Below are positions 1-36,608 of a stretch of 36,608 nt of DNA, piece after piece. How positions within the stretch are numbered: position 1 is the first letter of the stretch; each line of letters starts with the position of its first letter. Source of the stretch: a virus; IMG/VR virus record IMGVR_UViG_3300030117_002293, positions 1 to 36,608 of that record; one strand, written 5' to 3'. The notes beneath the pieces were generated by a model. The model was not told the DNA's origin. It saw nothing but the letters and a program-made list of their open reading frames with translations, and ran no database searches. A program made the position numbers and the translations under genes.

Positions 1-1151
1 ATGCTGAAAATTCAAAAAGTTTTAATGAACAACCAGCGTTGTCTAGAGTAGACCTAGAAAGATACGCACAGGGTTTACCAGTTATTGATCCTTTACGTGT
101 AGATTTAACAAGTGAAGTAATACCAGGTAATGTTACAGGTCAATTGAAAGGAATAATAGATAAACCGATAAATTTTAAAAGACAATACGCTGAAGGAATG
201 GAAAATGTAGCAATTGATAGCCCAAGAGGTTTGTCTGGTGAAATGGGATTACCAGTTTTAAAACCTTCAGGAAAGGTTACAGGTCGTTATGTTAATGAAG
301 CTAATATATTAGAACAAAACCCAGTGCGAGTAGAATCACCATTGGTAAGCGAAGCAGGGGGTACAGGACCTTTATCAAAAACATTATCTGATGCATTAAT
401 GGCAAAACAAATAGCTGAAGGTACTATGTTTTCACAAGAAGCAGCAGCTATGAGTCGGTTTTATCCACTTAAACAAACAAAACAAGAATCAAAGAAAAAG
501 TATTTAAGTAAATTACAAGGTGGAAAATTACTTACAGATAATAAAAATTTAAAAGATGCATTTGTTGATGGTATGTCAAATCGTGGATTTTTAGCAATTG
601 ACGTTGGTGATGGTGTTAATATAGGTCTTTATAAAGAATTTGATAAGAAATTAGGTCGTATGGTAGAAGTTGGTGATGCGTTTACTTTACAAGAAAATGC
701 TGACGAGTTGTTAAAAGATTTAGGAAAACAATTTTCTGCAACAGATTTTGATTATCAAAAAGGTCGATTTGAAAGTGGGTATGAACCATTACCTTGGATG
801 GGAGAAGGTGACGCACCAGTAACTCAAAAATTAGCAGATACATTAATGCAAAATCCAAAAGTTGCTGAGAGGTTAGAACCATTTTCAAGAAGAGGTGGAG
901 CAATTGCAGATTATGACGAACAATTTGCACAACAAAACAAAATGCCATTAAATCCGAAAATACAAAACCTTAGAAGATATTTAGGAAGAGAAGGATTTTC
1001 AGGTTTAATGAGAGATGCACAGATACCAGATTTTTTCAAGAATAAAGGATTTCCAGCTCTAGCACCTGTGCTCCCAATGTTACGAGAAGATGAAGATGAA
1101 GTTAGTCTTTTACCTCAACTTCAGCCTTCTTCCCCAAGTTTGCGGATTTAA
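1..1151 (+). CDS. Large virion (probable ejection) protein, C-terminal part; continues from the right edge
   Basis: The frame is open from the first bases (first whole codon at position 3) and ends at the TAA at 1149-1151, giving 382 residues here. An internal ATG lies at 39, but nothing supports it as a start because the frame reads on upstream into coherent protein. The single base left after the last codon at 36608 plus bases 1-2 make one GAT codon, so this is best read as the C-terminal half of the gene starting at 35216 (about 847 aa in total). It is hydrophilic, with many Gly/Pro turns and no signal peptide or membrane segment, and it ends in an acidic stretch (EDEDE) and a Pro/Ser tail. 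I recognise no enzyme motif. Its place between the portal block and the scaffold, and its size, suggest a DNA-ejection or internal virion protein; this is inference. Its last 50 bases overlap a minus-strand gene. Confidence 0.85.
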   Translation, partial: AENSKSFNEQPALSRVDLERYAQGLPVIDPLRVDLTSEVIPGNVTGQLKGIIDKPINFKRQYAEGMENVAIDSPRGLSGEMGLPVLKPSGKVTGRYVNEANILEQNPVRVESPLVSEAGGTGPLSKTLSDALMAKQIAEGTMFSQEAAAMSRFYPLKQTKQESKKKYLSKLQGGKLLTDNKNLKDAFVDGMSNRGFLAIDVGDGVNIGLYKEFDKKLGRMVEVGDAFTLQENADELLKDLGKQFSATDFDYQKGRFESGYEPLPWMGEGDAPVTQKLADTLMQNPKVAERLEPFSRRGGAIADYDEQFAQQNKMPLNPKIQNLRRYLGREGFSGLMRDAQIPDFFKNKGFPALAPVLPMLREDEDEVSLLPQLQPSSPSLRI

Positions 1152-1299
1152 TAACATTAGCACTAAATCCAACTGTACCAGTATGTTTACCAGCTAGTCG
1201 TCTTTGTTGTACTTCATACCAATACTTGTCTATTTCTTCCTGAGTTTCGTAAGTCCAAATCCGATGATTTGGATTACCGTTTACATATTTAACAGGCAT
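1102..1299 (-). CDS. Small minus-strand protein of unknown function
   Basis: A 65-residue protein and the only convincing minus-strand gene. Reading leftward, AAAGGA lies about 7 bases before an ATG that sits inside the 12-bp palindrome AGGCATATGCCT (1294-1305). The composition is normal for a soluble protein and unlike the Leu/His-rich shadow frames: a Trp/Tyr-containing N-terminal half (IWTYETQEEIDKYWYEV) predicted helical, then a Gly/Thr-containing middle and a charged tail (KKAEVEVKD). It fills what would otherwise be a 250-bp hole in a very compact genome and is divergent from the structural operon that starts at 1403. Its last 50 bases overlap the end of the large virion gene. I do not recognise the family. 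It could be a small regulator or an accessory virion protein. The main alternative is that the frame is fortuitous. Confidence 0.6.
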   Translation of the reverse strand: MPVKYVNGNPNHRIWTYETQEEIDKYWYEVQQRRLAGKHTGTVGFSANVIKSANLGKKAEVEVKD

Positions 1300-1373
1300 A
1301 TGCCTATCCTTTCGTTTTAGTGTTTTAGGCTAAATGCCAGGGCACACAAGTTGAATTAAAGAGCCATGTGTAA

Positions 1374-1386
1374 ATTATCATATAAT
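1374..1386. promoter_or_regulatory. Candidate divergent promoter/operator
   Basis: The 103-bp gap between the minus-strand gene (start 1299) and the plus-strand gene (start 1403) contains ATTATCATATAAT, with 5-bp inverted arms around CAT. On the + strand it contains TATAAT (1381-1386) just before the ribosome site of the next gene. On the minus strand it reads ATTATATGATAAT, identical over 13 bases to the start of the palindromic early control site at 16621-16633. No good -35 hexamer is spaced correctly on the + strand, so promoter activity is only inferred. Confidence 0.35.
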
Positions 1387-1402
1387 AATAAGGATATCAA
1401 CA

Positions 1403-1672
1403 ATGGATCAGGCAGATAGAGAACAATGGGCTAAAGATGCACTAAACAACCCAGCGTTAGAAGAAGCATTTGAAATATTAAGCGAACATTACCTTTTAAA
1501 AGCGTCAGAATGCACCTCTAATGACGATATGGGGAGGTTTAGATACTTGGAAGCCTATAAAAGTTTAAAGTCAATTAGAAGGCATTTAAACGCTGTTGTA
1601 GAGGTAGGTAAACTAAACAAAGTCCAGGCTAATGAGTTAAATACGAAGAAAAAGATTATTAATATATTTTAA
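1403..1672 (+). CDS. Small hypothetical protein before the scaffold gene
   Basis: An 89-residue, mainly helical, charged protein with no membrane segment. The start is set by AATAAGGATATCAAC before the ATG; this AATAAGGAYAT leader recurs before the scaffold and capsid genes, which supports a shared late-expression context. The sequence (WAKDALNNPALEEAFEIL, then YLEAYKSLKSIRRHL) looks like two or three helices. Placement directly ahead of the scaffold suggests a virion assembly accessory, but I do not recognise the family. A stem-loop follows its stop codon within 5 bases. Confidence 0.8.
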   Translation: MDQADREQWAKDALNNPALEEAFEILSEHYLLKASECTSNDDMGRFRYLEAYKSLKSIRRHLNAVVEVGKLNKVQANELNTKKKIINIF

Positions 1673-1676
1673 AAAA

Positions 1677-1714
1677 AACCAGCCATGTGAATGATGAGAA
1701 AAACATGACTGGTT
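1677..1714 (-). terminator. Stem-loop with T-run on the minus strand (possible leftward terminator)
   Basis: AACCAGCCATGT (1677-1688) pairs with ACATGACTGGTT (1703-1714) over 12 positions with one C/A mismatch and a 14-base loop. The left side is preceded by eight A residues, so on the minus strand the hairpin is followed by a run of Ts, the form of an intrinsic terminator for leftward transcription. On the + strand the hairpin is followed by AAGTTCATT, with no T-run. It may shield the leftward small gene from antisense read-through, or act on the + strand mRNA as a processing or stability element. Confidence 0.5.
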
Positions 1715-1737
1715 AAGTTCATTAGAAAAAAGGAACG

Positions 1738-1743
1738 TATAAT
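1738..1743 (+). promoter_or_regulatory. Candidate -10 element before scaffold/capsid genes
   Basis: TATAAT followed by G lies 78 bases upstream of the scaffold start and just after the stem-loop at 1677-1714, in a 148-bp gap with no gene. The nearest -35-like hexamers (TTAAGT at 1713-1718, TTCATT at 1718-1723) are poor or badly spaced, so this is a weak call. Confidence 0.3.
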
Positions 1744-1820
1744 GTAAAACCCCACAAAAGTATCAGGCTTACCATACGAATATAACCTTAATTTTTTAAA
1801 AAAGCAATAAGGACATTATT

Positions 1821-2777
1821 ATGACTGAAAACAGTACCTTACCAAGCGGTGAGACTGCATTATCTCTTGCGGAAGCGGTAGAAGCAATTACACCACAACC
1901 AGAAGAGACACAAAAACCAGCAGAAGCAGAAACTCAAACAAATGAACCTGAACTGCAACCCGAAGAACAGTTAGAAGAAGAAGTTACGGAATCCGAAGAT
2001 GTTGAAGAAACACCAGAGGAAGCAACACCAGAACAAAATGATGGAATGGTGTTTACACTAGATACTGGTGAAGAATTAACAGCCGAAGAGATTAATCGTG
2101 GATTTATGAGACAATCTGACTATACCAAAAAAACGCAAGAGTTAGCGAGCACACGAAAACAATTAGCAGCAGAAAACCAAGCAGTTCTGTCGCAAATTAG
2201 TCAAGTTATGCAAGCTGTAGCAAATCCAGAAACTGAACCAGACTGGGAAGCAATAATGTTAGATGATCCTGATTGGCAAAAAACTAAAATCCAATGGGAG
2301 AAAAAACAAAAGCAAAACCAACAAAATGTTGAGTTGATGAAACAAACGTATGCAGACACACTTCAAAAAGCAAAAGCAAATGCTGTCCAAACTTTAACAA
2401 GCGGTGCAATACAATCAACGCCTGAAGAATGGAAAGATCCACAAGTCATGTATAACGATGTAGATTCTGCTTACAAAAGCATGATGAATATTGGTTACAC
2501 TGCTGAAGAAATAAACAATATTGCTGATCCAAGAGCTATACTTGTTATGCATTTAGCAAACAAACAAATGCAACAAAAAGGTAAACTTAATATTGCAAAA
2601 AAAGCAGTTAAGGATAAACCAAAAGTTTTAAGACCTGGAAACAAACAGCCCATAAGAAACCAAGCTCATAAAAGAGTAGAACAAGCTAAGAAAGCGTTTG
2701 AAAAAAATCCGACACTTGCTAATGGCGTTGCCTACGATATGGCAGTTAAAGAAGCAAATAGTCAAAAAACAACGTAA
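1821..2777 (+). CDS. Capsid scaffolding protein
   Basis: A 318-residue protein directly upstream of the major capsid gene. The N-terminal 75 residues are extremely rich in Glu, Pro, Thr and Gln and should be disordered. A short ordered element follows (MVFTLDTGEELTAEEINRGF), then a long helical, Gln/Lys/Ala-rich region (about residues 95-190) likely to form a coiled coil, and a basic C-terminal part. Acidic disordered N-terminus, coiled coil, basic tail and position before the capsid gene are the usual signs of a tailed-phage scaffold that directs procapsid assembly and is later released. No protease motif is visible. The start ATG has the AATAAGGACAT leader. The alternative, an internal virion protein, is less likely. 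Confidence 0.8.
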   Translation: MTENSTLPSGETALSLAEAVEAITPQPEETQKPAEAETQTNEPELQPEEQLEEEVTESEDVEETPEEATPEQNDGMVFTLDTGEELTAEEINRGFMRQSDYTKKTQELASTRKQLAAENQAVLSQISQVMQAVANPETEPDWEAIMLDDPDWQKTKIQWEKKQKQNQQNVELMKQTYADTLQKAKANAVQTLTSGAIQSTPEEWKDPQVMYNDVDSAYKSMMNIGYTAEEINNIADPRAILVMHLANKQMQQKGKLNIAKKAVKDKPKVLRPGNKQPIRNQAHKRVEQAKKAFEKNPTLANGVAYDMAVKEANSQKTT

Positions 2778-2804
2778 CTTTAATTTAATAAGGATATTTT
2801 TATT

Positions 2805-3797
2805 ATGGCAATGGTAACAAATGCCCAGAATACTTTCAGCCAGATAGGCATAAGGGAGGACCTCGCGAATACGGTGTATCGCATTTCACCAGAAGAGACA
2901 CCTTTTCAGTCTAATATTTCAACAAAAGGTCGTGCAACGAACCGTTATGTTGAATGGCAAACACAAGAACTAGCAAGTCCTAGTCAAAGTAATGCACAAC
3001 TTGAAGGTGACTCTGTATCAGCATCTGCTGTAACACAAAGAACTAGAATAGGAAATAGATGTCAAATTTCTTATACAGTTTGGGCTGTTACAACTACATC
3101 TAATGCTGTTGATGTCGCTGGTGTTAGTAATGAAATGAGTGAACAAAAATTACTGAAAGGTCTAGAACTAAAAAGGGATCTTGAAGTAACTTTAACTAAC
3201 AACCAAGCACAAGCTGCTGGTGGTACACAAACTGCTGTAAAATTAGGTGGACTACCAACTTATATCACTAACACTGAAATTGGTGGAACACGATATACAG
3301 CAGCAACTGGAGATGGAACTGATGCGTGGACCTTAACTAACACCACAGCACAAGCTCTTACTCTTACTGTGTTAAACTCTGCACTAAAACAAGCTTACAT
3401 TGATGGTGGTCAGCCAACAATGGTTATGCTGTCACCAGATAAGAAAATTGACTTTTCTGGTCTTGCATTAGCATCTTCTATTAGTGGAGCTGCACAAGTG
3501 CGTCAAAGTATAACACCAACTCAAGCTGCCTCTATTGTTGGTAGTGTAGAGTCCTGGATGTCTGATTTTGGCACATTGGATGTTGTTATTAATAGGCAGT
3601 TTGCTAGTGATACAACGTTCCTAGATGCTACGGTGTTTATGGTAGATCCAAGATTTGCTGAAGTAGCGTTCTTAGAACCTATGCAAGAAAGACCTTTATC
3701 AACTGAAGGTTTAGCAGATGAGTCTATGATTTATTGTAACTACACATTAAAAGTTGGTGCACCTAAAGCACATGCTTTTGTGCCTACTTTATCTTAA
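2805..3797 (+). CDS. Major capsid protein (SU10/DUF5309-like)
   Basis: A 330-residue protein with the features of the SU10-like major capsid family. The N-terminus (NTFSQIGIREDLANTVYRIS, then PEETPFQSN) is the characteristic opening, followed by VEWQTQEL. The central part is rich in Ala, Thr and Gly, as in HK97-fold shells, and the C-terminal region contains LDVVINRQF and FLEPMQERPL, typical of the end of the fold. It forms the icosahedral shell. It sits right after the scaffold, with an AATAAGGATAT leader and ATG at 2805 (start MAMVTNAQ), and is followed by a GC-rich stem-loop that may separate its high expression from the genes downstream. Good codon regularity and position make this one of the safest calls. 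Confidence 0.93.
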   Translation: MAMVTNAQNTFSQIGIREDLANTVYRISPEETPFQSNISTKGRATNRYVEWQTQELASPSQSNAQLEGDSVSASAVTQRTRIGNRCQISYTVWAVTTTSNAVDVAGVSNEMSEQKLLKGLELKRDLEVTLTNNQAQAAGGTQTAVKLGGLPTYITNTEIGGTRYTAATGDGTDAWTLTNTTAQALTLTVLNSALKQAYIDGGQPTMVMLSPDKKIDFSGLALASSISGAAQVRQSITPTQAASIVGSVESWMSDFGTLDVVINRQFASDTTFLDATVFMVDPRFAEVAFLEPMQERPLSTEGLADESMIYCNYTLKVGAPKAHAFVPTLS

Positions 3798-3811
3798 CCT
3801 CTGCAAAGGGA

Positions 3812-3835
3812 GTGGGGGGTGTAAAAACCCTCCAC
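3812..3835 (+). terminator. GC-rich stem-loop after the capsid gene (no T-run)
   Basis: GTGGGGGGT (3812-3820) pairs with ACCCTCCAC (3827-3835) with one G-U pair and the six-base loop GTAAAA, in the 45-bp gap after the capsid gene. This is strikingly GC-rich for this genome. No T-run follows, so it is more likely a partial or factor-dependent terminator, or an mRNA 3-prime stabiliser, than a classical intrinsic terminator. Confidence 0.5.
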
Positions 3836-3842
3836 AACTTCT

Positions 3843-4265
3843 ATGAAAAAAAAATCATATAATATTGATACACGTAAATTAGGTTTTAAACTGATAAAAA
3901 GACAAAAGGATTATTCTGTTTATTATAAATATGATCCATTATCTATGACGGAACATTGGTTAGAATTTGACCATAAAGAAAAAACAGTAACAGCATCAAA
4001 CAAGGTTTCACCACACGTAGCAAACGAAATTGTAAAATTAAATAAAAATGCACAAACGCATTTTGATAAATATGATAAAAATGCATTAAAGATGCAAACA
4101 CGTATACCAGAAACTATGTTTCAACAATTAAAAGAAGAAAGTGGCTGGGAAGCACATACTGGTTTATGGGATAAAAAGAAAGCTAGTGCTATACTTGATG
4201 ATCCTGATTATAAATATTTAAAAACAACACCACATAAATTAAGCGGTAGGTTAAGAGAAATATGA
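3843..4265 (+). CDS. Hypothetical protein between capsid and adaptor
   Basis: A 140-residue basic protein (many Lys/Tyr/His) with no membrane segment. Residues 1-60 look like beta-strands (KLGFKLIKRQKDYSVYYKYD, then TEHWLEFDHKEKTVTAS). The rest is helical with repeated Lys/Asp turns, and WEAHTGLWDKKKASAI lies near the end. It overlaps the next gene by four bases (ATGA), so it is co-translated with the head-tail adaptor. Proteins in this slot are often neck, decoration or tail-completion factors, but I see no diagnostic motif and leave the function open. The start at 3843 follows the capsid stem-loop; the Shine-Dalgarno signal is weak. Confidence 0.8.
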   Translation: MKKKSYNIDTRKLGFKLIKRQKDYSVYYKYDPLSMTEHWLEFDHKEKTVTASNKVSPHVANEIVKLNKNAQTHFDKYDKNALKMQTRIPETMFQQLKEESGWEAHTGLWDKKKASAILDDPDYKYLKTTPHKLSGRLREI

Positions 4266-4945
4266 GTGTAGATAATTACAGTGAATTACAATCACATATA
4301 GCTGATACTGTTAACAGAACTGATCTTAGTTCAAGTGTAACAGATTACTCACCGTCAGCATTAGATAGTGTTATTATACGTTCTATCTCATTAGCTGAAC
4401 AAAAAGTTGTTCCAGATATTATGGCTAGAGGTGGTATAAGTCATATGGAAACTTTAGACGATAGTGTAGATACGGTAGCAGGACAAGAGCATGTAACTTT
4501 ACCAGATGGTTTTGTTGGTATGCGTTCTTTATCAATTACTACTAATCCTTATCAGCTATTAACTGGGTATGGTGATATTAATAGTTTATTTAATCAATAC
4601 CCTTCAACAACACAAAGTAAACCACAAGCGTATGCAGTCGTTGGTGCAGACAAAATATATCTTAGACCTGTTCCAGATTCTGCGTATGATTTAAGAATTA
4701 TTTATTATAAAACTTTACCAGTATTATCAGCAACAAACACTTCAAACTGGCTATTAACATATGGTTTAGGTGTATATACAAATGCAGCTATGACTGAGTT
4801 GTGTATGTACTTAGGTGACTACCAAGCTGCACAAATTTGGGAATCATTTTACGAAAAAAAATTAAGTGATTTATTAAAAGAAGATAAATCAGCCAGGTTT
4901 GGTCTTGTGCCACAAAAAGCAAGCGTACAGGTGTCAATTGCCTGA
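4262..4945 (+). CDS. Head-tail adaptor protein (SU10/gp6-like)
   Basis: A 227-residue protein that matches the pattern of podovirus adaptor proteins binding under the portal. It has an N-terminal helix with YSELQSHIADTVNRTDLSS, then LAEQKVVPDIMARG, then beta-rich VTLPDGFVGMRSLSI and YLRPVPDSAYDLRIIYYKTL, and a helical C-terminus with YLGDYQAAQIWESFYEKKL. The DGF-(MRSL) strand and YLRPVP...IYYKTLP signature is widespread in this family. It sits two genes after the capsid, starts inside the stop of the preceding gene (ATGA) and ends within the next gene. Function as the ring linking portal and nozzle is inferred from family and position. Confidence 0.78.
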   Translation: MSVDNYSELQSHIADTVNRTDLSSSVTDYSPSALDSVIIRSISLAEQKVVPDIMARGGISHMETLDDSVDTVAGQEHVTLPDGFVGMRSLSITTNPYQLLTGYGDINSLFNQYPSTTQSKPQAYAVVGADKIYLRPVPDSAYDLRIIYYKTLPVLSATNTSNWLLTYGLGVYTNAAMTELCMYLGDYQAAQIWESFYEKKLSDLLKEDKSARFGLVPQKASVQVSIA

Positions 4946-5174
4946 TTTTGATGTACGTCTAAAAAGCAATGATCCGTTAGACATTGAACGATATTTAGAT
5001 GCACGATTAACTGGACCAAAAAAATTAGATTCATATACTGTCGCTACTTTACCTTCAGCGTCAGATTACTTTAATACAGCAATTATAGTATCTGATGAAA
5101 CAGGAGGAAGAACAATAGCAACAAGTGATGGCAGTAACTGGAAAAGAGTTAAAGACGGAGCAACAGTAAGCTAG
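4938..5174 (+). CDS. Small tail-associated protein with a sugar-binding-like module
   Basis: About 78 residues. The frame is open from further upstream, but residues before LPDFDVRLKSNDP look like out-of-frame adaptor sequence, so the likely start is the TTG at 4938, which overlaps the adaptor stop. A TTG start at 4899 is the alternative. The C-terminal part (YTVATLPSASDYFNTAIIVS, then DETGGRTIATSDGSNWKRV) is a short module seen repeatedly in phage tail and fibre proteins, often attached to larger fibres. It directly precedes the fibre-like gene at 5183 and may have been separated from a larger fibre. Function in tail or fibre assembly is inferred. Confidence 0.68.
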   Translation: MPDFDVRLKSNDPLDIERYLDARLTGPKKLDSYTVATLPSASDYFNTAIIVSDETGGRTIATSDGSNWKRVKDGATVS

Positions 5175-5182
5175 GAGCTAAT

Positions 5183-6055
5183 ATGGCAGATTCAGCAACC
5201 ACAAGAAATAGATTACGCAAACAGAGTTTGGGAAGCAATGTTAATACCTGGGGAGACACAAAACTTAATGAAGTATTAGATTGTGTTGACCAGATAACAG
5301 ATGGCGTAGAAACTATTAACCTAACAGGTGATTATACTCTCACTACATCTAATTACACTGTTAGCGACCAAGCAAAACAAAGAGTTTTATTGTTTACAGG
5401 AAGTTTATCAAGTGCTGCAAACGTAGTTGTGCCAAGCTCTGAAAAACATTTCATTATCTATAATGCAAGTGGAGCAAACATTGTACCTAAAACAGCAAGT
5501 GGAACTGGTCCAACAATTCCAACAGGTTTTTATACGACAGTGTATTGTGATGGTTCTAATGTTTATTCCAGACCATTTTTTGTAAACGGTGCTATGCAAG
5601 TTGGCGGTGCTGTGACTGTCGGGGGGAAGATATTAAGCTTATCTACAGGAACACTCGATAGCGATGCGGTCAATAAAGGGCAGATGGATTCAGCCATTGC
5701 CGCAAGTACATCTTCATCAACAGCAGGAACTGTAAAGGTTACATCTTCTGATACTACAAATCGTTACCTGGGTGGAACTGGAGGAGCATTACAGGCTGGT
5801 ACAGGAATAACACTAACAGTTAATAGTGCTGGTGCAGACGAAAGTTTAACAGTAGCAAGTAGTGTAACCTTAGATTACAAAGGCAAAGTATCAAGCAACG
5901 ACACAACTGCAAACTTTCTTGAAAATAAAATAGTCGCAGGAAGTAATGTTACTGTCACTACACTGAATGATGGTTCTAACGAAACTTTATCTATAGCTGC
6001 AACTGTTCCTGCAACCATTGAAGAACACGCATTGTCATATGCTATGTCATTATAG
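5183..6055 (+). CDS. Tail fibre-like protein
   Basis: A 290-residue protein rich in Ser, Thr, Gly, Asn and Val with short beta-strand repeats. The N-terminal segment (LRKQSLGSNVNTWGDTKLNE) is typical of phage proteins that attach to the tail, followed by a beta-rich stretch and then fibre-like repeats (GTVKVTSSDTT, then GKVSSNDTTANFLENKIVAG), where VKVTSSDTT and KVSSNDTT look like two copies of one unit. It probably forms a trimeric fibre or fibre base used in host recognition. The start is supported by AGGAG eight bases before the ATG. It is followed by two more small beta-rich proteins of the same likely structure. Confidence 0.72.
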   Translation: MADSATTRNRLRKQSLGSNVNTWGDTKLNEVLDCVDQITDGVETINLTGDYTLTTSNYTVSDQAKQRVLLFTGSLSSAANVVVPSSEKHFIIYNASGANIVPKTASGTGPTIPTGFYTTVYCDGSNVYSRPFFVNGAMQVGGAVTVGGKILSLSTGTLDSDAVNKGQMDSAIAASTSSSTAGTVKVTSSDTTNRYLGGTGGALQAGTGITLTVNSAGADESLTVASSVTLDYKGKVSSNDTTANFLENKIVAGSNVTVTTLNDGSNETLSIAATVPATIEEHALSYAMSL

Positions 6056-6064
6056 GAGAATAAT

Positions 6065-6385
6065 ATGAGTTTAAAATTACTTGGTAAAGCCGATTTATCA
6101 GCGACCTCTAACACTTCAGTATATACTGTCGGCTCAGGGAAGGAAGCACTTGTAAACGTTAACGTGGTTAATCGTAATTCATCAGCAGTAACAATACGTT
6201 TAGCTAATGCAGATGGAGGGACACCATCTAATGATGAATACATAGAATATGATTATAGCTTGGCAGGCAATGAGAGCTTCCAACGCACAGGAATCCATAT
6301 GCAAGCCTCACAAATTATTGTTGCATACTCATCTGCAACAAATGTTTCAGTAGTCGTTGATGGATTAGAAAGGACAGCTACATAA
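6065..6385 (+). CDS. Small beta-rich virion protein
   Basis: A 106-residue protein made almost wholly of predicted beta-strands (TSVYTVGSGKEALVNVNVVN, then SAVTIRLANADG), with the look of a jelly-roll or decoration/tail protein. Similar small proteins, in which a strand region with VTIRLA follows an N-terminal VYTVP/G motif, are common in marine podoviruses and myoviruses, where function is unknown. It starts with an AGGAGAATAAT leader and ends by sharing one base with the next start (TAATG), so it belongs to the tail-fibre operon. Confidence 0.75.
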   Translation: MSLKLLGKADLSATSNTSVYTVGSGKEALVNVNVVNRNSSAVTIRLANADGGTPSNDEYIEYDYSLAGNESFQRTGIHMQASQIIVAYSSATNVSVVVDGLERTAT

Positions 6386-7005
6386 TGGGTATTCATAAAC
6401 CAACAGCACCAGCAGTTAATCTTAGCCATTATCCGTATGATACATTAGACACCGATAATTGTTATATTAGTAATGTAATATATCCAACTTTTGTTGGTGA
6501 CGGAACTTTAGGTGGAACAAGTTTATCAGCTAATATTATTTATGCATCAGCTTTTATTGCTAGAGCAGATTTTACGTGTGATGGCATAACTTGTGAGAAC
6601 TGGAGCACTGGCGACGCGGGCGATGATTTTGTAATGGGCATTTGGAGCAGTGATGCTACAGGGCAACCAACAACACTACAAGGGCAGACTGCCGAGGTAG
6701 CGTTAGATGGCAATGCCACAGTTAGAACAGCAGCAACAGCATCAGATGTAAATATAACCAAAGGATTATATTGGGTAGGTTTGGTAGTAAATGCAGCAGC
6801 ACAATTTGTAGCGGAAACCGCAGGAACAAATCATAAAGCATTTCAAACAAATTATGGAAATCCAATTTGGTCTGGTTCTAACTTTGCGGTAACTAATTAT
6901 GGTATGTGTTGGTATAAATCTTTTACCTACAACACAACCTTAACTAATGTAAGCGGAGTTACATATCATACGCTTGGTCCTGCAATGGGTCTTAGAGTTA
7001 AGTGA
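6385..7005 (+). CDS. Fibre/appendage-like virion protein
   Basis: A 206-residue beta-rich protein, poor in Lys and rich in Thr, Ala, Asn and Gly, without membrane segments. It has aromatic patches (YYWVG-type and CWYKSFTY) and DFVMGIWSSDATGQPTTL, which resembles a carbohydrate-binding jelly-roll strand pair. Start and stop are tied to neighbours (TAATG overlap upstream). It most likely belongs to the host-recognition apparatus with the genes at 5183 and 6065. I cannot name its family with certainty. Confidence 0.7.
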   Translation: MGIHKPTAPAVNLSHYPYDTLDTDNCYISNVIYPTFVGDGTLGGTSLSANIIYASAFIARADFTCDGITCENWSTGDAGDDFVMGIWSSDATGQPTTLQGQTAEVALDGNATVRTAATASDVNITKGLYWVGLVVNAAAQFVAETAGTNHKAFQTNYGNPIWSGSNFAVTNYGMCWYKSFTYNTTLTNVSGVTYHTLGPAMGLRVK

Positions 7006-7012
7006 GGAAATT

Positions 7013-7327
7013 ATGGAATACGATAAAAACGGAAAAGCATTAACAACTTATGTACCTAAAGATGGTATATTTCCAAGAAGATTAACTAAAACTGAATTTA
7101 TGGACACATGGCTTGCAGGGGGTTTAACAGCATCACGATATGGTGTTGTAATTAAAGCTATGAAAGATAGTTCTGACGGTGATGTTATATATGCCTATGA
7201 ACGCTATGCAGGGTCTAAGTTTTTTACTAAAGAAATTACAGAAAGTTTAACATCAACATTGGTTAGTAAATCAATTATGACAAGTGATGAACGAACTGCT
7301 TTTCTAAGTGCGTGGGCTAAAGATTAA
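7013..7327 (+). CDS. Small hypothetical protein before the nozzle gene
   Basis: The open frame begins upstream, but the ATG at 7013 has GAGGAAA seven bases ahead and gives a 104-residue protein, so the longer N-terminus is rejected. It is soluble and largely helical (RRLTKTEFMDTWLAGGL, then SRYGVVIKAMKDSSDG and MTSDERTAFLSAWAKD). It shares one base with the next start (TAATG). A small protein of this kind often sits beside tail or fibre genes in marine phages and might be a tail assembly factor; this is inference. Confidence 0.75.
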   Translation: MEYDKNGKALTTYVPKDGIFPRRLTKTEFMDTWLAGGLTASRYGVVIKAMKDSSDGDVIYAYERYAGSKFFTKEITESLTSTLVSKSIMTSDERTAFLSAWAKD

Positions 7328-9480
7328 TGCCAATACAAAGGTTTCCTCTACAAGCTGGTGTTTTTTTAGATGATTCACCTTTAGCAAGTGAAACATATTT
7401 TCAATCCGCAGACAAAATGCGTTTTGTTCGTGGTTTTATTCAAACTATAGGTGGTTATGAAAAAGCGTCTAATAACACATTAGAAGGCAAAGGAAGGGCT
7501 AGTATTGCTTGGGCAACAAATCATAACGATGCATTTTCAAGCTTTGGAACACATCTATTTTTATATGCAATGGATGTCGATGGTGATACGTTTAACATTA
7601 CACCAATAGGTGAAAGAGGTGAGTTAACCAACGCTATAAGTAGTACGGATGAGTCAGCATTATTTAAAATAACTGACTCTAGTCATGGTCTTGTTGTTGG
7701 ACAATTAGTTAAAATTACTGGTGCTAGTAGTGTTGGTGGTGTAACACTGTCAGGATCTTATAGTGTTACAGAAGTTGTTGACACTAACAATTATAAAATT
7801 ACAGCATCATCAGCTGCAACGTCTACTGTAAATAATAGTGGTGGTACGTTTGATTATGAGTATGGCATTGCAATGCCAGGAGCAGGACAAAATGCATTAC
7901 AAGGTCTAGGATACGGAACTGGTGGATACGGTAGTGGCGGTTTTGCAAGTCCAGCAACAGAACAAGATCTATTTTTATCTGGATGGACACTGGCTAAATG
8001 GGGTCAAAATTTAATAGCTGCTCCAAGAGAAGGCAGTCTTTATGAATGGTATCCAGAAACAACATATACTGAAAAAGTTACTAATGGTGATTTTGGTACT
8101 ATTGGTTCTTATTGGACAAGAGGTACTGGGTGGACAGCACAATCTAGTACAATGTACGCTAGTGCAGCTAGTAGTGACCTAACACAAAATATTACATTAG
8201 ATAATGGTGCATATGCGTTATTAGACTTTGATGTTAATACAGTAGTAACAGGAACATTAAGAGCCTATTGGGGTTCAACAACAATAGTTAGCACAGGAAT
8301 TAAAGGTACATTTAAAACAGAATTTTACACTGGAAGCGGTGGTACACAATCTCTAAAGCTTGAAGGAACATCTTTAACAGCTGAAATAGATAACGTAAGT
8401 GTAAAGATGATGAGTAACGCAAGCATGGTAAGTGCTGCACCATCTAAAATAGGAAGTGTGTTTGTAACACCAGAACGTATTGCAGTTTGTTGTGGATCAA
8501 CAGATCCTAGTACATCCGAATACAACCCAATGCGAGTTGCCTGGAGTGATACAGAAATACTAAGCAGTTGGACACCATCAACAACCAATTTAGCTGGTAA
8601 TAAAATACTACAAGGCAACAGTACACGAATTGTTAGAGGTATACCAACTAAAGGCGAAAATGTTTTATTTACTGATAACTCATTAATTAGTATGCGTTAT
8701 ACAGGTAATGTTAATAATGTTTTTTCTTTTGATTTAATAAATACAAATACTGGTTTAATTGGACCACAAGCAGTTTGTGAAGGTGGTAATGGTGCATTGT
8801 TTTGGATGTCACCGAGTATAAACTTTTATTCGTATTCTAATGGCAGTGTTACTCCAATACCTTGTACAGTTATAAGGGATATAAAAGATAATCTAAACTT
8901 TACACAAAGAGAAAAAATACATGCATTTCATTGTGCAGAATACAATGAAGTATTTTGGTATTATCCAGATTGGATAAGAGATAACAGTCAAGAAGTATCA
9001 CGTTATGTAATATTAAATTATACTACTGGTGTATGGAGTATAGGGCATTGGGATTTGTCAACAGCAATACAATCAGGAATATATCCTTATCCATTAGCAT
9101 TAAATGATGATGGTGAAATATTATTTATTGAAAAAGGTTTTAGTGATAACGGTGGTAAAAGACAATGGAATTGTGAATCATCATGGTTCAATGTTGGAGA
9201 TGGTGTAGATACGCAAGTATCATTAAAAGGTTTTTTCCCTGATGCCGACAATGACATTAAGGGTGGCTACAATGTTACCATTACGTCTAGAAACAGAAAT
9301 TCTAGTGGTAGACAAGAACGTACATATGGACCTTTTGAAATAAATGCAACAACAGGAAAAGTAAGTGTTCGTGTTGATGCAAGTGAAGTAAAAGTTAAAT
9401 GGGAAGGAGATGATGCTCCTTCATTTTATCGCATGGGTGTACCAGCATTTGATATTGAAGCGACAGCAAGGAAAAGGTAA
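7327..9480 (+). CDS. Tail nozzle/hub protein (P22 gp10-like) with inserted binding modules
   Basis: A 717-residue protein. The N- and C-terminal parts (residues 1-100 and about 365-717) have the pattern of gp10-like nozzle proteins, including RFVRGFIQTIGGYEKA at the start and the beta-propeller-like stretch RVAWSDTEILSSWTP...LFTDNSLISMRYTG...FWMSPSINFY. Two additional modules appear inserted: residues about 105-175 (ITDSSHGLVVGQLVKITGAS), a small beta module common in phage tail proteins, and residues about 248-361 (NGDFG at the start, AEIDNVSV at the end), which resembles a carbohydrate-binding jelly roll. A Gly-rich linker (about 186-206) lies between them. The nozzle seals the portal/adaptor channel and ends the short tail. 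The inserts may help bind host surface glycans; this is inference. Confidence 0.78.
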   Translation: MPIQRFPLQAGVFLDDSPLASETYFQSADKMRFVRGFIQTIGGYEKASNNTLEGKGRASIAWATNHNDAFSSFGTHLFLYAMDVDGDTFNITPIGERGELTNAISSTDESALFKITDSSHGLVVGQLVKITGASSVGGVTLSGSYSVTEVVDTNNYKITASSAATSTVNNSGGTFDYEYGIAMPGAGQNALQGLGYGTGGYGSGGFASPATEQDLFLSGWTLAKWGQNLIAAPREGSLYEWYPETTYTEKVTNGDFGTIGSYWTRGTGWTAQSSTMYASAASSDLTQNITLDNGAYALLDFDVNTVVTGTLRAYWGSTTIVSTGIKGTFKTEFYTGSGGTQSLKLEGTSLTAEIDNVSVKMMSNASMVSAAPSKIGSVFVTPERIAVCCGSTDPSTSEYNPMRVAWSDTEILSSWTPSTTNLAGNKILQGNSTRIVRGIPTKGENVLFTDNSLISMRYTGNVNNVFSFDLINTNTGLIGPQAVCEGGNGALFWMSPSINFYSYSNGSVTPIPCTVIRDIKDNLNFTQREKIHAFHCAEYNEVFWYYPDWIRDNSQEVSRYVILNYTTGVWSIGHWDLSTAIQSGIYPYPLALNDDGEILFIEKGFSDNGGKRQWNCESSWFNVGDGVDTQVSLKGFFPDADNDIKGGYNVTITSRNRNSSGRQERTYGPFEINATTGKVSVRVDASEVKVKWEGDDAPSFYRMGVPAFDIEATARKR

Positions 9481-11105
9481 TGACAGATTTATTAAAAAAT
9501 ATAAATATAGGAATAGGTGGTGGATCAAGTAGTTCTCGATATAATGAGGATGTACTAAGAAACCAACTTGCACAAGAAGCAAAATATAGAATGCCATTAA
9601 TACCAGAACCTGTGGGTTCTTTGTATGGAGGTATGGTAGGTTCATTTGGTGGAAATTATATAAGACCTAACTCATTAGGTTTTGGATTACCTGGAGTAAC
9701 AGGATTACCAAACAGATTAACAGACAGTAGTATAGACACATTAGCAGGACCAAGTAATGCGTATACTGCAAATCCTTATGCATTTAATCCTTTTACTGGG
9801 CAGTTTTCTGGTTTAGGTGCAGATTTATTAAGTGGTGGAGCTGACCTTAATTTCCTTAGTTCTAATCCTAATCAAAATCAAAACTTTACTAATGAAGCTA
9901 TGGGAAGATATGGTGGCACAACACCAGATGAAGCAATTGGTACAGCTATGAATGCACCAACTAGTTATGGAGGTGATTTTTTAGGAGGTCTAACACCAGG
10001 GCAAGCTGGTGCACAAGCATATTTAACTGGTCAAATCGGCACTACTCCAGCTGGCTTTACTCCAACATTAAATCTTATTGATGATTTGCGGAATAAATAC
10101 TTACGTGGTTATCAAGATAGAGACAGTTATACAACAGCTATGTTATCTGAACAGTGGCCAGACTTATACGATAGAGCTGAAAACATTACGCCTGATACAT
10201 TACGTGGAACATTAGATACGTTAGGTAATAGATTTGATCGTGTAGCAGCAGATAGAGTTGGAGAACGTAATGTAACTGCTGCTAATATGTTACCATTAAT
10301 TAGTCAATTTCAAGATCCATATAATCAACAAGTTTTATCTGGTGCGTTAAGAGCATTTGATGAAAACGCATTAGAAGCAGAAAATGTAAGAAGAGCTGCA
10401 TTAGGTGGTAGAGGTATTGGTGCAGGAAGAGAAGATGTGTTGATGGCAAGGCGAGAAGCAGATACAGCAGATAGAAGAGCTAGATTAGCTGCTGATATAC
10501 TAAGTCAAGGATTTACAACAGGTGCAGGATTAGCAGGAACACAAGCTGGTTTATTACAACAAGCAGAATTAACAGGTGAATCATTAGGTCAAGCTAGTGC
10601 ATTAGCCAATCAGGAGGCAGCACTTAGAGCTGCTTTATCGAATCAAGCAACAGGTGTACAAACAGGTATGTTTGATATTGGCAATCAAATGAGGTCTGGT
10701 ATGTTTGACATTGGTAATCGTATGACAGCAGATCAATATAACCAAGATGCATTACGAGCAATGAAACAATTTGACGTTGGTGCTGCTTATCAAGGCGACA
10801 AACAAAGAATGTCTGCAACAGAAATGGCATTACAAAATTTACTTGCACGTTCAAACCTAGGTTTACAAACTGCTGGTCTTGGTCTAAACCAAGCTCAAGC
10901 TTTGTTTGGGATGGGTACTTCTCAATTTAGTCAACCATATGATTTATTACGTTTAGCACCATATTTTTCTGGTGAATATACTAGAGGAATTGGTCAAGAA
11001 TTTGGTGAAGAAAACACATCAGGTTTTGCTAAAGGTAAAAACTTCAATTGGAACGTAGGTTTTGGAAGCGGTGATCGTTCTGGATTTCCATCATTTGGAT
11101 CGTAA
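9480..11105 (+). CDS. Internal/ejection virion protein 1
   Basis: A 541-residue protein, Gly/Asn-rich at the N-terminus and strongly helical from about residue 190 on, with long Ala/Gln/Arg heptad-like stretches (ALRAFDENALEAENVRRAAL, then LARSNLGLQTAGLGLNQAQA). There is a tandem pair of 11-residue units (GMFDIGNQMRS / GMFDIGNRMTA). Long helical Ala/Gln-rich proteins after the nozzle are typical DNA-ejection proteins stored in the virion and released into the cell during infection. It shares one base with the end of the nozzle gene and is followed by two more proteins of the same type. No enzyme motif is seen. Confidence 0.7.
   Translation: MTDLLKNINIGIGGGSSSSRYNEDVLRNQLAQEAKYRMPLIPEPVGSLYGGMVGSFGGNYIRPNSLGFGLPGVTGLPNRLTDSSIDTLAGPSNAYTANPYAFNPFTGQFSGLGADLLSGGADLNFLSSNPNQNQNFTNEAMGRYGGTTPDEAIGTAMNAPTSYGGDFLGGLTPGQAGAQAYLTGQIGTTPAGFTPTLNLIDDLRNKYLRGYQDRDSYTTAMLSEQWPDLYDRAENITPDTLRGTLDTLGNRFDRVAADRVGERNVTAANMLPLISQFQDPYNQQVLSGALRAFDENALEAENVRRAALGGRGIGAGREDVLMARREADTADRRARLAADILSQGFTTGAGLAGTQAGLLQQAELTGESLGQASALANQEAALRAALSNQATGVQTGMFDIGNQMRSGMFDIGNRMTADQYNQDALRAMKQFDVGAAYQGDKQRMSATEMALQNLLARSNLGLQTAGLGLNQAQALFGMGTSQFSQPYDLLRLAPYFSGEYTRGIGQEFGEENTSGFAKGKNFNWNVGFGSGDRSGFPSFGS
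10665..10730 (+). repeat. Two tandem 33-bp repeats in coding sequence
   Basis: Units at 10665-10697 and 10698-10730, each encoding GMFDIGN(Q/R)M plus two residues, differ at scattered, mostly synonymous sites. This indicates an old in-frame duplication kept under protein-level selection. Confidence 0.8.
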
Positions 11106-11125
11106 CATTATAAGGAATAAAAAAT

Positions 11126-12712
11126 ATGGCTGAACCAATTACAGCAATAGGTGGTGCGTTGCTACTAAATGCATTTAGAAATAGAATGTTAGACAGGCAA
11201 TCTAATAGAAACGCAAGAGCATTTGCAGATCGTTATACTAACCCAAATGTAACTCTAGATCCAAATCTAAATTTAGATCCAAATGCAAATTTAAACCCTA
11301 ATCCAAATTTAACATTAAATCCTAATCCTAATATTAATTTAGATTCACAAAACCAAATGCTACCTATGATGCAAAATAATATGTTGCCATCAGGTACAAA
11401 TTTGTCATCGCAAGGTCAACGAGCCTTAACAAATGTGCAACAAAACCTACCAACAGTCGGAGACAATCAAGGTGTTAGTTTAAATCAAGGTGTTAGTTTT
11501 AATAGAGCTGGATTACCACCATTAGAACCACCTAATCAAATAAGAACAAACCCTCAAGTTATAGCACAATTACGAGCTGATTTAGATCATCCCGATAGAT
11601 CGGTACGTAATCGAGCAGAAACTATGTTATACCAAATACAACAACAAGATCTTCAAAATCAATATGTTACGCCAAATCAAGTACAACTTGAAGATTATTT
11701 TGATAATGAATCAAATCGTATGGTAAAGGTTAATATATCTGACCCAAGAATTTTGAAATTTTTAGAAAGTGGTAGACTCGTAAAACCAGAGGTAAGAGAT
11801 GAACACGGAATAGATGCTATACCCTGGAGACTTTTAAGTGTTGGGCGAAAAAGAAAAACTAGAGATAACTATAGAACTTTAAAAAAACCAATACTAGCTG
11901 TTGCAAACGAAGTAGTAGATGCATCGGATACATTAGCAACTACATTAAAAAATTTAATATCAAAGGGTGAAACAATACCAGCAACATACCGAGGAAAAAA
12001 TTTATATGATGTAGTAAAAAACGGAGAACATTTAGACCAAGACGGAAACATAAGTGATGAGTTTAAAAAATCGTTTGAAGGTAGAGGTGTTCTTGGTATA
12101 GCATTAGTCAATGCATTCCAACGTATTATAGATCCAGGTGCTGTTGTTAGAGAAGGTGATGTTGCATTAATACGTAGTGTACAAGGTATGGCACAGAAAT
12201 TTAGACAATTTATTAGTAAAGCAGAAAGTGACGGACAAATAGTGTTGGATGCACAAAACATGGCAGAGATGTTAAAAATATCGGAAGATATTAAAAACAA
12301 TGTGCAAAATAAAACGTATGAAAGACTACAAGAAGAAGCACAAACTTTAGGGGCAAGAGGTTTTGCAGTGTCTGATGTAGATCCTGCACTATACAAAAAA
12401 TTTAATCCATTGCGAAAAGCAGAAACGTACAATCCAAATGATCCTATAGCTTATAAAGAAGACATACAGCGTGTTGGAGCAAGTTCAGGAGAAAGAGATA
12501 GAAGTAAATGGTTAGGTAATCAAATTAAAAAAGATGCTGAGATATACAAAACAGATATAAAAGACATGCTAGATCTATATCGTAGAAGCGGATTTGATGT
12601 ACAATACAAAGGTGGTAAATTTATTGATAACACTGACTATGGTGTAGATATGCAAACTGGAGAAAATGTATACCCTGCACCAAGGTCATATTTTGAATCA
12701 CCTTTATTTTAA
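11126..12712 (+). CDS. Internal/ejection virion protein 2, with Asn-Pro repeats
   Basis: A 528-residue protein. The N-terminal 35 residues contain a short hydrophobic helix (AIGGALLLNAFRNRM). Residues 39-73 are a low-complexity tract of about six-residue units of the form (D/N)PN-x-x-L. Residues 75-145 are Gln/Asn-rich, and the remainder is mostly helical and charged. There is a region of ordered sequence around residues 230-330 (RNYRTLKKPILAVANEV). Probably an ejection or internal virion protein like its neighbours. Start context is ATAAGGAATAAAAAAT before the ATG. A shadow frame of 187 aa on the other strand is not a gene. Confidence 0.68.
   Translation: MAEPITAIGGALLLNAFRNRMLDRQSNRNARAFADRYTNPNVTLDPNLNLDPNANLNPNPNLTLNPNPNINLDSQNQMLPMMQNNMLPSGTNLSSQGQRALTNVQQNLPTVGDNQGVSLNQGVSFNRAGLPPLEPPNQIRTNPQVIAQLRADLDHPDRSVRNRAETMLYQIQQQDLQNQYVTPNQVQLEDYFDNESNRMVKVNISDPRILKFLESGRLVKPEVRDEHGIDAIPWRLLSVGRKRKTRDNYRTLKKPILAVANEVVDASDTLATTLKNLISKGETIPATYRGKNLYDVVKNGEHLDQDGNISDEFKKSFEGRGVLGIALVNAFQRIIDPGAVVREGDVALIRSVQGMAQKFRQFISKAESDGQIVLDAQNMAEMLKISEDIKNNVQNKTYERLQEEAQTLGARGFAVSDVDPALYKKFNPLRKAETYNPNDPIAYKEDIQRVGASSGERDRSKWLGNQIKKDAEIYKTDIKDMLDLYRRSGFDVQYKGGKFIDNTDYGVDMQTGENVYPAPRSYFESPLF
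11240..11344 (+). repeat. Degenerate 18-bp tandem repeat encoding (D/N)PN units
   Basis: About five to six imperfect copies of an 18-base unit (for example TTAGATCCAAATNNAAATTT) encode DPNLNL, DPNANL, NPNPNL and similar hexapeptides at residues 39-73 of the surrounding virion protein. The units differ by small indels at the end, as expected of a tract that expands and contracts by slippage. Confidence 0.8.
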
Positions 12713-12730
12713 TAATTTATAGGTAGAATA

Positions 12731-14749
12731 ATGGCAGATATTAATCGAAGAAAAGAACCACAATCTTTTGGTGCAACAGAAAACCAGTTTGTAATAAGTC
12801 CAGTTTTAGAAACAGGCTATTTACGTAGAGGTCCTGATTCGGATTATGGATTAAAAGAATTTGGAGCAATGTTAACACAAGGAATGTCATACGATTTTGC
12901 TGATGAATTAGGTCTTACTGATCCACAAAATATTGAAGATATACGAGCACGATTTCCTTTCGAAGCAACAGCAACAGAAATTGGTGGTGCAATAATAACT
13001 GGAGGTGGTGCACGAAAATTAGGACAAGATTTAATAAAAAGAACAACAGGAATACAACCAGGAGCACTGCAACGAAATCTTGGAAGTTTAGGGCAACGAT
13101 TAGATGAAATTGGTACAGGTGCTACAGGCGGTTTAGTTTATGGAATGGGTGGTGAAGAAGGATCAGCGACAGAAAGAGCATATGATGCAAGATACGATGC
13201 TTTAACTGGTGGTGCGTTTCCGATGGCATTAAGATTAAGTTTACTAGGTGGTAAATATGTTGGAAGCAAAATTGGTGGTGCATTGCAAAAACTTTATAAT
13301 TCAATGCCCATAACAGAACGTAGTCAAGCAAACAATGTAATAAAACAAGCATTATTAGATGACAATATAGATGTTGAGCAATTAGCAGAAAATTTGGATA
13401 GACTTGGGGATGATGCAACATTAGCAGATGCTGGTGGTGACGCATTGTTAAGTAATCTAGAAGCTGTTGTAAACCAATCTGGACCAGCTGGTGGAATGGC
13501 AAGAGATGTATTTACCCAAAGGTCAGCAGGAGCAGCAACAAGAGTTAGAAATGTTATCGAAAAAGATTTAGGTAAAGATACTAATTTTTATGATACTGTT
13601 GATGCTGTAGAAAATAAAATGATAGCAGAGTCAAAACCTCTATATGATCGAGCATTCGGCAGTAATATAGTTTTTGATTCACCATTATTAACTCGATATA
13701 GCAATATAATTGGAAACAAAAAAGGTGGTTTGTCACCTATTTTAACCGAAGCACTTGAAACTCAAAAAAACGTAGATTATGCAAGGGCACAAAACGCTGG
13801 AACAGAAATTAATTTAGAAGATTATAACTTAGAAAATATAGAAGGTGGAATACTATCATTAAGACAATGGGATGCAGTTAAAAGGTCAATAGATGGTATG
13901 TTATTCAATCAAGACAGAAAACTTTTTAATCGTGACGGTGAGTTAAAGGATATTGGTAAAGAATTATTTAAATTTAGAAAACAACTAGTAGATGAATTAG
14001 ATCGATTAGATACAAATGGTTTTTATAAACAGGCAAGAGATAAATGGTCTGGTGGTGCAAGGGTTAAAACAGCTTTACGTGAAGGGCGAAGGTTTTTAAC
14101 TGGAGATAGTGATTTACAAATAAAAGACTTTATGAAGCTTAGTCCAGCAGAACGTGATGCTTTTAGGATCGGTGCATTGCGACATTTAATAGATGGTATT
14201 GAAAGAAAAGGTACAGTTCCAGTTTCAATAAAAGATGTTTTAAATCCTGAATCTAGAATTTACAAACAAATGAGCACTATGTTTCAAGATAACGATCAAT
14301 TTGAAAAATTTATTAATAGAATGATAACCGAAAAAAGATTTGGCGAAACATCACAAAGAGTATTAGGTGGATCACAAACAGCAAGAAGAATAGCTGGTCA
14401 AGAACAACAAGCAGAAATAGATAACAGTATTCCATTAGCATCTTTAGCAGTAGATCCTACTTATGCTTTTCCTGCGTTAATACAAAGTGTCCAAAGAACT
14501 ATTACAAGAGGTGATAGGTTATCAAAACCAGTTAGAACTGAAATAGCAAAAATATTAACATCAACAAACAGGGAAGAACAATTATCTTTTCTGGATCAAT
14601 TAAATCAAGAATTAGCCAGACAAAACATGAATCCATTAAATTTAAATAATTTGAGGCAACTCATAGGTGCAGGAATTGATGCTACTGTTCCTTTAACTGG
14701 TCCTGTAGTTCCTGCTATACTAAACACTAATGAAGCACAACCACAATAG
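12731..14749 (+). CDS. Internal/ejection virion protein 3
   Basis: A 672-residue soluble protein, last of the three large proteins after the nozzle. The N-terminal 200 residues have glycine-rich segments (TEIGGAIITGGGARKLGQDL, then GTGATGGLVYGMGG and LRLSLLGGKYVGSKIGGAL) that resemble membrane-interacting glycine-zipper helices, as expected for a protein that helps to form a channel across the cell envelope. The rest is helical and charged (VRNVIEKDLGKDTNFYDTVD, then RQWDAVKRSIDGMLFNQDRK). It is followed within nine bases by the endolysin gene. An injection role is inferred from size, composition and position; no catalytic motif was found. Confidence 0.7.
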   Translation: MADINRRKEPQSFGATENQFVISPVLETGYLRRGPDSDYGLKEFGAMLTQGMSYDFADELGLTDPQNIEDIRARFPFEATATEIGGAIITGGGARKLGQDLIKRTTGIQPGALQRNLGSLGQRLDEIGTGATGGLVYGMGGEEGSATERAYDARYDALTGGAFPMALRLSLLGGKYVGSKIGGALQKLYNSMPITERSQANNVIKQALLDDNIDVEQLAENLDRLGDDATLADAGGDALLSNLEAVVNQSGPAGGMARDVFTQRSAGAATRVRNVIEKDLGKDTNFYDTVDAVENKMIAESKPLYDRAFGSNIVFDSPLLTRYSNIIGNKKGGLSPILTEALETQKNVDYARAQNAGTEINLEDYNLENIEGGILSLRQWDAVKRSIDGMLFNQDRKLFNRDGELKDIGKELFKFRKQLVDELDRLDTNGFYKQARDKWSGGARVKTALREGRRFLTGDSDLQIKDFMKLSPAERDAFRIGALRHLIDGIERKGTVPVSIKDVLNPESRIYKQMSTMFQDNDQFEKFINRMITEKRFGETSQRVLGGSQTARRIAGQEQQAEIDNSIPLASLAVDPTYAFPALIQSVQRTITRGDRLSKPVRTEIAKILTSTNREEQLSFLDQLNQELARQNMNPLNLNNLRQLIGAGIDATVPLTGPVVPAILNTNEAQPQ

Positions 14750-14757
14750 TATTAATA

Positions 14758-15213
14758 ATGAACATTAGTAGACATTTTACGTTGCGTGAAGCGTGTCGTA
14801 GTATGACAGCAGACAGGTGTGGTATAGATAATACTGCACCTCCAGAAGTTGCAAAAAATTTAATTTTAGTTGCTGAAAACATATTAGAACCAATACGCCA
14901 TTATTTTGATATACCTTTTAGTCCGAGTAGTTGGTATAGGTGTTTAGAATTAAATAAAACAATAGGTAGTAAATCAACATCACAACATGTTAAAGGTCAG
15001 GCAGTAGATATAGAAGTTCCGTCATTAAGTAATTTAAAATTAGCACAATGGATAAATCATAACTTAGATTTTGACCAATTGATTTTAGAATTTTACAATG
15101 AAGATGATCCAATGGCAGGATGGGTACACGTTAGTTATGTATCTCCAGAAGATAATAGACGAGAAGTTTTGACGATCGGAAAAACAACATTAGTTGGATT
15201 ACCAAATGAATGA
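14758..15213 (+). CDS. Endolysin: peptidase M15-like (D-Ala-D-Ala / L-Ala-D-Glu type)
   Basis: A 151-residue protein with the zinc-binding pattern of the M15A/M15_3 peptidase family: SQHVKGQAVDIE (Ser75, His77, Asp84) and WVHVSY (His124). The N-terminus (SRHFTLREACRSMTADRCGI) is the usual FTLxEa...S opening of this family. It cuts peptide cross-links in peptidoglycan and is the probable lysis enzyme. There is no signal sequence, so export should depend on the membrane proteins encoded directly downstream. It starts eight bases after the large virion gene and overlaps the next gene by eight bases, placing it first in a lysis cluster of small membrane proteins. Confidence 0.88.
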   Translation: MNISRHFTLREACRSMTADRCGIDNTAPPEVAKNLILVAENILEPIRHYFDIPFSPSSWYRCLELNKTIGSKSTSQHVKGQAVDIEVPSLSNLKLAQWINHNLDFDQLILEFYNEDDPMAGWVHVSYVSPEDNRREVLTIGKTTLVGLPNE

Positions 15214-15412
15214 GAATATACCAGATAAAAAAACGTATCAATCAAACAGGCGTTATATGTGTTGGTGTTTATTAGCCTGTATGGTTGCCACAACTATAAT
15301 AACCCTTATGCATCCTGCACGTATGGCAGAAGCAGAAAGTATTGTTATGACCCAGTATTTGGCTATGTCTGGTGTTGTTGGTGCATATTTCGGATTCACT
15401 TCGAGGAAATAA
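15206..15412 (+). CDS. Small two-segment membrane protein (holin candidate)
   Basis: A 68-residue protein read from the ATG at 15206, which overlaps the endolysin stop by eight bases; a TTG four codons earlier is the alternative start. Hydrophobic segments lie at about residues 18-35 (MCWCLLACMVATTIITLM) and 50-64 (QYLAMSGVVGAYFGF), separated by a short acidic turn, with a basic C-terminus (TSRK). Size, topology and the position right after the endolysin fit a holin. The Shine-Dalgarno signal is weak, as expected for translational coupling. It could also be a regulator of lysis timing. Confidence 0.7.
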   Translation: MNENIPDKKTYQSNRRYMCWCLLACMVATTIITLMHPARMAEAESIVMTQYLAMSGVVGAYFGFTSRK

Positions 15413-15414
15413 TT

Positions 15415-15798
15415 ATGCTAGGAGCAATTATAAGCCCATTAACTAACCTTGCAGGCACTTGGTTAGAAGGCAAAGTAGCGACCACTAAAGCTAATGCAGA
15501 AGTTAAAGTTGCAAAGGCTAAAGCTGAAGCAAGTATAAAAGAAAAATTAGCTACAGGTGAAATTACTTGGGAACAGACTATGGCAGAAGCCAGTCAAACA
15601 AGTCTTAAAGATGAATATTTATGTTTAATCCTGACACTTCCAATAATTTTAGTTTGGTTTGGAGCTGACGCTAGAGAACTTGTAAGAGAAGGATTTATTG
15701 CATTAGAGTTAATGCCAGATTGGTATAAATACACACTGGGAGTTATTGTTAGTGCATCATTTGGTGTTCGTGGTATTCAAAGAATATTTAGGAGATAG
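15415..15798 (+). CDS. Holin-like membrane protein (3TM-holin type)
   Basis: A 127-residue protein from the ATG at 15415, preceded by GAGGAAAT. The frame is open further upstream, but that part is out-of-frame reading of the previous gene. Residues 1-20 form an amphipathic N-terminal helix (LGAIISPLTNLAGTWLEG), 21-60 a charged Ala/Lys/Glu helix, and two hydrophobic segments follow (about 69-83 and 104-122) with a basic end (GIQRIFRR). This layout resembles the GTA/3TM holin group found in many marine phages. It starts two bases after the preceding stop. Which of the adjacent membrane proteins is the holin cannot be decided from sequence alone. Confidence 0.72.
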   Translation: MLGAIISPLTNLAGTWLEGKVATTKANAEVKVAKAKAEASIKEKLATGEITWEQTMAEASQTSLKDEYLCLILTLPIILVWFGADARELVREGFIALELMPDWYKYTLGVIVSASFGVRGIQRIFRR

Positions 15799-15800
15799 TT

Positions 15801-16013
15801 ATGGAAAAAAAAACTAAAACAAGTTTGTTCCAAGAAATACTTGATCGAACAACTTTAGATGATGAAGCAATAAAAGCAATAACATTAGCAGAAGAATATA
15901 TTGAGCAAAGAAAAAACAATTTAAGTTATATTATAAAAAACTTTCCATTTGCTGTTGGTATTATAGGTGCATCTAATCTATGCATTGGTATTGTATTAGG
16001 TTTATTATTTTAA
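15801..16013 (+). CDS. Small tail-anchored membrane protein
   Basis: A 70-residue protein with a charged helical N-terminal domain (residues 1-45) and a single C-terminal membrane segment at about 48-70 (FPFAVGIIGASNLCIGIVLG), so it should be tail-anchored in the inner membrane. AGGAGATAGTT precedes its ATG. It lies between two other membrane proteins, and its stop is immediately followed by the next start (TAAATG). Probably part of the lysis or envelope-interaction set, for example an antiholin or spanin-like factor; the family is not recognised. Confidence 0.75.
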   Translation: MEKKTKTSLFQEILDRTTLDDEAIKAITLAEEYIEQRKNNLSYIIKNFPFAVGIIGASNLCIGIVLGLLF

Positions 16014-16517
16014 ATGTTAGATGTTGCTGGTGCATTTCTTGCAGTTAGGTCTGCACATAAAATATTAAAAGAAGGAATTGCAATTGGCAAAGATTTAACT
16101 CAATTATCATCAGCAGTTCAAAAATGGGCAATTGGCGAAGCAACATTACAGAGCCAAGCCGAGGTAAAAAAAAATAGTATATTTAGCAAATTAGGTGGTG
16201 CTGAATCTGAAGGCATTGACCGTTATTTCAAGAAATTAGAAATACAACAATTAAGAGATGATCTAAGATCGCATTTTATGTTGTATGCAAAAAATGGAAA
16301 ACAATCCTGGGAAGGGTTGCAAGCCGAAATTGCAAGAGTAAGAGCTGAACAAAAAAAAGAACTATTACGTCAAGCTAGGATTGCACAAATTAAAAAAGAT
16401 TTATTAATCGCTGCAATTGTGTGTGTTGGTGTAGCATTCTTTATTGGTATTGTAGGTTTTATAACGATAAAATCACAAGAAGCACAGGCACGTATGCCAT
16501 ATATTATATATTACTAA
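16014..16517 (+). CDS. Membrane protein with a long cytoplasmic helical domain
   Basis: A 167-residue protein beginning directly after the stop of the preceding gene. Residues 1-45 are moderately hydrophobic and helical (LDVAGAFLAVRSAHKILKEG). Residues 70-128 form a highly charged helix likely to be a coiled coil (LEIQQLRDDLRSHFMLYAKN, then EIARVRAEQKKELLRQARIA). Residues about 130-152 are a membrane segment (LLIAAIVCVGVAFFIGIVGF). It is the last gene before the early control region, so it ends the late transcription unit. Related small proteins occur near the lysis genes of many marine phages; function unknown, a lysis or envelope role is inferred. Confidence 0.74.
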   Translation: MLDVAGAFLAVRSAHKILKEGIAIGKDLTQLSSAVQKWAIGEATLQSQAEVKKNSIFSKLGGAESEGIDRYFKKLEIQQLRDDLRSHFMLYAKNGKQSWEGLQAEIARVRAEQKKELLRQARIAQIKKDLLIAAIVCVGVAFFIGIVGFITIKSQEAQARMPYIIYY

Positions 16518-16526
16518 ACATCCCTA

Positions 16527-16546
16527 ATAGTCTAATCCTAGACTAT
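16527..16546 (+). terminator. Hairpin at the end of the late gene block
   Basis: ATAGTCTA (16527-16534) and TAGACTAT (16539-16546) are perfect 8-bp arms around the loop ATCC, ten bases after the last late gene stops. The following sequence is ATTCTCACAATTT, only a poor T-run. It is a plausible late-operon terminator because the early control region starts right after it. Confidence 0.45.
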
Positions 16547-16582
16547 ATTCTCACAATTTAAGACAAAAATTACAAAAAATCG

Positions 16583-16646
16583 CAGAAAACTAACAAAAAT
16601 TAATGTATTGTCATTGTGTCATTATATGATAATATTATCATATTAT
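16583..16646 (+). promoter_or_regulatory. Early control region A: upstream element, -35-like box and 20-bp palindrome
   Basis: In order: CAGAAAACTAACAAAAAT (16583-16600), TTGTCA (16608-16613), the perfect 20-bp palindrome ATATGATAATATTATCATAT (16624-16643) and TCATATTAT (16638-16646). The first block matches 23459-23476 at 16 of 18 positions, and TCATATTAT recurs at 23515-23523, so both sites are probably controlled together. The palindrome is a likely operator. TATTAT is the best -10 candidate, but spacing to a -35 is not clean. It sits just upstream of the 16667-23378 early operon. Confidence 0.6.
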
Positions 16647-16666
16647 AACAATCTATGGAGAGAGAC

Positions 16667-16762
16667 ATGCAGATTTTTAAAGACTTAATTTCGTTCATTT
16701 GTTTGATAATTATTATTGCAATAGTGTACGTGGCACTAGGTGCATACACACTAGCAATATAG
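16667..16762 (+). CDS. 31-residue membrane peptide, first gene of the early operon
   Basis: ATG at 16667 with GGAGAGAG ahead and TAG at 16760-16762. The product is a charged/aromatic N-terminus (MQIFKDL) followed by one hydrophobic segment (ISFICLIIIIAIVYVALGAY). The stop codon overlaps the ribosome site of the exonuclease gene, a sign of tight coupling. A membrane peptide made first in infection could affect the host envelope, superinfection or a membrane-bound defence, but no family is recognisable at this length. Confidence 0.65.
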   Translation: MQIFKDLISFICLIIIIAIVYVALGAYTLAI

Positions 16763-16771
16763 GAGAGAGCA

Positions 16772-17632
16772 TTGAAACATATATCATTATTCACTGAGGA
16801 AGAACTAAACTCTATTACACGTATTGATACAAGCGACAGGCATCAATACATAGGTTCGAGTGATCTATATAGAATATTACGTTCTGATCAAGATGCTGAA
16901 AATGTAAGACTTGAAAAAAGAAAAGAAAAAGAAACTGACGACTTGACTTGGAATTTTAAAGTTCAGTTGGGTGTTCTTTCAGAAGTTTTACATCAAAAGT
17001 TTTTTTGTCATTACACTGGTCTTACTGTTACTAAAAAAGATCCTGTAATTGATAGACAATTTAAATTTATACGAGTGTCGCCTGACGGAATAACATCTGA
17101 TGGGTACGCTGTAGAGTTTAAGCATCGGGATAGTTTTTTCAGTCTGGAACAAACTATAAAAGATTACGAAGGTCAATTACAGATGATTTGCAGAGTCTTG
17201 GACATTAACAAGATTTGGGTAAGTCAAATTTCTGGAAACAGATATGAAAACAAACCCAATGTACAATACGCCAAAATAGAACGTAACAACACATATATAC
17301 AAAACCTATTAGAGAGATTGCACTACTTTTGGCACGATGGCGTTCTTGGTAACAAACCAGTAATTGATATGCATGTGCCATCAGCACCAATTGAATTAGT
17401 TAAAAAAGTAGACTTTACTGATGCGGATAATCCAAAACAAAACGAATTTTTATCAGCAGAAGATGAGTTAAAAAATGCATACGAACAACATAATGACTAT
17501 AAAAAACTTTTTGAGAAAAAGGACAAGGCAGTTAAAAAATTTATTGAAAAAGATGTCGTAGAAGCAAAAGGCAGACATTTTACTTTTACAAGAGATAAAA
17601 ATAACAGAATAACACGTAGATTAAACAAATAG
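16772..17632 (+). CDS. YqaJ/lambda-exonuclease family recombination nuclease
   Basis: A 286-residue protein that starts with TTG at 16772, six to seven bases after AGGAGAGAG. It shows the conserved order of the lambda-exo/YqaJ nuclease fold: GSSD (28-31), LGVLSE (66-71, Glu71), SPDG (103-106, Asp105), VEFKHR (114-119, Glu115 and Lys117) and a QLQMIC helix (135-140). These residues bind two metals and resect double-stranded ends. The C-terminal 60 residues are a charged helical tail. The next gene is the annealing protein, the usual partner in a two-gene recombination system, and SSB follows. Function in replication and recombination of phage DNA is well supported by motifs and context. Confidence 0.9.
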   Translation: MKHISLFTEEELNSITRIDTSDRHQYIGSSDLYRILRSDQDAENVRLEKRKEKETDDLTWNFKVQLGVLSEVLHQKFFCHYTGLTVTKKDPVIDRQFKFIRVSPDGITSDGYAVEFKHRDSFFSLEQTIKDYEGQLQMICRVLDINKIWVSQISGNRYENKPNVQYAKIERNNTYIQNLLERLHYFWHDGVLGNKPVIDMHVPSAPIELVKKVDFTDADNPKQNEFLSAEDELKNAYEQHNDYKKLFEKKDKAVKKFIEKDVVEAKGRHFTFTRDKNNRITRRLNK

Positions 17633-17641
17633 GAGAAAGAA

Positions 17642-18262
17642 ATGTACTACAAAGAAAAACTAGAACAAGCTATAGAAGAATTAAAAAACATTGAGGACAC
17701 AACCGAACATAAAGTTGCATATGGTCGTGGAAATAAGCAGAAGTGGTACACTACAGTAGATACCAGACTTAATGTTTTTAGAAAATATTTTGGTCCTGTG
17801 CCAATAAAAACTGACATAATTAATCAAACCTCAACATCTGTTGTCTGTAAATCATCAATAGTATTAGATGGTGTTGTAGTCGCAGAAGGAATTAAAGAAG
17901 TTTTTTATGGTAAAGGTTTTGAGATTGAAAAATGTCAAACAGGTTCAGTTGGTCGTGCATTAGCTATCTTAGGTCTGTCTGGTGACGAGCTGGCATCAGG
18001 CGATGAAATGCTCGAAGTAATAGAGAGAGACAAAATTAAAGACTCTATAAACACCAAAGACGAAAAAGAATTTGTTAAAAATGTTTGTACGAAATACAAA
18101 ACAGCACAGCACCATAATCAATTAAATGAGTTTAGGGATATTGCTAGAGAAATTATATCTCAAAACAAACTCGGATGGAAATTGTCTGAGCAAGGTATTA
18201 ATTTACTTAACGATACTTATGAAACAGCACTAAAGACTTTAAACGAACAGAAAACGATATAG
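17642..18262 (+). CDS. Single-strand annealing protein (Erf/Rad52-like, tentative)
   Basis: A 206-residue protein with AGGAGAAAGA before the ATG. It has an N-terminal helix, a beta-rich middle (RLNVFRKYFGPVPIKTDIIN, then SSIVLDGVVVAEGIKEVFYG) and the motif TGSVGRALAILGLSGDELAS, which is common to Erf/Sak-type single-strand annealing proteins and related Rad52-like phage families. The C-terminal half is helical and charged. It lies directly between the YqaJ-type exonuclease and SSB, exactly where an annealing partner is expected. It would coat resected ends and pair them with complementary strands. The exact family is uncertain. Confidence 0.7.
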   Translation: MYYKEKLEQAIEELKNIEDTTEHKVAYGRGNKQKWYTTVDTRLNVFRKYFGPVPIKTDIINQTSTSVVCKSSIVLDGVVVAEGIKEVFYGKGFEIEKCQTGSVGRALAILGLSGDELASGDEMLEVIERDKIKDSINTKDEKEFVKNVCTKYKTAQHHNQLNEFRDIAREIISQNKLGWKLSEQGINLLNDTYETALKTLNEQKTI

Positions 18263-18271
18263 GAGAATTAA

Positions 18272-18697
18272 ATGTCAACACTTAACAAAGTTATATTAAT
18301 TGGAAACCTGGGAGATACACCAGAGGTCCGAGAATTATCGAATGGCAACAAAGTTGCAAATATATCTATGGCAACATCAGAAGAGTGGAAAGATAAAAAC
18401 ACTGGCGAGAAAAAGACAAAAGCTAATTGGCATAGGGTAGTTATCTTTGGTCGTCTTGCAGATGTGGTTGAAAAATATTGCAACAAAGGAAGTAAAATAT
18501 ACGTGTGTGGTAAATTGCAAACACGCAAGTGGACAGATCAATCAGGACAAGACAAGTACACTACAGAAGTTGTAGTGCAAGGGTATCAAGGTGAGTTGAT
18601 TATGTTGGACACTAAAGATAGCTCTAATATCTCAATGTCTACTGAAGACAGACTCAGAAATAAAATAACTGAACCAGACGATAATATACCATTTTAA
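18272..18697 (+). CDS. ssb: Single-stranded DNA-binding protein
   Basis: A 141-residue SSB. The N-terminal OB-fold (about 1-110) has [58 protein letters not shown] and [18 protein letters not shown]. The C-terminus is a short flexible tail ending in DDNIPF, the acidic tip that recruits host replication proteins. AGGAGAATTAA precedes the ATG. It protects single strands during recombination and replication, and its tip is a likely contact point with host factors since the phage lacks its own polymerase. Confidence 0.96.
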
Positions 18698-18699
18698 CA

Positions 18700-19161
18700 A
18701 TGAATATTTTTTTAAAGAAAATAAACAACAAGCTAGAAGCAATTGATGTAGAGGGCGAACAATATCTGCAAAAATTACCTGAAGGACAAAATGTAAAGGT
18801 TTCAATTAAAAGATCACGTTCTCCTCAACATCATAGATTGTTATTTAGTTTGTTAACTTTAACTCTTGATAATCAAGTTGATGAGGCAGTGCGAGTCTGC
18901 CCAGTGTACTTTGTTTCTAAAGAACATTTATTAACTGCAATAAAAGTTTATCTAGGTTTATCTACAACATACAAATTACCCAACAACAAAAGTTATGAAG
19001 CCGTTAAAAGTATAGCTTTTGATAGTATGAGCCAAGATGCATTTAATGAATTTTTTAAGGGTGCAAGTGAGTTTTGTTCCGAAGTATTATCCTCTAAAAC
19101 ACCAGCAGGGATTCAAAAACCTGAACCTAATGATTTAATTGATGAAGTTATGACACTATGA
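18700..19161 (+). CDS. DUF1367-like recombination-associated protein
   Basis: A 153-residue protein. The pattern SPQHHRLLFSLLTLTLDNQV, followed by a middle with LTAIKVYLGL and a C-terminal FDSMSQDAFNEFFKGASEF, resembles the DUF1367/NinB-like group of small phage recombination accessory proteins, which work with Holliday-junction and annealing enzymes. It is directly after SSB and four bases into the next gene (ATGA). The Shine-Dalgarno signal is weak, so translation is probably coupled to ssb. The family match is from memory of the pattern and should be treated as tentative. Confidence 0.65.
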   Translation: MNIFLKKINNKLEAIDVEGEQYLQKLPEGQNVKVSIKRSRSPQHHRLLFSLLTLTLDNQVDEAVRVCPVYFVSKEHLLTAIKVYLGLSTTYKLPNNKSYEAVKSIAFDSMSQDAFNEFFKGASEFCSEVLSSKTPAGIQKPEPNDLIDEVMTL

Positions 19162-19463
19162 GAGACACCAAATATTTAAGACAGCAAAAAAAAATGTTGT
19201 GTGTATGTACTTACAGCCAACAAAATTTGGAATCGCATCATTTATTAAGGTGTAGTTCACGAATTGGGATGTCAGGTAAAAGTTCAGATCATCACACAAT
19301 ACCGTTGCGGTCAGATATACATAGGGCATTACATGATAGCGGAGATGAAGTTAAGTTTTTAAAAAAATACAATATAACAAATGCCGAAAAGTTGGCAGAA
19401 GATTTATACAAAAACAAAAACAATTTAAAAAAATGCAGGAGGATTATATATGGACTATCCTGA
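19158..19463 (+). CDS. Small HNH/DUF968-like protein
   Basis: A 101-residue protein. ESHHLLRCSSRIGMSGKSSD and HHTIPLRSDIHRALHDSGDE match the order of HNH-type small phage nucleases (DUF968-like), in which a zinc- and metal-binding His-rich loop is followed by PL...H..LH..GDE. The usual first Cys pair is present only as CVC, and the residue before the central His is Asp/Ile rather than Cys, so the zinc knuckle may be incomplete. It sits between the recombination genes and a metallo-beta-lactamase-fold gene and overlaps both. Probably a structure- or strand-nicking nuclease in recombination. Confidence 0.68.
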   Translation: MRDTKYLRQQKKMLCVCTYSQQNLESHHLLRCSSRIGMSGKSSDHHTIPLRSDIHRALHDSGDEVKFLKKYNITNAEKLAEDLYKNKNNLKKCRRIIYGLS

Positions 19464-20736
19464 TTATCCATGCACTACAACGGTCCAATTATTAGGACAT
19501 GCTTGTTTACGTATTGCCTCTCCAGAGTATACACTAATTACTGATCCCTGGTTAATTGGTGATACACATGCAGGAGGGTGGTATCCGACAAAAGAACCAC
19601 CAGATAATTATGTTGATATACTAAATAATGCTGACAGTATATTTATATCACATACACATGGTGACCATTTACATAGAGAAACTTTAAAAAAATTAAAAAG
19701 TTCTATTAGAATAGTTATACCTCCATTTACTGCCCTGGAAACAATTTTAAAAAATTGGGGTTTTGACAATGTGAAGGTTTTAAATTTTAAAGAAGTTTAC
19801 GTTATTGGTGATTCAACTTTTACCTTATTTCCTTCTGGCGATGACCGAGAAGATAGTGGTTTTTATTTTAGGTGGAGAGATTTTAGTTTATTATCAAGTG
19901 TTGATAGTAACAATTTAAACTTTGGCGTATTACCTAATGCAACAGTATATGCAAGTAGTTATGCTGGTGGAGCAAGTAGCTATCCATTGTTGTTTGATAC
20001 AATAACCGAAGACGACAAAAAGAAAATTATAGAAAATAATCTAGTCGATTTAATGAAGAGCAATAAACAAACTAGAGAAAATTGCCAAGCAAAATATTAT
20101 ATGCCATATGCTGGTTTTACTGAGCTGAGTGATACAGTATTAGATTATGTTGTAGGGAATGATTCACAATGGGAAGTACGTGATTATGCAGATCCAAACT
20201 ATACGCTACTAGATACGGATATGTATAGTAATTTTGTTTTTAATAAAGAAGGAAAATTATTAGAAGAAAACACGATTGAACGTAGGCGAGTTATACATCA
20301 TATGTATCCCACAATTAAGAATTTAGACTTGCCAGAACCAAGTGCAATAATTACTAAATATTTTACTGAATGTAAATTTAATGAAAATATTGTTTTGTTT
20401 TTAACCTTAACAAATCAGAAATTTGATCCAATAGATAACGAAAAATACATAATATATTTTAATCGGAAAAAACCAAAAGTTGAAAAAATTAATTTTGACT
20501 GGTCGCAAGAAAACAAAAGGTTATTTGTTGATGATCGAAAATTATTGCATTTAAAAATACCAATAAGGGTATGTTGTTATTGGTTATATAATTACATGCC
20601 ATTAGAGGACATTGCTATAGGGTATCAATGCAAGGAAGATAGAATACCTAATGAACATTTTGATAAAGCATTTTGGACATATTTTAGCAATGAATATGTT
20701 TCTGGAATTAACCATAAAAAACCGAGGATAAAATGA
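19450..20736 (+). CDS. Metallo-beta-lactamase-fold protein related to sialic-acid hydroxylase-like enzymes
   Basis: A 428-residue protein with GGAGGATTATAT before the ATG. The N-terminal half has the MBL core: LLGHACLRI (14-22), TDPWL (31-35), GGWYP (42-46) and the metal motif SHTHGDHLH (67-75). The TDPWL-(x)n-GGW-ISHxHxDH pattern is typical of the CMP-Neu5Ac-monooxygenase-like and surface-polysaccharide MBL group. The C-terminal part contains IRVCCYWLYNYMPLEDIAIG followed by YQCKEDRIP and FDKAFWTYF, also seen in that group, where it may bind substrate or a lipid. Function is unknown, but an oxidative or hydrolytic sugar modification is plausible. It is unusual among recombination genes and looks like an acquired accessory gene. 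Confidence 0.72.
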   Translation: MDYPDYPCTTTVQLLGHACLRIASPEYTLITDPWLIGDTHAGGWYPTKEPPDNYVDILNNADSIFISHTHGDHLHRETLKKLKSSIRIVIPPFTALETILKNWGFDNVKVLNFKEVYVIGDSTFTLFPSGDDREDSGFYFRWRDFSLLSSVDSNNLNFGVLPNATVYASSYAGGASSYPLLFDTITEDDKKKIIENNLVDLMKSNKQTRENCQAKYYMPYAGFTELSDTVLDYVVGNDSQWEVRDYADPNYTLLDTDMYSNFVFNKEGKLLEENTIERRRVIHHMYPTIKNLDLPEPSAIITKYFTECKFNENIVLFLTLTNQKFDPIDNEKYIIYFNRKKPKVEKINFDWSQENKRLFVDDRKLLHLKIPIRVCCYWLYNYMPLEDIAIGYQCKEDRIPNEHFDKAFWTYFSNEYVSGINHKKPRIK

Positions 20737-20951
20737 ACCAATTATTAACCGATTTAGTTAAAGAAGTAGGCAGAGAAAAAATTGCAGAAATAACTGATGT
20801 TCATGTAAGTACCACCTATAGATGGATGAGTGACAACGAAGACAGACCATCGACTTATATTCCAATGCATCAATTAAAAAAGATTGCAAAATACATGAAA
20901 CAAAACGGTTTTAAAAAGAAATATAAACTAGAAGATATTTTCAATGTCTGA
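20733..20951 (+). CDS. Cro-like helix-turn-helix regulator
   Basis: A 72-residue protein. VGREKIAEITDVHVSTTYRW gives a helix-turn-helix with VSTTYRWM as the recognition helix; the remainder (IPMHQLKKIAKYMKQNGF) is a short dimerising helix. It starts inside the stop of the metallo-beta-lactamase-fold gene (ATGA). Its size fits a Cro-type repressor, which could act on the palindromic sites near 16624-16643 and 23510-23530; that pairing is inference. Confidence 0.78.
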   Translation: MNQLLTDLVKEVGREKIAEITDVHVSTTYRWMSDNEDRPSTYIPMHQLKKIAKYMKQNGFKKKYKLEDIFNV

Positions 20952-21339
20952 GGTGTCTTTTACCATATACGGTCAGCCCTGTTCTAAAGCGAACAGTAGG
21001 AGACTCGTTAAATTTGGTAAAAAACCAGCATTTATTAAAAGTAAAAAAGCGTTAGAATACGAAAAGGATTTTAAAAAACAATGTCCAAAATTAGATAAAC
21101 TGATAGAGGGTGATGTAGAGGTAACAATAGTAATATGGTACGAGAGTCGCAGACCAGATTTAGACGAAAGTATCATTTTAGATTGTATGCAAAATGCAAT
21201 TTATAAAAATGATCGCCAGGTTAAAATAAAACATATTTATTGGCAATTAAGTGTACTAAATCCAAGAGCAAAAATTGTAGTAAAATCTATTGGTGGTAAG
21301 GAAGATAATTTATTAACTGAAATTATAAAGGATAATTAA
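20944..21339 (+). CDS. rusA: RusA-like Holliday-junction resolvase
   Basis: A 131-residue protein with the RusA signatures: FTIYGQPCSKANSRR (Lys15, Asn17) at the start, RRPDLDES (Asp72, Asp74 of the metal site) and a YKNDRQV motif (Asp90). The usual form is RPD(I/L)DN; here the Asn is replaced by Glu. RusA-type resolvases cut four-way junctions so that concatemers can be resolved before packaging. It overlaps the regulator gene upstream and is adjacent to the winged-helix gene downstream, in the recombination operon. Confidence 0.82.
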   Translation: MSEVSFTIYGQPCSKANSRRLVKFGKKPAFIKSKKALEYEKDFKKQCPKLDKLIEGDVEVTIVIWYESRRPDLDESIILDCMQNAIYKNDRQVKIKHIYWQLSVLNPRAKIVVKSIGGKEDNLLTEIIKDN

Positions 21340-21639
21340 ATGGAACAATTACATTTAGATAATTATTTGCAAGGCAAACAAAATACCAGCCAAAAGGCAT
21401 ACCATAAAGTTGTTAAAAAACGTGCACCAGCTATCAGAGATAAAATTATTGAAGCGTTAAAAGTTAAACCAATGACTGGTTATGAATTATGCGAACTGTT
21501 AGACTTGAGGTTTTGTTCAGTGCGACCAAGACTTGCAGACTTATCTAGAAAATATAAAAAAATTGAACCAACAGGCGAGGAGAGGAAAAATGGATTTGGA
21601 AACAATGAACTGGTATGGCAACTTACCAGCGAAGTATAA
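21340..21639 (+). CDS. Small winged-helix protein
   Basis: A 99-residue basic protein, starting directly after the rusA stop codon. The central part (RDKIIEALKVKPMTGYELCE, then LLDLRFCSVRPRLADLSRKY) is a helix-turn-helix followed by a turn and strands (GEERKNGFGNNELVWQL) that fit a winged-helix DNA-binding fold. The N-terminus is basic and flexible. It precedes the DnaA-domain-IV and O-like genes, so a role in replication initiation or regulation is likely; this is inference. Confidence 0.72.
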   Translation: MEQLHLDNYLQGKQNTSQKAYHKVVKKRAPAIRDKIIEALKVKPMTGYELCELLDLRFCSVRPRLADLSRKYKKIEPTGEERKNGFGNNELVWQLTSEV

Positions 21640-21910
21640 TCTTACAAAGTTAGAAAAAAAGAAAAGATATACAGCAGATGATTATGAATTAATTGTAGAG
21701 ATGGTCGAACAGGTTAGTTTAGATGCATGTGTTTTTTTTAACATCGCACATATTCAGCGTTTATTTTCTAATCAAAGGTCCAGGGATGTTGTAGCTGCAC
21801 GTAAATGGGTTTACATGACGTTATACAAACATGGTCTTACTTTGAAACAAATTGGAGAGCTGTGCGGTGGTAGAAGTTCGTCTAGCATTAGCAACGCTAT
21901 ACACCGATGA
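21590..21910 (+). CDS. DnaA domain-IV-like DNA-binding protein
   Basis: A 106-residue protein from the ATG at 21590, preceded by GAGGAGAGGAAAAA; the longer open frame is rejected. Residues about 62-106 (RSRDVVAARKWVYMTLYKHG, then LTLKQIGELCGGRSSSSISN) follow the DnaA C-terminal DNA-binding signature closely: an R..aR..ym helix, Lt..IG..fGGR, and then a recognition loop with SSSSIS where host DnaA has DHTTV. The ATPase domain is absent, so this is a stand-alone domain. It may compete with or redirect host DnaA. It overlaps the O-like initiator gene (ATGA) by four bases. Confidence 0.8.
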   Translation: MDLETMNWYGNLPAKYNLTKLEKKKRYTADDYELIVEMVEQVSLDACVFFNIAHIQRLFSNQRSRDVVAARKWVYMTLYKHGLTLKQIGELCGGRSSSSISNAIHR

Positions 21911-22518
21911 GTTTTCAGATGATGACTTTGGCTCTTAAAGCCAATACAGGTTCAACAGGCACTAAGTTTGTGCTGTTGGCGGTGGCTAATTATTGTGATG
22001 AATATGGACAATGTTATCCATCACAACAACGATTAGCCGAAGATACATTAATGTCAGTGCGAAGTGTTAGGACACATTTAGCCACACTTGAAGCTCAAGG
22101 GTTTATTACACGACTTAAAAGATTTGAAAACGGTAAAGCATTAACTGACATAATAAAAATACAGGCGGAAAATATTGCCTCCTGTACCGTAGGCAAAAAA
22201 CGACAAAAGCAGGCGGAAAATATTGCCTACAAACCTATTAACAATAACCTATTAACTACACACATAAAAAAGGATACTGTAATACCTGTAGATTGGACAG
22301 TAGGGGATGCAGAGTATCAGTATGCAAGCGATAAGGGTTATAGTGACCAACAAATTAAATTAATTGGAGAAGATTTTTATGGATACTGGCGGTCTACAAA
22401 CAAAAAAAAATACGACTGGTACAGAACTTGGCAAACTTGGATCAGAAACGAACGCACTAAACCAGACAACAATAACGAGTCAAAGAGACAGGTTCTGGAA
22501 GGAATGGGAATCTTGTAA
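21907..22518 (+). CDS. Lambda-O-like replication initiator
   Basis: A 203-residue protein. Residues about 14-80 are a HTH_36-type winged helix (KFVLLAVANYCDEYGQCYPS, then QQRLAEDTLMSVRSVRTHLA). A linker (84-125) encodes two copies of QAENIA, from direct repeats in the DNA. The C-terminal part (130-182) with DFYGYWRSTNKKKYDWYRTW and QTWIRN is the DnaT/O-type domain that contacts helicase or loader proteins. This order matches lambda-type initiators, which bind repeats inside their own gene. The phage has no visible helicase, so host helicase is probably recruited. It overlaps the upstream gene by four bases and the next gene by a long stretch. Confidence 0.8.
   Translation: MSFQMMTLALKANTGSTGTKFVLLAVANYCDEYGQCYPSQQRLAEDTLMSVRSVRTHLATLEAQGFITRLKRFENGKALTDIIKIQAENIASCTVGKKRQKQAENIAYKPINNNLLTTHIKKDTVIPVDWTVGDAEYQYASDKGYSDQQIKLIGEDFYGYWRSTNKKKYDWYRTWQTWIRNERTKPDNNNESKRQVLEGMGIL
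22162..22256. other. Candidate origin of replication inside the initiator gene
   Basis: Two exact 19-bp direct repeats CAGGCGGAAAATATTGCCT (22162-22180 and 22210-22228) are followed by two exact 11-bp repeats AACCTATTAAC (22232-22242 and 22246-22256, period 14) in an AT-rich stretch. The whole lies in the linker region of the lambda-O-like gene. Repeats plus an AT-rich element within the initiator gene is the arrangement of the lambda origin. Only two long repeats exist, fewer than lambda's four, so this is a prediction. Confidence 0.55.
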
Positions 22519-22912
22519 CCTTAAACACTGGACACCTCTTGAGTCAGTACCAGATATTACAGTTGCAAAACTGGAAGGAATGAAGGAACGCATAGGTAAC
22601 CTTATCAAACAACCATCATCTAAAGAAAAGGCGGTCCTAGTGTACCAGCTAGTAGAGTTTGCTGATTTATTTGGAATAAAATGTGATATAAAAAAACTAG
22701 CTAGGGAGTATGATACCAGCGTTGAGTTACCCTTGGATCTATTTTATGAAGCTGTGATGACTTTGAAAAAAACGTGGAAGTATGGGTTCAGAATGCCAAC
22801 ACCTGGTGAAATAAATGATATAGGCAAAGCAAAACTCGCACACAGAATTAAAATATACACAATGATTAATCTGGCAATTCAACGGAAAAATGAAAAGCGA
22901 TCTAGGAAATAA
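22379..22912 (+). CDS. Hypothetical replication-region protein
   Basis: A 177-residue protein when read from the ATG at 22379, which has GGAGA eight bases ahead. This start makes a 140-base overlap with the O-like gene, which is unusual; TTG 22364 (longer) and ATG 22580 (111 aa) are alternatives. The well-supported part begins near WTPLESVPDITVAKLEGM and continues with a helical charged region (KERIGNLIKQPSSKEKAVLV, then YQLVEFADLFGIKCDIKKLA, and WKYGFRMPTPGEINDIGKAK). I do not recognise the family. Proximity to the initiator suggests a replication accessory such as a helicase loader, but no ATP-binding motif is seen. Confidence 0.6.
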   Translation: MDTGGLQTKKNTTGTELGKLGSETNALNQTTITSQRDRFWKEWESCNLKHWTPLESVPDITVAKLEGMKERIGNLIKQPSSKEKAVLVYQLVEFADLFGIKCDIKKLAREYDTSVELPLDLFYEAVMTLKKTWKYGFRMPTPGEINDIGKAKLAHRIKIYTMINLAIQRKNEKRSRK

Positions 22913-23378
22913 ATACCGAGCACAGCATTCTACTCTGACTAAAGTTATCAGAAAGATAAATAAAGGGGGTATAGCTGTCCAATTTGGCATGAAGGTAGAC
23001 TACCCTACCCTGCTGACATATTTACTTAAACAGGGTGTCTTAAAATGCGAACAAAAGGCATCCGAGGATGAGTTGTACAACACAGGTTTAGCATTACAAG
23101 AATTGTACCATAAGACAAAACTTGCACCTAAACTAACAATGAACATAGAGAACACTAGTCGTAGCAATGATGATATGACTGATTACCAAGCTCAAGCAAT
23201 CCAAAAATGGAACAATTATATGCGTATACTAGGATCATATGCTGGTGCAGTATGTCGTGTAGTATTAGCTGAACAATATTATAACCAGGACACAATCAAA
23301 CGTATACCCAACCAAAAATTAGTAATAAAACAAGCAATTACTGGATTATTTATTTTAAACAAACGAATCAATAAGTAA
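22890..23378 (+). CDS. Hypothetical protein ending the early operon
   Basis: A 162-residue, mixed alpha/beta protein with no membrane segment. The N-terminal half includes RKINKGGIAVQFGMKVDYPT and LLTYLLKQGVLKCEQKASED, which look like a winged-helix or helical bundle. The C-terminal half is helical with MRILGSYAGAVCRVVLAEQY. It overlaps the preceding gene by 23 bases and is followed by a terminator and control region B, so it is the last gene of the first early unit. Family not recognised; replication-linked by context only. Confidence 0.72.
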   Translation: MKSDLGNKYRAQHSTLTKVIRKINKGGIAVQFGMKVDYPTLLTYLLKQGVLKCEQKASEDELYNTGLALQELYHKTKLAPKLTMNIENTSRSNDDMTDYQAQAIQKWNNYMRILGSYAGAVCRVVLAEQYYNQDTIKRIPNQKLVIKQAITGLFILNKRINK

Positions 23379-23398
23379 AAAAAGAGAACAAATACTAC

Positions 23399-23418
23399 AA
23401 CTTTGTCAAAAGTTTTTT
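23399..23418 (+). terminator. Rho-independent terminator after the first early operon
   Basis: AACTTT (23399-23404), loop GTCA and AAAGTT (23409-23414) form a 6-bp stem followed by TTTTATATTT. The stem is short and AT-rich, but the location 21 bases after the stop codon of the last gene and the T-run fit an intrinsic terminator. Confidence 0.5.
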
Positions 23419-23458
23419 ATATTTCTCTAAAATTTTATAAAATAACCTTCAAAAACCT

Positions 23459-23530
23459 CAGAAAACTGCCAAAAATAAACATAAAAAAAACACCTAAAGT
23501 GTTTGACATATTTCTCATATTATGAGAAAT
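23459..23530 (+). promoter_or_regulatory. Early control region B: upstream element, TTGACA and 21-bp palindrome
   Basis: CAGAAAACTGCCAAAAAT (23459-23476) matches the upstream element of control region A at 16 of 18 positions. TTGACA (23503-23508) is a perfect -35 consensus. The palindrome has arms ATTTCTCATA / TATGAGAAAT around one T (23510-23530), with TCATATTAT shared with region A. No good -10 is spaced 17 bases from TTGACA, so TATTAT within the palindrome may be used. It drives the small early genes starting at 23569. Confidence 0.6.
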
Positions 23531-23568
23531 TAAATCATCGAAAACAAACAGAGAGAGAGGAACACGAA

Positions 23569-23796
23569 ATGAAAAATTTTAAAAGAGAACTAACATCATT
23601 TGAACACACTGTAATTGGAATAGCATTAGACAATTTTTTAGAAAAACAAAGGACAGCACCAACAGATGAAAAGCCAATTAAAAATCCAAAACTTCTTAAA
23701 ACTGTCGAAAATTTATTAAAAAAATGGGATGCCACCAAAACAGTTAAAATTAAATCATACGACTTTGAAGGAGAAGATGAATTTCTGGACATTTAA
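23569..23796 (+). CDS. Small hypothetical early protein
   Basis: A 75-residue charged protein from the ATG at 23569, with GAGAGAGAGGAACACGAA ahead; the upstream extension of the frame is not used. It is mostly helical (FKRELTSFEHTVIGIALDNF, then LKTVENLLKKWDATKTVKIK) with an acidic end. It is the first gene after control region B. The leader AGGAACAnnAAATG is repeated before the next two genes, which suggests common translational control. The function is unknown; a host-takeover role would fit the timing. Confidence 0.72.
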   Translation: MKNFKRELTSFEHTVIGIALDNFLEKQRTAPTDEKPIKNPKLLKTVENLLKKWDATKTVKIKSYDFEGEDEFLDI

Positions 23797-23803
23797 CCAA
23801 CCA

Positions 23804-23825
23804 GAGGGAGGTGCAAACCTCCCTC
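23804..23825 (+). terminator. GC-rich 9-bp hairpin with GCAA loop between early genes
   Basis: GAGGGAGGT (23804-23812) and ACCTCCCTC (23817-23825) pair perfectly around GCAA, a GNRA-type tetraloop. It lies in the 53-bp gap between two early genes, is unusually GC-rich for this genome and is not followed by a T-run. It could be an attenuator, an RNA-processing or RNA-stabilising element, or a binding site. Confidence 0.5.
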
Positions 23826-23849
23826 ATAACACCGAGAGAGGAACAAAAA

Positions 23850-24206
23850 ATGAAAATATCAGACTTAAAACTTATCAAGAAAAATAGCGGTAAAACTTAT
23901 GTATCAGAGTGTGGCGAATGGGTACTGCAAAAAAAAGTTAGAATTTTTAATAAAAAAACTGGGTATGGATATAAAATAAAAAATGTTGGTCATGGATTAC
24001 GAATACATGTAGGCAATTTAAAGGAAGCTAAAAAAGTAATAGTAGATATAATAAACAATGATTATATTTACGAACAATTACCTTCCCCTCTTTTAACAAG
24101 AGCAAAAGAACTTAATCCAATAAGTGTAACAAATTTGGATTTATCCACAAAAGTTTGGGATCTAAAAAAACCTAATCAACACAGGAACACAAGAAATGAA
24201 AAATGA
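23850..24206 (+). CDS. Hypothetical early protein
   Basis: A 118-residue basic protein from the ATG at 23850 with GAGAGAGGAACAAAAA ahead. It starts with a beta-rich, Lys-rich part (MKISDLKLIKKNSGKTYVSE, then VLQKKVRIFNKKTGYGYKIK) and ends helical with a TRAKELNPISVTNLDLSTKV stretch. A consensus DnaA box TTATCCACA lies within its coding sequence at 24141-24149. It overlaps the next gene by 11 bases. I do not recognise the family; nucleic-acid binding is a guess from basicity. Confidence 0.7.
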   Translation: MKISDLKLIKKNSGKTYVSECGEWVLQKKVRIFNKKTGYGYKIKNVGHGLRIHVGNLKEAKKVIVDIINNDYIYEQLPSPLLTRAKELNPISVTNLDLSTKVWDLKKPNQHRNTRNEK

Positions 24207-24594
24207 TTTTTTAGACATACCTGATTTTTTACGAGTAGTGTCTTTTGACAATAAGACAACAACGTATGCTGACGGTTCAGTACACGTCAAAACAAATAAA
24301 CCTGTTGTTCAACAACCAAAGAAAGTTGAACCAACAATACCGTTGAACCGAAGAAAAACAGAGGAAAAAATATATCGCATGTTATGTGAGATTATAACTC
24401 CAGAATCAAAACGAACAAAAGGTGCGTTAATTAAGTATGTGCGAGACAATTTTAAAGAGCCAACTATTTATGCTGATGTTGGTCGTGTTGCCAGTAAAAT
24501 AATTAGAACACATACGACAGGTCGTTTTGCCCAATGGGGTTTTGTCACAACAGCACGACATGTTCGAGCTATAATTGAAAAGGAGGAAACGTGA
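24196..24594 (+). CDS. Hypothetical early protein
   Basis: A 132-residue basic protein. An N-terminal DFLDIPDFLR motif is followed by a Pro/Lys-rich linker (KPVVQQPKKVEPTIPLNRR) and then a compact helical domain (EEKIYRMLCEIITPESKRTK, then GALIKYVRDNFKEPTIYADV). The final part (GRFAQWGFVTTARHVRAIIE) is helical and basic. The DIPxFLR start is shared with short phage proteins of unknown role. AGGAACACAAGAA precedes the start, and it overlaps the following gene. DNA binding is plausible; I cannot name a family. Confidence 0.72.
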   Translation: MKNDFLDIPDFLRVVSFDNKTTTYADGSVHVKTNKPVVQQPKKVEPTIPLNRRKTEEKIYRMLCEIITPESKRTKGALIKYVRDNFKEPTIYADVGRVASKIIRTHTTGRFAQWGFVTTARHVRAIIEKEET

Positions 24595-24848
24595 AAAATA
24601 TAGCAAAAAACAAACCTGAATTGGAACTAATCGAAAGATGTTTATACGATTCTAAAGTTAAACTTCAACAAGAATTAGATAATGTTGATAAACCATATAT
24701 AACAACAGGTTCAGAATTAAGAGATTACAATGAGCTGCAAGATATTATAGACCTAAAAAAGTTAAGGTTAACTAAAATTGAAAAACTACTCAGTAAAATT
24801 AACGAAGAAATACTGAAATTAAACAAAACGCAAGAAAGAGGAGTGTAG
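24591..24848 (+). CDS. Small coiled-coil protein
   Basis: An 85-residue, Leu/Lys/Glu-rich helical protein starting with GTG (24591), preceded by GGAGGAAAC. The pattern of leucines (LELIERCLYDSKVKLQQELD, then DIIDLKKLRLTKIEKLLSKI) suggests an antiparallel coiled coil. It starts four bases before the end of the preceding gene and is followed by another small gene after a two-base gap. Function unknown. Confidence 0.7.
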   Translation: MKNIAKNKPELELIERCLYDSKVKLQQELDNVDKPYITTGSELRDYNELQDIIDLKKLRLTKIEKLLSKINEEILKLNKTQERGV

Positions 24849-24850
24849 AA

Positions 24851-25018
24851 ATGAATTTAATTAACGAAATTATCGATTATGAAAATGGTGAGCTAGAACT
24901 AAACGAAGTAGTTTGTTTATTTAAAAAATTAATAGAAACTGGATATATTAACCAATTACAAGGTACGTATCAAAGAACTGCTAGAGATTTATGGGAAAAT
25001 GGATACCTAAAATTATGA
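24851..25018 (+). CDS. 55-residue protein of a small phage family (LQGTYQRTA type)
   Basis: ATG at 24851 and TGA at 25016-25018. The product ends with LIETGYINQLQGTYQRTARD followed by LWENGYL, which resembles a small, widely distributed phage family that carries an LIDTG...LQGSYGRTA...L...G signature (DUF7417-type; the assignment is from memory). The N-terminus (LINEIIDYENGELELNEVVC) is helical. It has a ribosome site (AGGAGTG at 24839-24845) and shares four bases (ATGA) with the glycosyltransferase-like gene, so it is translated with it. Role unknown. Confidence 0.72.
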   Translation: MNLINEIIDYENGELELNEVVCLFKKLIETGYINQLQGTYQRTARDLWENGYLKL

Positions 25019-26001
25019 AAATTACCGTTGCACGTATACGATCCAATGTCCGATACAACAAACCTCTCCAGACTGTGCTCGATAGTTTTTTCGAAAATTA
25101 TGTACGTTGGATGCAGGACAACCCACAACATGAATACGACACGTACAATCTTTCGTTTAATGGATTACGACCCATGAGAACACCTGAAACAATTAAATGG
25201 GCAGATGTTATTGTCATACCTAGTGACAGCGAATTTCGTTATCATGGGGATTTGCAAATGAATCCTAAAGACCTGGCTAAATCCCAACAGCACATACAAA
25301 GTATTCTTCCGTACATTAAAAATAAACACATTATTGTTTGGAGATCAGATCGAGGAGACACAGAGCAGTTGTACAGAGAAGAAACGTTTCAAAATACACA
25401 TATCAAGTCTTACACCGAAATTGATGAGACAGATTTTTCTGGCAACATACATGGCATGAAATATCATTTTATTACTCAAGCGTTTTCTCAATCGTTGTTT
25501 CAACAACCCAAGACAGTCACGTTTGGTTATTGGGGTAAAATGAAGAAAGGGTGCGACCGAGGAAAAATCCTCCGCAAAATTTATCGTGACCCACATATCT
25601 CTAATGTGTTTGTTGGAGGATTTCCTTCAGGAATAGAAAGACAGTCTGCTTGGATTAAAGATTGGCACAAACTGTACCCATTATTAGAGCCATGTAAGTT
25701 TACGCTTTGTTTTAATTGGAAGGACAATACAGCAACTACGGCTCGTTATCCAGAAGCTTTGGCGTTGGGTATGATACCGTTTGTGTGGCAGAACTACGAC
25801 ATCAACAATACATACAACATAGAGCCAGAACAACGAATTACGGACTTTGACGATCTGAAAGATAAGATTACTTTGCTCAACAACGACTATAGTTTTGAGT
25901 TTTGGAGAAAAAAAATTTTTAACAACTACAAAAAAGTTTTATTGTCTCCTGATCAATATTACACTGAATTTAGTAAAAGAATGTGTAATGCGTTGTCGTA
26001 A
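25015..26001 (+). CDS. Glycosyltransferase-like protein (GT-B type, tentative)
   Basis: A 328-residue protein taken from the ATG at 25015, which overlaps the stop of the small gene before it (ATGA); the frame is open eight codons further upstream. The last third has TARYPEALALGMIPFVWQNY, the (R)xxEALAxGxxPx pattern of the donor site in GT-B glycosyltransferases and exostosin-like enzymes. Earlier parts include TVTFGYWGKMKKGCDRGKIL and a conserved-looking WADVIVIPSDSEFRYHG. It probably transfers a sugar to a target in the cytoplasm. It begins a cassette with a Mom-like enzyme and two further sugar genes, upstream of the terminase block. Confidence 0.7.
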   Translation: MKITVARIRSNVRYNKPLQTVLDSFFENYVRWMQDNPQHEYDTYNLSFNGLRPMRTPETIKWADVIVIPSDSEFRYHGDLQMNPKDLAKSQQHIQSILPYIKNKHIIVWRSDRGDTEQLYREETFQNTHIKSYTEIDETDFSGNIHGMKYHFITQAFSQSLFQQPKTVTFGYWGKMKKGCDRGKILRKIYRDPHISNVFVGGFPSGIERQSAWIKDWHKLYPLLEPCKFTLCFNWKDNTATTARYPEALALGMIPFVWQNYDINNTYNIEPEQRITDFDDLKDKITLLNNDYSFEFWRKKIFNNYKKVLLSPDQYYTEFSKRMCNALS

Positions 26002-26929
26002 CATAATTGTGCAACCAATACAGCATTACGAAACGAAAGAATGGCTGTTAAAAAAACATTACGCTAAACGTATACCTTCTATTATTTATGCCTATGGTCT
26101 TTACATTGATTATATGCTTGTTGGTATATGCACATACGGTATGCCACCAAGCAGCACATTAGCTGAAAGTATTGCTGGGGAAAGTTTTAAGGATTTAGTA
26201 ATTGAGTTAAATAGATTAATAACAGAAGATAATCTCCCAGCAAATTCCTTGTCTTTCTTTGTATCACAGTCTATTAAAATGTTGCGTGGTAATAATATAA
26301 TTGTGTCTTTTGCGGATGCAAATGTTGGTCATAATGGTTACATATATCAGGCTACTAATTTTACCTATACAGGCTGCACTTCTAATACAACAAAACTAAT
26401 CGACAAAAATGGAGAAGAATTTCACTTCCGTAATATCGGACATTACCAACACAACAACAAACTTAACGCCAAATTAATTAAACGCAGAGTTGACGAAGAC
26501 AAAATTGATAAATTTAAATTAGCACAATTTTTAAGATCGCATAAAGGTCAATGGACAGCCAAACAATTAGATGCCGAGTTTGGTTATAAGGACACTGCTG
26601 CTCATTGGTTTAGGTTAGACGTAGGTTTTAGTTTTCCCAAAGTAGACGATTGGACAAAACTAAAAAAATTGCTAAATCTATGCGATACATATGATGATGT
26701 GATGACTAACCATACACTTGTTCCCTGTTCCAATGACATAGTTGAAAAACTACAACTTACTAAAGTCGAAGTTTTACCCAAGCACCGTTACATTTACATA
26801 TCAGGTAACAAAACTTTTAAAAAGAAAGTCAAAAATAATTTAAAGCTCAAGGCATTACCCTATCCCAAACATGCTAATCGCAATTATAACATTAATAAAA
26901 AGGTAGAAACACAAGGGATTTTATTTTGA
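25988..26929 (+). CDS. Mom-like GNAT DNA-modification protein with an inserted DNA-binding-like domain
   Basis: A 313-residue protein from the ATG at 25988 (the frame is open 31 codons upstream but there overlaps the glycosyltransferase). The N-terminal part matches the Mom-like acyltransferase pattern: HYAKRIPSIIYAYGLYI (24-40), VGICTYGMPPSS, VIELNRLITEDNLPANSLSF (71-90) and VSFADANVGHNGYIYQATNF (106-125). Residues about 172-230 (LAQFLRSHKGQWTAKQLDAE, then FGYKDTAAHWFRLDVGFSFP and DWTKLKKLL) look like a recognition domain seen beside phage DNA methyltransferases. The end (KHRYIYISGNKTFKKKVKNN, then LKLKALPYPK) also recurs in Mom-like proteins. Mom-type enzymes acylate adenine to resist restriction. 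No methyltransferase is encoded here. Confidence 0.78.
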   Translation: MRCRNIIVQPIQHYETKEWLLKKHYAKRIPSIIYAYGLYIDYMLVGICTYGMPPSSTLAESIAGESFKDLVIELNRLITEDNLPANSLSFFVSQSIKMLRGNNIIVSFADANVGHNGYIYQATNFTYTGCTSNTTKLIDKNGEEFHFRNIGHYQHNNKLNAKLIKRRVDEDKIDKFKLAQFLRSHKGQWTAKQLDAEFGYKDTAAHWFRLDVGFSFPKVDDWTKLKKLLNLCDTYDDVMTNHTLVPCSNDIVEKLQLTKVEVLPKHRYIYISGNKTFKKKVKNNLKLKALPYPKHANRNYNINKKVETQGILF

Positions 26930-26938
26930 TAATAATAC

Positions 26939-26967
26939 TTGATATAAAAAAAATTGTGTGGTAACTA
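26939..26967 (+). promoter_or_regulatory. Candidate promoter before the GT fusion gene
   Basis: TTGATA (26939-26944), a 17-base spacer and TAACTA (26962-26967) lie in the 75-bp gap before the gene at 27005. The -35 matches consensus at five of six positions; the -10 is weaker. The ribosome site AGGACACTAGC follows. Plausible second start point for the downstream sugar genes. Confidence 0.4.
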
Positions 26968-27004
26968 AATTATGGGGTACTATGTCTAGATTTAGGACAC
27001 TAGC

Positions 27005-29233
27005 ATGGATGTTGTCGAACAAGAGTGGGAACTACGCAAACAAAACGGTTTACCACCTTATCATGCTATATCTGTAGATGACCTGGGTTTTCGATTTGTT
27101 AGTTTCCCCTCTCTCCAACTGTCTATTGAAGACCCAGGCATCACAGAATTTTTAAAAAAAAATTATGATACAATGCAAAAAATCTGGTCGCCATTAAGTG
27201 ACATAAGAAGTGTTTGCACAATTAAAGAAATAAAATCACAAGATATAAACCAATTACCTCAAGTTAAAACTATTTTTAAAACACCATCAGCTGATAGAGT
27301 TGGTTTTATAGCGTGTGACGGTGTATACTTTGAGAAGTTTGGTTCAACGCTATTAGATTCAATTAAAGAACCATGCCATGTGCATGTGTTTGATACTACT
27401 GGTGTCTATGAAACAAAATTAATTGAATACTTTAATCGACCAATTGGTTTAACAATTGAACAACCAAGAGCTAATGCATTATATTATCATGCAATAAGAT
27501 TTTGTAGGTTTTATCAATTTCTACAAAACAATAATGCTGGTGTTTTATTAGATGCGGATAGTTATGTAAATAAACCTCTATCTAATTTAACTGATGCAAA
27601 TTTAGCTATGAGGTTAAGACCAGGTAGGCTAGAACCCTGGAATCAATTTAATGCAAGTGTTGTTGTAGCATCAAATAATGCAATAGAATACATGGAAGCA
27701 GTAAGTAACTATTTATTGTTTTATTATACTCAAAAACGATTACAATGGGGAATAGATCAAGCTGCTTTATTTTTTTGTTATGAAAGATTAAAACCAGAAT
27801 TGAAAGTGTTATCAGAACTGGAGGTCGATTATGACTACCGTAAAGAAGGCATTGTTTGGCAAAACAGCTCATCCAATAAATTCATGGAACAGGATAAGAG
27901 TAGGCAAAGGTATAGGGATAGAGTTGCAGAGCTGCAAACACCGAAACCAGAAAAATTCAATTTGCAATCCAGCTCTAATAATTTTGATGATATTAATAAC
28001 CTTGAGTTGGATGCTAAACGTAATATTTTAAGTAATCCAAAAGAAGCGAAGCGATTATTTTTAAGATTATTACGTAGATGTTTTGAACATATACCTGAAC
28101 CTCCTAAAATTAAACTACCTGATGCAATTAAACCTAAAAGAAAAATAGAAAAGATTTTGTATTTACCTATAGAGGTATCTGCAAGAGAAATGCCATCTAG
28201 AATTTGGTTAGGTGAGCAAATGAAAAAACGTGGGTGGCAAGTTGTTATAGGTGCACGTTGGGCAATGCAGTCAGACGGTTTTAGAGATTTACCACCAGGA
28301 TTAATATTACATAAAACAGCTAATCATTTAGATGTTCCGTTATTGTTAGACGCTATAAAAGCTTATCATCAAATAGCAATATTAGATGAAGAGTTGTTTG
28401 GTATGTTGCCAAACAAATGGTTATATGAAACATCCGTAAGTAAACAAGCATTAGACTTAGCGGATCTCATTTGTGCGTCAAGCGATAAACAAAAAGAATT
28501 ATTAGGACCATTAACTAAAACGCCAATAACAGTGACTGGCAATCCAAGAGTACAAGAAACTAATGTGCAGCTAGGTAATGAAGTTTTAGTATGTACAATG
28601 TCTGCAACTATTAACAATTATGCGAGAAAGTTTATTGAAGTTGTAGATGGTACTATTAGAGTATTAGGATCTAGAAACGAAGATGTATTCCGTATGTTAG
28701 CGGAACAAATTGAACATGAATTAGAACTTTTGCCACAAGTAATGGAAGCAATACAAAAATTACGTGATGCAGGAGAAAAGGTAAAAGTCAGGGTACATCC
28801 TGTAGAAGATCCTAAATTATATAATGTTGAAAGAGACACACGATCTTTTACTGACTCACTACAAAATGTTAAAGCAGTAGTATATTGTAGTGGGTGTGGT
28901 ACTGGTTTAGAAAGTGCATTAGCAAACGTTCCAAGCGTTAGGATTGGTGAGGGTGGACATGGTTTATCTTCTACTTTCCAAAACAAAGCGACTAACATTG
29001 TAAAAGATGTACAACACGCATTTATACCTGTATTTGAAGAAAGTTATCCAGACTATCATAATTTACCTAATGCATTAACCAAGTTACAGCAGGACAATGC
29101 GTTTGACTGTAAGTATTTTGACTTAACTAAAATTTATGAACATAAGACTTGGCAGCCAGCAGAATTTCATGCAAACAAAGTTCCTAATGATCCACCAGGT
29201 AAAAAGATTTACTGGAGAACAAGTATCTTATGA
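27005..29233 (+). CDS. Two-domain glycosyltransferase: GT-A-like N-terminus fused to a surface-carbohydrate GT-B-like C-terminus
   Basis: A 742-residue protein. The N-terminal domain (about 95-285) fits a GT-A fold: VGFIACDGVYFEKFGSTLLD (99-118), a LLDADSY (181-187) metal/nucleotide-sugar DxD motif, and GIDQAALFFCYERL (249-262). A charged linker (about 290-380) leads to a second domain with ILYLPIEVSAREMPSRIWLG (384-403), WQVVIGARW, LILHKTANH (433-441), an ILDEELFG turn (459-466), ITVTGNPRV and, later, YCSGCGTGLESALANVPSV. This second part resembles the surface-carbohydrate biosynthesis GT-B family that uses DEE and GNPR motifs. The two activities in one chain suggest sequential sugar transfers. 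It follows the Mom-like gene and overlaps the Maf-like gene. Confidence 0.75.
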   Translation: MDVVEQEWELRKQNGLPPYHAISVDDLGFRFVSFPSLQLSIEDPGITEFLKKNYDTMQKIWSPLSDIRSVCTIKEIKSQDINQLPQVKTIFKTPSADRVGFIACDGVYFEKFGSTLLDSIKEPCHVHVFDTTGVYETKLIEYFNRPIGLTIEQPRANALYYHAIRFCRFYQFLQNNNAGVLLDADSYVNKPLSNLTDANLAMRLRPGRLEPWNQFNASVVVASNNAIEYMEAVSNYLLFYYTQKRLQWGIDQAALFFCYERLKPELKVLSELEVDYDYRKEGIVWQNSSSNKFMEQDKSRQRYRDRVAELQTPKPEKFNLQSSSNNFDDINNLELDAKRNILSNPKEAKRLFLRLLRRCFEHIPEPPKIKLPDAIKPKRKIEKILYLPIEVSAREMPSRIWLGEQMKKRGWQVVIGARWAMQSDGFRDLPPGLILHKTANHLDVPLLLDAIKAYHQIAILDEELFGMLPNKWLYETSVSKQALDLADLICASSDKQKELLGPLTKTPITVTGNPRVQETNVQLGNEVLVCTMSATINNYARKFIEVVDGTIRVLGSRNEDVFRMLAEQIEHELELLPQVMEAIQKLRDAGEKVKVRVHPVEDPKLYNVERDTRSFTDSLQNVKAVVYCSGCGTGLESALANVPSVRIGEGGHGLSSTFQNKATNIVKDVQHAFIPVFEESYPDYHNLPNALTKLQQDNAFDCKYFDLTKIYEHKTWQPAEFHANKVPNDPPGKKIYWRTSIL

Positions 29234-30072
29234 GGGGTGAGGGCAGGATACCATTTTGGGAATTAATAGAACGTGTTAGAGTTAACATGCATTGGAAAAA
29301 AAACGCTATTGATTTACCCAGGCAACAAGGCAGTGTTGTCATTTGTGGTGGTGGTCCGAGTTTAGAAAAAGATATTAAATACATTAAGCAGTTAATAAAA
29401 AAGAAATGCAAATTGTGGACTGTTAACAAGACACATGATTATTTACGGACTAAAGCATTAATTAGTGATTATTGTTGTTTGTTAGATCCAAAAGATTGGG
29501 TAGCAGACTATGTGCAAAAACCTAATAAAAAAACAACATACCTGGTTAGTAGTCAATGTGACGAATTAGTGTTTAAAAAACTGAAATCTAAGAACATATA
29601 CTTATGGCACGCTGGAGTAGATTACTTTAACCAAGAATACCCAACACCTATATTAGCAAAAGAACAAACAAAACCATTTAGAATAATACCAGGACCAACA
29701 ACTGTAGGGTTAAGAAGTTTACTGGTCGCATATGATTTAGGGTTTAGGGATTTCCATTTGTTTGGATTTGACAGTAGTTTTGCGGAGAATGGTAATGCAC
29801 ATGCATATGATAAACCACCACCACCTGATGCAAGCTTAACAACGAAGACAATTAGCACCAGATTGCGGAGTGTTACGTATCAGACTAATACGCATATGGC
29901 AAAACAAGCGGATGATTTTGAAGAGTTGATAGAGAAAATAGGAGAATTTATACGTAAAGGGTGGTGGGATAACATAGATATAACAGTGTACGGTACAGGT
30001 CTTTTACCTTCATTAGCAGCTACGTATGGGTTACATGGTGATCCTAATATAAATAAACTCTGGACACATTAA
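29230..30072 (+). CDS. Maf/DUF115 (MptE-like) glycosyltransferase-like protein
   Basis: A 280-residue protein, overlapping the preceding gene by four bases (ATGA). SVVICGGGPSLEKDI (35-49), then KLWTVNKTHDYLRTKALISD, DYCCLLDPKDWV and, later, TTVGLRSLLVAYDLGFRDFH with LFGFDSSFAENGNAHAY follow the pattern of the MAF_flag10/DUF115 family. That family includes enzymes that attach nonulosonic acids to flagellin and MptE-like pterin pyrophosphokinases; the two cannot be told apart from sequence alone. It is the third sugar-type gene in the cassette and the last gene before the terminase promoter. Confidence 0.76.
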   Translation: MRGEGRIPFWELIERVRVNMHWKKNAIDLPRQQGSVVICGGGPSLEKDIKYIKQLIKKKCKLWTVNKTHDYLRTKALISDYCCLLDPKDWVADYVQKPNKKTTYLVSSQCDELVFKKLKSKNIYLWHAGVDYFNQEYPTPILAKEQTKPFRIIPGPTTVGLRSLLVAYDLGFRDFHLFGFDSSFAENGNAHAYDKPPPPDASLTTKTISTRLRSVTYQTNTHMAKQADDFEELIEKIGEFIRKGWWDNIDITVYGTGLLPSLAATYGLHGDPNINKLWTH

Positions 30073-30076
30073 CATA

Positions 30077-30106
30077 TTTTGATAACATCAAAAGCATTAT
30101 TATAAT
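30077..30106 (+). promoter_or_regulatory. Strong late-type promoter with an overlapping palindrome
   Basis: TTGATA (30079-30084), 16 bases, then TATAAT (30101-30106) make a near-consensus sigma-70-type promoter. TTTTGAT-AAC-ATCAAAA (30077-30093) overlaps the -35, so a regulator probably binds here. The gap is 56 bp, between the sugar cassette and the small terminase gene. Confidence 0.65.
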
Positions 30107-30128
30107 CAATACTTTAAGTGAAAGTTTT

Positions 30129-30428
30129 ATGAAGACTAGAGGTACAAGAGAAAACACTGACAAGCAAAGTAAGTATGCTAAACGCAGGAAAATGATTGAA
30201 GTTTCTCGTATAGTTAATAAATTTCAGAAGTTTGTATTAGCTGACACTGAAAAAGAACGAGAAAAGTACAATCTTACTAGAGAGCAAGTAGCAGTTGGCG
30301 TAGCATTATTGAAGAAAAGTTTGCCAGATTTAAGTCATCAGCAATTATCAGGCGATGAAGATAATCCAGCTAATATAACTGTAAATTTTGGCGGTGTTAA
30401 AAGCTTTAATGGAAAACAAAAAGATTAA
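30129..30428 (+). CDS. Terminase small subunit (likely)
   Basis: A 99-residue, basic and mostly helical protein. An N-terminal stretch with many Lys/Arg (TRGTRENTDKQSKYAKRRKM) precedes helices (IVNKFQKFVLADTEKEREKY, then LTREQVAVGVALLKKSLPDL) and an acidic/Gly-rich end with ITVNFGGVKSF. It sits right after the promoter at 30077-30106 and directly before the large terminase, the usual place of the small subunit that recognises the packaging site. It overlaps the large subunit start by 20 bases. It lacks a visible HTH signature, so the call rests mainly on context. Confidence 0.7.
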   Translation: MKTRGTRENTDKQSKYAKRRKMIEVSRIVNKFQKFVLADTEKEREKYNLTREQVAVGVALLKKSLPDLSHQQLSGDEDNPANITVNFGGVKSFNGKQKD

Positions 30429-31671
30429 CATAGACTATCAGCCTAGACAGGTCTTTGATGATTACCATAATACTGATAAAAGATGGTCAGTTATTGTAGC
30501 ACATAGACGAGCAGGAAAAACAACAGCTGCACTCTGCCATTTACTAATGCATTCATTAGATAAAACAGATGGTAGATTTGCGTTTATATCACCATATTAT
30601 AGCCAATCTAAAGATATAGCCTGGCAATTACTTCTGCAATATAATGCACCATTATTGGAAAATGGTTTATCATCAATTAATGAAAGTGAATTGCGGATAG
30701 ATTTTTTTAATGGATCTAGAATTAGATTATATGGATCAGATAATTACAACAGGTTAAGAGGTCTAGGGTTTAACGGTGTTGTTATTGATGAATATGCAGA
30801 TTGTGATCCCAGGGCATATCCAGAAGTTATAAGACCAGCGTTAAGTAGTGAGATGGGGTTTTGTACTTGGATAGGTACTGCTAAAGGTCATAATGCATTT
30901 TATGAAATATACCAACGATCATTAAATGATCCAGAGTTTTACAGTTTAATGTTGAAAGCAAGTCAAACTGGCATTTTACGTAAAGAAGAATTAGATGCAG
31001 CACATAATGATTTGACACAAGATCAATATAACCAGGAATACGAATGCTCATTTGATGCAGCTATCCAGGGTGCGTACTATGGTGAGGATATGCGTAAAGC
31101 AGAGGAAGAGGGTAGAGTTGGTATAACGCACCACGAAAAAGAACTAGAAGTACATACAGCCTGGGATCTTGGAGTAGGTGATGCAACAAGTATTGTTATG
31201 TTCCAGATTGTTGGTAATGAATACAGGATAATTGATTACTATGAATCAAGCGGTGTTGGTCTAGACCATTATGTTAAGGTATTAAAAGACAAACCATACA
31301 TCTATGGACAACACATACTACCACATGATATCAAAGTCAGAGAACTATCAACAGGTAAAAGCAGATTAGAAGTATTAAGTAATTTAGGCATTAAGGCAGA
31401 AGTATGCCCTAACTTAACAATAGAGGATGGGATACAAGCAGTAAGAGGTTTATTGGACCGTTGTTGGTTTGATAGAAAGAAGTGTGATAGATTAGTAGAA
31501 GCGTTGAAACAATATCGCAGAAACTTTGATGAGAGAACAAAAACATTTAAAGTTAAACCAGCACACGATTGGACCAGCCATCCTTGTGATGCATTCAGAA
31601 TGATGGCAGTAGGGTACAAGTCTAAAACAAATTATACAGAAGTGGAGGTAAACACAGGATGGATAGTGTAG
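30409..31671 (+). CDS. terL: Terminase large subunit
   Basis: A 420-residue protein read from the ATG at 30409; a TTG seven codons upstream is the alternative. It has the packaging ATPase Walker A at AHRRAGKTTA (31-40), Walker B at FNGVVIDEYA (121-130), a coupling TGTAKG-like turn at WIGTAKGHNAFYEIY (154-168), and the nuclease part with AWDLGVGDATSIVMF (251-265) and HDWTSHPCDAFRMMAVGY near the end. It powers DNA translocation into the procapsid through the portal and cuts the packaged genome. It lies between the small subunit and the portal gene, as expected. Confidence 0.93.
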   Translation: MENKKINIDYQPRQVFDDYHNTDKRWSVIVAHRRAGKTTAALCHLLMHSLDKTDGRFAFISPYYSQSKDIAWQLLLQYNAPLLENGLSSINESELRIDFFNGSRIRLYGSDNYNRLRGLGFNGVVIDEYADCDPRAYPEVIRPALSSEMGFCTWIGTAKGHNAFYEIYQRSLNDPEFYSLMLKASQTGILRKEELDAAHNDLTQDQYNQEYECSFDAAIQGAYYGEDMRKAEEEGRVGITHHEKELEVHTAWDLGVGDATSIVMFQIVGNEYRIIDYYESSGVGLDHYVKVLKDKPYIYGQHILPHDIKVRELSTGKSRLEVLSNLGIKAEVCPNLTIEDGIQAVRGLLDRCWFDRKKCDRLVEALKQYRRNFDERTKTFKVKPAHDWTSHPCDAFRMMAVGYKSKTNYTEVEVNTGWIV

Positions 31672-32003
31672 ATCAAGTTATACGTAAACGTAAACAAGTA
31701 AGATCCAAGTCAAGAGCACGTAAGGACCTGAAAGCAAAACAGATAGAAGCAGAAAACGTACAGCCTAGTGATCCTAATAGTTTAGGTGAAGCTTTTAAAT
31801 CTAGGGGTTGGAAAGTAAAAAAGCTCGGAACTGACTGGAGATTTAGTAATGGTGCAACTTTTAAGGAAACTGAAAAGCTATACCGTCACCAAATCAATCC
31901 AGTATTAAACTATTTTGCAGAATACTGTAAAGATAGAAGACCAAACGATGTAACATTAAACAGTGCATCAATACTAAAACAATTAGGACTATCGAATGGC
32001 TGA
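31659..32003 (+). CDS. Hypothetical protein between terminase and portal
   Basis: A 114-residue, very basic protein (N-terminus VIRKRKQVRSKSRARKDLKA) with a compact middle (SRGWKVKKLGTDWRFSNGAT) and a helical end. It overlaps terL by 13 bases and the portal gene by eight, so it belongs to the packaging operon. It could be a DNA-binding packaging or head-completion factor. Family not recognised. Confidence 0.72.
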   Translation: MDSVDQVIRKRKQVRSKSRARKDLKAKQIEAENVQPSDPNSLGEAFKSRGWKVKKLGTDWRFSNGATFKETEKLYRHQINPVLNYFAEYCKDRRPNDVTLNSASILKQLGLSNG

Positions 32004-34188
32004 AGTATCATTAACGTCTAAAACAACAGAGGTTAATACTGTCAATCCAGAACGTGATGGTATGACTGATATGGAATTAAAAAACCTAATCAGTTCAGAG
32101 ATCAGTGATGCATTAAGTTATATTCAAGGATCTGAATTTATAGCTGATGACAGAGAACGTGCATACGAATATTACCGAGGGGTAATGACTGATTTGCCAT
32201 CACCTCCTGGTAGAAGTAGTGTTAAAGACAGGTCTGTTTCAACTTATATAGACATGATGATACCTGGTATATTAAGGATATTTAGTGGAAGTAAAAATGT
32301 TGCTGTGTATGAACCCACAAGCCAAGAAGATCAACCAATAGCTGATCTTATAACACGCTACATAAATGACGTTGTGTTTGAAAAGGACAACAGGGGTGTA
32401 TTGTTAATACATGATTGGGTTTGGGATGCACTTGTTGGTAAAGTCGGTGTAGTAAAAGCTTATTACTATGAAGACAGCGAGAAAAAAGAAGAAACATTTA
32501 CACAGTTAAATGACATTGAATTTGCTCAACTACAACAACAGGTAGAACAAGCAGACGATACAGAAATAAAAGCATACACTGAAAATACTGCAACAATGCA
32601 GGATGAGATGGGTATGGATATCTCTGTTAACACACATGATGTCACAATAGAAAAAACAGAAAATACATCTCGTATTAAGATTGACAACATACCTTGGGAA
32701 GAATTTGTAATATCAAGAGATGCAACAAATTTAGAAGATGCTGTATTAAAATCTCATAGAACATATTACAGAGCTGGTGATCTAATAGAGATGGGATATG
32801 ATCCAGATGTAGTTGCATCGTTACCTACTTACACTGAAAACAGCTATCAATTACAGCGTTATGATGAATATTTTCAGGACCGTAACAGACAAGACTCTGC
32901 TGATCCTATGCTTAGAGAAGTGTTAGTGCATGAAGGTATTATACGTTGTGATTATGATGGAACTGGCATACGTGACTGGTACTTTGTTGCTGGTGGTGGT
33001 GAAGCATTAGTTGATATACTAAAAATAGAACCTTATGATTGCCAGATAGTATTTGCTGATTTCTGTCCAAATCCAATACCTGGTTTATTTTTTGGTAGAT
33101 GTCCAGCCGACAACCTAGTAGAGATACAAAGAGTTAACACTGTCTTAACTCGTATGATGTTAGATAGTGGATATCTAAGTCTTACACCACAAAAAGAAGT
33201 GGTGTTTGATAATGTAGTTAATCCAGAACAGTTAACTAATTTAGCACCTGGAGCACCAGTGTATGTAAGGCAAGCTGGCACGATAAGAGAGATTAAAGTA
33301 CCACAAGTTGGTAGTGAAGCATTACAAATGATGTCGTGGTTTGACAGCCAGGCAGAAGCAAGAACAGGTATATCAAAAGCTAGTCAAGGATTAGATCCAG
33401 AAACATTAACCAGGCAAACTGCTACAGCTGTATCAATGGCACAATCAGCAAGTATGGGCAAAATAGAGATGATGGCTAGACTATTAGCTGGTGGTGGTAT
33501 GCAAAAACTGTTTAAAGGTTTATTAAAAATCTTAATTAAATACCAGGATTACGCACGTATTGTACGGTTAGATGGAAAGGCTGTTGCAATAGATCCAAGG
33601 CAATGGTCACAATTTAATGACATGGATGTAACAATATCGACAGGTCTAGGTACTGGATCAAGGGATAGAGACTTAGCCATGATGAATCAAATAGTAGGTA
33701 AACAAGAAGCTATCATTTCTCAATTTGGTCCTAATACACCATTAGTAGACATGAACAAGTATTCAAATGGTTTAAAAGAAATGGCACAAGCTGCTGGTAT
33801 ATCTGATCCTGACATGTTTTTCGGTGAAATACCGCAAGGGTTAGATCCAACACAAGGTCAACCAGATCCAGAGGAAACAGAAACACAACGTAAAGCGAGT
33901 AAGGACCAGGCTGAGTTACAGCTGAAAATGATGGAATTAAACTTAAAGAATAGAGAGATGGCATTAAAAGAAGAAGAGTTTAGGTTTAAAGTTGGGAAAG
34001 AAATGAGTCCTGACTTTAGTAAAGACCGAATTGCATATGACAAAATACAAGCAGATGCTAATGTCAAATTAACTAAGATAGCTACAGATGCTGAAATAGC
34101 ATTAGAAAAACTAGAGACAGAAGAAAAACTAGAACGTGAATATATTGAAAAAGGTTCACGTAAAGGGCAGGGAATTATCCCAGGGTAG
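31996..34188 (+). CDS. Portal protein (P22-like)
   Basis: A 730-residue protein with the size and pattern of P22-type portals. It has ISSEISDALSYIQGSEFIAD early on, FADFCPNPIPGLFFGRCPAD with NLVEIQRVNTVLTRMMLDSG in the middle (the wing/stem region), and QAEARTGISKASQGLDPETL with TRQTATAVSMAQSASMGKIE, a widely conserved segment of this family. The C-terminal 130 residues are a long helical tail rich in Lys/Glu (LQLKMMELNLKNREMALKEE) that fits the barrel/tail region. It forms the dodecameric ring for DNA entry and exit and is placed after terL as usual. Confidence 0.92.
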   Translation: MAEVSLTSKTTEVNTVNPERDGMTDMELKNLISSEISDALSYIQGSEFIADDRERAYEYYRGVMTDLPSPPGRSSVKDRSVSTYIDMMIPGILRIFSGSKNVAVYEPTSQEDQPIADLITRYINDVVFEKDNRGVLLIHDWVWDALVGKVGVVKAYYYEDSEKKEETFTQLNDIEFAQLQQQVEQADDTEIKAYTENTATMQDEMGMDISVNTHDVTIEKTENTSRIKIDNIPWEEFVISRDATNLEDAVLKSHRTYYRAGDLIEMGYDPDVVASLPTYTENSYQLQRYDEYFQDRNRQDSADPMLREVLVHEGIIRCDYDGTGIRDWYFVAGGGEALVDILKIEPYDCQIVFADFCPNPIPGLFFGRCPADNLVEIQRVNTVLTRMMLDSGYLSLTPQKEVVFDNVVNPEQLTNLAPGAPVYVRQAGTIREIKVPQVGSEALQMMSWFDSQAEARTGISKASQGLDPETLTRQTATAVSMAQSASMGKIEMMARLLAGGGMQKLFKGLLKILIKYQDYARIVRLDGKAVAIDPRQWSQFNDMDVTISTGLGTGSRDRDLAMMNQIVGKQEAIISQFGPNTPLVDMNKYSNGLKEMAQAAGISDPDMFFGEIPQGLDPTQGQPDPEETETQRKASKDQAELQLKMMELNLKNREMALKEEEFRFKVGKEMSPDFSKDRIAYDKIQADANVKLTKIATDAEIALEKLETEEKLEREYIEKGSRKGQGIIPG

Positions 34189-34195
34189 GAAAACT

Positions 34196-34354
34196 ATGAG
34201 TTGGATACAACATATAAAAAACTTTTTTATAGGTAAACCTTCTGGAGAAAGAGCAAGGAATAAAAAAGGGCATTTTATTCCAGATGATCCAGAAACACCG
34301 CATATAAACGAAGCCTATAAAGATGGCTATACACCTGAAAACAAACTGTATTAG
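34196..34354 (+). CDS. Small basic protein after the portal
   Basis: A 52-residue protein from the ATG at 34196; the longer frame from 34136 is the portal tail in another frame. It has an N-terminal amphipathic helix (MSWIQHIKNFFIGKPSGERA) and a conserved-looking RNKKGHFIPDDPETPHINEA followed by YKDG. Similar small proteins with a KKGHF.PDDP.TP.NEA motif occur in marine phages near the portal, function unknown. AGGAAAAC precedes the start. Confidence 0.75.
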   Translation: MSWIQHIKNFFIGKPSGERARNKKGHFIPDDPETPHINEAYKDGYTPENKLY

Positions 34355-34363
34355 GAGGACACA

Positions 34364-34486
34364 ATGCCAAATGTTAATGGAAAAAAATATCCATACACAA
34401 AAGAAGGAATAAAAGCTGCTTCTATTGCAAAGAAAAAACTTGCATCTAAAAAGAACAAAAAAAAGGTAAAAACTGCAAAGGTATAA
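34364..34486 (+). CDS. 40-residue lysine-rich protein
   Basis: ATG at 34364 with an ideal AGGAGG ahead, TAA at 34484-34486. The product begins MPNVNGKKYPYTKEGIKAAS and ends in a Lys-rich tail. Proteins with a MP.VNGKK.PYT..G..AA start occur next to the portal in many short-tailed phages. It may neutralise DNA during packaging or bind a virion protein; this is inference. Confidence 0.72.
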   Translation: MPNVNGKKYPYTKEGIKAASIAKKKLASKKNKKKVKTAKV

Positions 34487-34488
34487 TT

Positions 34489-34647
34489 ATGACCAGTAAA
34501 AGCGTCAGGGATGCATTAGCAAAACATGAAAAAGAATGCTCACGTAGATTCGCTGATGTTGAAAAAAAAATTGATCGCCTGGATCAAAAGCTTTGGGGTT
34601 TAGCTATTTTAATAATTATTGCTAGTGGACTGGAGCAATTATTATGA
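34489..34647 (+). CDS. 52-residue membrane-anchored protein
   Basis: ATG at 34489 (two bases after the preceding stop), TGA at 34645-34647. A charged coiled-coil-like N-terminal part (ALAKHEKECSRRFADVEKKI, then DRLDQKLW) is followed by a single membrane segment (GLAILIIIASGLEQLL). The layout resembles XhlA-type small membrane proteins, which in some phages assist lysis or envelope association. It overlaps the next start codon (ATGA). Confidence 0.68.
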   Translation: MTSKSVRDALAKHEKECSRRFADVEKKIDRLDQKLWGLAILIIIASGLEQLL

Positions 34648-34880
34648 CGCTGTTAGCAGTAGGTTTTGAAGAAGCATTAATTGGGTATGGAAACCAATTT
34701 AACAACCATGTAGCTATTTATGACCGAGAAAAATGTATTAATATTTTAATGCAACGTGACGGTATGGATTTAGAGGAAGCAGAAGAATACTTTGAGTATA
34801 ATGTGCAAGGTTCTTATGTTGGTAAAGAAACACCTGTATTTTTAAATCAAAAAGAAAACAGATTCAAAAATGAGTTATGA
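34644..34880 (+). CDS. Small protein, paralogue of the next gene
   Basis: A 78-residue acidic protein. The core (VAIYDREKCINILMQRDGMD, then LEEAEEYFEYNVQGSYVGKE and TPVFL) aligns along its length with the C-terminal half of the gene at 34870, which indicates a tandem duplication. Proteins with a YFE(Y/F)N(V/I).G.Y(V)G..TPVF motif occur in phages, with no known function. It shares four bases with the upstream gene and overlaps the downstream one by 11. Confidence 0.74.
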   Translation: MTLLAVGFEEALIGYGNQFNNHVAIYDREKCINILMQRDGMDLEEAEEYFEYNVQGSYVGKETPVFLNQKENRFKNEL

Positions 34881-35235
34881 TGATACAATTAAAGCAATGA
34901 TAGAAGATCAATTAGGTATCAAAAGAACTGGCAAAAAAGGATACCAAGTAGATTTAGCAAGAGATAGCGACACTGTTTTATATATTGAGGAATACGGACC
35001 AGCATTGTTGGGTATTGCAACACAATCTGCACATGGGTATGCAAAACAAATAGCAGTTTATGACTCGGCTAAAGTTGTTGAGTTAATTATGGAACAACAA
35101 CAATTAAGTAAAAAAGATGCATTAGATGTATTTCATTATGAAGTAGCAATGATTTATTTAGGAGATCATACACCAATGTTTTTAGACACGTTTGACACTT
35201 TGAAAGCTTTTGAGCATGGCAGAACAATCAACTAA
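34870..35235 (+). CDS. Larger paralogue of the preceding gene
   Basis: A 121-residue protein. A basic and helical N-terminal extension (IKAMIEDQLGIKRTGKKGYQ) precedes a domain with IAVYDSAKVVELIMEQQQLS, then ALDVFHYEVAMIYLGDHTPM, matching the neighbour at 34644. It overlaps the giant virion gene by 20 bases, so these small proteins are transcribed with the head genes. Unknown function; duplication and divergence in tandem is clear from the aligned motifs. Confidence 0.74.
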   Translation: MSYDDTIKAMIEDQLGIKRTGKKGYQVDLARDSDTVLYIEEYGPALLGIATQSAHGYAKQIAVYDSAKVVELIMEQQQLSKKDALDVFHYEVAMIYLGDHTPMFLDTFDTLKAFEHGRTIN

Positions 35236-36608
35236 CAGAGGTTTACCCAGTCCAGCAGACCTATTAATGGGGTCTATTATTGGACAGGGTTACGTTCCTC
35301 CAGGAGCTGAAGAAGCAACAAAGAATTTATTTGCAGAAACTGGAATAGCTGTTGGTGGTGGTGTAACTGATGCGTTACGTAATACCTTTCGCACACTAGA
35401 ACTTAATGGTGTAGCAGACTTAATACCACAAGTCCGAGAAAACAAAACCTTTCTTGGAAACGTAGGAAGAGGTGGTGCACAATTCTTAACTACCTTCCTT
35501 CCTTTATTGAGAGTGACAGGATTAGGTGCAAAGATAAAAAAAGGAATGTCACTTAAAGATATTATGAGTGTAGAGGGTATTGGTCTTTTAGCAGACCAGT
35601 TAGCATTTGATCCATTTGACCCAAGGTTATCAAACCTTATAGAAGATTCAAGGTTTTCTAATGTAGTCACAGATTATTTAAAAGCAGATAAAACTGATAG
35701 CGAAGGTGTTGCACGTTATAAAATGTTTTTAGAGTCATTAGGTTTATCAGGTGGGGTAACTGGTGTTACAGACTTAATTGCTAACTCTAAACAATACGGT
35801 AGTGCTGTTAAAAAATCTGCTGAAAACTTTGGTAATGTAGTAAAAAAACAGTTTGATGATTTAGATTTAAGAGAACTGCAAAAAGGTGCATTAAATCCAG
35901 AAGAGTCTGTATTGTATGGTGGCGATGGTACATCTCATTTACGTAAACGAGGCGATGGTCCATATATAGGATCACCAAACATAAGAACCGAAAAAGAACT
36001 ACAACAATTAAGAAATAAATTAGATAGGCATATTGCAGAAGGTATTGAAAATAAAGATTGGTATAAAACACTGCGAGGATTAGCAGAAGAGTTATACCCT
36101 GATAATCCAGATGCTCAATCAGTGTTCGGAAAAATTGGTGCATGGTACTCACCAAACACAAATCCAACCGAAGAAACAATTAGAGCCATATCGTTATTAA
36201 CTAATAAAATGATTGCTGATACGAATGTTCCTGGTGGTATTATGCAAGGTCGTATCACATCAGCAGCTGACGCTGGTATTACATTTAATAAAGATGGCAG
36301 TGTAAAATTTTCTACTAAAGCAATGAGTGATAAAACACCATTGCCAAGAACTAAAATAGGTCGGTATTCAGATAGTAGAGATCCTACAATACCTTTAGGT
36401 AAAATAGAACAATCTGCTGGTGACATATGGATGGAAAGAATATTTGGGTATCCAAAAGGTAGTTTAAATAAAGCTCAAACAAAGTTAGATTTTTATGATG
36501 CAGAAATGGCATTGGCTGTTGATAGGTGGAATAAAAAAAATCCAACAAATCAGTTAAATATACCAGAAGCACAAGCAACTATGTGGTCTACTGCACGTAG
36601 AAATGATG
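35216..36608 (+). CDS. Large virion (probable ejection) protein, N-terminal part; runs off the right edge
   Basis: Starts at the ATG at 35216, 20 bases before the end of the preceding gene, and stays open for 464 codons to the edge, where it continues at position 1. The N-terminal 110 residues contain Gly/Ala-rich helices, including ETGIAVGGGVTDALRNTF. The segment LLADQLAFDPFDPRLSNLIE resembles a motif in large ejection proteins of marine podoviruses. Further on the chain is helical and charged (DIWMERIFGYPKGSLNKAQT, then LDFYDAEMALAVDRWNKKNP), with a pattern met in large phage polyvalent or ejection proteins. No catalytic motif is evident. Its position between the packaging block and the scaffold fits a virion protein. 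Confidence 0.85.
   Translation, partial: MAEQSTNRGLPSPADLLMGSIIGQGYVPPGAEEATKNLFAETGIAVGGGVTDALRNTFRTLELNGVADLIPQVRENKTFLGNVGRGGAQFLTTFLPLLRVTGLGAKIKKGMSLKDIMSVEGIGLLADQLAFDPFDPRLSNLIEDSRFSNVVTDYLKADKTDSEGVARYKMFLESLGLSGGVTGVTDLIANSKQYGSAVKKSAENFGNVVKKQFDDLDLRELQKGALNPEESVLYGGDGTSHLRKRGDGPYIGSPNIRTEKELQQLRNKLDRHIAEGIENKDWYKTLRGLAEELYPDNPDAQSVFGKIGAWYSPNTNPTEETIRAISLLTNKMIADTNVPGGIMQGRITSAADAGITFNKDGSVKFSTKAMSDKTPLPRTKIGRYSDSRDPTIPLGKIEQSAGDIWMERIFGYPKGSLNKAQTKLDFYDAEMALAVDRWNKKNPTNQLNIPEAQATMWSTARRND

Follow-up and report, generated by a model that had tools for sequence, protein, structure and literature searches.

The four consecutive genes at 25015-30072 of the window, by which we mean the whole 36,608-nt stretch of DNA that was analysed, look more like two or three separate systems than a single pathway. 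Their best reading is that two DNA-modification genes were acquired beside a resident pair of genes acting on surface or protein glycans. We propose, with confidence that is about evenly balanced, that the four genes form two neighbouring sets, of which set A (genes 1 and 2) modifies phage DNA and set B (genes 3 and 4) encodes surface-glycan or glycoprotein transferases. The initial annotation of this DNA had described a single compact sugar-modification cassette and called for profile searches and structure prediction; these upheld its Mom-like assignment of gene 2 and added two features that had been missed, an insert within the Mom protein and a T4 glucosyltransferase fold in the product of gene 1.

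An open reading frame (ORF) check of the 36,608-nt window placed the four genes in a row on the plus strand between replication and packaging genes, as had been annotated. Gene 1 (25015-26001, 328 aa) encodes a GT-B glycosyltransferase with the fold of the T4 DNA beta- and alpha-glucosyltransferases; its longest ORF begins at 24991, and the methionine at 25015 (MKIT...) is the start favoured by aligned relatives. That start shares an ATGA overlap with a plus-strand DUF7417 gene (24851-25018), the last of the early gene string. Gene 2 (25988-26929, plus strand, 313 aa, ATG start) overlaps gene 1 by 14 nt and encodes a Mom-family GNAT protein with a methyltransferase-type helical insert. After a gap of 75 nt, the second pair begins with gene 3 (27005-29233, plus strand, 742 aa), in which a GT-A-like domain (aa ~89-304) is fused to a TIGR04396-like, GT-B-like domain (aa 385-646), and continues through an ATGA overlap into gene 4 (29230-30072, plus strand, 280 aa), which encodes an MptE-like/Maf-type (PF01973) transferase core. 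The upstream neighbours are RecE-like exonuclease, SSB, RusA, and DnaD/DnaT-like genes, and the downstream neighbours are TerL (30388-31671), portal, scaffold, and SU10-like capsid genes. A metallo-beta-lactamase-fold protein (PF13483) is encoded amid the replication genes at 19450-20736.

A promoter-like site (TTGATA-16-TATAAT, 11/12) does lie on the plus strand at 30079-30106, upstream of a small gene (30129-30428) and TerL, where a terminase promoter had been proposed, but such sites numbered 30 in the region against 37 in shuffled sequence and are thus not above chance. TerL was nearest (~44% identity) to that of podophages of Methylophilales (OM43) and Pelagibacter; the host is therefore probably a marine proteobacterium. 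The 36,608-bp record is linear in IMG/VR, and its end ORFs (1-1151 and 35210-36608) are open and form one frame across the ends with no stop (codon GAT), an arrangement that a complete, circularly permuted genome could produce.

Gene 2 is a true Mom-family enzyme, as first suggested, and Pfam, PHROG, PDB sequence, and fold comparisons all agree on this. It matched the Pfam Mom family PF25680 above the cut-off (E 3.3e-39; 135.1 bits, cut-off 27.1), the PHROG Mom family (E 6e-58), and the sequence of phage Mu Mom in the PDB (8bv8, E 1.1e-11), and Foldseek ranked 8bv8 first for its AlphaFold model (pLDDT 73) at E 9.9e-10, with the next match at 3.5e-4. Its relatives in marine viral contigs share 52-79% identity. 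Gene 2 and Mu Mom, a methylcarbamoylase, have in common the GNAT core, the HY motif (H24 and Y25 in gene 2), and the terminal RYI...YPK strands, and Ser89 of gene 2 aligns with the catalytic Ser124 of Mu, which is mutated in the inactive protein whose structure is 8bv8; this serine is conserved in 8/8 diverse aligned Moms. By analogy with Mu, the product of gene 2 is a putative DNA acyl-modification enzyme that would act on the N6 of adenine. The two differ in that no com gene was seen upstream of gene 2 and in that gene 2 carries a ~100-aa insert with homology to a domain of DNA methyltransferases.

The insert (~aa 165-263; 26480-26776, plus strand) comprises ~100 extra residues that follow the GNAT core and precede the last strands, and is absent from Mu Mom, from a tandem Mom paralogue in locus L012, and from the Mom of locus L076. 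It was modelled as a helix bundle, with helices over aa 175-240 that have a block pLDDT of 84-91 over most of their length. A tblastn search with the insert alone returned almost exclusively annotated phage DNA methyltransferases (best E 2e-4), and in the reverse search methyltransferases matched inserts in Mom genes at E values as low as ~1e-8. Among 81 related marine-phage Mom loci, 49 carry the insert inside the Mom gene, and many of these 49 inserts match one or both of the methyltransferases of phages Alsa_2 and HTVC134P at 1e-4 to 1e-8. An N6/N4 methyltransferase of Staphylococcus phage Alsa_2 contains the domain at aa 224-262, flanked by its SPPY (29) and FIGSG (328) motifs, and the gene immediately upstream encodes a Mom that lacks the insert (locus L251, 1166-2974); in Pelagibacter phage HTVC134P the domain occupies ~aa 235-315 of a C5-cytosine methyltransferase. 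The insert is thus homologous to a domain found within both phage N6/N4- and C5-DNA methyltransferases. Its profile had no match among PDB sequences, and the insert alone had only chance matches among PHROGs. Since the domain recurs within three unrelated DNA-modifying folds, it is most simply read as a target-recognition or DNA-binding module, which would steer the gene 2 enzyme to particular sites.

No paper describing this insert was found among the open literature searched. Mom fused to nucleases has been reported in jumbo phages (PMC7824862), and these Mom-REase fusions resemble gene 2 in joining Mom to another DNA-acting domain; gene 2, however, has as its partner no fused nuclease but a recognition domain of the methyltransferase type that lies inside the Mom fold. 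Other arrangements of Mom were observed in the surveyed loci. Tandem Mom genes with a one-base overlap, one with and one without the insert, occur in L012 (8001-9574) and in L002-L006, and Moms in which ~300 additional bases separate the core from the methyltransferase-type insert occur in L013 (2436-3701) and L279-L287. In large marine phages that also bear a gene 1 relative, Mom overlaps a gene whose product is nucleotidyltransferase-like and has a cupin-like tail (L179, 1456-3038; L180, 599-2181).

Gene 1 is a probable DNA glycosyltransferase on the strength of its predicted fold and the setting of its relatives. Its AlphaFold2 model, built from 31 aligned sequences, reached a pLDDT of 88.8, and the first seven Foldseek matches in the PDB were all T4 BGT or AGT (TM 0.52-0.64), the best being BGT (E 6.6e-8, TM 0.62), with AGT at E 3.4e-7; BshA (8e-6) and then other GT-B enzymes followed more weakly. 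Sequence comparison was silent in comparison with the fold: profile alignment to the T4 enzymes gave no detectable similarity (hhalign E 0.42 for BGT and 0.053 for AGT), and gene 1 had no Pfam, PHROG, NCBIfam, or PDB sequence match, the latter also when its profile was searched, apart from one weak Pfam match (E 0.05) below the cut-off. An annotated DNA beta-glucosyltransferase was present amid many GT-B proteins in its list of viral library matches.

Relatives of gene 1 are encoded in 185 viral stretches, and the locus counts given here are for the best 80 of these (60-68% identity), many of which are fragments; a more distant relative (40% identity) occurs in the cultured Pelagibacter phage HTVC008M. 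In T4-like marine phages, gp47 is the next gene after the gene 1 relative in 34/80 loci, which is the position of a-gt in T4 itself, directly 5' of gp47/gp46. A gene resembling those for TET-associated glycosyltransferases (TAGT; PF20691 E 1e-13, phrog_842), a family involved in viral DNA hypermodification, is present in 20/80 loci and directly 3' of the gene 1 relative in 14 of them, and in one lineage the gene 1 relative, TAGT, HNH, and a different Mom follow one another as a run of overlapping genes. The resemblance to these known systems is partial. No gp42-type hydroxymethylase, as in T4, was found in the window or in 20 records of relatives, and no TAGT gene was found in the window; nor was a TET gene found there, in a search that had no positive control.

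A DruA-like gene (PF14236, phrog_19197; e.g., locus L056, 2437-3546) accompanies the gene 1 relatives in 70/80 loci, and 7 of the 10 loci without it have <900 bases of upstream sequence; it is absent from the window. This partner had no solved-structure match by sequence, and its alignment with a Mom-like GNAT was not significant (hhalign E 0.12) and covered only a GNAT-like strand. The missing partner counts against a DNA-modifying set A, as does the fact that no source of a hydroxylated base is known in the phage: a Pfam scan of window proteins found neither a methyltransferase nor a thymidylate-synthase-type hydroxymethylase, in keeping with the initial annotation.

The fold of gene 1 alone does not fix its acceptor, and the targets raised at the outset, DNA on the one hand and a surface or protein on the other, are both still at stake. 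An explanation that we consider unlikely is that the gene 1 product does not act on DNA, and that genes 1, 3, and 4 glycosylate the host surface in superinfection exclusion, or virion proteins, with Mom unrelated. The GT-B fold is indeed common to many surface glycosyltransferases, which fill the Foldseek ranks from 8 onward; in 26/80 loci the gene immediately before the gene 1 relative is that of a nucleotidyltransferase, as in sugar-nucleotide pathways; and most pelagimyophage glycosyltransferases have been assigned to LPS (PMC7029224). Against this stand the seven best fold matches, all of them T4 DNA glucosyltransferases, and the location of the relatives, which are found in the replication module by gp47/gp46 or TAGT and not among tail or surface genes. 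Among the open literature searched, no paper assigning gene 1 relatives to DNA was found; in pelagiphages, hypermodification has been described through thymidylate-synthase-type and aG/PT-PPlase genes (PMC9599517). A search for the thymidylate-synthase-type enzyme (PF00303) in 20 gene 1 records, four of them 137-166 kb long, found none, with working positive controls.

That same absence favours a distinctly unlikely alternative in which the enzymes of genes 1 and 2 work one after the other, Mom adding a group that bears a hydroxyl or other nucleophile and the BGT-like enzyme placing a sugar on it, so that no hydroxymethylase is needed. The 14-nt overlap of the two genes fits such a series, as does a second lineage (L069, L075-L077) in which a gene 1 relative and a different Mom lie in one overlapping run, and Mom is present in three of the four gene 1 records >130 kb. 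Two of these records look related, and the Mom-bearing gene 1 records may represent two lineages only. A different Mom lies nearby in just 4/80 gene 1 loci, the other 76 having no Mom in the available locus sequence, and neither gene 1 nor TAGT occurs in any of 81 Mom loci. This survey lowers the likelihood of a Mom-made sugar acceptor, and to our knowledge methylcarbamoyl adenine, the Mu Mom product, has no hydroxyl group, which likewise counts against the series. Slightly less probable again is a fuller version, in which the acyl group that Mom places under the aim of its insert is then glycosylated by the BGT-like enzyme, yielding sequence-specific glycosylated DNA with neither a hydroxymethylase nor TET. 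The gene 1-gene 2 pair is nevertheless the sole link among the four genes that has a second, independent example.

Returning to the proposal of two sets, genes 3 and 4 have families that point to surface or protein glycans, in line with the glycosyltransferase-like character first ascribed to genes 1, 3, and 4, which was borne out. The C-terminal domain of gene 3 matched TIGR04396, a family of surface carbohydrate biosynthesis proteins, at E 4.1e-25, its score of 88.8 bits falling short of the cut-off (125), and differs from that family in being fused to a GT-A-like domain. This N-terminal part has a DxD motif (LDADS) and weakly matched a glycosyltransferase of an Ochrobactrum phage (E 9e-5). 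Gene 3 had no match among PDB sequences. The TIGR04396 cut-off was exceeded in 14 genomes of 398 sampled Pseudomonadota, and the regions in question contain a CMP-ulosonate-type cytidylyltransferase in 10/14, for which the query may also match Kdo enzymes, and a NeuB-type synthase in 5/14.

Gene 4 matched PF01973 (MptE-like) above the cut-off (E 1.4e-21; 77.5 bits, cut-off 34.6), sharing its core domain with the Maf/PseD flagellin glycosyltransferases; its match to FlagModPseD (E 3e-8; 32.7 bits against a cut-off of 670) covers the core domain only and is not a full-length family match. Most of its relatives are either Maf-like ORFs of 730-940 aa or stand-alone proteins of 265-311 aa, and one lies within an LPS-type cluster; compared with the bacterial Maf-like matches (mostly ~730-940 aa), gene 4 is a stand-alone protein of 280 aa. 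A viral ORF in locus L016 (6966-8732) seems to be a fusion of a methyltransferase-like domain with an MptE-like domain that resembles gene 4.

Our best guess is that genes 3 and 4 act on a glycan of the surface or of proteins, one that plausibly contains a nonulosonic acid. They would be coupled transferases handling a nonulosonic (sialic-acid-like) or related sugar, by which set B would alter the host surface or virion proteins. It is possible, though somewhat doubtful, that virion proteins rather than the host surface are glycosylated. The core that gene 4 shares with flagellin glycosyltransferases and the position of the pair directly before the packaging and structural genes would suit virion proteins, but the TIGR04396 relatives and the one gene 4 relative lie in surface-polysaccharide-type clusters, and no acceptor protein could be identified.

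The co-occurrence survey, in which many loci were fragments, led us to reject a single four-gene pathway. Neither gene 3 nor gene 4 occurs in any of the 80 gene 1 loci; genes 1, 3, and 4 are all missing from the 81 Mom loci; and none of the four genes was found in 80 TerL-related loci, including the region upstream of TerL in related podophages. Scans of viral sequences and genomes with gene 3 alone, which rely on short exact peptides, recovered no relatives, a search for gene 3 in 19 viral records, run with no positive control, was empty, and viral relatives of genes 3 and 4 in the same setting were not found, although distant ones may be missed. Composition also splits the locus. Gene 1 is the most atypical of 31 genes tested (GC3 0.37, worst codon fit), and genes 3 and 4 are ordinary for this phage. 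Because co-occurrence was lacking in the surveyed loci and composition is divided in this way, we view the cassette as a meeting of separately moving parts. Gene 1, the insert-bearing Mom, and genes 3-4 each occur apart from one another in the surveyed loci, which comes near the independent carriage in related phages that the initial annotation had itself named as contrary to one cassette. That all four genes constitute a single DNA-hypermodification pathway is accordingly very improbable: their adjacency in two overlapping pairs speaks for it, but genes 3 and 4 are never with gene 1 or 2 in any related locus, their families indicate other glycans, and the two sets differ in composition.

Under the favoured two-set explanation, the acyl group added by gene 2 and a sugar that the gene 1 enzyme would add to a modified DNA base may together shield the phage DNA against host nucleases. 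The gene 1 family is highly conserved at the a-gt position in T4-like marine phages, in which no hydroxymethylase was found, and this raises the question of which base is glycosylated. The presence of one helical domain in a Mom acylase, an N6/N4 methylase, and a C5 methylase suggests that target recognition is portable and can be acquired by Mom, and the insert makes the poorly understood site choice of Mom directly testable.
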